A stretch of 41,649 bases of DNA from an uncultured Nitratifractor sp. (GTDB taxonomy: Bacteria; Campylobacterota; Campylobacteria; Campylobacterales; Sulfurovaceae), in the NCBI GenBank assembly GCA_947311565.1, contig CAMZLH010000029.1, forward strand, positions 1 through 41,649, given 5' to 3'. This document shows, one piece after another, positions 1 through 41,649 of the stretch. Numbering within the stretch: the first letter of the stretch is position 1; each line of letters starts with the position of its first letter. The notes under the pieces were generated by a model. It did not search any database and had not been told where the DNA came from. It saw nothing but the letters and a program-made list of their open reading frames with translations. The position numbers and the translations under genes are program-made.

Positions 1-2
1 AA

Positions 3-248
3 TACATTGAACTGTTTCAAAATCAAAAAGAGACTTTTATTCACTATGAGATGTTAAAGATATTTCAAGCCATTGCTCGTGGGGAAACAGTAGATATTGA
101 GGCGTGGAAGCAGAAGTATGATGGTGTTGGTTTGGGTGCTTGGAGTTTTGATGAGTTGCGTGAGTGGATTGAGGGGCTTGATGAGGGTGAGGTTAAGAGT
201 AGGTTACTTGGGGCTTTGGCTTTTTTTGAGGGATTCAAAAAGGTTTAA
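3..248 (+). CDS. C-terminal fragment of an unrecognised protein (5' end outside window)
   Basis: The frame is open from the first bases of the window, so this is probably the end of a longer gene rather than a 65-residue gene starting at the ATG at 51. No ribosome binding site precedes that ATG. The visible part is about 81 residues, acidic and apparently helical, with a Trp-containing stretch (LGAWSFDELREWIEGLDEG) and the ending LAFFEGFKKV. I do not recognise a family. It is richer in GGG and TTG codons than the genes around it, which may hint at a different origin, but the fragment is too short to judge. No partner gene can be inferred. Confidence 0.5.
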   Translation, partial: YIELFQNQKETFIHYEMLKIFQAIARGETVDIEAWKQKYDGVGLGAWSFDELREWIEGLDEGEVKSRLLGALAFFEGFKKV

Positions 249-321
249 CATATTGTAAAATAACAAAATACCTATTTTCTTTTAATTGTGGCATACTTTA
301 ATGCCGTTTAACATTTAAATT

Positions 322-339
322 GGTGCGAAATGTCGCACC
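322..339. repeat. REP-like hairpin in the 249-475 intergenic gap
   Basis: Positions 322-328 and 333-339 form a perfect 7-bp stem (GGTGCGA / TCGCACC) around the loop AATG. It is GC-rich in an AT-rich gap. No T-run follows, so it is a poor intrinsic terminator and looks more like a REP-type dispersed palindrome. Just downstream, the octamer AATCACTA occurs twice (379-386 and 393-400) in an A/C-rich tract. Apart from these and the gatB promoter, the 227-bp gap shows nothing else clear. Confidence 0.5.
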
Positions 340-436
340 CTACATTATAATGAGCCTCACATCCAAAAACCAAAAACTAATCACTAATTACCAATCACTA
401 AAAAAATCCTTTGCTAAGCTTTAATGGCTAAAATGG

Positions 437-442
437 TATAAT
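437..442 (+). promoter_or_regulatory. Probable -10 box of the gatB operon
   Basis: A perfect TATAAT preceded by TGG lies 34 bp upstream of the gatB ATG, which would put the start of transcription near 449. No good -35 hexamer is visible, as is common for Campylobacterota vegetative promoters. The gatB ribosome binding site AGAAGGAAA (461-469) follows. Confidence 0.55.
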
Positions 443-475
443 TAGCCCAATTTATAAATTAGAAGGAAATACTAT

Positions 476-1906
476 ATGTTTGAAGTTGTGATTGGTTTAG
501 AGGTTCATGTTCAACTTAATACTAAAACTAAGCTCTTTTGCTCTTGTGCTACGAGTTTTGCGGCAGAGCCTAACAGTAATACTTGTCCTACTTGTTTGGC
601 TCTTCCTGGGGCTTTGCCTGTTGTTAACAAAGAGGCGGTTATTAAGGCTATGAGGTTTGGGTATGCTGTAGATGCAGATGTAAATGAGACTTCGTTTTTT
701 GATAGAAAGAGTTACTTCTATCCAGATAGTCCATCGGCTTATCAGATTACTCAGCTATATAAGGCTGTTGTAAAGAATGGTAAAATGGCGATAAATGGTG
801 ATGATGGCAGAGAGAAGATTATTACAATTACGCAAGCTCACTTAGAGGCAGATGCTGGCAAGAGCATGCATGAGGGGAGTATATCGAAAGTCGATTTAAA
901 CCGTGCCGGAACACCACTGCTAGAGATTGTAAGTGGACCAGATATGAGAAGTGCTTCAGAGGCTGTAGAGTATTTAAAAAAGCTTCATTCGCTTGTTCGG
1001 TATCTTGATATTTCTGATGCAAATATGCAAGAGGGGTCGTTTAGATGCGATGTTAATGTATCTATTCGTCCAAAGGGACAAAAAGAGTTTGGAACAAGAG
1101 TTGAGATTAAAAATATTAACTCTTTTAAGTTTGTAAAACAAGCTGCTGAGTATGAGATTGAGAGACAGATAGAAGCTTACGAAGATGGTGTTTATGAAGA
1201 TGAAGTTTGGCAAGAGACTAGGCTATTTAATGTAGAGAGTGGTGTAACAAAGTCTATGCGTGGCAAAGAGGAAGCAGCAGATTATCGCTACTTTCCAGAC
1301 CCAGATTTACGCCCAGTTGTTGCAACAAAAGAGATGATAAGCAAGGCAAAAGAGTTTGGTGAGCTACCAGCGCAAAAGGTAGAGCGTTATGTAAACGAGT
1401 TAAAGATAAAGCTATACGATGCCGAGGTTATTACTGCTCAAAAAGAGTTGGCTATCTATTTTGAAGAGTTACTTAATGGTGGTTCAGATGTAAAACTTGC
1501 AGTAACTTGGCTAACGCAAGAGCTACTAGGTAGGCTAAACAAACTGGGCTTAAGTATAGAAAACTCACCAGTTGCTAGTAGTGTGTTATCTAGTTTAATT
1601 GCAAAAATTACAGATGGCACAATATCTGGTAAGGGTGCAAAAGATGTTTTAGACTATATGCTAGAGAATGAAGATAGCAATGTTGATAGCATTATTGAAA
1701 AACTTGGGTTAAAGCAAGTTAGCGATGATGGTGCAATTTTAGAAATTATAGATGATATTTTGGCAAAAAATCCAGACAAAATAGAAGAGTATAAAAGTGG
1801 TAAAGATAAGCTATTTGGTTTCTTTGTTGGGCAAGTTATGAAAGCTAGCAAAGGTAGTGCAAACCCTGCAAAAGTAAATGAACTATTAAAACAAAGACTT
1901 AGCTAA
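476..1906 (+). CDS. gatB: Aspartyl/glutamyl-tRNA(Asn/Gln) amidotransferase subunit B
   Basis: GatB is the tRNA-binding, kinase-like subunit of GatCAB. This complex converts Glu-tRNA(Gln) and Asp-tRNA(Asn) to the amidated forms in organisms lacking the matching synthetases. The 476 residues are full family length. The N-terminal signature GLEVHVQL, the Cys-containing segments KLFCSC and [10 protein letters not shown], and the central [13 protein letters not shown] motif are all present. The C-terminal YqeY-like tail ends in the usual [20 protein letters not shown] type segment. An AGAAGGAAA ribosome binding site sits 6 bases before the ATG. The stop codon overlaps the start of the channel gene by one base (TAATG), so translation is probably coupled. 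gatA and gatC are not in the window. Confidence 0.97.
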
Positions 1907-3474
1907 TGGCAAAAAGTAGAGAAAAAACTATTTTTATGTCTCCATTTCTCTACCTTGCTCGTTCTAAAAAATATAGAGATACAAAAGCCTATTTTAGAAC
2001 TATCTTTAAAGATCCAACTAATAAAGTTAAGCAGTGGATTGATTACTTTTTAATAGTTTTAATTTTAAGCTCTGTTGCAATATTTATTTATGAGGTTAAA
2101 AACCCAATTCCTGTATGGTTAGAGTATTATGCTGTATATTTTGCTTCGGCTATATTTTTAATAGAGTATATGGTGAATTTTTGGCTATATAATGATATTC
2201 ATAAAGATATTTTAACGGAGTATAATAAAGCTAAAATTATAGGCATAAAGCCAAACTACTATAGAATATTTTTTAAGAGTTTACTAAAAAAACTATCTTA
2301 TATAATTACTCCAGTTGCTATTATTGACCTATTGGCAATTTTACCTGCATATAGACCACTTAGAATTTTGCGTATTTTTGTGCTTTTTAGATTTTTAAAG
2401 CTACTAAAGCACTCTAAAAGTTTGTATCAGTTTGTAGAGGTTTTGAGCGATAGAAAATTTGAGCTTTTAACTCTGCTTGTACTATTTGTATTTGTTGTTG
2501 TAGTTGGTGGTTTGGCTATATATACGCTAGAAGATATGGAAAATGAGAATATTAAGTCTTTAATAGATGCCTTGTATTGGTCTTTTATTACAATTACAAC
2601 AGTTGGATATGGTGATATTTCACCAGTTACAATACCTGGAAAAGTTGTATCTCTTGTAATTATTATTTTAGGTATTACAATGATATCTTTTGCAACATCT
2701 GTAATTGTATCGGCATTTTCAGAGAAGCTGCACGAGCTTAAAGAGGATCGAATTACAGAGCATCTGCAATCTAAAAGTGAATTTTTGGTTATATGTGGCT
2801 ATGGGCAGCTAACTAAGGTTTTTTTACAAAAAAATAGAGAATTAATAGATAGCAATGAGTATATTATTTTAGATAATGATGCAAGCAGAGTTCAAGAGGC
2901 AAATCTAAGTGGGTATCGTGCAATTAACGATGATGCAAGTAGATATGAGGTCTTAAAGAGATTCTATAACAATAGCTCTAAAATTACACTACTTGCATTA
3001 ACTGGTGATGATGTTGAAAATATCTATATAACTTTAAATGCAAAGAGTTTAAGTAGAAAAATAAGAGTAATAGCAGCTGCTAGAGATATAAAGTTGTATA
3101 ATAAGTATGTTAGAGCAGGAGTAGATAGAGTCGTATTGCCAAACGAGCTTGCTTCATCTGTATTGACATCTTCTATTGCATACCCAACTATATTTAAAGC
3201 AGTAAATGCAATTTTAAGCAGTAAAAATGTTGCTACATTAGATGAATACTATATAGATAACTACTCTAAAATTAAAGATAAAAGTGTTCAAGAGCTTGAT
3301 TTAAATAGATACAATATTGTTCTATTTGCTATAAAAAAGGGATTTAAAGGAGTGCTTATCTTTAACCCTAAAAGTGATTATATAGTTAAAGATGGAGATA
3401 TTTTAATTGTATTAGGTAACAAGATTGCAATAGAGTATTTTAGAGAGTTACACAATTTAGGAAGCTACTCATGA
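1906..3474 (+). CDS. Six-TM voltage-gated-type potassium channel with RCK (TrkA-N/TrkA-C) domain
   Basis: This is an inner-membrane K+ channel of 522 residues. Four N-terminal hydrophobic segments resemble an S1-S4 sensor. The fourth carries regularly spaced Arg/Lys (RPLRILRIFVLFRFLK, about residues 150-165), as in Kv-type sensors. S5, a pore loop with the K+ selectivity filter TVGYGD (residues 232-237) and S6 follow. The cytoplasmic half has a Rossmann RCK domain starting at VICGYGQ (near 298) and a TrkA-C domain near 440-520. The start overlaps the gatB stop by one base and the end overlaps the next RCK gene by 4 bp (ATGA), so channel and RCK protein are likely made together. K+ selectivity is well supported. 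Actual voltage gating is inferred from the charge pattern alone, and the RCK ligand (nucleotide, cation) is unknown. Confidence 0.9.
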   Translation: MAKSREKTIFMSPFLYLARSKKYRDTKAYFRTIFKDPTNKVKQWIDYFLIVLILSSVAIFIYEVKNPIPVWLEYYAVYFASAIFLIEYMVNFWLYNDIHKDILTEYNKAKIIGIKPNYYRIFFKSLLKKLSYIITPVAIIDLLAILPAYRPLRILRIFVLFRFLKLLKHSKSLYQFVEVLSDRKFELLTLLVLFVFVVVVGGLAIYTLEDMENENIKSLIDALYWSFITITTVGYGDISPVTIPGKVVSLVIIILGITMISFATSVIVSAFSEKLHELKEDRITEHLQSKSEFLVICGYGQLTKVFLQKNRELIDSNEYIILDNDASRVQEANLSGYRAINDDASRYEVLKRFYNNSSKITLLALTGDDVENIYITLNAKSLSRKIRVIAAARDIKLYNKYVRAGVDRVVLPNELASSVLTSSIAYPTIFKAVNAILSSKNVATLDEYYIDNYSKIKDKSVQELDLNRYNIVLFAIKKGFKGVLIFNPKSDYIVKDGDILIVLGNKIAIEYFRELHNLGSYS

Positions 3475-4157
3475 GTAATGTAATATATATTTTTGGTTAT
3501 GGTAAATTTGGAAAGTCTGTATATAAAGCTCTTAGTAAGTTTGACTATACTATAAAGATAAAAGTAGTAGTGCAAGATATATATAATGAAGCAGTTAATG
3601 ATGGCTTAGATGTAGAGCTTTATGATATGTATGATGATGAGAGTATTAAGAGTCTTGGATTAGAGAGTGTAGATAGAGTAATATGTGCAATGGATAATAA
3701 CCATAAAAACCTCTTTTTAACTTTGTCTATTAGAGAGCTCTATCCAAAATTATATATTATGGGGTTATCTAACTCGATACACTTAACTGATAAACTAAAG
3801 ATGGCAGGAGCAAATAGAGTTATTGATACCTACGGATTAAGTGGACTGATGATCAAAAATGTTCTCTTAAAACCAGCTTCATCAGAGTTTTTGCAGGGGT
3901 TTATAAATAACTCTCATGGTCTTATATTTAAAGAGTTCACAATTACTAAAGAGTCTGATTTAGATGGTAAAATGGTTAGCACTATAGATTTTGATAGTTA
4001 TAATATTATTTTTATAGGTATGGTAGATTTAGAGAAGGGTAAAAACTTTATATTTACAACAGCAGGGCAAGAGCATAAAATAGATGAAGATGATATTTTG
4101 TTACTTGTTGGAAAAGAGGAGAATATAGATAAATTTATTAAAGCACACGGAGGCTAA
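3471..4157 (+). CDS. RCK-only potassium channel regulator (TrkA-N + TrkA-C)
   Basis: A soluble 228-residue protein with a Rossmann fold opening at YIFGYGKFGKSV (residues 6-17), a TrkA-N domain to about 130 and a C-terminal TrkA-C domain ending KEENIDKFI. It has no membrane segment. It overlaps the channel gene by 4 bp. Channels such as MthK assemble gating rings from tethered and free RCK domains, so the simplest inference is that this protein is a second gating-ring subunit for the upstream channel. Here the free RCK is a separate, diverged gene. It could instead serve a Trk/Ktr transporter, but no TrkH/KtrB is present in the window. gpsA begins one base after its stop codon. Confidence 0.85.
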   Translation: MSNVIYIFGYGKFGKSVYKALSKFDYTIKIKVVVQDIYNEAVNDGLDVELYDMYDDESIKSLGLESVDRVICAMDNNHKNLFLTLSIRELYPKLYIMGLSNSIHLTDKLKMAGANRVIDTYGLSGLMIKNVLLKPASSEFLQGFINNSHGLIFKEFTITKESDLDGKMVSTIDFDSYNIIFIGMVDLEKGKNFIFTTAGQEHKIDEDDILLLVGKEENIDKFIKAHGG

Positions 4158-4158
4158 A

Positions 4159-5046
4159 ATGGATATTTGTGTAGTAGGAGCAGGAAAGTGGGGGAGTGCC
4201 TTGGCTGTTGCTTATAGCCAGAAAAACAGTGTGGTAGTAACCTCAAGAAATAGAAGAGAGTTAGAAAACTTTGTAACAATTGCCGATGGACTAAAGAGAG
4301 AGTATTTAGTAATGGCAATACCTACGCAGTTTGTAAAAGAGTTTATGAGTGAGCATTTTGTAGATTGTGGGCAAAAACTTTTAATTGCTGCAAAGGGTAT
4401 AGAAGTTAGTAGTGGTAAATTTTTAAACGAAGTTTACGAAGATTTTGTACCAAAAGAAAGGTTGGCATTTTTAAGTGGTCCATCATTTGCTGCAGAGGTG
4501 GTTAAGAAGCTACCAACAGCTCTTGTTGTTAGCTCTAGCAATATAGAGTTGGCAAAAGAGTTTGCTACTGCAATGCCACCATTTATTAGAGCATATAGCG
4601 ATACTGATGTAGTAGGTGCAGAGGTTAGTGGGGCATATAAAAATGCTATTGCAATAGCTGCAGGGGTTTGCGAAGGCTTGGGGCTTGGCAACAATGCAAG
4701 AGCTGCCCTAATTACAAGAGGATTGGTAGAGATGAGCCGTTTTGGAGAATACTTTGGAGCAAAAAAAGAGACTTTTCTATCTCTTGGAGGAGCTGGAGAC
4801 CTATTTTTAACAGCAAGTAGCAAGTTGTCTAGAAACTTTAGAGTTGGTCTTGGCTTGGCAGAGGGTAAAGAGTTAGATACTATACTAAAAGAGCTTGGAG
4901 AAGTAGCAGAAGGTGTTTATACAACCAAAGCAATTGTAAAAATAGCAACAGATAAAAATATCTATCTGCCAATTGCAACAGAGGTTAGCCAACTACTTGA
5001 TGGCAAAGAGCCAATGGCTAGTTTGAAAGATCTATTAGATAGATAG
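4159..5046 (+). CDS. gpsA: Glycerol-3-phosphate dehydrogenase [NAD(P)+]
   Basis: GpsA reduces dihydroxyacetone phosphate to sn-glycerol-3-phosphate, the backbone for phospholipid synthesis. Seen here: the N-terminal NAD(P)-binding GAGKWGSALA, the substrate-region signature LSGPSFAAEV, and the C-terminal helical domain with the catalytic-Lys segment GAYKNAIAIAAG and the signature GGAGDLFLTASS. Its 295 residues are slightly short of the usual 330 but no motif is missing. It is the last gene of the gatB operon; from memory, gatB and gpsA are also neighbours in Campylobacter jejuni, where the channel genes are not between them. Its last 12 bases overlap the 3' end of the convergent aminotransferase gene, so there is no room for a separate terminator. 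Confidence 0.95.
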   Translation: MDICVVGAGKWGSALAVAYSQKNSVVVTSRNRRELENFVTIADGLKREYLVMAIPTQFVKEFMSEHFVDCGQKLLIAAKGIEVSSGKFLNEVYEDFVPKERLAFLSGPSFAAEVVKKLPTALVVSSSNIELAKEFATAMPPFIRAYSDTDVVGAEVSGAYKNAIAIAAGVCEGLGLGNNARAALITRGLVEMSRFGEYFGAKKETFLSLGGAGDLFLTASSKLSRNFRVGLGLAEGKELDTILKELGEVAEGVYTTKAIVKIATDKNIYLPIATEVSQLLDGKEPMASLKDLLDR

Positions 5047-6165
5047 ATACTCATCTTTTAAAAACTTTTTTATTCGTTTAATACCCTCTTTAATATTCTC
5101 TAAGTTGGTTGTATAGGCAAATCTAACATATTTCTCTGCTTGGTTTGTGCCAAAGTCTATACCAGGAGTTACTGCTACATGGGTTTTACTAAATAGCTTT
5201 TGAGCAAAAATTTGGCTATTGTTTTCATATTTAGATATATCTGCCCAAATATAAAATGCACCACTTGGGAGTGTTGGTATTTTAAATAGTTTTGATAGCT
5301 CATTGTAGAGGTAATCTCTTCTAGTTTTAAATATATTTTTGCTGCTTTTAAGATAGCTATAATCAAAAGCATCTAAAGCTGCATATTGACTAATAGTAGG
5401 TGCAGAGATAAATATATTTTGTACTATCTCTTCTGCTTTTTTTATGTAGTTATCTGGTACTATTAGCCAACCAACCCTAAACCCTGGCATTAGATAGTAT
5501 TTTGAGAATCCATTAATTACAAAAACATCTTTACTAAATTTTAGCGCTGTTTCTACTTTGGTATCATAGGTTAAACCATGGTATAGTTCGTCGCTAATAA
5601 AGGCAATTGAGTGTTTATTACAATACTCTATAAGCTCTTTTAAATTACTATAGTCATAGATATTTCCAGTTGGATTTGCTGGGTTAGATATCTGTAAAGC
5701 AGAGAGATTTAAACCATTAAGATGCTCTTTTGTAATTTGAAAATTGCTATTGCTAAATACCTCTATTTTAGTTGGGTTTATATATAAAAGGTTAGATATA
5801 TTTTTATAGCATGGATATCCTGGGTCGCTAAAGCCCAAAGAGCCATTATAATCACAAGTTAAAGAGTATGCAACTAAAAAAGCACCACTTGTACCTGGTG
5901 TTATAATTATATTTTTATAATCTAAATCTATGCCATAAGTGCTACTGTAGTGTTTGGCAATTTTTTCTCTTAAACTTTGTAGTCCAAGGCTTTGTGTGTA
6001 TCCAAATTTAGACTCTTGTAGTGCTTTAATAGCTGCAAGTTCTACTTTTGGATTTGGCTTTAAATCTGGCTCGCCTATCTCAAAATGTATAGAGTCGCTA
6101 TGCTCTCTTGCTTTTTTTACAATATCCATAACAATAAAGCTACTAATGCCTTTTAATCTTTGCAT
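5035..6165 (-). CDS. Class I/II pyridoxal-phosphate aminotransferase
   Basis: A 376-residue fold-type I PLP enzyme of the aspartate/tyrosine aminotransferase group. Visible motifs are the substrate segment IGEPDLKPNP, the PLP-ring motif SNPANPTGNIY, the DELYHGL segment, and the Schiff-base lysine in NGFSKYYLMPGFRVGW (Lys222). The C-terminal RFAYTTNLENIKEGIKRI segment supplies the usual substrate-carboxylate Arg. The amino acid substrate cannot be told from sequence; members of this group act on aspartate, aromatic amino acids, alanine or methionine. It is transcribed alone, divergently from the deacetylase gene and convergently with gpsA. AAAAGG lies before its ATG. Confidence 0.9.
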   Translation of the reverse strand: MQRLKGISSFIVMDIVKKAREHSDSIHFEIGEPDLKPNPKVELAAIKALQESKFGYTQSLGLQSLREKIAKHYSSTYGIDLDYKNIIITPGTSGAFLVAYSLTCDYNGSLGFSDPGYPCYKNISNLLYINPTKIEVFSNSNFQITKEHLNGLNLSALQISNPANPTGNIYDYSNLKELIEYCNKHSIAFISDELYHGLTYDTKVETALKFSKDVFVINGFSKYYLMPGFRVGWLIVPDNYIKKAEEIVQNIFISAPTISQYAALDAFDYSYLKSSKNIFKTRRDYLYNELSKLFKIPTLPSGAFYIWADISKYENNSQIFAQKLFSKTHVAVTPGIDFGTNQAEKYVRFAYTTNLENIKEGIKRIKKFLKDEYLSI

Positions 6166-6190
6166 AGACTACCTTTTTTAAAACTATTGT

Positions 6191-6198
6191 ATTATAAT
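6191..6198. promoter_or_regulatory. Symmetrical -10 box shared by divergent genes
   Basis: The 8-bp palindrome ATTATAAT reads as TATAAT on both strands inside the 40-bp gap between the aminotransferase (start 6165, minus strand) and the deacetylase-like gene (ATG at 6206, plus strand). For the plus gene the box ends 7 bases before the ATG. For the minus gene it ends about 25 bases before the start. Confidence 0.4.
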
Positions 6199-6205
6199 AT
6201 TGCTT

Positions 6206-7090
6206 ATGAGATATATAATTATTTTATCAATTTTAAGCCAGTTTCTAGTTGCCTTTACATATAAAGCTACATTTGGATGTATTACTTTGGCTAATAAAGA
6301 GTATGTTGCAATAAGATATTTAAATAAAATTAATAATAATTACTACTTAGTTGTAGATAAAAGTAGTTTAAAAAGTGGCTTTATAGAAGCTAATGAGCCA
6401 CTTTTTAAATGTGATACACTAGGTAGATATGGAGAACTTTTAGATACTTCTACTAAAGTACCTTATCCTTTACAAAATGATGGAGTAGTAAGTTCAAGTA
6501 GTGGAGTTATAATTAGTACCGATCTTTGTCCATCTTCTAAAAAAGGCTTTGAAGATAGATTATATAAAGCTTTAATTGCTAAGTTTAAAAATCCAGTTCC
6601 TGTTACTCTATTTATTACTAAAAGATGGATTGTAAGACATAAAAAAGAGCTACTACAGTTTATAAATTGGCAAAAGAGTGGAAAGCTAAATATTACTTGG
6701 GGTAACCATACTGCTTATCATAGATATAACAAAAAAGTACCTTTAAATAGAAACTTTGTTCTATTAGAAGATGAAAATTTAGAAAAAGATATATTAGATT
6801 TAGAGATAGAGCTAATAAATAATGGTATTACACCATCTATTTTTTTTAGATTTCCTGGACTTGTATCTGATAAAAAAAGTATAGAGAAGGTTAAAAAATT
6901 GGGTTTAATTACTATAGGTTCTAACACTTGGGTAGCAAAAAATCAAAGTATAAAGGAGGGTTCTATTATACTACTACACGGCAATAAAAACGAACCACAA
7001 GGTGTAGATATATTTTTAAAAAATATAGAAAATAATAGAACTTTTTTTGATTTAATAGATAAAAATTTAAATAGTATAGAAAATTTATAG
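6206..7090 (+). CDS. Exported polysaccharide deacetylase-like protein (NodB/CE4 fold)
   Basis: A signal peptide (MRYIIILSILSQFLVAFTYK) points to export. The second half shows CE4 landmarks: an Asp in STDLCP (D106) for motif 1, the metal-binding HTxxH in WGNHTAYH (H168, H172) for motif 2, FRFPG for motif 3, and a C-terminal ILLHGN for motif 5. Such enzymes remove acetyl groups from N-acetylated sugars in peptidoglycan or other glycans; the substrate here is unknown. Motif 1 lacks the usual double Asp, so activity is uncertain. I chose the ATG at 6206; a TTG at 6200 in the same frame is possible. There is no ribosome binding site and a TATAAT lies only 7 bases upstream, so the mRNA may be leaderless. 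The gene ends 8 bp from convergent batD. Confidence 0.75.
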   Translation: MRYIIILSILSQFLVAFTYKATFGCITLANKEYVAIRYLNKINNNYYLVVDKSSLKSGFIEANEPLFKCDTLGRYGELLDTSTKVPYPLQNDGVVSSSSGVIISTDLCPSSKKGFEDRLYKALIAKFKNPVPVTLFITKRWIVRHKKELLQFINWQKSGKLNITWGNHTAYHRYNKKVPLNRNFVLLEDENLEKDILDLEIELINNGITPSIFFRFPGLVSDKKSIEKVKKLGLITIGSNTWVAKNQSIKEGSIILLHGNKNEPQGVDIFLKNIENNRTFFDLIDKNLNSIENL

Positions 7091-7098
7091 TATATATC

Positions 7099-8157
7099 TT
7101 AAGAGGCTATAGATATCTTTTTAACTATAGTAATTGCCTCTTTTTTATACTGTTTTAGATTTAAATTGGTATCTATATTCTCTTCTAATTTAACTAATAG
7201 CTCATCTAATTTATATCTATTTATATATGGTAGTAGTCTATTATATAGCTCTTTATTTCTCTTAGATTTTTTTATATTAATTATTAGATTAGAGCTTTTT
7301 ACTCTACTATTGTTATAGACTTTGTAGAGTAAAATTGTACTTATAACCCCAAATAGAAAGCCTAAAATTGTAGATACTACTATATAATAACTTTTGAATG
7401 TAGATTTTTTTTGAGTTGATATCTCTATATTGATCTGCTTAGTAGATAGATACTCAACCATTTGAGTATCTATATTAAAGTATTTAAACTCTATTGCTGG
7501 TATTGTAAAATTATTCTCTGCTACTATAATAAATTTTTGAGTAAAACTATTATTAATTTTACTATTAATAGTTTCCTCTTTTATAATTGGAGTTTCATTA
7601 AAAATTGTTTGGTTTTGTAGGTTTAATTTAAGTGGTTTAATAGAGTCGGTTGCTCCTAATCCATATATAGTTATAGTTAAGGCTATTGGCTCTTTAGATT
7701 TATATTTTTTTCTATTTAAATTTGCTTTTATATTTAGATTTCCTGATATATCTAGATTATTAGGTATATCTTTAACAACTATTATATTTTCATTACTATA
7801 TATCTTTTTCCAACTTGTTTGTAATAATTTTTTATCAAATGTAGATATTTTAATATCTTGCCTTGGAATAAATAGAGTTCCTGTTTTTTTCGGAAATAGC
7901 TGTAAGTTATAGATTACTAATCTATTTATACTATTGGTTACTTTTTTAGTAGATACTACTTTAGCTATAATATCTTTTGCTTTAAACTCTATAGATTTTA
8001 TATCTCTTATATTCTCCTCTTTATTGTAACTTAAAGTTAAAGTTGCAATAATTGGTTCATTTAAGTAGGCATTTTGTTTTGAAATATTCAATTTTAAAGA
8101 TGCACTATATATACTATCTACTATAAGCAAAATTACTACTATTTTTCTAATAATCAT
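7099..8157 (-). CDS. batD: BatD-like protein (aerotolerance operon)
   Basis: A 352-residue protein with a signal peptide (about residues 1-18), a periplasmic region of two or three beta-rich Ig-like repeats (segments LKLNISKQNAYLNEPI and LNIKANLNRKKYKSKEPI), one membrane helix near residues 262-284 and a short basic cytoplasmic tail. This is the BatD (oxygen-tolerance) layout, but shorter than the roughly 500-600 residues common in other phyla. It is the last gene of a six-gene operon and overlaps the TPR gene by 11 bp. In Bacteroides the Bat system affects aerotolerance; its molecular role is unresolved. The assignment rests on architecture and position more than on individual residues. Confidence 0.75.
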   Translation of the reverse strand: MIIRKIVVILLIVDSIYSASLKLNISKQNAYLNEPIIATLTLSYNKEENIRDIKSIEFKAKDIIAKVVSTKKVTNSINRLVIYNLQLFPKKTGTLFIPRQDIKISTFDKKLLQTSWKKIYSNENIIVVKDIPNNLDISGNLNIKANLNRKKYKSKEPIALTITIYGLGATDSIKPLKLNLQNQTIFNETPIIKEETINSKINNSFTQKFIIVAENNFTIPAIEFKYFNIDTQMVEYLSTKQINIEISTQKKSTFKSYYIVVSTILGFLFGVISTILLYKVYNNSRVKSSNLIINIKKSKRNKELYNRLLPYINRYKLDELLVKLEENIDTNLNLKQYKKEAITIVKKISIAS

Positions 8158-8857
8158 TTTTATCCTTTATCGGAATTAATAGACTCTTAAGTTCTCTATT
8201 TTTTAGTCTACTACTAATCTCTTTTTCTATATATTTTTGAGATATAGCTCTACTATTTTTATTATATCTATATACTTTTCTATACTCTGAATTTTTAATT
8301 ACCTTAAATCTGCTACTGCTTAGTTGGTTAGATATATTATTTTGAATATTTGTTGGTTTATATTTGGCATCTTTTAAATTTTTAGATATATCTTCATTAT
8401 CAAAGTTTTTTAACTCACGCTCTACATTTGATTTAAATGGATTTGAAACTTTGCAAAATTTATTTAATTTTTGAATATTTTCTATTTTTTGTGCTTTTTT
8501 TAGATTATCTTTTACTATATTATTATCTATATATTTAAGTGAACTTTTATAAAAAACTATAGCCTCTTTATATATATTTAGAGCAATGTAGCAGTTGCCT
8601 ATATTGTATAAAACTCTACCTTGCATATTTTTTTGTTTAACTAATTTATAGTTGTTTATAGCCTCTTTGTATCTTTTTAATCTATATAGTGTAGTAGCTA
8701 TATTGTAGTATATTTTATCACTCTTTTTATCTATAGATAAATATAGCTTTAATGACTCTTTAAAGTGATGTTGATTATATTTATCTTGCGCTTTTATAGC
8801 TATACTATTTGCATTTAATACTATACTCAATAGTAGAATATACTTTATCTTCTCCAT
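8147..8857 (-). CDS. batC: BatC-like TPR protein, exported
   Basis: A 236-residue protein with a hydrophobic N-terminus (KIKYILLLSIVLNANSIA) followed by tetratricopeptide-like repeats over about residues 20-125. Recognisable repeat cores are YYNIATTLYRLKRYKEAI and LYNIGNCYIALNIYKEAI, typical BatC/BatB-associated TPRs. The C-terminal third is Lys/Asn-rich and low in complexity. It sits between the double-VWA gene (13 bp overlap) and batD (11 bp overlap), the usual place of the TPR gene in Bat loci, so it probably acts as a periplasmic scaffold. Function beyond that is inference. Confidence 0.75.
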   Translation of the reverse strand: MEKIKYILLLSIVLNANSIAIKAQDKYNQHHFKESLKLYLSIDKKSDKIYYNIATTLYRLKRYKEAINNYKLVKQKNMQGRVLYNIGNCYIALNIYKEAIVFYKSSLKYIDNNIVKDNLKKAQKIENIQKLNKFCKVSNPFKSNVERELKNFDNEDISKNLKDAKYKPTNIQNNISNQLSSSRFKVIKNSEYRKVYRYNKNSRAISQKYIEKEISSRLKNRELKSLLIPIKDKNDY

Positions 8858-10530
8858 AGTTTAACTCCTATGTTTAAATAAAATATTATACTTAATGCAA
8901 TTATAGTAAAAATATAATATAGTTCAGTAGTAGAGCTTCTCTCTACTGAATCAGAAGAGCCCATATCACCTTTTATATTGTTTAATATAATATTGATATC
9001 GCTACTCTTTATAGAGTAGTTTTGTATAGTACCTACTGATTTTAAAAGTTTTTTATCTAATATATTAGGTTTAAATAGCTCTATAGTATTAAGTTTATTT
9101 TTTACTATATTACCATCTATAACTATTGGTGAGCCACTATTTGTAGCTATAAAATAGGTATATATTCTAATATTATTTATTTTAGCAAAATCTATAGACT
9201 CTTCTACACTTGTTAATTTGCTAATATCTGTAAATAGTAAAATATTTTGTTTTTCTCTATTTTTATTAACTTTAACTATAGCTTTTAGTAGTTTTAGTAG
9301 ATTTGACTCTTTATTATCTCTCTGTTGTGGATCTATATGCTCTATTTGATAAATTAAATTTTCGTAGTTTTTACTATATGGAGAGACTAAATATGACTCT
9401 TTATTAAATACAAATATAGATACTTTTTGGTTTGTAAGTTTACTTATTAAATTTGTTATTTTATGTTTTGCAAATAGTACTCTGCTTGGGTATATATCTG
9501 TAGCTTCCATAGATTGTCCAATATCTAAAGCAATATTTATAGCTATGCTATCTTTTTGTTTAGCGCTAGTTTTATTATAAACTTTTGGCTGAGATATTGA
9601 TATTGCTATTAAGATTAATATAAATAGATTGACTATTAGATTATCTTTTTTATTTAAAGTCGTATATATTAGCATAAATATTATTGCTAAAATTAGAGGA
9701 TATATATAAAAATATTGTAGATATAACTGGCTACTTATCTCTATTTTACTTCTCTCTAGGGCATCTATCTCTTCATAGATACTTTTTAAATCATTTGGGT
9801 TATTTATAGTATATAGTTTACCACTACTACTTGCTAATTTTGATAATATGTTTTTATTACTATCACCACTATTGCCTATAGATATTACATATAGCTTAAT
9901 ATGCTCTTGTTTAACTTTAGATATAGTATCTTTTAGAGTAACACTATTAATTGTGTTGATACCATCTGTTAATAAAATTGCTACTCTTTTTTTACTTTTA
10001 GTTTTTTTGAAAATATTACTACTTAGGTATATTGCTTCATAAAGTGCTGTTGCTCTATCGCCTGCTACTCCTGGTTTTAGATAGTCTAATATTGTATATA
10101 AGCCATTTTTGTTAGTAGTAAAAGGAGAAGCTATAAAAGCATAATCTCCAAAAACAGTTAATGATATAGCATCATTATCTCTTTTGCTTATAAACTCTTT
10201 TAGTATCTGTTTGGCTATTTTAAAGCGATTATCTTCATACATACTATCACTGGCATCTAAAAGTAAAGAGATGTTGTATCCATCTTTATGATTCTCTCTA
10301 TGTTTATCTTTTATAACAGGTGTAGATAGTGCAAAAGAGAGTAAAAAAATAGTAAGATATAACAATATCTTTTTTATATTACTATATTTTGAAGTTAGTT
10401 TAGTTAATAATTTATAATTAGAGAATCTAACAGTTTTTATACTCTCTTGGCATACTTTTTGACATATTATAAATAGTGGTAAAATTAAGAGTAGATATGG
10501 GTAGAGTAGGGTAATAGTATTAAGTTGCAT
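8845..10530 (-). CDS. Fused BatA-BatB: membrane protein with two von Willebrand A domains
   Basis: At 561 residues this is about the sum of BatA and BatB, which are usually separate genes. Order: two N-terminal membrane helices (about 7-24 and 55-72), the first VWA domain with a complete MIDAS (DASDSM at 92-97, a Thr in DRATALYEA, Asp in LLTDG), a central pair of membrane helices (about 268-312), a second VWA domain, and a last membrane helix near 540-556. The second MIDAS is altered: D336-I-G-Q-S340 instead of DxSxS, and the Thr position is not clear, so metal binding there may be weaker. The middle helices seem to serve as both the end of BatA and the start of BatB, making a compact fusion. 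The gene overlaps both neighbours (11 and 13 bp). Confidence 0.85.
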   Translation of the reverse strand: MQLNTITLLYPYLLLILPLFIICQKVCQESIKTVRFSNYKLLTKLTSKYSNIKKILLYLTIFLLSFALSTPVIKDKHRENHKDGYNISLLLDASDSMYEDNRFKIAKQILKEFISKRDNDAISLTVFGDYAFIASPFTTNKNGLYTILDYLKPGVAGDRATALYEAIYLSSNIFKKTKSKKRVAILLTDGINTINSVTLKDTISKVKQEHIKLYVISIGNSGDSNKNILSKLASSSGKLYTINNPNDLKSIYEEIDALERSKIEISSQLYLQYFYIYPLILAIIFMLIYTTLNKKDNLIVNLFILILIAISISQPKVYNKTSAKQKDSIAINIALDIGQSMEATDIYPSRVLFAKHKITNLISKLTNQKVSIFVFNKESYLVSPYSKNYENLIYQIEHIDPQQRDNKESNLLKLLKAIVKVNKNREKQNILLFTDISKLTSVEESIDFAKINNIRIYTYFIATNSGSPIVIDGNIVKNKLNTIELFKPNILDKKLLKSVGTIQNYSIKSSDINIILNNIKGDMGSSDSVERSSTTELYYIFTIIALSIIFYLNIGVKLWRR

Positions 10531-10909
10531 TTTTAATATAACTCTCTATTTGTTTTACTATATTTTCATCTATTTTTGGGTTGTTTTTTTGATATTTATA
10601 TTTAGATATTGTTTTTAATATATAATCAAGCTCTTTATCTTCTCTATTTTGGGTATATTTTTTAGCTAATATTGTAAATTTATATAGTTTATCTTTGTTA
10701 ATATTTGAGCTAAAATCTAAAACTTTAAGATCTTCTAAAGTAGAATTAACACTCTTTTGAACTCTCTTTTTTAGTGCAAAATAGACTGCAATAGTAACTA
10801 TTATAATAGCTATTATTGCAACAATATAGTATAAATTAAAAGAGCTATATTGTGGTTCTATATACTCTGCTGGAAATATATCGTTAAATTGCTCTATATT
10901 TTTACTCAT
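10520..10909 (-). CDS. Small single-TM protein, DUF4381-like (Bat operon)
   Basis: A 129-residue protein with a short acidic extracytoplasmic N-terminus (PAEYIEPQ), one membrane helix (about residues 28-47) and an 80-residue basic helical cytoplasmic domain. Small one-helix proteins of the DUF4381 type commonly lie between the DUF58 gene and the VWA gene in Bat/MoxR operons, exactly the position here. No catalytic motif is visible. It overlaps DUF58 by 8 bp and the VWA gene by 11 bp. The family assignment is inferred from length, topology and place. Confidence 0.65.
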   Translation of the reverse strand: MSKNIEQFNDIFPAEYIEPQYSSFNLYYIVAIIAIIIVTIAVYFALKKRVQKSVNSTLEDLKVLDFSSNINKDKLYKFTILAKKYTQNREDKELDYILKTISKYKYQKNNPKIDENIVKQIESYIKNAT

Positions 10910-11732
10910 TACTACTACTTAGCATCCTAACTATTTTATCTATAGGGTCATCATTCGTATATATTTTTGTATACTTTATATCTGCGTTTTGCAAACTTTT
11001 TTCTAAATTTAAATCAAATTTTTTCATATATTGATTGTAGTGCTTAATAATATTTTTATCTATGTTTACTATTTTAGATTTATCTGAGTTTGTATCTAAA
11101 ATATTATATCTTCCATTAAGCTCTAGTCTCTCTTCGCTGTTGTCTCTAATTATAAGTAGATATATTTCATGTCTTAAATTAAGTATGGATATATCTATAT
11201 CTTCTAAAAAATCGCCTATAAAAAATATTATAGAGGCTGCACTTATTGTAAGATCTATATACTCTATGATCTCTTTAGAGTTAAGCGTAGCGCCATCTGC
11301 TTTAGTTTTACTAAAATTAGTAAATATTTTATAGGTATTATCTATATCTTTACTCTCTCTTTTAATCTCTTTTATATCTTTTGATAGATAGATTGTTGTT
11401 AAACTATTTTGACTTTTTAGTGTCGCAAATGATAGTGCTGTAACCGCAGTAGTAGCACTATCATGCTTAGTTGGTTCACCAAAATTTAAACTACCAGAGG
11501 CTAGATATGCAATTACTATATTTAACTCTTTTTGTTCAGCAAATACTTTTACAGAAGCACCTCCAGCTTTTGCCATTTGCCTCCAGTTTAAATGACGAAT
11601 ATCGTCACTTGATGTGTACTCTCTACTACCTTGATAATCTAATCCACTACCTACAGATTTTGTATCATTCTCTCCAAATAGATCAAGAGTAAGTAATCTT
11701 TTGCTTCTTAATAGTATATCTTTATACTCCAT
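10902..11732 (-). CDS. DUF58 (VWA-like) protein of the MoxR/Bat operon
   Basis: A 276-residue soluble protein carrying the DUF58 signature around residues 28-66: GSGLDYQGSREYTSSDDIRH, then LNWRQMAKAG and VKVFAEQKEL. The rest folds like a VWA domain, but the metal site seems incomplete (YLASGSLNFG where many members have a DxSxS motif). DUF58 proteins are nearly always encoded next to a MoxR ATPase and are thought to be remodelling partners or adaptors. The start codon overlaps the moxR stop by one base (TAATG). Confidence 0.88.
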   Translation of the reverse strand: MEYKDILLRSKRLLTLDLFGENDTKSVGSGLDYQGSREYTSSDDIRHLNWRQMAKAGGASVKVFAEQKELNIVIAYLASGSLNFGEPTKHDSATTAVTALSFATLKSQNSLTTIYLSKDIKEIKRESKDIDNTYKIFTNFSKTKADGATLNSKEIIEYIDLTISAASIIFFIGDFLEDIDISILNLRHEIYLLIIRDNSEERLELNGRYNILDTNSDKSKIVNIDKNIIKHYNQYMKKFDLNLEKSLQNADIKYTKIYTNDDPIDKIVRMLSSSNE

Positions 11733-12670
11733 TATGGTGCTACTACTTCTTCTAATATTTTTTCTATAATTGTATCTGCATCTATACCATCAGCTTTTGC
11801 TTTGTAGTTTAGTTTTAATCTGTGTCTTAGTGTTAAAAAAGCACTTTTAGATACATCAAAAGGAGTAGCGTAATCTTTACCATTTATAAAAGCTATTGCT
11901 TTAGAAGCTTTATAAATATCTATACTAGCTCTTGGGCTTGCACCATAATCTAAATACTCTTCTATATCTTCTAAATTATATTTTTTAGGTTCTCTTGTAG
12001 CATAAATAATATCTAACATATACTCTATTAGTGCATCATCTATATGTACATTTTCTGAAGATTTTTTTAGATTATTAAAAATATCTGGTGTTACAACTGC
12101 ATCTATATTTTCAAACTTTTTATTTGCAACCCTTTTTACTATTTCGAACTCCTCTTTATGGGTATTGTAGCCAACTTTTACTTTTAACATAAATCTATCT
12201 AAAGAGGCTTCTGGTAAGTTATATGTTCCATCTTGGTCTATTGGATTTGCAGTTGCTAATACTATAAATGGATCATTTAATTTTAAGCTCTCCTCACCAA
12301 TAGTTACTTGCTTCTCTGCCATAGCTTCTAGTAGAGCAGATTGTACTTTTGCACCAGCTCTATTTATCTCATCTGCTAGAAGTAAGTTTGTAAAAATCGG
12401 TCCATGCTTTATTTTATAACTATTATTTGATAAATCTAGTACTTCATTACCGGTAATATCTAGTGGTAGCAGATCTGGAGTAAACTGAATACGCTTAAAC
12501 TCAAAACCCATAACTTTAGCTAGTGCATTAACAGCTGTAGTTTTAGCAACACCTGGAGGACCCTCTAAAAGAATATGCCCTTCACTTAATATTGCTATTA
12601 ACATAGAGTCTATAAGCTCTTCATGACCAATAACAACTTTATGTATCTCTTTTTTTATTAAATCTATCAT
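11732..12670 (-). CDS. MoxR-family AAA+ ATPase
   Basis: A 312-residue AAA+ ATPase of the MoxR/RavA class. Walker A is GPPGVAKT (near residue 38), Walker B is LLADEINRA, sensor 1 is LATANP, and the arginine-finger/sensor 2 region GASPRASI is present in the C-terminal lid. MoxR ATPases work as chaperone-like remodellers together with VWA proteins, which fits the five genes that follow. It is the first gene of the operon, with a TATAAT on the minus strand at 12702-12697, about 27 bp before the ATG, and the ribosome binding site AAAAAGG. Confidence 0.93.
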   Translation of the reverse strand: MIDLIKKEIHKVVIGHEELIDSMLIAILSEGHILLEGPPGVAKTTAVNALAKVMGFEFKRIQFTPDLLPLDITGNEVLDLSNNSYKIKHGPIFTNLLLADEINRAGAKVQSALLEAMAEKQVTIGEESLKLNDPFIVLATANPIDQDGTYNLPEASLDRFMLKVKVGYNTHKEEFEIVKRVANKKFENIDAVVTPDIFNNLKKSSENVHIDDALIEYMLDIIYATREPKKYNLEDIEEYLDYGASPRASIDIYKASKAIAFINGKDYATPFDVSKSAFLTLRHRLKLNYKAKADGIDADTIIEKILEEVVAP

Positions 12671-12696
12671 AATATTAACCTTTTTAATATGCTAGT

Positions 12697-12702
12697 ATTA
12701 TA
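12697..12702 (-). promoter_or_regulatory. Probable -10 box of the moxR/Bat operon
   Basis: Reading the minus strand, TATAAT is preceded by TGT (extended -10) and lies 27 bp upstream of the moxR ATG, putting the start of transcription near 12690. No other promoter is evident in the next 5.5 kb, so the six genes are probably one transcript. Confidence 0.55.
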
Positions 12703-12755
12703 ACAAGTTATTTTAAAATTTAAGTTTGAATAGTTTAAGGTAAGTCTATCTAAGT

Positions 12756-12783
12756 AAAAAGTAAGGGTTTAAACCCTTACTTT
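12756..12783 (-). terminator. Intrinsic terminator of hpf
   Basis: Positions 12758-12783 are a perfect 26-bp palindrome (half-site AAAGTAAGGGTTT). On the minus strand it begins 5 bases after the hpf stop codon and runs into five Ts (12760-12756). On the plus strand there is no T-run of note, so it serves hpf only. It separates hpf from the moxR operon promoter downstream. Confidence 0.8.
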
Positions 12784-12788
12784 AAAGG

Positions 12789-13310
12789 CTAGTATAGCCC
12801 ATATTTTCCATTTTCTAATTTTGTAATAACTCTTGTATTACCATCAGAGTCTTGGAATACAAAGAAATTCTCTTTAGAGTCATCTAGTAATACTTTTGCC
12901 TCTTCAAAATCTAGTGGCTTATATAGTTTAAGCTCTAGTTGTACAAACTCCTCTTCTAACTCTTCTGCTATTGGAGCTTCTGATTCACCATTATCTAAAT
13001 TCTTAATTCCAATCTTATTGTGATCTTTAAGTTTATCGGCATATCTTCTTAAATTCTTTTTAGCACGCTCTTGTGCTAAATCAATAGCAGCATATAGATC
13101 TTTATCTTTTTGTGTGATTACTACTGTATGTTTATCTTTAACATTTACTACAAACTCTACTGAAAAGTCACCTTTTTTTGTTGTAGATAACACAATATTA
13201 GCAGATATAATATTTAAATTATATTTTTTTATTGCCTCAAATGCTGATTCGGCATAGTTTTTTATAGGCTCTGTAAGCTCTAAATTTTTTCCTACGATGC
13301 TTGTGTTCAT
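12789..13310 (-). CDS. hpf: Ribosome hibernation promoting factor, long form
   Basis: A 173-residue protein with two domains. The N-terminal beta-alpha-beta domain (about 1-97) begins MNTSIVGKNLELTEPIKNYA, the RaiA/HPF fold that binds the 30S decoding region. The C-terminal domain (about 125-173) contains KLYKPLDFEEAKVLL and FFVFQDSDGNTRVI, ending NGKYGLY, the long-form dimerisation domain that joins two 70S ribosomes into 100S. The linker is acidic. It is monocistronic, with a minus-strand TATAAT at 13354-13349, the ribosome binding site AAAAAGGAT and a strong terminator. Stationary-phase or starvation expression is expected from the family, not visible in the sequence. Confidence 0.95.
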   Translation of the reverse strand: MNTSIVGKNLELTEPIKNYAESAFEAIKKYNLNIISANIVLSTTKKGDFSVEFVVNVKDKHTVVITQKDKDLYAAIDLAQERAKKNLRRYADKLKDHNKIGIKNLDNGESEAPIAEELEEEFVQLELKLYKPLDFEEAKVLLDDSKENFFVFQDSDGNTRVITKLENGKYGLY

Positions 13311-13348
13311 CTCTCATCCTTTTTAAGTTATTTTGTTTACACAGTAAC

Positions 13349-13354
13349 ATTATA
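13349..13354 (-). promoter_or_regulatory. Probable -10 box of hpf
   Basis: TATAAT on the minus strand, 39 bp before the hpf ATG, gives a leader of about 30 nt that includes AAAAAGGATGAG. No clear -35 element is visible. Confidence 0.5.
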
Positions 13355-13387
13355 GCTTAATTTTTTTTTAATGTAAATAGTTTTTTA

Positions 13388-14794
13388 TTATATATGCACC
13401 CATAATATGTGAATAAGTATCAACAATATCGTAAATATCGATAAAATAGAAGTAAATTTTAAAGTTCTACTTTTATCTACTACTTCTATCATATTGTTAA
13501 TACCAAACTGTTTTATTGTTAAATAAAAACTAATTATACCTGTTATAGAACCAGCAAGAGCCAAACCTTGAGCTGCTAAAGGCTTAATAAGAACAAGAGC
13601 AAAAAATGCATAACTAATTAAAGATATAGTTGCAATTTTTGCTGCCTTTGCCTGCTGATTATTGGCATATAACCATAAAGAGAATAGTTTGCTAAGACCA
13701 TATGGTATTAGACCAATCATATACATATCTAATACTTTTGCAACCTCTATAGTATTTGATCTAATAAATGCACCTCTTTCAAACAGAAGCCATATAATTT
13801 CATTAGAGAAAATAATAGCTCCAGCAGTTGCAGCTGTTAGTAGATATAGAAGTATCCAAAAACCTCTTTTTAGCTCTCTTATAGCAGTTGAGCTATCTTT
13901 TGCTTTTACCTTTTTAGAGATAGATGGAAATATTGCAATAGATAAAGCTATAGCAAATAGTGCAAGAGGTAACTGAAAAATTCTATTTGCATAGTAAAGG
14001 TAACTAATAGAGCCAGATACTAAAAAAGATGCCAACCAAGTATCTAAAAATGACATAATTTGTAGAGTAGAGTTACCCCAAATAGCTGGAAAGAAGTTTT
14101 TAAAAAATCTATCTGTATCTTTTTTAACAATCTCTTTTTTCTCTTTTAAATTGACAAAACCAAACCTTACCACTCTTAATATTTTAACTTTTATAGCAAC
14201 TATAATATGAATAGCAACTTGTAAAATACCACCGCCTATAACACCCCAACTTAGAGCATAAATAATTTGCTCTTTAGGTGCATCTTTATATAGTAAAAGT
14301 GCAATAATCATTGCAATATTTAAAAGAGTAGTCGCAAAAGCAGTAGTTGCAAAGTGCTCTTTATACTGAAGTAGTGCTCCAAGATATGTAACTATAAAGA
14401 TAAGAGGTAGATACCAAAACTGTATAGCTACATATTTAGATGTTAAAATTAATGTCTCAGCTTTAAAACCTGGAGCTAATATTTTACTTATTTCATATGA
14501 AAAAATATTAACAATTAAAGTTAGTATTAGTATAGCTCCAAGTAGCCTTAATAGCACTTTTACACTAAATATTGTTTTATATCTTGCAGCAATAAAAGAT
14601 GGCATAAAGCTTTGGCTAAAAGCACCCTCAGCAAATATACGACGAAATAGATTAGGTAGTTTAAAAGCAACTGCAAAGATATCGCTATATACATTTGCAC
14701 CTAAAACTGATGCCATAGTTAAGTCTCTTATAAAGCCAAAAATTCTAGAAAATAAAATACCGCCACTATTGGAAAAAATAGATTTAATTTTCAT
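13388..14794 (-). CDS. murJ: Lipid II flippase MurJ (MviN family)
   Basis: MurJ moves lipid II across the inner membrane for peptidoglycan synthesis. The 468-residue sequence is a run of about 14 hydrophobic segments. It has the MviN signature near the N-terminus (SRIFGFIRDLTMASVLGA), then FKLPNLFRRIFAEGAFSQSF and the central RIFQLPLALFAIALS. Conserved positive residues thought to face the lipid II cavity are present in the RD and RR motifs. The gene has its own region, 77 bp upstream of hpf in transcription order and divergent from ruvA across a 61-bp gap. Confidence 0.95.
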   Translation of the reverse strand: MKIKSIFSNSGGILFSRIFGFIRDLTMASVLGANVYSDIFAVAFKLPNLFRRIFAEGAFSQSFMPSFIAARYKTIFSVKVLLRLLGAILILTLIVNIFSYEISKILAPGFKAETLILTSKYVAIQFWYLPLIFIVTYLGALLQYKEHFATTAFATTLLNIAMIIALLLYKDAPKEQIIYALSWGVIGGGILQVAIHIIVAIKVKILRVVRFGFVNLKEKKEIVKKDTDRFFKNFFPAIWGNSTLQIMSFLDTWLASFLVSGSISYLYYANRIFQLPLALFAIALSIAIFPSISKKVKAKDSSTAIRELKRGFWILLYLLTAATAGAIIFSNEIIWLLFERGAFIRSNTIEVAKVLDMYMIGLIPYGLSKLFSLWLYANNQQAKAAKIATISLISYAFFALVLIKPLAAQGLALAGSITGIISFYLTIKQFGINNMIEVVDKSRTLKFTSILSIFTILLILIHILWVHI

Positions 14795-14855
14795 AATACA
14801 TCTTTTTAAAAGTATTATAACTATAAAATGTTAAAAAAGTAATGTAGGATAGAAA

Positions 14856-15413
14856 ATGATTGTAGCAATAGAGGGTGAAGTAGTATATAAAGAGCCAACG
14901 CTCTTACATATTTTGGTAGCAGGTTTAACTCATGAAGTGCATATTTCTATAAATAGCTCGAGTAAAATAGATAGCTCTAAAGTAAAACTATATACAACAC
15001 AAATTATTAGAGAAGATACAAATGCACTATATGGTTTTAAAGATAAAGATGAAAAGAGAATGTTTGATACACTACTGAAGATAAACGGAGTAGGACCAAA
15101 GGTTGCTTTAGCAGTATGTTCTACATTTTCTCCAGAGACTTTTGCAAAAATAGTATCTGCTAAAGATGTTAGTATGCTTAAGAGAGTTCCTGGTATTGGA
15201 CCAAAAGCTGCTAGTAGAATATTGGTTGAACTTGCAGACTTTATTGTAAGTGGAGATGAAGATAGTAGTAACAGTAGTGGAGTGTTAGAGGCAACAATGG
15301 CACTAGAGTCATTAGGATTTAAAAAAGATGCAATTAAAAAGGCTCTAAATGGAGAGAATGGTAGCGTGCAAGAGTTAGTAAAAGTTGGCTTAAAGAAGCT
15401 ACAAAGACTCTAA
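14856..15413 (+). CDS. ruvA: Holliday junction branch migration protein RuvA
   Basis: RuvA binds four-way junctions and loads the RuvB helicase. The 185 residues show the three expected parts: an N-terminal OB fold ([20 protein letters not shown]), tandem helix-hairpin-helix motifs ([17 protein letters not shown] and [16 protein letters not shown]) and a C-terminal UBA-like domain ([20 protein letters not shown]) that contacts RuvB. ruvB and ruvC are not in the window. It leads an operon whose genes abut or overlap down to the thioredoxin gene; the stop overlaps the next start by one base. TATAAA at 14822-14827 is a possible -10 box. Confidence 0.95.
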
Positions 15414-16555
15414 TGGCTAAGGTTTATAACAATATTATATTAGGTGGTGGGGCATCTGGATTAATGCTTGCAGCTAACTTAGATAAAAAAAAAGAGACTC
15501 TAATAATAGAGCATAATAGTAAATTGGGTGCAAAGGTATTGGTATCAGGTGGTGGTCGTTGTAACTATACAAATAGAAGAGTAAATAGCAGTAATTATCT
15601 AGCGAAAAAAGATTTTATAAACTCAATTTTAAAGAGTTTTTCCAATAGATATATAGATAATTACTTTAAAAGAAGAGGTTTAGATAGTGTAACAAAAAAT
15701 AGTCATGAACTATTTTGTAAGGGTGGTTCAAAAGATCTTTTAGATATTTTACTAAAAGAGACAAGAGATACTGAAGTTAAATTAAATTGTAAAATATTAT
15801 CTGTAGATAAAAGTAAAGATATATTCTTTGTTAAAACAAGTTGTGGTCTATATAGAGCCAAAAACTTAGTAGTTGCAACAGGGGGTTTAAGTTTTACTAA
15901 ACTAGGAGCTAGTGATATTGGCTATAAAATAGCCAAATCTTTTGGTCATACAATAAAAACTCCATCTGCTGCACTTGTTGGATTTACGCTTCAGCCAAGT
16001 GAGAGTTTTTTTAAGGAGCTAAGTGGCATAAGTTTAGATGTAGTAGTTAAAGTTGAAAATAGAGAGCTCATTGGCTCACTACTTTTTGCACATAGGGGTG
16101 TAACAGGACCAGTCATATTAAATAGCTCTTTATATTGGCAAAAAGGTCATTTAGAGATAGATTTTTTACCAGATATTAATATAGAGACTCTATTAAATAG
16201 TGGAAAGTCTATATCTAATTTATTACCAATTCCTAAAAGGGCAACAAAGGCATTTTTGGATAAATTAAATTTAAAAGATAAGAGTGCAAAGTTACTAACT
16301 AAATCTGATATAAGTAGATTAAAAGAGTTAAAAAAGTATAAATTTGCACCTGCTGGTACATTTGGATATAGCAAAGCAGAAGTAACAAAAGGTGGCATAG
16401 ATGTAGATGAGATAGAGGCATTAACTTTAGAATCAAAAAAAGTTAAAAATCTATATTTTTTAGGAGAAGTTTTAGATGTAACAGGTGAACTTGGTGGTTA
16501 TAACTTTACCTTTGCATTTGCCTCTGCACTATGTTGTGCAAAAGAGTTAAATTAA
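15413..16555 (+). CDS. BaiN/HI0933-type FAD-dependent oxidoreductase
   Basis: A 380-residue flavoprotein. The N-terminal FAD-binding motif ILGGGASGLMLAANL is followed by the family hallmark KVLVSGGGRCNYTN. A second nucleotide segment LVVATGGLSFTKLGASDIGY and a C-terminal GELGGYNFTFAFASAL complete the HI0933 (BaiN/YhiN) pattern. Members reduce diverse substrates and most have no known role. The position between ruvA and cell-wall genes is likely only shared transcription. The start overlaps the ruvA stop (TAATG). Confidence 0.9.
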   Translation: MAKVYNNIILGGGASGLMLAANLDKKKETLIIEHNSKLGAKVLVSGGGRCNYTNRRVNSSNYLAKKDFINSILKSFSNRYIDNYFKRRGLDSVTKNSHELFCKGGSKDLLDILLKETRDTEVKLNCKILSVDKSKDIFFVKTSCGLYRAKNLVVATGGLSFTKLGASDIGYKIAKSFGHTIKTPSAALVGFTLQPSESFFKELSGISLDVVVKVENRELIGSLLFAHRGVTGPVILNSSLYWQKGHLEIDFLPDINIETLLNSGKSISNLLPIPKRATKAFLDKLNLKDKSAKLLTKSDISRLKELKKYKFAPAGTFGYSKAEVTKGGIDVDEIEALTLESKKVKNLYFLGEVLDVTGELGGYNFTFAFASALCCAKELN

Positions 16556-16624
16556 TTAATATAAAAGTTAATTTTTGGTATATTCTTGATAATTTATAGC
16601 TATAAATCATAGTAGGAGAGGAAT

Positions 16625-17905
16625 ATGGGATTAAAGTATACATTATATAGTGCAGTTACAGCATCTATTTTGGTAACTGGTTGTGCTAATGTTAATAGTG
16701 TAGGGACTAAGGGAACAAATAATAGTTGGAACTCTTCTCAGAGGGAAGAGTTTATTAATATTTTAGAGCAAGATAAATACTCGTCTATGTGTAATTTGCA
16801 TGGTATCTATGCACAGTATAAAAAGACAAAAGATGACAATATATTAACTAAACTTCTTGTAAGTTATACAGAAAATCTTGCAAATAGCTGTATCGAAACA
16901 GAGAGCTTTAAATCTTCTATTAGCTCAAACTCTAATGCAAATTATGAGTTTTATAAAGAGTATGTAGGTAGTAGTGATATAGAGTCTAAAATTGGTAGTG
17001 GTGCTACTATCTCTTCTATACTTGAGCCATATGTACCATCTATGCCTCAATTTTATCCCTTAGTTCAAGCTTATGATAGTGCAGTATCTCCTGTTCAAAA
17101 ATATAAAATAAAACAGAATATCGAAAGAATTAAACTACTTAAACCAGATAATTGGAATACATATGTAATGGTTAACATTCCAGAGTATAAATTTAGACTT
17201 TTTGAAAATGGCCAAAACAATTTAGAGTTTAATGTAATTACTGGTCGTCCAACTTGGCCAACACCTGTATTTAGTAGTATGATGAAATATATTACAGTAC
17301 ACCCAACATGGAATGTACCAGATAATATTGCTAGAAAAGAGGAGATTAAAAGAATTATCAAAGATAAAAGCTATCTTAAAAGACATAATATGGTTGTTAA
17401 GAGAGATTATGGCTTAAATAGTCCTACTGTTAACCCCTCTACTATTAACTGGAAAGAGTATCTTAAGCCAGAGTGGGCACATAAAGCACTACCATATAAA
17501 ATTATAGAGCAATCTGGTTCTAGAAATGCTCTAGGTAGAGTTAAGTTTATGTTCCCTAATAGATATGCTGTATATATGCACGATACTAATAATAAAAAGT
17601 TATTTGGATATCAACAAAGAGCATTTAGCCATGGTTGTATGCGTTTAGAGAAGCCTTTAAAACTACTTGGGCATCTATCTACATTTTATACTAAAGAGAA
17701 GTTTGAAGAGGTAGGAGATATTCTTAAAGGTAAAAAGACCAAATATGTTAGTTTAGCTCAAAAAATACCTGTGCATGTTGTATACTTAACTGCCTATGTA
17801 GATAATGGCATGCTGCACTTCTATAGTGATATATATGGGTACGATAGAGCTACTAAACTTCGTATTCCAACTACTATGGTAGAAAGAGAGAGCATAGCAA
17901 AATAA
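16625..17905 (+). CDS. L,D-transpeptidase lipoprotein (YkuD domain, YcbB-like)
   Basis: A 426-residue lipoprotein: the N-terminus ends in the lipobox LVTGC (Cys20). The C-terminal YkuD domain has the catalytic pattern YMHDTNN ... SHGCMRL with nucleophile Cys338. These enzymes make 3-3 crosslinks in peptidoglycan or attach proteins to it. The block around residues 190-300 (PEYKFRLFENGQNNLEFNVI, RPTWPTPVFSSMM, then IKDKSYLKRHNMV) resembles the YcbB/LdtD catalytic region with its inserted lid. The N-terminal 150 residues are Ser/Asn-rich, without a clear peptidoglycan-binding repeat. AGGAGAGGA precedes the ATG. It overlaps the hydrolase gene by one base, and murF follows, which supports a cell-wall role. 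Confidence 0.9.
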   Translation: MGLKYTLYSAVTASILVTGCANVNSVGTKGTNNSWNSSQREEFINILEQDKYSSMCNLHGIYAQYKKTKDDNILTKLLVSYTENLANSCIETESFKSSISSNSNANYEFYKEYVGSSDIESKIGSGATISSILEPYVPSMPQFYPLVQAYDSAVSPVQKYKIKQNIERIKLLKPDNWNTYVMVNIPEYKFRLFENGQNNLEFNVITGRPTWPTPVFSSMMKYITVHPTWNVPDNIARKEEIKRIIKDKSYLKRHNMVVKRDYGLNSPTVNPSTINWKEYLKPEWAHKALPYKIIEQSGSRNALGRVKFMFPNRYAVYMHDTNNKKLFGYQQRAFSHGCMRLEKPLKLLGHLSTFYTKEKFEEVGDILKGKKTKYVSLAQKIPVHVVYLTAYVDNGMLHFYSDIYGYDRATKLRIPTTMVERESIAK

Positions 17906-18618
17906 TGGCAGTTAAAGAGGTTAAATATAGGGGTAATATATACCCAATTTCTTATACTATCAGTGGTAGTGGTAGTAGATACATACTATTTTTACATGGT
18001 TGGGGTAGTAATAAAGAGATTATGAGTAGCTCTTTTAGTAAATATTTAAGTAGTTTTAAACATATCTATATAGATATGCCAGGATTTGGTAATAGCACTA
18101 ATAGTAATTTTTTAACTACAAATGATTATAGTAATATTATTAAAATATTTTTAAAAGAGATAAAAGTAGAACCAACTGTTATAGCTGGTCACTCATTTGG
18201 TGGGAAAGTTGCAACTCTTATGAAGCCAATAAACTTAGTACTACTATCTAGTGCTGGTATTTTAGTGCCTAAGCCTTTTAAAGTTAAAGCTAAAATTGCA
18301 CTATTTAAACTTTTAAAGCCACTAGGTATTGCAAAACTTAGAAAACTTTTTGTAGCAGATGACGCAAAGCAGATGAGTAGTGGCATGTATGAGACATTTA
18401 AGTATGTAGTTAATGAAGAGTTTGAAGATAACTTTAAAGAGTACAGTGGCAAAGCACTTCTATTTTGGGGAAAAAGCGATACTGCAACACCTCTTTGGAC
18501 GGCTGAAAATATTAATAAGTATATTGTTAATTCAAAACTATATCCACTAAACGGAGACCACTTCTTTTTTATAAATCATTCTAAATTTATCTCTGAAATT
18601 ATAGAGAAAGAGTCATAA
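17905..18618 (+). CDS. Alpha/beta hydrolase
   Basis: A 237-residue alpha/beta hydrolase without a signal peptide. Seen: the oxyanion-hole motif FLHGWGSNK, the nucleophile elbow AGHSFGGKVA (Ser of GHSFG), an acidic residue after a strand (LFWGKSDTATP) and the catalytic His in NGDHFFF. The cap region is short. Small hydrolases of this type precede murF in other Campylobacterota as far as I recall, but the substrate is unknown. The gene starts in the stop codon of the transpeptidase (TAATGG) and ends 8 bp before murF. Confidence 0.85.
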   Translation: MAVKEVKYRGNIYPISYTISGSGSRYILFLHGWGSNKEIMSSSFSKYLSSFKHIYIDMPGFGNSTNSNFLTTNDYSNIIKIFLKEIKVEPTVIAGHSFGGKVATLMKPINLVLLSSAGILVPKPFKVKAKIALFKLLKPLGIAKLRKLFVADDAKQMSSGMYETFKYVVNEEFEDNFKEYSGKALLFWGKSDTATPLWTAENINKYIVNSKLYPLNGDHFFFINHSKFISEIIEKES

Positions 18619-18626
18619 GGAGCTTT

Positions 18627-20045
18627 ATGTATATAATAAATTTTTTAGTCTATTTTCTATTTGTATCAACACTTGGATACTACTTTATTACAACAGTGCA
18701 GTGGTATAGCTATAGGTTAAATAGGGTTATATTTCATCATACTAAACCACTATGGAATATATTCTATTTTTTAGTACCATTTGCTGCCTATGAATCTTTA
18801 AGTTTTGCTAGATTAAATATTTGGCAAGGTGGAGTTTTAGTTATATATCTTGTTGCTCTGTTTTTGTGGTATAAAAAGCTAGATAAGCCTTTAGTATTTA
18901 CTAGTAGGGTTAAGAGATTTTTAGCAGCTTTATCTATATATTCTTTAATATTATACTTCGCAACAGGTTTAACTTTGTTAATTGTACCTCTTCTTTTAGC
19001 TTGGATTACATCTTTAGTTGTAGAGAAGATGATGTTTAATAAATATAAAGATATGGCAGAAGAGAAGATAGAAAATGCTAAAGATTTAATAATCGTAGGT
19101 GTTACAGCTAGCTATGGTAAAACAAGTATGAAAAACTTTATTGCTGAGCTTTTAAGCAGTAGATACAATGTCTATGCAACGCCTAGATCTGTAAATACAC
19201 TTGGTGGCATTATAAAAGATGTAAATGAAGATTTACCACCAGATACTCAAGTTTATGTAGCCGAAATGGGGGCAAGAGAGAAGGGAGATATTTTAGATAT
19301 TACAAAACTTCTTAATCCTCAATTTTGTGTAGTAGGAACAGTTGGTCCAGCACATATAGAGTACTTTAAATCTTTAGAAAATATTAGAAATACCAAAATG
19401 GAGATAATTAAATCTAAAAGATTAGAGCATGCTTGGATTCATGTAAGTACAAATACTAAAACAACTAATCCTAAAATAGAACTATTTGGACATGATATTA
19501 AAGATATCAAAGCTACGCTCAGTGGTCTCTGTTTTTCGTTAGAAGATAGCTACTACTGTGCAAATATTTTAGGAGATTTTAATGCTATTAACATAGCAGC
19601 TTCAATTAAAATTGCTAAAGAGCTAGGCATAAAAGAAGAGGCTATTAAAAAATCTTTACAAAACTTAAAGCCTGTAGAGCATAGATTGCAAAAGATAGAA
19701 GCTGGTGGTAAGATTATTATAGATGATAGTTTTAATGGAAATATAGATGGTATGCTATCATCATTTGAACTTGCATCTACTTATAGTGGTAGAAAAGTAG
19801 TAATAACACCTGGTCTAGTAGAGGTTGATGATAAGCTAAATATAGATGTAGCAAAAAGAGCAAATGAAGTCTTTAACTTAGTTGTAGTTACAGGTGAATT
19901 AAACTACAATATATTTAAAGAGTATATAGATGAGAGTAAGCTAATGCATTTAAAAGATAAGAGCAATTTCGAAGGGTTTTTAGCTCAAAATACAAAGAGT
20001 GGTGATCTGATTTTATTTGCAAATGATGCACCAAGTTTTGTTTAG
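18627..20045 (+). CDS. murF: MurF-type Mur ligase with N-terminal membrane domain
   Basis: MurF adds D-Ala-D-Ala to UDP-MurNAc-tripeptide. The Mur ligase ATP site GVTASYGKTS is at residues 158-167, followed by TPRSVNTLGG, VAEMGARE, the central EHRLQKI and the C-terminal DDSFNGNIDGM. What is unusual is the first 130 residues: they hold four to five membrane helices instead of the soluble UMT-binding domain of E. coli MurF. I believe this arrangement is known in other Campylobacterota, but the consequence for substrate binding is not established. ddl, often nearby, is absent. AAGGAG lies before the ATG. The thioredoxin gene follows after 12 bp. Confidence 0.88.
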   Translation: MYIINFLVYFLFVSTLGYYFITTVQWYSYRLNRVIFHHTKPLWNIFYFLVPFAAYESLSFARLNIWQGGVLVIYLVALFLWYKKLDKPLVFTSRVKRFLAALSIYSLILYFATGLTLLIVPLLLAWITSLVVEKMMFNKYKDMAEEKIENAKDLIIVGVTASYGKTSMKNFIAELLSSRYNVYATPRSVNTLGGIIKDVNEDLPPDTQVYVAEMGAREKGDILDITKLLNPQFCVVGTVGPAHIEYFKSLENIRNTKMEIIKSKRLEHAWIHVSTNTKTTNPKIELFGHDIKDIKATLSGLCFSLEDSYYCANILGDFNAINIAASIKIAKELGIKEEAIKKSLQNLKPVEHRLQKIEAGGKIIIDDSFNGNIDGMLSSFELASTYSGRKVVITPGLVEVDDKLNIDVAKRANEVFNLVVVTGELNYNIFKEYIDESKLMHLKDKSNFEGFLAQNTKSGDLILFANDAPSFV

Positions 20046-20057
20046 TTAGGAGAAAAA

Positions 20058-20375
20058 ATGAGTATAGAAGAGATAAAAGAGTTAATAGATACTAAAGATG
20101 GGGTAATGCTATATTTTTGGGGCGATAACTGCAGTGTATGTGATGTATTAAAACCAAAAATATCTACTGCATTTAAAGAGAACTTTCCAAAGATAGAGCA
20201 ACTCTTTATAGATGCAAAAACAAACACAGATATAGCAGCTGCATTTAGTGTATTTTCAATTCCTACTACAATTGTCTATTTAGCAGGTAAAGAGTTTGCT
20301 AGAGAGGGTAGGGCAATGAGTGTTATAAGTTTAGTTGAGCAGATAAGACGCCCATATGAGATAATGAACTCTTAA
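20058..20375 (+). CDS. Thioredoxin-like protein
   Basis: A 105-residue single thioredoxin fold. The active site is CSVC (Cys25, Cys28) in YFWGDNCSVC, not the WCGPC of housekeeping thioredoxin. The cis-proline loop FSIPTTIVY and a GKEFAREGR segment complete the fold. There is no signal peptide, so it acts in the cytoplasm. AGGAGAAAA precedes the ATG. It is the last gene of the ruvA-murF run. The partner is unknown. Confidence 0.88.
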   Translation: MSIEEIKELIDTKDGVMLYFWGDNCSVCDVLKPKISTAFKENFPKIEQLFIDAKTNTDIAAAFSVFSIPTTIVYLAGKEFAREGRAMSVISLVEQIRRPYEIMNS

Positions 20376-20420
20376 GGTTAGTTTTTAGTAATAAATATTG
20401 CAATAGTTAGATAAATTTGA

Positions 20421-20426
20421 TACAAT
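20421..20426 (+). promoter_or_regulatory. Possible -10 box of the ZorAB-like operon
   Basis: TACAAT preceded by TTGA in the 70-bp gap after the thioredoxin gene, 20 bp before the ATG at 20446. This would give a very short leader that starts close to the ribosome binding site AAAAAGGAT. Weak evidence in AT-rich sequence. Confidence 0.3.
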
Positions 20427-20445
20427 ACCCTAAAAAGGATACTTG

Positions 20446-21504
20446 ATGGATAATGGCTATAGTGGCAACTGCTTTGGTAGATATTTAATTATAATTTTTG
20501 TACCTCTTCTATCTGTGCTATTTTTAGCACTGAATTATTTTGGAGTATTGAACTTTTTAAACCTTCATACTTACTCCTTTTATATACTATTAGTAATATT
20601 TTTTATATTTATACTCTTTGTTGGACATAATGCATATATAGCAGAGTGCAAAATAAGAAATCAATTTAATGTTACAAAAAATATTTTAGAGAAGAGTTTA
20701 GAAAATAGCTCTCTTGTAATAGATGGTAAGAGTAAGTCTGTACTAAGTGTTAGAGATTTTTTGGATGATTATTTTAAAAATATACGAAATGATAACTTTG
20801 CAAAAGTTGCTTCTAGTGTATTTCCTATGCTTGGTATTTTAGGTACATTTATAGCTATAGCCATATCTATGCCAAACTTTACAGTAGATAGCTCTCTACA
20901 ATTAGATGGTGAAATTAGTAAACTACTATCTGGTGTAGGTACTGCATTTTATGCTTCTATATTTGGTATATATCTATCTTTATGGTGGACATTTTTTGAA
21001 AGAATAGGTTTATCTAAAATAGAGATATATACTAACTCTTTAGAGGACATTTACTTTAAAGATATTTGGTCAAAAAGAGAACTTTTAAAGTTTAAGTATA
21101 ATCAAAAAGCGATAATGGATAATGAGTTACTTAGAGTTTTAAGAGAGACATTTAATTTAGATTTTATAAAAAGTATAAATAGAGAACATCTAAAGAGTTA
21201 CGAAGAGATATTAGAGAAATCATATATTGGATTACGAGAGATAGAGACTACACTAGTTAATCAAGCTAATGGATTAGAAAGAGTAGCAAAAGAGCTTAAA
21301 CAGAGTAATGAGAGTATAGAGGCTAAAATAAACTTAGAGAAAAATATATTAGAATTTAATAAGAGTGCTAAAGAGTTAAATCTTCTATTAGAGCACTTTG
21401 ATAATGGATTAGATGGTGCATTAAGTAGAGTAGATAGTGAATTAGCTAAAGCTGTTAATAGTATTGAGAGTATGGTTATTAGCGTTAAAAGTATAAAAGA
21501 GTAG
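20446..21504 (+). CDS. MotA/TolQ/ExbB-family proton channel subunit, ZorA-like
   Basis: An inner-membrane stator-type protein of 352 residues from the ATG at 20446; a TTG three bases earlier is also possible. Two N-terminal helices (about 11-31 and 43-62) precede a cytoplasmic stretch, then the two pore helices. The first contains FPMLGILGTFIAIAISMP and the second GTAFYASIFGIYLSLWW, the MotA/ExbB core. After residue about 185 the rest is a charged, predicted coiled-coil tail. Four helices with a long tail are the ZorA arrangement rather than ExbB/TolQ, which lack the tail, or MotA, which carries its large loop between helices 2 and 3. Its tail is shorter than the ZorA proteins I know of. The MotB-like gene follows 3 bp later. 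Confidence 0.8.
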   Translation: MDNGYSGNCFGRYLIIIFVPLLSVLFLALNYFGVLNFLNLHTYSFYILLVIFFIFILFVGHNAYIAECKIRNQFNVTKNILEKSLENSSLVIDGKSKSVLSVRDFLDDYFKNIRNDNFAKVASSVFPMLGILGTFIAIAISMPNFTVDSSLQLDGEISKLLSGVGTAFYASIFGIYLSLWWTFFERIGLSKIEIYTNSLEDIYFKDIWSKRELLKFKYNQKAIMDNELLRVLRETFNLDFIKSINREHLKSYEEILEKSYIGLREIETTLVNQANGLERVAKELKQSNESIEAKINLEKNILEFNKSAKELNLLLEHFDNGLDGALSRVDSELAKAVNSIESMVISVKSIKE

Positions 21505-21507
21505 TGT

Positions 21508-22689
21508 GTGTTTAAAAATAACAAGAGCAATATAGAGAGTAATTTCTGGATATCATATGCAGATTTAATGGCAGGCTTACTATTTGTATTTATTTTAGTT
21601 ATTGGTGCTATAGTCTCTAAATCTATCCTATTAAGAGAAGATTTAGAGATAAAAAAGAGTAAACTTATAAAAGCAGAAAAGAGTCTAAAGTTTAAAGAGT
21701 CTAATTTAAAAGAGTTGGCACTTAAAGTTAAAAGTAAAGATAGTAAAATTATTAAACAGACTAATAATATTAAGTTACAATTTGATCAAATTGTTAAATT
21801 AAAAGAGTTATTGTTAAAAAGAGACAAAGAGATAGACGAAACAAAAAAAACTTTAACTATCACATCAAACTCTTTAAAGCTAAAGAGTGAAGAGTTAAAA
21901 AATTTAAATCAATTACTACTTGTTAAAAATACATCTATAGATAAGCTAAATGGCAAGGTAGTTATACTGCAAAACCTATTAGATGATAGTAATAAGACAA
22001 AAAATGAGTTAAAAGATTATAAAGATAGAGTTTTAATTTTATCTAAAGAGTTAACTCAAAAAGATAGTGAGTTAAATATAACTAGCAATAAAATGTTAAA
22101 ACTACTAGAGGCGCTTGATAGTAAACAGAGTAGATATGAGAGCATGTTGAATGAGCTTCAAAAAAAGAGGGAGAGAATAAAGTTCTTAACAGGTATTAGA
22201 TTAAGAGTTATAGCGGATCTTAAAAAGAGTTTAGGTAGCAGTATAAATGTAACCAAAGATGGCTCTTTAAAGCTTAGCTCTTCAGTACTTTTTGATAAAG
22301 GTAGTAGTAGTCTAAAAGATAGTGCAAAATTATCTCTTAAATTAGATTTTACTAAATATATTAAAACTTTAATGAGTAACTTCTCTATCAAAGATAATAT
22401 TGATACAGTAGTTATTGAGGGGCATACTGATAGTGATGGTGGCTATATGTATAACTTAAAGCTATCTCAAGATAGAGCACTAGAGGTTATGAACTATCTT
22501 TTAACACTAGATATATCTAAAAACTATAATCTACAAAAACTATTAACTGCTAGTGGTAGATCATATAATGATAGAGTAGTTTTAAGTGGGGAAGAGGATA
22601 AAGATGCCTCAAGAAGAATAGAGATTAAATTTAGATTGAAAAATCAAAATGCATTTTATGAGATAGAGAAGATACTAGATGAAGATTGA
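21508..22689 (+). CDS. MotB/OmpA-family stator partner with long coiled coil, ZorB-like
   Basis: A 393-residue protein with one N-terminal membrane helix, FWISYADLMAGLLFVFILV. Asp19 in SYADLM is at the proton-carrying position of MotB/ZorB. A long coiled coil runs from about 45 to 230, followed by an OmpA-like peptidoglycan-binding domain (about 245-385) with VLFDKGSSSLKDSA, IEGHTDSDGG, LSQDRALEVMNYL and DASRRIEIKF, so the wall-binding Asp and Arg are present. The start is GTG 21508, 3 bp after the channel gene; a later start would lose the conserved helix. The pair would form a proton-driven, wall-anchored motor. No flagellar gene is near. The long coiled coil is unusual for MotB and ZorB. 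Confidence 0.82.
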   Translation: MFKNNKSNIESNFWISYADLMAGLLFVFILVIGAIVSKSILLREDLEIKKSKLIKAEKSLKFKESNLKELALKVKSKDSKIIKQTNNIKLQFDQIVKLKELLLKRDKEIDETKKTLTITSNSLKLKSEELKNLNQLLLVKNTSIDKLNGKVVILQNLLDDSNKTKNELKDYKDRVLILSKELTQKDSELNITSNKMLKLLEALDSKQSRYESMLNELQKKRERIKFLTGIRLRVIADLKKSLGSSINVTKDGSLKLSSSVLFDKGSSSLKDSAKLSLKLDFTKYIKTLMSNFSIKDNIDTVVIEGHTDSDGGYMYNLKLSQDRALEVMNYLLTLDISKNYNLQKLLTASGRSYNDRVVLSGEEDKDASRRIEIKFRLKNQNAFYEIEKILDED

Positions 22690-22813
22690 TAATTTTAAAC
22701 CAAGTAATCTAGAGAGAACTAATAGGTTTCTAAAGCTAAGATCTGATGTTTTATATAGTAGATTGAGTAGATTTTCTAAAATAAAAGTGTGGATTAAATC
22801 TCTTTTTAAATAA
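22679..22813 (+). CDS. 44-residue basic ORF overlapping the MotB-like gene
   Basis: An ATG 11 bp inside the end of the MotB/OmpA-like gene opens a 44-codon frame (starts MKIDNFKPSNLERTNRF, ends VWIKSLFK). The product is strongly basic (many Arg and Lys, two acidic residues in the first 15), has no membrane helix, and would be translationally coupled; GAGAAG precedes the ATG. It matches no family I recognise. Codon use resembles the neighbours and the overlap is typical of operons in this window. It may be a small cytoplasmic partner of the motor, or a chance frame in an otherwise empty 154-bp gap before selO. Confidence 0.42.
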   Translation: MKIDNFKPSNLERTNRFLKLRSDVLYSRLSRFSKIKVWIKSLFK

Positions 22814-22843
22814 AATTTAAACTTTTATAGATATATTGAATAT

Positions 22844-24256
22844 ATGAATATAAAAGTTACTAATCCATATTTAAAATTATCAGAAGAGTTTTATAATTTA
22901 GAGACTACACAGCCACTAAAAAATGCTTACTTAATAGATCTTAATCTAGAGTTATCAGAAGAGATCGGGTTAAACTCTTTAAGTGATAGTGATTTTTTAA
23001 AGCTTACAAATGGTGAGTTTTTATTAGATGGTGCAAAACCTTTTGCATCTGTATATGCTGGTCATCAATTTGGTCATTTTGTGCCGCAACTTGGAGATGG
23101 CAGAGCTATAAATATTGGTACAATAGATGGATGGCACTTGCAACTTAAAGGTAGTGGTATTACTAAATACTCTAGAGATGGAGATGGTAGAGCAGTATTA
23201 AGAAGCTCTATTAGAGAGTATTTAGTAAGTGAAGCTATGCATGGGCTTGGTATAGATACAACAAGAGCTATATCTATTGTTGGTTCTAAACATAGAGTCT
23301 ATAGAGGAGAGTGGGAGAGTGGTGCAGTCGTACTTAGAGCCTCTAAAAGTTGGATAAGAGTTGGTACTTTTGAATATTTTTATCATAAAGGTATGTATAA
23401 AGAGTTAGCTAAATTAATAGAGTATACAATTTTAGAGAGCTATTCTCATTTATCAAATAGAGAAGATAAAATTGCTCTTTTTTTCCAAGAGTTAGTTGCG
23501 AAGAGTGCAATGCTAGTAGCATCTTGGCAGGCAGTTGGTTTTAACCATGGAGTACTAAATACAGACAACTTCTCTATAGCTGGTCTAAGTATAGATTATG
23601 GACCATTTGCTTTCTTTGATGATTATAATAGAAATTACATATGTAATTATACAGATAGAGGTGGTAGATACTCATTTAAAAACCAGCCAAATATATTTAA
23701 ATGGAACTTAAGTGCTCTAGCATTAACATTAAGTAAATTTGTAGATATATCTATACTAAAAGAGATTATAGAAGAGTTTGATACTATATATTTAGATAGA
23801 TATTTAGATCTTATCTCTAAAAAATTAGGCTTAGAGCATCGAGAGAAAGATGATTACAGTTTAATAGAAGAGCTACTTTCACTAATGGAGACTCTAGAGA
23901 TAGATTATACACTTTTTTTTCGTACACTTAGTTATTACAATAAAGATCAAGAACCTCTCTTAAAATTAGCTTTATACCATAACCCACTAAAAGATTGGTT
24001 AAATAGGTATAGTAAAAGATTAGAGTTAAATAGTAGAGATACAAAGAGTGATATGTTGCAAATTAATCCAAAATATGTATTAAAAAACTATATGCTACAA
24101 GATGCTATTGATTTAGCACAAAGAGGTGATTTCTCTTTAGTAAAAGATTTATTAAAAATAGCAAAAAACCCATATATAGAGCATGAGAAATTAGATAGAT
24201 ATTCAAAATCAACACCTCAAGAGTATAAAAATAGAAAATTAAGTTGTTCATCTTAA
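22844..24256 (+). CDS. selO: Protein adenylyltransferase SelO (YdiU family)
   Basis: SelO is a pseudokinase that transfers AMP from ATP to Ser/Thr/Tyr of target proteins and is linked to redox stress. Seen: FASVYAGHQFGHFVPQLGDG (about residues 68-87), the ATP-site run LQLKGSGITKYSRDGDGRAV, RSSIREYLVSEAMH, then HGVLNTDNFSIAGLSIDYGP with the metal-binding Asn and Asp. The protein is 470 residues and ends KLSCSS; many SelO proteins have Cys near this end (in E. coli part of a regulatory disulfide). It lies 30 bp after the small ORF, with no obvious ribosome binding site, so it may be in the motor operon. Confidence 0.95.
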   Translation: MNIKVTNPYLKLSEEFYNLETTQPLKNAYLIDLNLELSEEIGLNSLSDSDFLKLTNGEFLLDGAKPFASVYAGHQFGHFVPQLGDGRAINIGTIDGWHLQLKGSGITKYSRDGDGRAVLRSSIREYLVSEAMHGLGIDTTRAISIVGSKHRVYRGEWESGAVVLRASKSWIRVGTFEYFYHKGMYKELAKLIEYTILESYSHLSNREDKIALFFQELVAKSAMLVASWQAVGFNHGVLNTDNFSIAGLSIDYGPFAFFDDYNRNYICNYTDRGGRYSFKNQPNIFKWNLSALALTLSKFVDISILKEIIEEFDTIYLDRYLDLISKKLGLEHREKDDYSLIEELLSLMETLEIDYTLFFRTLSYYNKDQEPLLKLALYHNPLKDWLNRYSKRLELNSRDTKSDMLQINPKYVLKNYMLQDAIDLAQRGDFSLVKDLLKIAKNPYIEHEKLDRYSKSTPQEYKNRKLSCSS

Positions 24257-24325
24257 ATATATTTTTATTTTGCTATAAATGATATCTTAAGTATTAAAAT
24301 TTACAACTCCTATATTAAGTTGTGG

Positions 24326-24331
24326 TATAAT
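24326..24331 (+). promoter_or_regulatory. Probable -10 box upstream of the hairpin element
   Basis: TATAAT preceded by TGTGG, the same context as before gatB. Transcription would start near 24338 and run through the long hairpin at 24387-24542 before the lipoprotein gene at 24562. A small stem (ACAACT / AGTTGT, 24303-24322) lies just upstream. Otherwise the stretch 24257-24386 is plain AT-rich sequence. Confidence 0.45.
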
Positions 24332-24386
24332 TTAATATATATTTACTTAGTAAAGTAATAGTATTTTAAATAGAAAATTAATAATT

Positions 24387-24542
24387 ATGAGACCACAGTA
24401 GAATAGGTGCATTCACAGCTTTTGAGGTTTCTTGTAGGCAAGGCAAACTTTTTTGGACTATTTATCTAATCCAAAAAAGTTTAACAAAGCATACGAGAAA
24501 CTCATAAAGCTCGTAAGAAAGCCTATTGTGCTCTGGTCTCAT
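24387..24542. other. 156-nt long imperfect hairpin: structured RNA leader/ncRNA or MITE-like element
   Basis: The element starts ATGAGACCA and ends TGGTCTCAT (perfect 9-bp terminal inverted repeat). Going inward, both arms share AATAGG, AGCTTT, a GAGGTTTCT/GAGTTTCT block and then a perfect 13-bp pair (AAACTTTTTTGGA with TCCAAAAAAGTTT) closed by a 12-nt loop near 24459-24470. About two thirds of each roughly 72-nt arm can pair, with a mid-stem bubble. It is clearly less AT-rich than the flanks. No coding frame fits. The rod shape with bubble recalls 6S RNA, but I cannot confirm consensus positions. Terminal repeats would also suit a non-autonomous mobile element, although no target duplication is obvious. 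Confidence 0.55.
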
Positions 24543-24561
24543 TATATAAAAGTAGGAAGTA

Positions 24562-25188
24562 ATGAATAGTTTTACAAAATATACTCTTTTGGTTTTATCA
24601 TCTATATACTTACTTAGTAGTTGTGCAAATAATAAGACTATTAAACCAAGTAAAAGTATTTTAAATAGTGTTAATGATAATAATATATCTAGTGAGAGTT
24701 TAGATAGAGCAGATAATGAGTATATTGCTTTAAAAGAGGGTAATATATCTGCTATAGAGCAAAAAGATATAGCTGAAAAGTTAGCATATGCACATATTAA
24801 AGTTGGTGAGCATATAATTGCTAATTTCTATATTCAAGAGGCACTAAAAGCTACTCCAACAGATGAGTCTTTAAAATTACTTATGGTTAAGAATCAATAT
24901 TTAGCAGCAAAAAGAAATAGTACTGATATTTCATATCTAAAAAGGGCTATAGATGCTTTAAAAGATAATATAAGTTTAATAAGTGATTATAACTATAAGA
25001 GTGAAGCTGATAGGATGCTAAATGAAGTTAAGCAGATACTAGCCACAGAGAATAAGAAAATAGCTAATTACTATAGTAAAATTAAAAAAGAGAAGGCTTC
25101 TGATATCTATAATAGCAGAGCTTTAGAACTTGGTTATATAGATAATCAGAAAACTAGCAATAATATAAAAGATATTAATAAATATTAA
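24562..25188 (+). CDS. BamD-like lipoprotein (divergent)
   Basis: A 208-residue lipoprotein with lipobox LLSSC (Cys21). The C-terminal half follows the BamD pattern: NQYLAAKRNSTDISYLKRAI, then EADRMLNEVKQILATENKKI and IANYYSKIKKEKASDIY, comparable to the TPR helices of BamD that touch BamA and BamC. The N-terminal half is less like BamD. BamD is part of the outer-membrane beta-barrel assembly machine. Lying directly before lon supports this, because I recall a BamD/ComL-type lipoprotein gene next to lon in C. jejuni. It is shorter than the usual 220-260 residues and the match is by eye, so a generic TPR lipoprotein remains possible. AGTAGGAAGT precedes the ATG. Confidence 0.55.
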   Translation: MNSFTKYTLLVLSSIYLLSSCANNKTIKPSKSILNSVNDNNISSESLDRADNEYIALKEGNISAIEQKDIAEKLAYAHIKVGEHIIANFYIQEALKATPTDESLKLLMVKNQYLAAKRNSTDISYLKRAIDALKDNISLISDYNYKSEADRMLNEVKQILATENKKIANYYSKIKKEKASDIYNSRALELGYIDNQKTSNNIKDINKY

Positions 25189-25266
25189 ATAAAATATTAC
25201 TATTTAATTGACATAAAAGGAAATATTGAATATATTAGCAGTTATATTTTTAAAAGGATACTTTTA

Positions 25267-27690
25267 ATGAAATTAAAAGATTATGATGAGTTTCCAGTAA
25301 CACTTCCAATTTTAGTAGATGATGAGCTATTTTTTTATCCATTTATGATAAGCCCAATATTTATAGATAATGAGAGTGATATTAGAGCTGTTGAAGAGGC
25401 TATGAAGAACAACTCTTTACTGTTTGTAACTACAACCAAAACAGGTAGTGAACAGAGTAGAGATTTTGACTCTATATATCAGATAGGTGTTGTTGGTTCT
25501 ATAATGAGAAAAGTTGATTTAAATGATGGTAGGGTAAAAATACTCTTTCAAGGTTTAGCAAAAGCTAAAATATTAGATACGCCAAAAAATGACAATAACC
25601 TATTGACTGCAAAGATAGACACTATTAAAAATAGTGATTATCAATCTGTTAGAGTTGATGCTCTATTGGGACTACTAAGAGAAAAAATAAGACATCTTTC
25701 TCAATTAAGTAGCTCAATTCCATCAGACTTAATAAAAACTATAGAGGAGTCTGTAGAGCCCCATAGAGTTACTGACTTAATATCTTCAATGATCTCTTTA
25801 GATAAACAAAAAGCTTATGAGCTATATATAAAAGATGATATTGAAGATAGAATTTTAAGTATTATAGATATTATAGCTTCTCAAATAGAGTCTCTTAAAA
25901 TTCAAAAAGATATAAGTAATCGTGTACATACAAATATTGAAAAAACTAATAAAGAGTATTTTTTAAAAGAGCAACTTAAAGAGATTCAAAAAGAGTTGGG
26001 TTCAGATGCTCAAAGAGATGAAGAGATTAAAAGTTACAGAGAGATCTTAGAGAAGATTAAAACTACTATTAATGAAGATGCCTATAAAGAGATTAGTAAG
26101 CAGATAGATAGATTCTCTAAAGTTCATCCAGATAGTGCAGATGCTTCACTTTTGCAAAACTATTTAGAGTTAGTTTTTGAAGTACCATTTGGAAAGTTTA
26201 GTAAAAATAGTCTAAGTGTTAAGAGAGTAGAAGAGGAGTTAAATAATGATCACTACTCTTTAGAAAAACCTAAAGAGAGAATTGTAGAGTTTTTTTCTGT
26301 AAAAGAGTTGGCAGAGCTAAGAGGTAAAGTAGACAACCTAAATAATGGTGTTATATTATGCTTTGTAGGACCTCCAGGTGTTGGTAAAACCTCTTTAGCA
26401 AACTCTATATCAAATGCATTAAGTCGTCCTTTAGTTCGTTTAGCACTAGGTGGATTAGAAGATGTTAATGAGTTAAGAGGTCATAGAAGAACATATGTAG
26501 GGGCAATGCCTGGTCGTGTTGTAAGCGGACTTATAGAGGCTAAATCTATGGATCCTGTAATAGTTTTAGATGAGATAGATAAAGTAGGGCGTTCTAATAG
26601 AGGTGATCCAACAGCAGCACTTTTAGAGATATTAGATCCAGAACAAAATAGTCACTATAGAGACTATTATCTAAACTTTGCTATAGATTTAAGTAAAGTT
26701 ATATTTATAGCAACGGCTAATGATTTAGGTAGAATACCATCTCCTCTTCGTGATCGAATGGAGTTGATTTTTGTAAGTAGCTACACTCCAAATGAGAAAC
26801 TAGAGATTGCAAAAAGATATTTAATTCCACAAGAACTAAAAAAACATGCACTAAGAGGTAGTGAAGTCTCTATTACAAAAAGAGCATTAAAAACTCTTAT
26901 AGATGAATTTACAAGAGAACCTGGCGTAAGAAATTTAAGAAGACGAGTAGCAACTATTGCTAGAAAAGTAGCTAAAGAGATTTTAGAAAACCCAGAGATT
27001 GATAATATCAAGATAACAGCTAAAAACCTTAAAGATTATGCTGGCAAAAAGATTTTTGAGTACTCTCCTGTTGCTACAAAGCCAGAGATAGGTGTCGTTA
27101 ACGGTTTAGCATGGACTAGCGTTGGAGGAGATGTATTAACAGTAGAGGTTGTAAAAATAAAAGGAAAAGGCTTAATCCAGCTAACCGGTAGCCTTGGTGA
27201 TGTAATGAAGGAGTCTGCAAAAATTGCTTTGAGTACTATTAAAATTTTAATAGATAATAGAGAGATAGCTATAGATCCTACTACAATACCAAAAATAAAT
27301 AGTGAAACAGATAGTAATAATACTCTTAATATAAGTGAAATATATAAGAGATACGATTTGCATATTCATGTTCCAGAGGGTGCTACTCCAAAAGATGGAC
27401 CAAGTGCAGGTATAACAATGGCTACAGCAATTGCATCTATATACTCTAATAAAAAAATAGATAATAAGATTGCAATGACAGGAGAGCTTACGTTAACAGG
27501 AAAAGTTTTACCTATAGGTGGATTAAAAGAGAAATTAATTGCTGCTTATAAATCTGGTGTAACAAAAGCTATAATACCAAGAAAAAATTATGAGAGAGAT
27601 CTCGAAGATATCCCGAAAGAGGTACTTGATAATATTAAAATTATTCCAGTAGATAGACTACAAGAGGTTCTACAAGAGGCTCTTGTATAA
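25267..27690 (+). CDS. lon: ATP-dependent protease Lon
   Basis: Full-length LonA, 807 residues, degrading misfolded and regulatory proteins in the cytoplasm. Order: N-terminal substrate-binding LON domain (about 10-200), coiled-coil linker (about 215-300), AAA+ module with Walker A GPPGVGKT (368-375) and Walker B VIVLDEIDKV, sensor and arginine-finger region, then the serine-lysine protease domain with Ser713 in DGPSAGITMA and Lys756 in GGLKEKL. The 43-residue Ser-Lys spacing is as in E. coli Lon. AAAAGGAT lies before the ATG in the 78-bp gap after the lipoprotein gene. No HAIR/CIRCE-type repeat was seen upstream. Confidence 0.97.
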   Translation: MKLKDYDEFPVTLPILVDDELFFYPFMISPIFIDNESDIRAVEEAMKNNSLLFVTTTKTGSEQSRDFDSIYQIGVVGSIMRKVDLNDGRVKILFQGLAKAKILDTPKNDNNLLTAKIDTIKNSDYQSVRVDALLGLLREKIRHLSQLSSSIPSDLIKTIEESVEPHRVTDLISSMISLDKQKAYELYIKDDIEDRILSIIDIIASQIESLKIQKDISNRVHTNIEKTNKEYFLKEQLKEIQKELGSDAQRDEEIKSYREILEKIKTTINEDAYKEISKQIDRFSKVHPDSADASLLQNYLELVFEVPFGKFSKNSLSVKRVEEELNNDHYSLEKPKERIVEFFSVKELAELRGKVDNLNNGVILCFVGPPGVGKTSLANSISNALSRPLVRLALGGLEDVNELRGHRRTYVGAMPGRVVSGLIEAKSMDPVIVLDEIDKVGRSNRGDPTAALLEILDPEQNSHYRDYYLNFAIDLSKVIFIATANDLGRIPSPLRDRMELIFVSSYTPNEKLEIAKRYLIPQELKKHALRGSEVSITKRALKTLIDEFTREPGVRNLRRRVATIARKVAKEILENPEIDNIKITAKNLKDYAGKKIFEYSPVATKPEIGVVNGLAWTSVGGDVLTVEVVKIKGKGLIQLTGSLGDVMKESAKIALSTIKILIDNREIAIDPTTIPKINSETDSNNTLNISEIYKRYDLHIHVPEGATPKDGPSAGITMATAIASIYSNKKIDNKIAMTGELTLTGKVLPIGGLKEKLIAAYKSGVTKAIIPRKNYERDLEDIPKEVLDNIKIIPVDRLQEVLQEALV

Positions 27691-27766
27691 AACCTATTTA
27701 AAAAATTATAGGTATAAAAGCTTTTAACATATATTACCTATCTTACTTATATTAAAATAAAATAAA

Positions 27767-27792
27767 ATAACATCTGTTTTATCAGATGTTAT
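27767..27792. other. 10-bp perfect hairpin downstream of lon
   Basis: ATAACATCTG (27767-27776) pairs perfectly with CAGATGTTAT (27783-27792) around the loop TTTTAT. It lies 77 bp after lon. No T-run follows on the plus strand, so it is at best a weak terminator for lon. On the minus strand it runs into a T-rich tract, but no minus-strand gene ends here. Confidence 0.45.
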
Positions 27793-27814
27793 GGGCTTAC
27801 ATTATAACAATAGC

Positions 27815-27847
27815 AATAAGTACTTATTAATAGAAATATGTTATAAT
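27815..27847 (+). promoter_or_regulatory. Promoter of the giant-protein/pilin operon with a palindrome over the -35 region
   Basis: An extended -10 (TGT then TATAAT, 27842-27847) lies 25 bp before the ATG at 27873. A perfect 14-bp palindrome, AATAAGTACTTATT (27815-27828), covers where the -35 element would be. That is a classic operator position, so a dimeric regulator may control the whole surface operon. The regulator is not identifiable from this window. Confidence 0.4.
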
Positions 27848-27872
27848 AATAACAAAAAATGGGTGCTTTATT

Positions 27873-30800
27873 ATGAATACTTTCAAATTGAGTACAATTT
27901 TTATTCTATTTTTATCATTAAATTCACTCTATGGAGAGTTCACTAAAAGGTACTATAATAATATAATTGGTAATATTCAAGTAATTGGTAATACTCTTTT
28001 AAATGGTAGCGATAATGGTTCAAGTAATGCAGGCTTAAGCTTAGAATATATTGATGTTGATAGTAATAATTCAACATTTAATTCATCTAGTGCTACTATT
28101 AATAGTATAATTAATGGAATAGATGTTAATAGCTCTAAAATAAAATGGGCAGGTCTATATTGGCTTGGTTATATACATAATGATGAGACTGATACCGGAA
28201 TAGATAATGTCTTTACATTTAGTAGTGGAACAGCAGCACAAGTTGACCAAGCAATCTCTTCATTGATAGATAATCACTCTATATACTTTTCAATTGATAA
28301 CAACTATTCATTTACAGTTACTCCAGATACTATAAATAAGCATAGATATTATTACTATCAATCATATTGGAATACTAATTCTTGTTATGTCTCCTATATA
28401 TATAGTGCTTTTAAAAATATAACAAATTTATTAAAAGATAAAAATATTAATCATACATATACTATATCTAATGTACCTACTAGATCAGGTAAAACTCATG
28501 GGGGAACTTGGGCAGATGGATTAGGTAACTTCAGTGCTTGGTCACTGGTTATTGTATATGATAACTCATCTGAGCCAACTGAGAAGACAAGAAATGTAAC
28601 CATTTTTGATGGATTTGAGATAGTAAAATCTGGACAAGATACTACTATAGATTTTACTGGTTTCAAAACACCAAAATATGCACCTAATGGAGTAGATTCT
28701 ACTATATCAATATTTGCGGGGGAGGGTGATAAGTATATTTTAGGAGACAAAGCTGTTTTGACTAATGAAGATGGATATAAATATCAGCTACCTAATGCCG
28801 AAGGAACAGATAGTTATTTTGCATCATCTATTGAAGGAGTTGATAATAGAGAACCAAAACTATCTAATAACAACGGTATAGATATACATATAAATCAAAT
28901 AGGAACTAGTTCTGGTAGTGAAAAACCGATTGGAATTAATCAATCTACTGCTAAATTAACTTTATCTAGTACACAAGATCTATATATACCAACCATGGTA
29001 GCATTTTCAACAGAATTATACTCTCCACAGGTATGTTATGATTATACTCTCAAGCTTGGTAGTTATTTAAATATAGATAGTGTAGATAGAAATTTTACAG
29101 TAGATAACTATCTAAACCAACCTTTAGAGTTAAAAATATTAATTAAGAGTAAAGAGGCAGATTTTGATCTACTAGAGTCTAAACTAAGAGTATCATTTAC
29201 ACCAGATAATGTTTTTGAATTTAAACATGGTCTTGCTAAAACATCATATCCTAATTCGACTACCTATTATGATGCCATAGAGACAGATTTACCAGGAGAG
29301 ATTGCCATTGGATCTAATACAAGTTCAGAGGGCGGTACTATTAGTGCAGATGAAATTATCTACTCTAAATTATACTATGACTTTAATAAAGACTCATTTA
29401 ACGGGAAATTAGATATTTTTTTAGATGCAAAAATATCTTTTGATGGTGTAAATAAAGTTCCATATAGTTTAAGTACAATAGCACCTAAAGGCTCTACATC
29501 TTATATAGGTAGATGTGCTACAAACTCTATATATGACCCTACATATGGTGTCTTTAATATAGAGAGTGGTAGTAGTGATTCTACTCAAACTGATGCTAAA
29601 AAATATAGTTTAAAGACACAAATTGTAGGTGTACCATATTCTATTTCTGTTGCTTGTTATCAGAAAGATTTAAATGGTGATTATAGAGAAGAATTAAATA
29701 GAAATACTACTGTCGAACTTGAACTAATTGATGGAGGAACATTTGATAATAACAGCTCTGCTGGATTTGATTCTGTATGTCAAGATCCAGATACATATAG
29801 TGCTGGAGCATTTGTCCATTTTAACAATAGCGCTAGAGTAAAAGTTAATATTCCTCAAGACTACCCAACATATCCATCTCAACTAGCTTTAAGAAATGCA
29901 ATATTTAGAGTGTGGGCATTAGTTAAAACTGTTAATAATAATAAAGTATTAGTAGACCATAATTGTCAAAACCAGAGTGATTATATCTGTTTTAAGAATG
30001 TATATTATGCTAATTACTGGAATAGTGAGTATACTAAAAATAACTATTTATGTTTTAACAAATGTAACTACACTACAGATAATAGTTGCTATAAGTGCTT
30101 AAGAGAGAACTATGCTACACCTATTTGTTCTAGAGACAATTTTTCAATACGTCCAGATAGTTACTCTATAGATATATTTGATAATAAAGAGAATAACGCT
30201 AGTGTAACAGGCAAAGTAGATATTGGAAAAAATATTGATACAACGCCTTATCATATATCTGCTGGTTATGTATATCCCTTAGAGATAAATGCTACAGTAT
30301 TTGGAAGTAGAGAACATGTTGATGGATATATATTCTCTAATAATAGATATGAAACTGATAGTGCAACTGCAAGGTTTGCAAGTAGTAGTAGCTGTTTAGA
30401 TAAGAGTGATAAAAATTTAAATATAAGTTTAAGTAATGGAAGAACGAATGTCTATGAAAACAATAGTACTTCCCAACCAAAAAATGGAATATTTTTAAAT
30501 AATAGTGGGAGCTATAAAATAGATATTATCGATAACTCTTGGACACTTGTTGATCAAGTTGGCTACAAAAATAAGCCATTCCCTGATATAAGCGATTGTG
30601 AAGCAAACTCTACAATATCTAATTCTACTGATTTAAATGCTAGAAGAGGTTGTACTATAAAAAATGGTGTTGAGAGTAGTTATCCAAGTTTAAACTTAAC
30701 TTCTTATCCATATATATTTGATCTCTCTTCTATTGATGTAAAAAGCAATCCAAATATTAATGCTAACTATTTGTATATAAATGATTTAACTGACACACCA

Positions 30801-31793
30801 ACAAGCAAATTAATTGGTGGTGGTGCAATGAGTATAAAAATTAATGGCTCTATAGTTGCTAAGGGTGAAGATAATAGTTCATTATCTAACTATACTGATG
30901 GGTGTATGGCAAATGATTTAAATATAAAAATTAAATATTATAATGACCAAAATGAGACTAATAAAAATATAGCTTTAATGTACTCAACATATGGTGGCAC
31001 TGTAATATCTCAAAAAGATAAAACTTTAATTGATTATAATATGAGTAGTAGTAGATTTAATATGGTACCTACAGCAAGTTATTTTAATTATTTAAATTTT
31101 GAAAGAGAGTATGATAAGCCATTAAATCCATTTAAATTTACTATTGATGAGTTTAATGTAACTAGTCCTAGTGAAACAATAACAGTAAATATGGTAAAAA
31201 ACTATATTCCAAAAGGGCATAAAGAGTTAAATACTACTAAAATATTATATTATGCTAAAGCTACATCAAAATCAGATTTTTATGATGATATATATGATGA
31301 TAGTGTAGATACACCAATTGCTATTAATATATTTTGTGACAAATCTTTAAGCTATTGTAGAGAACATGGTATAGATACAACTAATGATTATACAAATGAG
31401 TATAATTGGTGGCTATCGAAAGAGCATAATGCTTCATTTGGAGATGGTATAGTTAAGTTAGAAATAAATAGTTTAAATGATGCAAGTAGTAAAATAGAAG
31501 TTAAACCAGCAACAGCAGATAAGTTCATAGAAGCAGTTGATAATAGTATTAAAGTTGCGAAAATAGCTAATGCAGATATCAACTATCCGTATATGGTATT
31601 TATAGACCCAACATCTGCTATGAAGAGTAACTACTCTTATCTACTCTACAATAGATACAAAAATGAAGCACCTAAACATCTATATAAAGTTAGGTTTGTA
31701 GATACCTCAGCATCTTGGTCTGGTACAGGTAAAACTGGTTTTACTACAGATTTTAATAGTACAGGAAGAAAAAATAATAAGGTAGATTGGTAA
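27873..31793 (+). CDS. Giant secreted protein (1306 aa) heading a type IV prepilin-like operon
   Basis: A signal peptide (about residues 1-21, ending LNSLYG) precedes a Ser/Asn/Thr-rich, beta-strand-rich protein without a C-terminal anchor. The N-terminal third has the pattern WAGLYWLGYI, then FSAWSLVIVYDN and NVTIFDGFEIV, seen in large secreted proteins of several phyla. A Cys-rich cluster lies at about 692-756 and ends CSRDNFSIRP, a landmark I associate with MshQ-type pilus proteins. The C-terminus has SYLLYNRYKNEAPKHLYKV and SWSGTGKTGF. It overlaps the first prepilin gene (TAATG). MshQ and PilY1 are similarly large proteins encoded with minor pilins, so this is probably a pilus-tip or pilus-dependent surface protein. 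No exact family assigned. The ribosome binding site is weak. Confidence 0.75.
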   Translation: MNTFKLSTIFILFLSLNSLYGEFTKRYYNNIIGNIQVIGNTLLNGSDNGSSNAGLSLEYIDVDSNNSTFNSSSATINSIINGIDVNSSKIKWAGLYWLGYIHNDETDTGIDNVFTFSSGTAAQVDQAISSLIDNHSIYFSIDNNYSFTVTPDTINKHRYYYYQSYWNTNSCYVSYIYSAFKNITNLLKDKNINHTYTISNVPTRSGKTHGGTWADGLGNFSAWSLVIVYDNSSEPTEKTRNVTIFDGFEIVKSGQDTTIDFTGFKTPKYAPNGVDSTISIFAGEGDKYILGDKAVLTNEDGYKYQLPNAEGTDSYFASSIEGVDNREPKLSNNNGIDIHINQIGTSSGSEKPIGINQSTAKLTLSSTQDLYIPTMVAFSTELYSPQVCYDYTLKLGSYLNIDSVDRNFTVDNYLNQPLELKILIKSKEADFDLLESKLRVSFTPDNVFEFKHGLAKTSYPNSTTYYDAIETDLPGEIAIGSNTSSEGGTISADEIIYSKLYYDFNKDSFNGKLDIFLDAKISFDGVNKVPYSLSTIAPKGSTSYIGRCATNSIYDPTYGVFNIESGSSDSTQTDAKKYSLKTQIVGVPYSISVACYQKDLNGDYREELNRNTTVELELIDGGTFDNNSSAGFDSVCQDPDTYSAGAFVHFNNSARVKVNIPQDYPTYPSQLALRNAIFRVWALVKTVNNNKVLVDHNCQNQSDYICFKNVYYANYWNSEYTKNNYLCFNKCNYTTDNSCYKCLRENYATPICSRDNFSIRPDSYSIDIFDNKENNASVTGKVDIGKNIDTTPYHISAGYVYPLEINATVFGSREHVDGYIFSNNRYETDSATARFASSSSCLDKSDKNLNISLSNGRTNVYENNSTSQPKNGIFLNNSGSYKIDIIDNSWTLVDQVGYKNKPFPDISDCEANSTISNSTDLNARRGCTIKNGVESSYPSLNLTSYPYIFDLSSIDVKSNPNINANYLYINDLTDTPTSKLIGGGAMSIKINGSIVAKGEDNSSLSNYTDGCMANDLNIKIKYYNDQNETNKNIALMYSTYGGTVISQKDKTLIDYNMSSSRFNMVPTASYFNYLNFEREYDKPLNPFKFTIDEFNVTSPSETITVNMVKNYIPKGHKELNTTKILYYAKATSKSDFYDDIYDDSVDTPIAINIFCDKSLSYCREHGIDTTNDYTNEYNWWLSKEHNASFGDGIVKLEINSLNDASSKIEVKPATADKFIEAVDNSIKVAKIANADINYPYMVFIDPTSAMKSNYSYLLYNRYKNEAPKHLYKVRFVDTSASWSGTGKTGFTTDFNSTGRKNNKVDW

Positions 31794-32503
31794 TGAGAAA
31801 AGCTATAGCACTAATAGAGTTACTATTTGCAATGGTCATAATAGCTATTACACTATTGGCAGTACCAAATCTTTTAAGTAAAACTTCTAAATCTGCAAAT
31901 AGTGCAATTGACCAAGAGGCTATATCTAATGCCTCATCATATTTAGACCTAATACTATCTAGTTATTGGGATGAGAATGCAACAGAAGCAAAACTAAAAA
32001 ATCCTATATTAAAAGTGCAAAAAGAGGATAGTGCCTTAAGTGAGTATAATAGTAGTGGAAGAAGAGTTGGAATTCCAAAAACCTCCTCTAGAAAATTCTC
32101 TTTAGAGAGTAATGGTACTAGATATAATGCAACTTCTCCAAACTTTTTTGGATTAGACTTTAACGATAGCGAACCAGATGATATTGATGATTTTAATGGT
32201 AGAACAGTTACTCTAACTAAGACTTCAGAGGCTACTACTGTAGCAGATGGTGATTATAAAGATAAAAGTATAAGTATAGCAACATCAATTAACTATATCG
32301 ATGACAACTCTACTCCATCTGGGTATAGTAGTCATACTCTTAGTTTTAGTAACCCATTTACTTCTATATCAACTACTCAATCTACTAATATCAAAGCTAT
32401 AACTTTAACTTTAACAAGCACTAATGATAGTAGTAAAAAAATTGTACTAAAAGCATTTTCATGTAATATTGGATCACAAAGGCTAAAGGAGAGAGAGTTT
32501 TGA
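31793..32503 (+). CDS. Type IV prepilin-like minor pilin 1
   Basis: The N-terminus MRKAIALIELLFAMVIIAIT is a class III signal: a short basic leader, a probable cleavage after Ala4 and a hydrophobic helix with Glu at mature position 5. About 200 mostly polar Ser/Thr/Asn-rich residues follow. I chose the ATG at 31793, which overlaps the stop of the giant gene, rather than a TTG at 31787, because the leader then has the normal length. It has one late Cys (SCNIG). Minor pseudopilins of this size initiate or tip pilus and type II secretion filaments. The prepilin peptidase and assembly ATPase are not in this window. Confidence 0.82.
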   Translation: MRKAIALIELLFAMVIIAITLLAVPNLLSKTSKSANSAIDQEAISNASSYLDLILSSYWDENATEAKLKNPILKVQKEDSALSEYNSSGRRVGIPKTSSRKFSLESNGTRYNATSPNFFGLDFNDSEPDDIDDFNGRTVTLTKTSEATTVADGDYKDKSISIATSINYIDDNSTPSGYSSHTLSFSNPFTSISTTQSTNIKAITLTLTSTNDSSKKIVLKAFSCNIGSQRLKEREF

Positions 32504-33432
32504 AAAAAGCATTTACTTTTATAGAACTTATATTTAGTATGGCAATACTATCTATTGTTGCATATGTTGCAAGCTCTCTTATAGCTAAAACATATATAGG
32601 ATACAACAGAGCTAATACCTTTCATAAAGCAAATATTAAAGTAGAGTTAGCTTTAAATATTATTTCAAATAGGCTATCTTATGCAATCTATGGTACTATT
32701 GTTAAAAGAAAAAGTGAGACAGACTCAACTATATCTTCTATAACAGTATCTCCATTTGATTATAAGGTGTTAGAGTGGGTAGGTAGTGATGTAGAAGGTT
32801 TTGAAGCCCATGATATAGATAGTACATTAAATGATGGGACTCCAAAACCACAATCTGCGTGGAGTGGTTTTTGTAATATAAAAAGTAGTAGTGCTACTCA
32901 AATAATTACTCCAGGATCAGATTTGACTTTTGCTCGTAATCTTATAGAAGAGTTGTCTGCCGGGAAAGTATCTAATTTAAAAGGTACTGCCATATTTTTT
33001 CCAGAAAATTATAGTTATAATAATATTGGTTATAGTGGTACAGATATTAATGCAACAGGTGTAGCAGTAGTTGATAGTTTTACAGCTAGTTTAACTTTAC
33101 CATCTTTTAATCTAGATCCAACCAGGAGTTGGAGAAAAAGAGTTACCGAACACTACAAACTAGCTTGGAGTGCCTACTCAATTGTTCCTATAAACTATAA
33201 TGCAACTACTAAAAGTTTTGATTTAGAGTTAAGATATAACTATAGACCGTGGCTAGGAGAGCAGTATAATAGTCCATTAACTAGCAAAACTATACTTGCA
33301 AGCAATATATCTGTATTTAAAACTTATGCAACAGAGAATAGAGTACATATAAAATTATGTGTTAAGGAAAAAATTGGGTTTAAAACAACTGATTATACAA
33401 CAATATGTAAAGAGAAGGTGGTATTTAAATGA
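32500..33432 (+). CDS. Type IV prepilin-like minor pilin 2
   Basis: MKKAFTFIELIFSMAILSIV is a textbook prepilin N-terminus: cleavage before Phe, Glu5, then the N-terminal helix. The start is TTG at 32500; no ATG exists in frame before the motif, and AAAGGAGAG lies just upstream, so TTG is well supported. At 310 residues it is large for a pseudopilin and resembles PilW/GspJ-type proteins in size. It overlaps the previous gene by 4 bp and the next by 4 bp. The globular region has Trp-rich stretches (YKVLEWVGSD, YRPWLGEQY) and paired Cys near the end (IKLCVKEK, TTICKEK). Confidence 0.85.
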   Translation: MKKAFTFIELIFSMAILSIVAYVASSLIAKTYIGYNRANTFHKANIKVELALNIISNRLSYAIYGTIVKRKSETDSTISSITVSPFDYKVLEWVGSDVEGFEAHDIDSTLNDGTPKPQSAWSGFCNIKSSSATQIITPGSDLTFARNLIEELSAGKVSNLKGTAIFFPENYSYNNIGYSGTDINATGVAVVDSFTASLTLPSFNLDPTRSWRKRVTEHYKLAWSAYSIVPINYNATTKSFDLELRYNYRPWLGEQYNSPLTSKTILASNISVFKTYATENRVHIKLCVKEKIGFKTTDYTTICKEKVVFK

Positions 33433-33914
33433 GAAAATCTAGAAGAGCTTTCTCTATGTTAGTAGCAATTTTTACTATACTAATACTCTCTTTAGTATCT
33501 AGTTATATATTCTACTCTAGTGCAACTATTAACAAAGAAGGTGAGGTTCAGTATCAAAAAGAGCAAGCTATTTTACTTGCAAGAAGCTATACAGAGTATG
33601 CAGTAATGGCTATAGAAGCTAATGATTATAATACAAACTGTATAGATAATATTAATGCAACTATTGGAACAGATCCATCTATGGGAATGGGTTATCTAGT
33701 TGAAGTAAAAATTAGATATATAGGTAATAGTAAATATATTACTAAATGCCAAAGAATAATGGAGTCTATACCAAGTACCGATACAGATACACTATCTGTA
33801 ATCATAGATGTATATGTTAAATATAAAGATAGAAGCAATGAGAGTCTATATAATGGTTATAGCTCTTATGTACCTTGGTTTAAGTATCATAAAAGGAGCT
33901 TGCAAAAAATATGA
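33429..33914 (+). CDS. Minor pilin-like protein lacking Glu5 (GspK/PilX-like)
   Basis: The N-terminus MRKSRRAFSMLVAIFTILIL has the basic leader and hydrophobic helix of a prepilin, but the residue five after the cleavage site is Val, not Glu. Loss of Glu5 is typical of GspK, which caps the filament and has no subunit above it. A segment EKEQAILLAR-like (QKEQAILLARSYTEYAV) resembles PilX/GspK-type proteins. It is 161 residues, short for GspK (about 320), so an exact orthologue is not claimed. ATGA overlaps link it to both neighbours. Confidence 0.72.
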   Translation: MRKSRRAFSMLVAIFTILILSLVSSYIFYSSATINKEGEVQYQKEQAILLARSYTEYAVMAIEANDYNTNCIDNINATIGTDPSMGMGYLVEVKIRYIGNSKYITKCQRIMESIPSTDTDTLSVIIDVYVKYKDRSNESLYNGYSSYVPWFKYHKRSLQKI

Positions 33915-34585
33915 GAATTAGAAAAGCATTTACAATGATAGAGCTAATTGTAGTAATAGTATTAATTGCTATATTAGCAAAATACTCTGCACCTAGATTT
34001 AAAAGAGATACAAGAGTTGAGGCTATTAACCATATACTAACAATGATAAGATATACACAAAATTTAAGCCTGCACGACACTAAATACTCAGATAGTAATA
34101 CAACTTGGCAACGCTCTTATTGGAGGTTTCATATATATAGTTGTACTAATAGTAGTGGAATATTTTATAAAATAGGAACAGATAAAGATTTTAATAAGGG
34201 AATAAATAGAGCAGAGAGTGCAATTGACCCAAGTAATAATAAATATACATTTTGGGATACAAGAAAACCTTGTCCTAAAAATAGTAGTGATGCCCTATCT
34301 TATCATGTCTCACCAAATATATTTTTAACTCAAAAGTATGGTATTAACAAAGCAACATTTAAGCCATGTAATATATATAAGAATAGTATAACATCAAGCT
34401 CTAAATATATAGGTTTTGATAATTTTGGACGACCTATAAAGTCTTATATTGCATCTATTAGACCAAACTATCTAGGGCATGTCATAGGTAGTTGCGAGAT
34501 CAAGTTTGAGTTCATAGATAGCGCAATATCTCCATTTACTATTGTAATTGAGCCAGAGACAGGATATACACACCTTAAAGATTAA
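33911..34585 (+). CDS. Type IV prepilin-like minor pilin 4
   Basis: MRIRKAFTMIELIVVIVLIA is a clear class III signal with Glu5. The 224-residue protein has a globular domain with several Cys (YSCTNSSG, KPCPKNSS, FKPCNIY, GSCEIKF) that could form disulfides in the periplasm. GspH/FimT-like size. It begins in a 4-bp overlap with the preceding gene, ahead of which AAAGGAGC is visible. It ends the operon; the next 84 bp to the convergent protease gene show no convincing terminator, although AT-rich tracts are present. Confidence 0.84.
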   Translation: MRIRKAFTMIELIVVIVLIAILAKYSAPRFKRDTRVEAINHILTMIRYTQNLSLHDTKYSDSNTTWQRSYWRFHIYSCTNSSGIFYKIGTDKDFNKGINRAESAIDPSNNKYTFWDTRKPCPKNSSDALSYHVSPNIFLTQKYGINKATFKPCNIYKNSITSSSKYIGFDNFGRPIKSYIASIRPNYLGHVIGSCEIKFEFIDSAISPFTIVIEPETGYTHLKD

Positions 34586-34669
34586 AGAACACTAATCTCT
34601 AATGCATAATTTAGGTTTACCCAGAAATATGCTTATAAAATTTTTTTCCATTCATATAAATTATAATAG

Positions 34670-36919
34670 TTAAAGAGTTATATCTTTTAGGTATAAATAG
34701 TGATATATTATTTTTACGACTCTTTTTTGAGTATATATATTTTTATATTGCTTACTGTAAATTTTAATTTTAACTTTACTATTTTTTCTCTTATTTAATT
34801 TTATATTTAAAATATTACCATTTTTATATCTATATTTTTGAATATAGTATAGTTTACTATTTTGTAAGATTTGATTCATTGCAATATATTGCTGCTTAGT
34901 AGAATCTATAAATATATATTTAACTGACTCTCCTATATATTTACCATCTCTATTAAAAGATTTCAAACTAATATGAAAAGTATCTTTATCTCTTATGCTT
35001 ACTATCTTAATCTTATCTCTAGTTATATACTTAGAGTATATATAACCTTTTAATCTGTAGCTATATACTCTAAGTAAAACTTTAGTTGATTTACTCTTTT
35101 TAGTATATATATACAACTTCTTCTCTCTAATCTTTTGATAATTCTTAGGATATAAAATCTCTGCTTTTTTAGCTACTGCTACTCTACTACTATTAGATCT
35201 TAAAATTTTATATGATTTACCTTTATATCTATTTCTAGTATCATAAGAGTATATTGCTATATATAGTTTACCTGAGTTTTTAGGAAGTGAGATATATTTT
35301 ATATGCTTTTTAATATATCTTCTATATATATATTTTTTTAAATTATAACTATATATAATTAGTTTAACTCTTTTTGCACTATTTTGTCTCCATTTTACTC
35401 TTAACTTACCTTTAGATATATAACTACCCTTAGAGAGAATTGTAGCTTTTTTAAAATATCTATTTTTATCAACTACTCTCTTATCTTCTTTTATATACAC
35501 TATAGAGCTTGTTTTTGATTTATATCTATATTTACTATCGTAAGAGCGTAAAACTATTAAAATTTTATTGTGGTTTTTAGGTATTGCAACTCTTTTACTG
35601 CTACCATTTATATATTTATTAAAAATATATTTTTTAGTTTTATAACTATATATCTGAAGTTTAACTCTTTTTGCACTATTATTTCTTATTTTTATTAATA
35701 TAGATCTATTTTTTATGGTAGATCTATCTTTAGGGTAGAGTATATATGCTTTTTTAAATTTATTAACTTCACTTTTACTGTTTTTATTAGTAGTTTTACT
35801 TGTATTTTTAAATGAGAAGTTAGGTCTTATATTAAATATTGCTTTTTGTCTATATGGAAACCTAATTAAACTATAACCATTAATTGGCTCCAGAGTAAAC
35901 CATCCATTATAGTAACCACTCCATCCCCAATTAAAGTGAAACATCTTAACATTATTTTCGAAGCTATATCCATCTAAAATAAAAGCATGCCCTCCATATC
36001 TTTGACCATATTGCCCCTGATAGTATATAGGTCTTCTATTATCTATACTATTTTTTATAAAACTATACCAGCTACTATTATAATAAGATATTTTACTAAC
36101 TAATGGTGGTATTGTATATCCAAATGAAGTAGATACTCTATTTAATCTTGCTCTTGTTACAATTGTTCCAGATGTTTCAGCTTGATAGTGCATCTCAAAT
36201 GCAACACCTAAATTATAAGATAGCTTTGCTAAAGAGTCTGTAGAGTAGTTGTAGCTTCTATTAAAATTACCATATATTTTTTTACTATTCATTATATAGG
36301 TGTGGCTACCATGACTAGAGTTTGGCCATCTATTATATTTCATAATTTGTGTAAAAGCTGTTGCTACACAGCCAACAGGTGCATGTTTACCATTAATGAT
36401 TGGAGTATATCTATTATAAGGAGAATTCTGACCTAAATTTATCCCATTAAGTAGAGGACCTTTTCTTAAATATTTTACCGAAGGAGTATAAGTTACTACT
36501 CTATTAGAGTGTGCTACATTTTTCGATAACTCTATATCACTATTTATAGAACTTAACCACTCTTTGACCTCTTGTGGTAGGCTACTAGATGCTTTAGAAT
36601 AGAATGAGTAACCTAAAATAGGATTTGCAATATCTACAGTAGATACAATTACCCATCCTGTGGGTTTAAGATTTATAATTTTATAGTTATTACTATCGCT
36701 ACTTTTATTCTCATCTTTCTTAACAAATTTATCTATATTTAAACTTGTTGAGGGCATATATATATCTTCATCTTTAGAGCTATTTTCATCTATAATAGTT
36801 CGTGTAATATTATGCTCTTTAATTAGATATGTTACAATTTTATATATTTCACCACTATCTCTACTCTTTGCAGACCAAAGTGTTATAGTAGTGATTATAA
36901 AAAGTATAAATAGTCTCAT
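34670..36919 (-). CDS. Secreted C10 family (streptopain-type) cysteine protease with tandem C-terminal repeats
   Basis: 749 residues. A signal peptide (1-16) is followed by a propeptide to about 155 (with GWVIVSTVDIANPILGYSF) and the catalytic domain: GPLLNGINLGQ, then nucleophile Cys184 in HAPVGCVATAFTQIMKY, and His311 in YGGHAFILDGY, followed by FHFNWGWSGYYNGWF. This order is that of SpeB-like C10 peptidases. From about 385 on there are three repeats of about 90 residues, with cores NSAKRVKLQIYSYKTKKYIF, NSAKRVKLIIYSYNLKKYIY and KSTKVLLRVYSYRLKGYIY, plus a partial fourth, very basic and Tyr-rich, probably Ig-like. The basic tail may hold it at the cell surface or on anionic polymers. It begins one base after the preceding gene. 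Confidence 0.88.
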   Translation of the reverse strand: MRLFILFIITTITLWSAKSRDSGEIYKIVTYLIKEHNITRTIIDENSSKDEDIYMPSTSLNIDKFVKKDENKSSDSNNYKIINLKPTGWVIVSTVDIANPILGYSFYSKASSSLPQEVKEWLSSINSDIELSKNVAHSNRVVTYTPSVKYLRKGPLLNGINLGQNSPYNRYTPIINGKHAPVGCVATAFTQIMKYNRWPNSSHGSHTYIMNSKKIYGNFNRSYNYSTDSLAKLSYNLGVAFEMHYQAETSGTIVTRARLNRVSTSFGYTIPPLVSKISYYNSSWYSFIKNSIDNRRPIYYQGQYGQRYGGHAFILDGYSFENNVKMFHFNWGWSGYYNGWFTLEPINGYSLIRFPYRQKAIFNIRPNFSFKNTSKTTNKNSKSEVNKFKKAYILYPKDRSTIKNRSILIKIRNNSAKRVKLQIYSYKTKKYIFNKYINGSSKRVAIPKNHNKILIVLRSYDSKYRYKSKTSSIVYIKEDKRVVDKNRYFKKATILSKGSYISKGKLRVKWRQNSAKRVKLIIYSYNLKKYIYRRYIKKHIKYISLPKNSGKLYIAIYSYDTRNRYKGKSYKILRSNSSRVAVAKKAEILYPKNYQKIREKKLYIYTKKSKSTKVLLRVYSYRLKGYIYSKYITRDKIKIVSIRDKDTFHISLKSFNRDGKYIGESVKYIFIDSTKQQYIAMNQILQNSKLYYIQKYRYKNGNILNIKLNKRKNSKVKIKIYSKQYKNIYTQKRVVKIIYHYLYLKDITL

Positions 36920-36920
36920 G

Positions 36921-37655
36921 CTATTTTAAATCTTTAAAGTTAAAGATTACTATTTTAGTTGTCTTTTTATATCTATTATAGTACTCTAAGTAGTTAATAA
37001 AACCATATTTTTTATCAAATATAACTCTCTTAATACGCTTATTCTCTATTGCAGATTTTGCTATAGTAAAAATTTTCTCTATATCTAAAATATTTGTAGA
37101 TATTGGCGTAAATGTATTAGACTCTTTTGCCAAAATTGTATTACCATTTTTTACCTCTACTTCGATGCTATACTTAACTTCGATACGATTACCAACTTGA
37201 TAGATAAATTTATAATTTTTTAGATTTGATTTTTTAAAGAGAGTATATGCATCTTTATACTGTTTTAGTAGAGTATTATTAGATTTTAATCTATTATTAA
37301 AAGAGTAATTAGATATATCTATTGTAAAACTACCGCTCTTTTGAAAAATTTTAATTGGGAGTTTACTACTATTATATTTAACTATATAGTTTTTTAATTT
37401 ACTATTAATATTATCTAATATAATAGATATTTCGGGGTATTTCGTATGGTTTTTATAAGATTTTCCACTCTCTATATTATATAAATAGTCAAACTTTCCA
37501 TTTTTAATATATATCTTACATTTACGATAACCATCTATTGGTCCTAATGAGTAATTTTTGTAACTATATATAAAGCTATAGTTTTTTAACTTTTTAGAAT
37601 TTAAAAATGTAAAACTAAATAAGAGTACTATTATTAGTTTTAATATTCTACCCAA
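36921..37655 (-). CDS. Secreted protein with two DUF6174-like halves
   Basis: A 244-residue protein starting at TTG, with AAAGGAG nine bases upstream and a signal peptide (about 1-20). Two halves look alike: residues about 24-110 (LKNYSFIYSYKN ... CKIYIKNGKFDYLYN) and about 145-244 (LKNYKFIYQVGN ... EVEVKNGNTI). The second continues with IEKIFTIAKSAIE and VIFDKKYGFINYLEYY, the pattern of DUF6174 proteins; this match is by eye. Its single Cys is at about 46. It is co-transcribed with the C10 protease and could be its inhibitor, chaperone or partner. That is inference from position only: C10 proteases elsewhere often have a small secreted inhibitor gene beside them. Confidence 0.6.
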   Translation of the reverse strand: MGRILKLIIVLLFSFTFLNSKKLKNYSFIYSYKNYSLGPIDGYRKCKIYIKNGKFDYLYNIESGKSYKNHTKYPEISIILDNINSKLKNYIVKYNSSKLPIKIFQKSGSFTIDISNYSFNNRLKSNNTLLKQYKDAYTLFKKSNLKNYKFIYQVGNRIEVKYSIEVEVKNGNTILAKESNTFTPISTNILDIEKIFTIAKSAIENKRIKRVIFDKKYGFINYLEYYNRYKKTTKIVIFNFKDLK

Positions 37656-37682
37656 TAGAGACTCCTTTTAATATATACTTAA

Positions 37683-37707
37683 ATCTATTATATCAGATAT
37701 AATAGAT
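37683..37707 (-). promoter_or_regulatory. Perfect 25-bp palindrome overlapping the -10 box of the protease operon
   Basis: ATCTATTATATC (37683-37694) and GATATAATAGAT (37696-37707) are exact inverted copies around one base. On the minus strand TATAAT falls at 37692-37687, about 32 bp before the TTG start at 37655. A regulator binding this dyad would cover the promoter. Confidence 0.5.
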
Positions 37708-37787
37708 AAGATATATTTATGTAAACACTATTATTACACTTAAGTATTAAGATTAATAACAAATCAACTACCATTTTTCGGTATAAT

Positions 37788-37812
37788 ACATATTATTATT
37801 TAAATAATATGT
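37788..37812. repeat. AT-rich inverted repeat in the 37656-37960 gap
   Basis: ACATATTATT and AATAATATGT form a perfect 10-bp stem with a 5-nt loop, right after a plus-strand TATAAT (37782-37787). A second AT-only 9-bp stem lies at 37868-37890. The 305-bp gap also holds the palindrome at 37683-37707 and a near-copy of the start of the next ORF at about 37853-37870. No gene is evident, except a doubtful 22-codon hydrophobic frame at 37817-37885. Confidence 0.35.
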
Positions 37813-37960
37813 CAATATGAAATATTTTATATTTGTTTCAGTTTGTTACATATTGAAAGCGTGTAGTATATTTTATTTAATATAAAATATTGCAGATAGT
37901 GCAAAATAAAGTTTATAGCAATAAAAATTATAGTAAGATTACAAAAATAAAGGAGCTAAA

Positions 37961-38221
37961 GTGAAAGCATGTAGTACAATTAAACATATCATACTAGCCT
38001 ACACTTTAGTTAAAAAACTCCTTTTAAAAAAATACAGCACAAAAGATGTGCTAGAAGCTATTAAGCATGCTATATATAAAAAGCCTTGCCACTGTAATCA
38101 GATATTTTTACGAAAAACAAGGCTAATTTTACAACTTAACCACTTTATTCCTCGTTGTAAATACTACAATCCATACTTTGCCTTTAGGCGCACGGGAACT
38201 CACCCACCACTTAACTACTAA
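37961..38221 (+). CDS. Small basic Cys-containing ORF of unknown function
   Basis: An 86-residue frame starting GTG with a good AAAGGAGC ribosome binding site 5 bases upstream, and a TATAGT-type -10 about 30 bp before it. The product begins MKACSTIKHIILAYTLVKK and contains four Cys (positions about 4, 43, 45 and 65), several His, and a basic C-terminus rich in aromatic residues (CKYYNPYFAFRRTGTHPP). No family is recognised. Codon use is less biased than in the neighbours. A 7-bp stem (AGCCTTG 38082-38088 / CAAGGCT 38118-38124) lies inside. It may be a real small protein, or the transcript may act as RNA. It ends 105 bp before metE. Confidence 0.4.
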   Translation: MKACSTIKHIILAYTLVKKLLLKKYSTKDVLEAIKHAIYKKPCHCNQIFLRKTRLILQLNHFIPRCKYYNPYFAFRRTGTHPPLNY

Positions 38222-38255
38222 TTTTTATTATTAATATTTTTTCATAATCAAGTTT

Positions 38256-38283
38256 AAATTAACACTATTTTAGTGTTTAATTT
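38256..38283 (+). promoter_or_regulatory. Hairpin in the metE leader region
   Basis: AAATTAACACT pairs with AGTGTTTAATTT (one bulged T) around a 5-nt loop, and Ts lie in and just after the 3' arm. It could end transcription from the small upstream ORF or act as a dyad operator for metE. A CATAAT at 38243-38248 could be the metE -10 box, which would put the hairpin at the very start of the leader. The metE ribosome binding site is AGAAGGAT. Confidence 0.4.
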
Positions 38284-38326
38284 TTATCAATACCATTAAT
38301 TTGGTTTTAATTTAGAAGGATAAAAA

Positions 38327-40588
38327 ATGAGTAGTTACGTAGTAGGTTTTCCAAGAATTGGAGAGCAAAGAGAGTTGAAATTTGCATTAGAGAGTTTTTG
38401 GTCAGGTAAGAGCGATTTTAGCGAAGTCAAGAGTGTTGCTAAAGATTTAAGATCTAGACACTGGAAATATCAGCAAGATGCTGGGGTTGATTTAATTAGT
38501 GTTAATGACTTTTCGCTATATGATAATATGTTAGATATGATAGTAACTCTTGGGGCAATACCTGCAAGATTTAGAGGGCTTAAGGGCGAAGAGCTATATT
38601 TTGCAATGGCAAGAGGAAATAAAGATGCTGTAGCAATGGAGATGACAAAGTGGTTTAATACAAACTACCACTACATAGTGCCAGAGCTTACACCAAATGA
38701 CGAGTATAGCCTAGATGCATCTAAGATTATTAAGGAGTATAAAGAAGCAAAAGAGCTAGGTATTAATGCAAAAATTAATATTATAGGACCATTAACATTT
38801 TTAGCTAATGCAAAAAGAGTAGATAGGGGTGATACTTTTGAACTACTTGGTAAAATATTACCAATTTACGAAGAGCTTTTAGGAGAAATTGCAAAATTAG
38901 ATAACGAAGTTTTAGTTCAGATAGATGAGCCATTTTTTGTAAGAGGTACAGATGCAAAAGATTTAAGTCTGCTAAAACCAACTTATGATAAGCTATGCTC
39001 TGTAAGTGAGAATTTAAAAATTGTAGTAGCAACATATTTTGAGCACTCTAGCGAGGCTACAAAAGTATTAGTTAATACTCCAATTTATGGTTTGGCACTA
39101 GACTTTTTATATGGTAAAGAGAACATGGAGACAGTAGATTTAATTGCATCTAAGGGTAAAAAGCTATTTGCAGGCGTAGTAGATGGTAGAAACATTTGGA
39201 TTAACAATATAGAGAGTACAGTAGAGCTTTTAGAGCAAATTGCAACTAAAATTAGCAAAGATAATATATTTGTAGGAAGCTCATGCTCACTTCTTCATGT
39301 GCCATTTGCTTTAGAGTATGAAGAGAAGCTAGATAGAAATATTAAAAGCTGGTTTGCATATGCAAAAGAGAAACTTATAGAGATAGATGTAATAGAGAAA
39401 CTATTTAGAGGCGAAGAGTTAAATAGTGCAGAGAGTGCTGCACTAGAGGCAAATAAAGTAGCAAACCAAACAAGAAAAACAGCAGATATTATTCATGATA
39501 AAGCAGTACAAGCAAGAGTTGCAGGAGAGATTAAACTAGATAGAGATGAGCCATTTGAGAACAGACTTAAAAGACAACACGAATCTTTAAACTATCCAAA
39601 ACTTCCTACTACAACAATTGGCTCTTTCCCTCAAACGCCAGAGGTTAGAAAAGCAAGAAGAGACTTCAAAAAGGGTGAAATATCTAAAGAGGCTTATGAG
39701 TCTGAGATGAAAAGGTATATAGATGATTGTATCGCATTTCAAGAAGAGGCAGATATAGATGTGCTAGTTCACGGAGAGCCAGAGAGAAACGATATGGTTG
39801 AGTATTTTGGAGAGCAGTTAAAGGGTTATGCATTCTCTCAAAATGGTTGGGTTCAAAGTTATGGTAGCCGTTGTGTTAAGCCACCAGTAATATATGGCGA
39901 TATTTCACGCCCAAAACCAATGACAGTAGATTGGATGGTATATTCACAAAGTAAAACTACAAGAATTATGAAAGGTATGCTAACAGGTCCTGTAACGATT
40001 CTTAATTGGTCTTTTGTGCGTGATGATATGGAAAGAGGTGATGTTTCTAAACAAATTGCCCTTGCAATTGCAGATGAAGTTAGCGACCTACAAGATGTAG
40101 GAATTAAGATAATCCAAGTTGACGAAGCAGCATTTAAAGAGGGTTATCCACTAAGAGCCGAAAAGATACCAGCATACGAAGAGTGGGCAGTTAGAGACTT
40201 TAAAATATGTGTAGCACCTGCAAAGAGTGAAACTCAAATTCATACACATATGTGTTATAGTGAGTTTAACGATATTATTAGAACAATCGAAGCTATGGAT
40301 GCAGATGTTATCTCTATAGAGACAGCAAGAAGTGGCAATGAACTATTAAAAATATTTGCAAAAGTTGGCTACAAACAAGAGGTAGGACCAGGAGTTTACG
40401 ATATTCACTCTCCAAGAGTTCCAAGCAAAGAGGAAATTGTAACCCAAATAGAAAAACTAATAGAGGTTCTTCCAATAAAGCAACTATGGATAAACCCAGA
40501 TTGTGGACTTAAAACAAGAAAATGGGAAGAGGTGAAACCAAGTTTAATCAATATGGTAGAGGCAGTTAAAGAGATAAGAGAGCGTTAA
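38327..40588 (+). CDS. metE: Cobalamin-independent methionine synthase
   Basis: MetE transfers the methyl group of 5-methyltetrahydropteroyl-triglutamate to homocysteine, the last step of methionine synthesis. It is full length at 753 residues. The N-terminal domain opens with VVGFPRIGEQRELKFALE. The C-terminal catalytic barrel starts at about 430 (LPTTTIGSFPQTPEVRKARR). The zinc ligands His641 and Cys643 (IHTHMCYSEF) and Cys726 (NPDCGLKTRKW) are present, with the same numbering as E. coli MetE as I recall it. The gene stands alone, between the small ORF and mcrC. No SAM or cobalamin riboswitch consensus was found upstream. Confidence 0.97.
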   Translation: MSSYVVGFPRIGEQRELKFALESFWSGKSDFSEVKSVAKDLRSRHWKYQQDAGVDLISVNDFSLYDNMLDMIVTLGAIPARFRGLKGEELYFAMARGNKDAVAMEMTKWFNTNYHYIVPELTPNDEYSLDASKIIKEYKEAKELGINAKINIIGPLTFLANAKRVDRGDTFELLGKILPIYEELLGEIAKLDNEVLVQIDEPFFVRGTDAKDLSLLKPTYDKLCSVSENLKIVVATYFEHSSEATKVLVNTPIYGLALDFLYGKENMETVDLIASKGKKLFAGVVDGRNIWINNIESTVELLEQIATKISKDNIFVGSSCSLLHVPFALEYEEKLDRNIKSWFAYAKEKLIEIDVIEKLFRGEELNSAESAALEANKVANQTRKTADIIHDKAVQARVAGEIKLDRDEPFENRLKRQHESLNYPKLPTTTIGSFPQTPEVRKARRDFKKGEISKEAYESEMKRYIDDCIAFQEEADIDVLVHGEPERNDMVEYFGEQLKGYAFSQNGWVQSYGSRCVKPPVIYGDISRPKPMTVDWMVYSQSKTTRIMKGMLTGPVTILNWSFVRDDMERGDVSKQIALAIADEVSDLQDVGIKIIQVDEAAFKEGYPLRAEKIPAYEEWAVRDFKICVAPAKSETQIHTHMCYSEFNDIIRTIEAMDADVISIETARSGNELLKIFAKVGYKQEVGPGVYDIHSPRVPSKEEIVTQIEKLIEVLPIKQLWINPDCGLKTRKWEEVKPSLINMVEAVKEIRER

Positions 40589-40593
40589 AAAAC

Positions 40594-40622
40594 TACTTCA
40601 GAGCACTTGCTGCCCTGAAGTA
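40594..40622 (+). terminator. Hairpin after metE, possible terminator
   Basis: TACTTCAG (40594-40601) pairs with CTGAAGTA (40615-40622) around a 13-nt loop, 5 bases after the metE stop. No T-run follows, so it would be a non-classical terminator or an mRNA-end stabiliser. Confidence 0.45.
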
Positions 40623-40688
40623 ACAATACAAAAGGCTACTATTGGTTTAGTTTTGATAAAATATTAACAAGATAGAGCAAGGAGTATC

Positions 40689-41564
40689 ATGAAATATTTA
40701 AATGAAAACCAAAATATTCCTAAAGAGCTAGAAGAACATATTAAAAATACCTCCAAACTACACAGCTATTTTGAAAGTCGTTTTGATGGCATACGACCCA
40801 AAAACCATTGTGGCTTCTTATCTATTAATAATGAGAGTTATTTTATTATCCCCAAAATCACTGACCAAGACAATCAAAACCTCAATACCTTTATCTATAT
40901 GCTTCTCTATGCCTATGATATAAAGCTAAAAAATGAAGATTTGTTAGAAGCAGATGTCCCAGAGCATCATATTTATGAACTTTTTATTAGACTCTTTTGC
41001 GATGCATTACTAAATGAGTTTAAAAAGGGTCTCTTTAAACAATACATCACCATACAAGAGAACTTAAAAGTGTTGCGTGGCAAATACATCATAGAGAAAA
41101 ACTTCAACAACTTTTACCATCAAAACCTCTATTGTAAGTTTGATGAATTTTCTATGGACAATGAGCTAAATAGATTTTTTTTGTATGCCATAAGGGTCTT
41201 TAAAAAATTTAGCTCCTACTCTAACTTACATAGATGTGAAGCTGTACTTGATGAAGTAGAGTATTTTAATGTGGATTTTAAACGGTTAAACATTCATTTT
41301 AACCGTATGAACAGTAGGTATAAAAAGAGTTATGAGATAGCATTAATGATACTAGAAAAACTCATACCCATGACACAACACAGCACCGACAAAAGTTTTG
41401 CTTTTTTGTTCGATATGGCAGAGGTATTTGAGAAGTTTGTGGGTAGGTTGTACAAAGAGCTAGATAGTAGTACGCAGTTACAAAAACAAGGGAACTTTGG
41501 AAGTTTAATATTGAAGCCAGACATTGTGACAAGTGATTGCATTATTGACACGAAGTATAAAAAA
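40689..41564 (+). CDS. McrC-type nuclease subunit, 3' end not reliable
   Basis: 292 trustworthy residues. The protein has the McrC layout: a variable N-terminal region with FLYAIRVFKKFS-type helices, then FDMAEVFEKFVGRLYKEL, and a PD-(D/E)xK nuclease motif with Asp278 (LKPDIV) and D287-T-K289 (IIDTKYKK). McrC is the cleaving partner of the McrB GTPase in McrBC-type restriction of modified DNA. The frame continues to a stop at 41607-41609, but bases from 41565 on are an inverted copy of upstream coding sequence, so residues after 292 are spurious; the real C-terminus is missing. No McrB gene is upstream (metE is there). AAGGAGT precedes the ATG. Codons are somewhat richer in C than those of neighbouring genes, which fits an acquired gene. 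Confidence 0.75.
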
Positions 41565-41649
41565 GTCAATAATGCAATCACTTGTCACAATGTCTGGCTT
41601 CAATATTAAACTTCCAAAGTTCCCTTGTTTTTGTAACTGCGTACTACTA
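41465..41649. repeat. Terminal 85-bp perfect inverted repeat (likely fold-back artefact)
   Basis: Bases 41465-41549 and 41565-41649 are exact reverse complements without a mismatch, around a 15-nt loop (41550-41564). The right arm ends exactly at the last base of the window. The left arm is ordinary mcrC coding sequence that includes the nuclease motif. A natural palindrome this long inside a catalytic region is very unlikely, so a chimeric read or contig-end fold-back is the simplest explanation. Confidence 0.9.

Follow-up and report, generated by a model that had tools for sequence, protein, structure and literature searches.

A ZorAB-like motor gene pair with a conserved small third gene in Nitratifractor and other Campylobacterota

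Introduction

The window analysed here, a stretch of 41,649 nt from an uncultured Nitratifractor sp. (contig CAMZLH010000029.1), includes adjacent genes for a ZorA-like and a ZorB-like motor subunit, followed by a small ORF and selO, and it raises the question of what such a motor does at a locus with none of the Zorya effector genes. The four ORFs lie as described in the original prediction made from the sequence of the window, with the small ORF overlapping zorB by 11 bp and selO starting 30 bp further on (Table 1). That prediction left two options, a minimal motor with the small basic protein or SelO as its output, or a housekeeping stator of the Campylobacterota. The best explanation for the whole, to which we assign a probability of roughly 0.4, is a ZorAB-class housekeeping motor that is encoded in a three-gene operon, uses a small adapter and has its output at the cell wall. 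That the motor belongs to this class and that the small gene is real are, taken jointly, very nearly assured.

Table 1. Features of the window at and around the motor gene pair
Feature	Position	Strand	Description
L,D-transpeptidase, alpha/beta hydrolase, MurF-like Mur ligase, thioredoxin-like protein	16625..20375	+	Upstream neighbours
ZorA-like motor subunit	20446..21504	+	352 aa from ATG at 20446 (alternative start, TTG at 20443); four membrane helices, cytoplasmic beta-hairpin, long C-terminal helix
ZorB-like subunit	21508..22689	+	393 aa from GTG at 21508; membrane helix with Asp19, helical stalk, OmpA-type peptidoglycan-binding domain (261–363)
Conserved third gene	22679..22813	+	44 residues; start codon inside zorB; FxPxxL motif; basic
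selO	22844..24256	+	30 bp downstream of small ORF; Pfam SelO

Class of the motor

The ZorA-like protein contains a Pfam MotA_ExbB domain, and its AlphaFold2 model, built from an alignment of 30 sequences (mean pLDDT 76.5, pTM 0.54), consists of four membrane helices, a beta-hairpin at residues 89–98 and a single C-terminal helix of 114 residues (238–351). The hairpin strands (89–92 and 95–98) have a pLDDT of about 80 in this single prediction. A subunits of the Zorya type are described as the only ones whose cytoplasmic domain has a beta element (PMC12505986), and such an element is present in the predicted structure of the ZorA-like protein. Thr134 and Ser171, the ion-path residues that align with Thr147 and Ser184 of E. 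coli ZorA, are invariant or nearly so in relatives. In the ZorB-like protein, Asp19 sits within the sole N-terminal hydrophobic helix, the helical stalk is approximately 200 residues long, and the C-terminal domain matches Pfam OmpA with an E value of 1.8e-12. Both Asp19 and the wall-binding residues (EGHTDSDG...NLxLSQxRA), which had been picked out from the single sequence, proved to vary little or not at all in 30 relatives.

Profile searches with ZorA and ZorB models gave PADLOC calls of ZorA (8e-14) and ZorB1 (2.7e-51), yet the NCBIfam Zorya models scored only 27–67 bits against cut-offs of 100–750. Among solved structures, the pair comes closest in sequence to Zorya ZorA and ZorB, and when the ZorA-like model was compared to the PDB using Foldseek the top seven matches were ZorA chains, four of them at E < 0.001, with ExbB and TolQ following at about 0.1. 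In the A-subunit tree, which like the B-subunit tree was built quickly and includes some long branches, the ZorA-type proteins split from MotA and TolQ/ExbB with a support of 86, and those of the window type form their own clade (support 92), apart from Klebsiella Zorya I, from sporadic ZorAB pairs accompanied by an HNH protein and from a long-tail type found in Helicobacter. In the B-subunit tree MotB is separate (100) and the proteins of the window type group together with weak support (61). By sequence and predicted fold, the pair is closer to ZorA and ZorB than to MotAB, TolQR or ExbBD, and the ZorA/ZorB-like architecture originally proposed is retained.

Gene neighbourhood and the cell wall

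The block upstream of the pair in the window is kept in part of the window's genus. In one Sulfurovum-like genus the order mreB-mreC-zorA-zorB-small gene, all co-directional, was found in 24 of 24 loci, mostly with clpX first, and mreC overlaps zorA by 1–8 nt in ten of these; the MreB and MreC proteins score above the NCBIfam cut-offs. In most of the 15 loci from another genus, a convergent gene that on reading of its sequence by eye is MltG-like follows zorB. With the probe proteins used, no wall-synthesis neighbours of zorAB were detected in Sulfurimonas-like, Arcobacteraceae or Campylobacter loci, and each link to a cell-wall gene, all in Sulfurovaceae lineages, may represent a single event. 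A scan for promoters and terminators gave a signal no greater than chance. The cell-wall neighbours suggest a role for the motor at the wall rather than in defence, and we hold to such a role tentatively.

Separately, in 18 Sulfurovaceae loci (L052, L056 and others) a gene that lies one to three positions ahead of zorA encodes a protein of 394–452 aa, identified by eye only as VWA-domain/DUF2201-like.

The pair could instead be an envelope energiser resembling Tol-Pal or a sensor of wall stress, unrelated to MreBC, with the small protein acting as a stator plug or assembly factor. This we regard as unlikely, though it deserves serious consideration. The pair belongs to the same motor superfamily and includes a wall-binding B subunit, and the Sulfurimonas-like, Arcobacteraceae and Campylobacter loci, where the probes used showed no wall-synthesis neighbour, fit this reading. 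However, the mreBC operon present in every locus of one genus does not, and the window's genome encodes two other MotA_ExbB proteins of the size of TolQ/ExbB, so that Tol-Pal-like roles may already be filled.

Distribution and relationship to defence systems

Among the good genomes of the window's family, the Sulfurovaceae, ZorA was found in 77 of 88 and ZorB in 82 of 88 (a few of the latter are weak OmpA-domain matches), and ZorA is single-copy in nearly all carriers. A survey of the phylum found strong matches in several families. In another search, the best 80 of 457 matches, all or nearly all of them from Campylobacterota, include Sulfurovum, Nitratifractor, Sulfurimonas, Arcobacteraceae, Sulfurospirillum and Campylobacter. 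Judged from these matches, window-type zorAB is a core gene pair of the Campylobacterota, as the housekeeping option of the original prediction would have it.

In a Campylobacter genome a PPIase gene and then a class II aldolase gene precede zorA-zorB, an arrangement that we take to be Cj0596–Cj0599 of C. jejuni, zorAB then being Cj0598/Cj0599. The annotated function of Cj0598 is unknown (PMC5841378), and only passing mentions of Cj0598/Cj0599 were found in the literature.

Variant arrangements were also seen. Locus L071 (7269–11359) has a tandem zorA-zorB-zorA-zorB, with the first zorB product just 199 aa long, and lacks the small gene. Proteins of approximately 660–675 aa in further Sulfurovaceae (G055:C3, G073:C1, G117:C46 and G093:C51) have a C-terminal part that resembles the OmpA portion of ZorB (E 1e-24 to 1e-34).

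The pair might also be a core Zorya-like defence motor that senses phage damage to the wall and signals via the small protein or via effectors encoded elsewhere. Its nearest characterised relatives are indeed ZorA and ZorB of Zorya systems, whose action requires ion flow through ZorAB, wall binding and the tail (PMC11890865). We consider this improbable given the core, mostly single-copy distribution and the absence of an effector, in agreement with what was noted for the window: neither zorC/zorD nor zorE lies beside zorAB in any neighbourhood examined. Moreover, sporadic, Zorya II-like ZorAB pairs with an HNH protein exist separately in the phylum and fall in another clade, and at least one genome (G240) carries both this and the core type.

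These sporadic pairs are followed by a gene for a protein of 271–283 aa at L229, L230 and L234 (genomes G240, G162 and G265, respectively), with an HNH domain in the protein at L229 and a weaker one at L234, and on their sequences the three loci are Zorya II-like. A second ZorAB type with A subunits of 644–1170 aa occurs at L228, L231, L232 and L235, from the Helicobacter-like genomes of family f2, and at the similar locus L233. In all of these five except L233, the long-tail zorA-zorB comes immediately after an ExbB-like/ExbD-like pair. The ZorA2 model matched at < 1e-20 in 38 of 298 phylum genomes, most of which belong to family f2. At L226 (3882–6796), the genes downstream of a further ZorAB pair encode two short proteins (137 and 132 aa) for which Pfam gave no match and then a dynamin-like GTPase of 526 aa, possibly an unusual effector set.

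The small third gene

In nearly all Sulfurovaceae loci zorB is directly followed by a short ORF that carries F-x-P-x-x-L-x-x-A close to its start, and a small gene overlapping zorB is also present at Sulfurimonas-like, Arcobacteraceae and Helicobacteraceae-like loci. The 72 proteins collected range in size from 38 to 64 residues, about 50 being typical, and their C-terminal ends are rich in lysine and aromatics. Its start codon lies inside zorB, at an offset of -10 in 38 of the 57 cases measured. When a profile of 22 members was used to search 13,414 small ORFs (25–130 codons, from the loci analysed), matches with E < 0.3 were found directly downstream of zorB only. The gene was found in 40 of 40 further loci, in three of which the start of the ORF is shifted by an earlier in-frame start codon, and a control set of about 403 further genes from these loci showed no such motif-bearing ORF downstream (two apparent positives were zorB genes truncated at contig ends).

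For pairs picked by ZorB identity, where synonymous sites are near saturation, pN/pS was < 1 in 24 of 24 (pooled 0.48), and it was 0.34 for pairs picked by small-protein identity, a selection that biases the value low. The small gene is, from these ratios, under purifying selection. A profile from which the window's genus had been left out ranked all nine members of that genus top among 1,014 ORFs, and it matched the ORF following zorB in Arcobacteraceae and Helicobacteraceae-like loci with E values from 5e-5 to about 1. The window copy was the weakest of the genus members (E 0.28 in the 1,014 ORFs, 0.052 in the window alone), and its pN/pS with its nearest neighbour is 0.87. Hence, the case for the window copy comes partly from its position and from close relatives, such as L042, where the small protein is MKIAHFKPSNLEKLNRHL, compared to MKIDNFKPSNLERTNRFL in the window.

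The divergence of the window copy is what favours a chance ORF, or a leader that couples translation and has no function as a protein. Against this stand the recurrence of the gene in every further locus, the pN/pS values, the empty control and the homology across families detected by the profile, and we give such an origin very little credence. The 44-residue ORF is, on its conservation after zorB across families, a genuine and previously unnoticed gene, and the suggestion that it is a true partner of the pair is borne out.

The overlap may also have left a trace in ZorB. The invariant codon for Asp391 provides the AT of the overlapping ATG in the window (22676–22689) and in relatives, and Asp391 is absent in lineages without the small gene; its conservation may thus be a reflection of the start of the small gene. 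No small gene follows zorB in the Campylobacter and Sulfurospirillum loci, though the motor is kept, and the small protein is therefore not always needed. It is also missing from L070, L071 and L100, which are within groups that otherwise carry it. The possibility that the small protein is fused to the longer ZorA tail of Campylobacter was considered, and inspection by eye did not reveal the motif there. No copies unlinked to zorB were found at E < 0.01 in 17 genomes. Pfam gave nothing for the window copy and no match common to more than one of 62 members, and NCBIfam held no matching family; the Pfam and NCBIfam matches to single members (E 0.003–0.009) are probably due to chance.

The model of the small protein (pLDDT 85.5) has two helices (9–28 and 31–43). 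The last 16 residues are amphipathic, with a mean moment of 0.46 compared to 0.28 for shuffled sequences, and in 66 of the 72 members the moment exceeds the protein's own shuffled mean. The median net charge is +7, and neither a membrane helix nor a signal peptide is apparent from the sequences.

The other output first proposed, SelO (protein AMPylation), owed its place to a gene on the same strand just downstream, which does encode a full-length SelO (Pfam 3.8e-129), but it is hardly credible, as selO adjoins the pair in no relative and the single distant SelO match in 278 loci is not adjacent. On this survey of the homologues selO, whose linkage is private to the window's genome, probably lies outside the motor system. 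The original prediction thus keeps its small ORF, which stays linked to a pair that does not cluster with MotAB or TolQR, and loses selO. A flagellar stator or its relic, for which only the MotA/MotB-type domains speak, has next to no chance and on sequence is already refuted for the window's family, since among 150 family genomes only G007 gave a confident FliG_C match and G007 has no zorAB (some ten further FliG matches are marginal and lie within frames of ~900–1000 aa), and the genuine MotA and MotB proteins of the phylum branch in different clades.

Proposed function

The solved ZorAB is a 5:2 complex (PMC11890865). By homology, five ZorA and two ZorB subunits would form an ion-driven rotor that ZorB anchors to peptidoglycan, and ion flow would rotate the ZorA ring together with its short cytoplasmic tail. 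As nuclease effectors are absent, the output of the motor must go elsewhere, and the small protein is the best candidate for the link because its gene overlaps zorB, it has no membrane helix or signal peptide and it is basic, with a helix of the membrane-surface type. From its conservation and sequence character, we propose that it is found on the cytoplasmic side, where the FxPxxLxxA segment would dock on ZorA and the basic, aromatic amphipathic helix would rest on the inner leaflet. It would then be an adapter or regulator that couples or restrains the ZorA tail. The neighbourhood leads us to propose further that the motor works for the growth or integrity of the cell wall, possibly together with MreBC, and not for anti-phage killing.

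A bolder version, which is doubtful, is that a housekeeping ZorAB branch ancestral to the Campylobacterota works with the micropeptide and the MreBC elongation machinery, its rotation assisting or sensing peptidoglycan synthesis, and that Zorya is an offshoot or sister of this cell-wall motor.

The finding that the same architecture forms a core pair in the phylum, including Campylobacter, sets the ZorAB motor apart from phage defence, and matches to the ZorA and ZorB profiles of defence-finding tools in Campylobacterota need not imply Zorya defence. For the question of what a motor without a nuclease effector drives, the conserved small protein and the mreBC operon are concrete starting points.

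Comparison with known systems

The top sequence and fold matches of the pair are the ZorA and ZorB proteins of type I and type II Zorya (PDB 8qyd, 8vvn and 8vvi). They share with it the ion-path Thr/Ser and Asp residues and the wall-binding OmpA domain, and the ZorA proteins also have in common the cytoplasmic beta element and the C-terminal helical tail. However, the window-type ZorA is much shorter (352–480 aa compared to 729 aa in type I), the ZorB stalk is longer, and the window type forms a separate clade that scores far under the equivalog cut-offs. It is core rather than sporadic, lacks ZorC, ZorD and ZorE and has the extra small gene. Assignment to the Zorya defence systems as a class was rejected on the missing effector, the scores and the core distribution.

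Flagellar MotA/MotB belong to the same motor superfamily and have the same OmpA-type wall anchor, but lie in other clades, and FliG is nearly absent from the window's family. TolQ-TolR and ExbB-ExbD are likewise ion-driven inner-membrane motors of this superfamily, though in another clade and with a weaker fold match, and, unlike TolR and ExbD, the B subunit of the window carries an OmpA domain. No TolA or TonB gene lies beside the window pair, and this, the clustering and the OmpA-bearing B subunit led us to reject the TolQR/ExbBD class.

The small protein resembles SwrD of B. subtilis, a small protein that boosts stator output (PMC9195833), by analogy only; no sequence match to it was found in the Pfam run on 62 members, where no match recurred in a second member. 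Cj0598/Cj0599 of C. jejuni belong to the same clade as the window pair by gene order and profile, differing from it in the longer ZorA tail, the absence of the small third gene and the flanking genes, peb4 and fba. Hence, the motor class is known, and what is new is a core, non-defence branch of it that bears a micropeptide.
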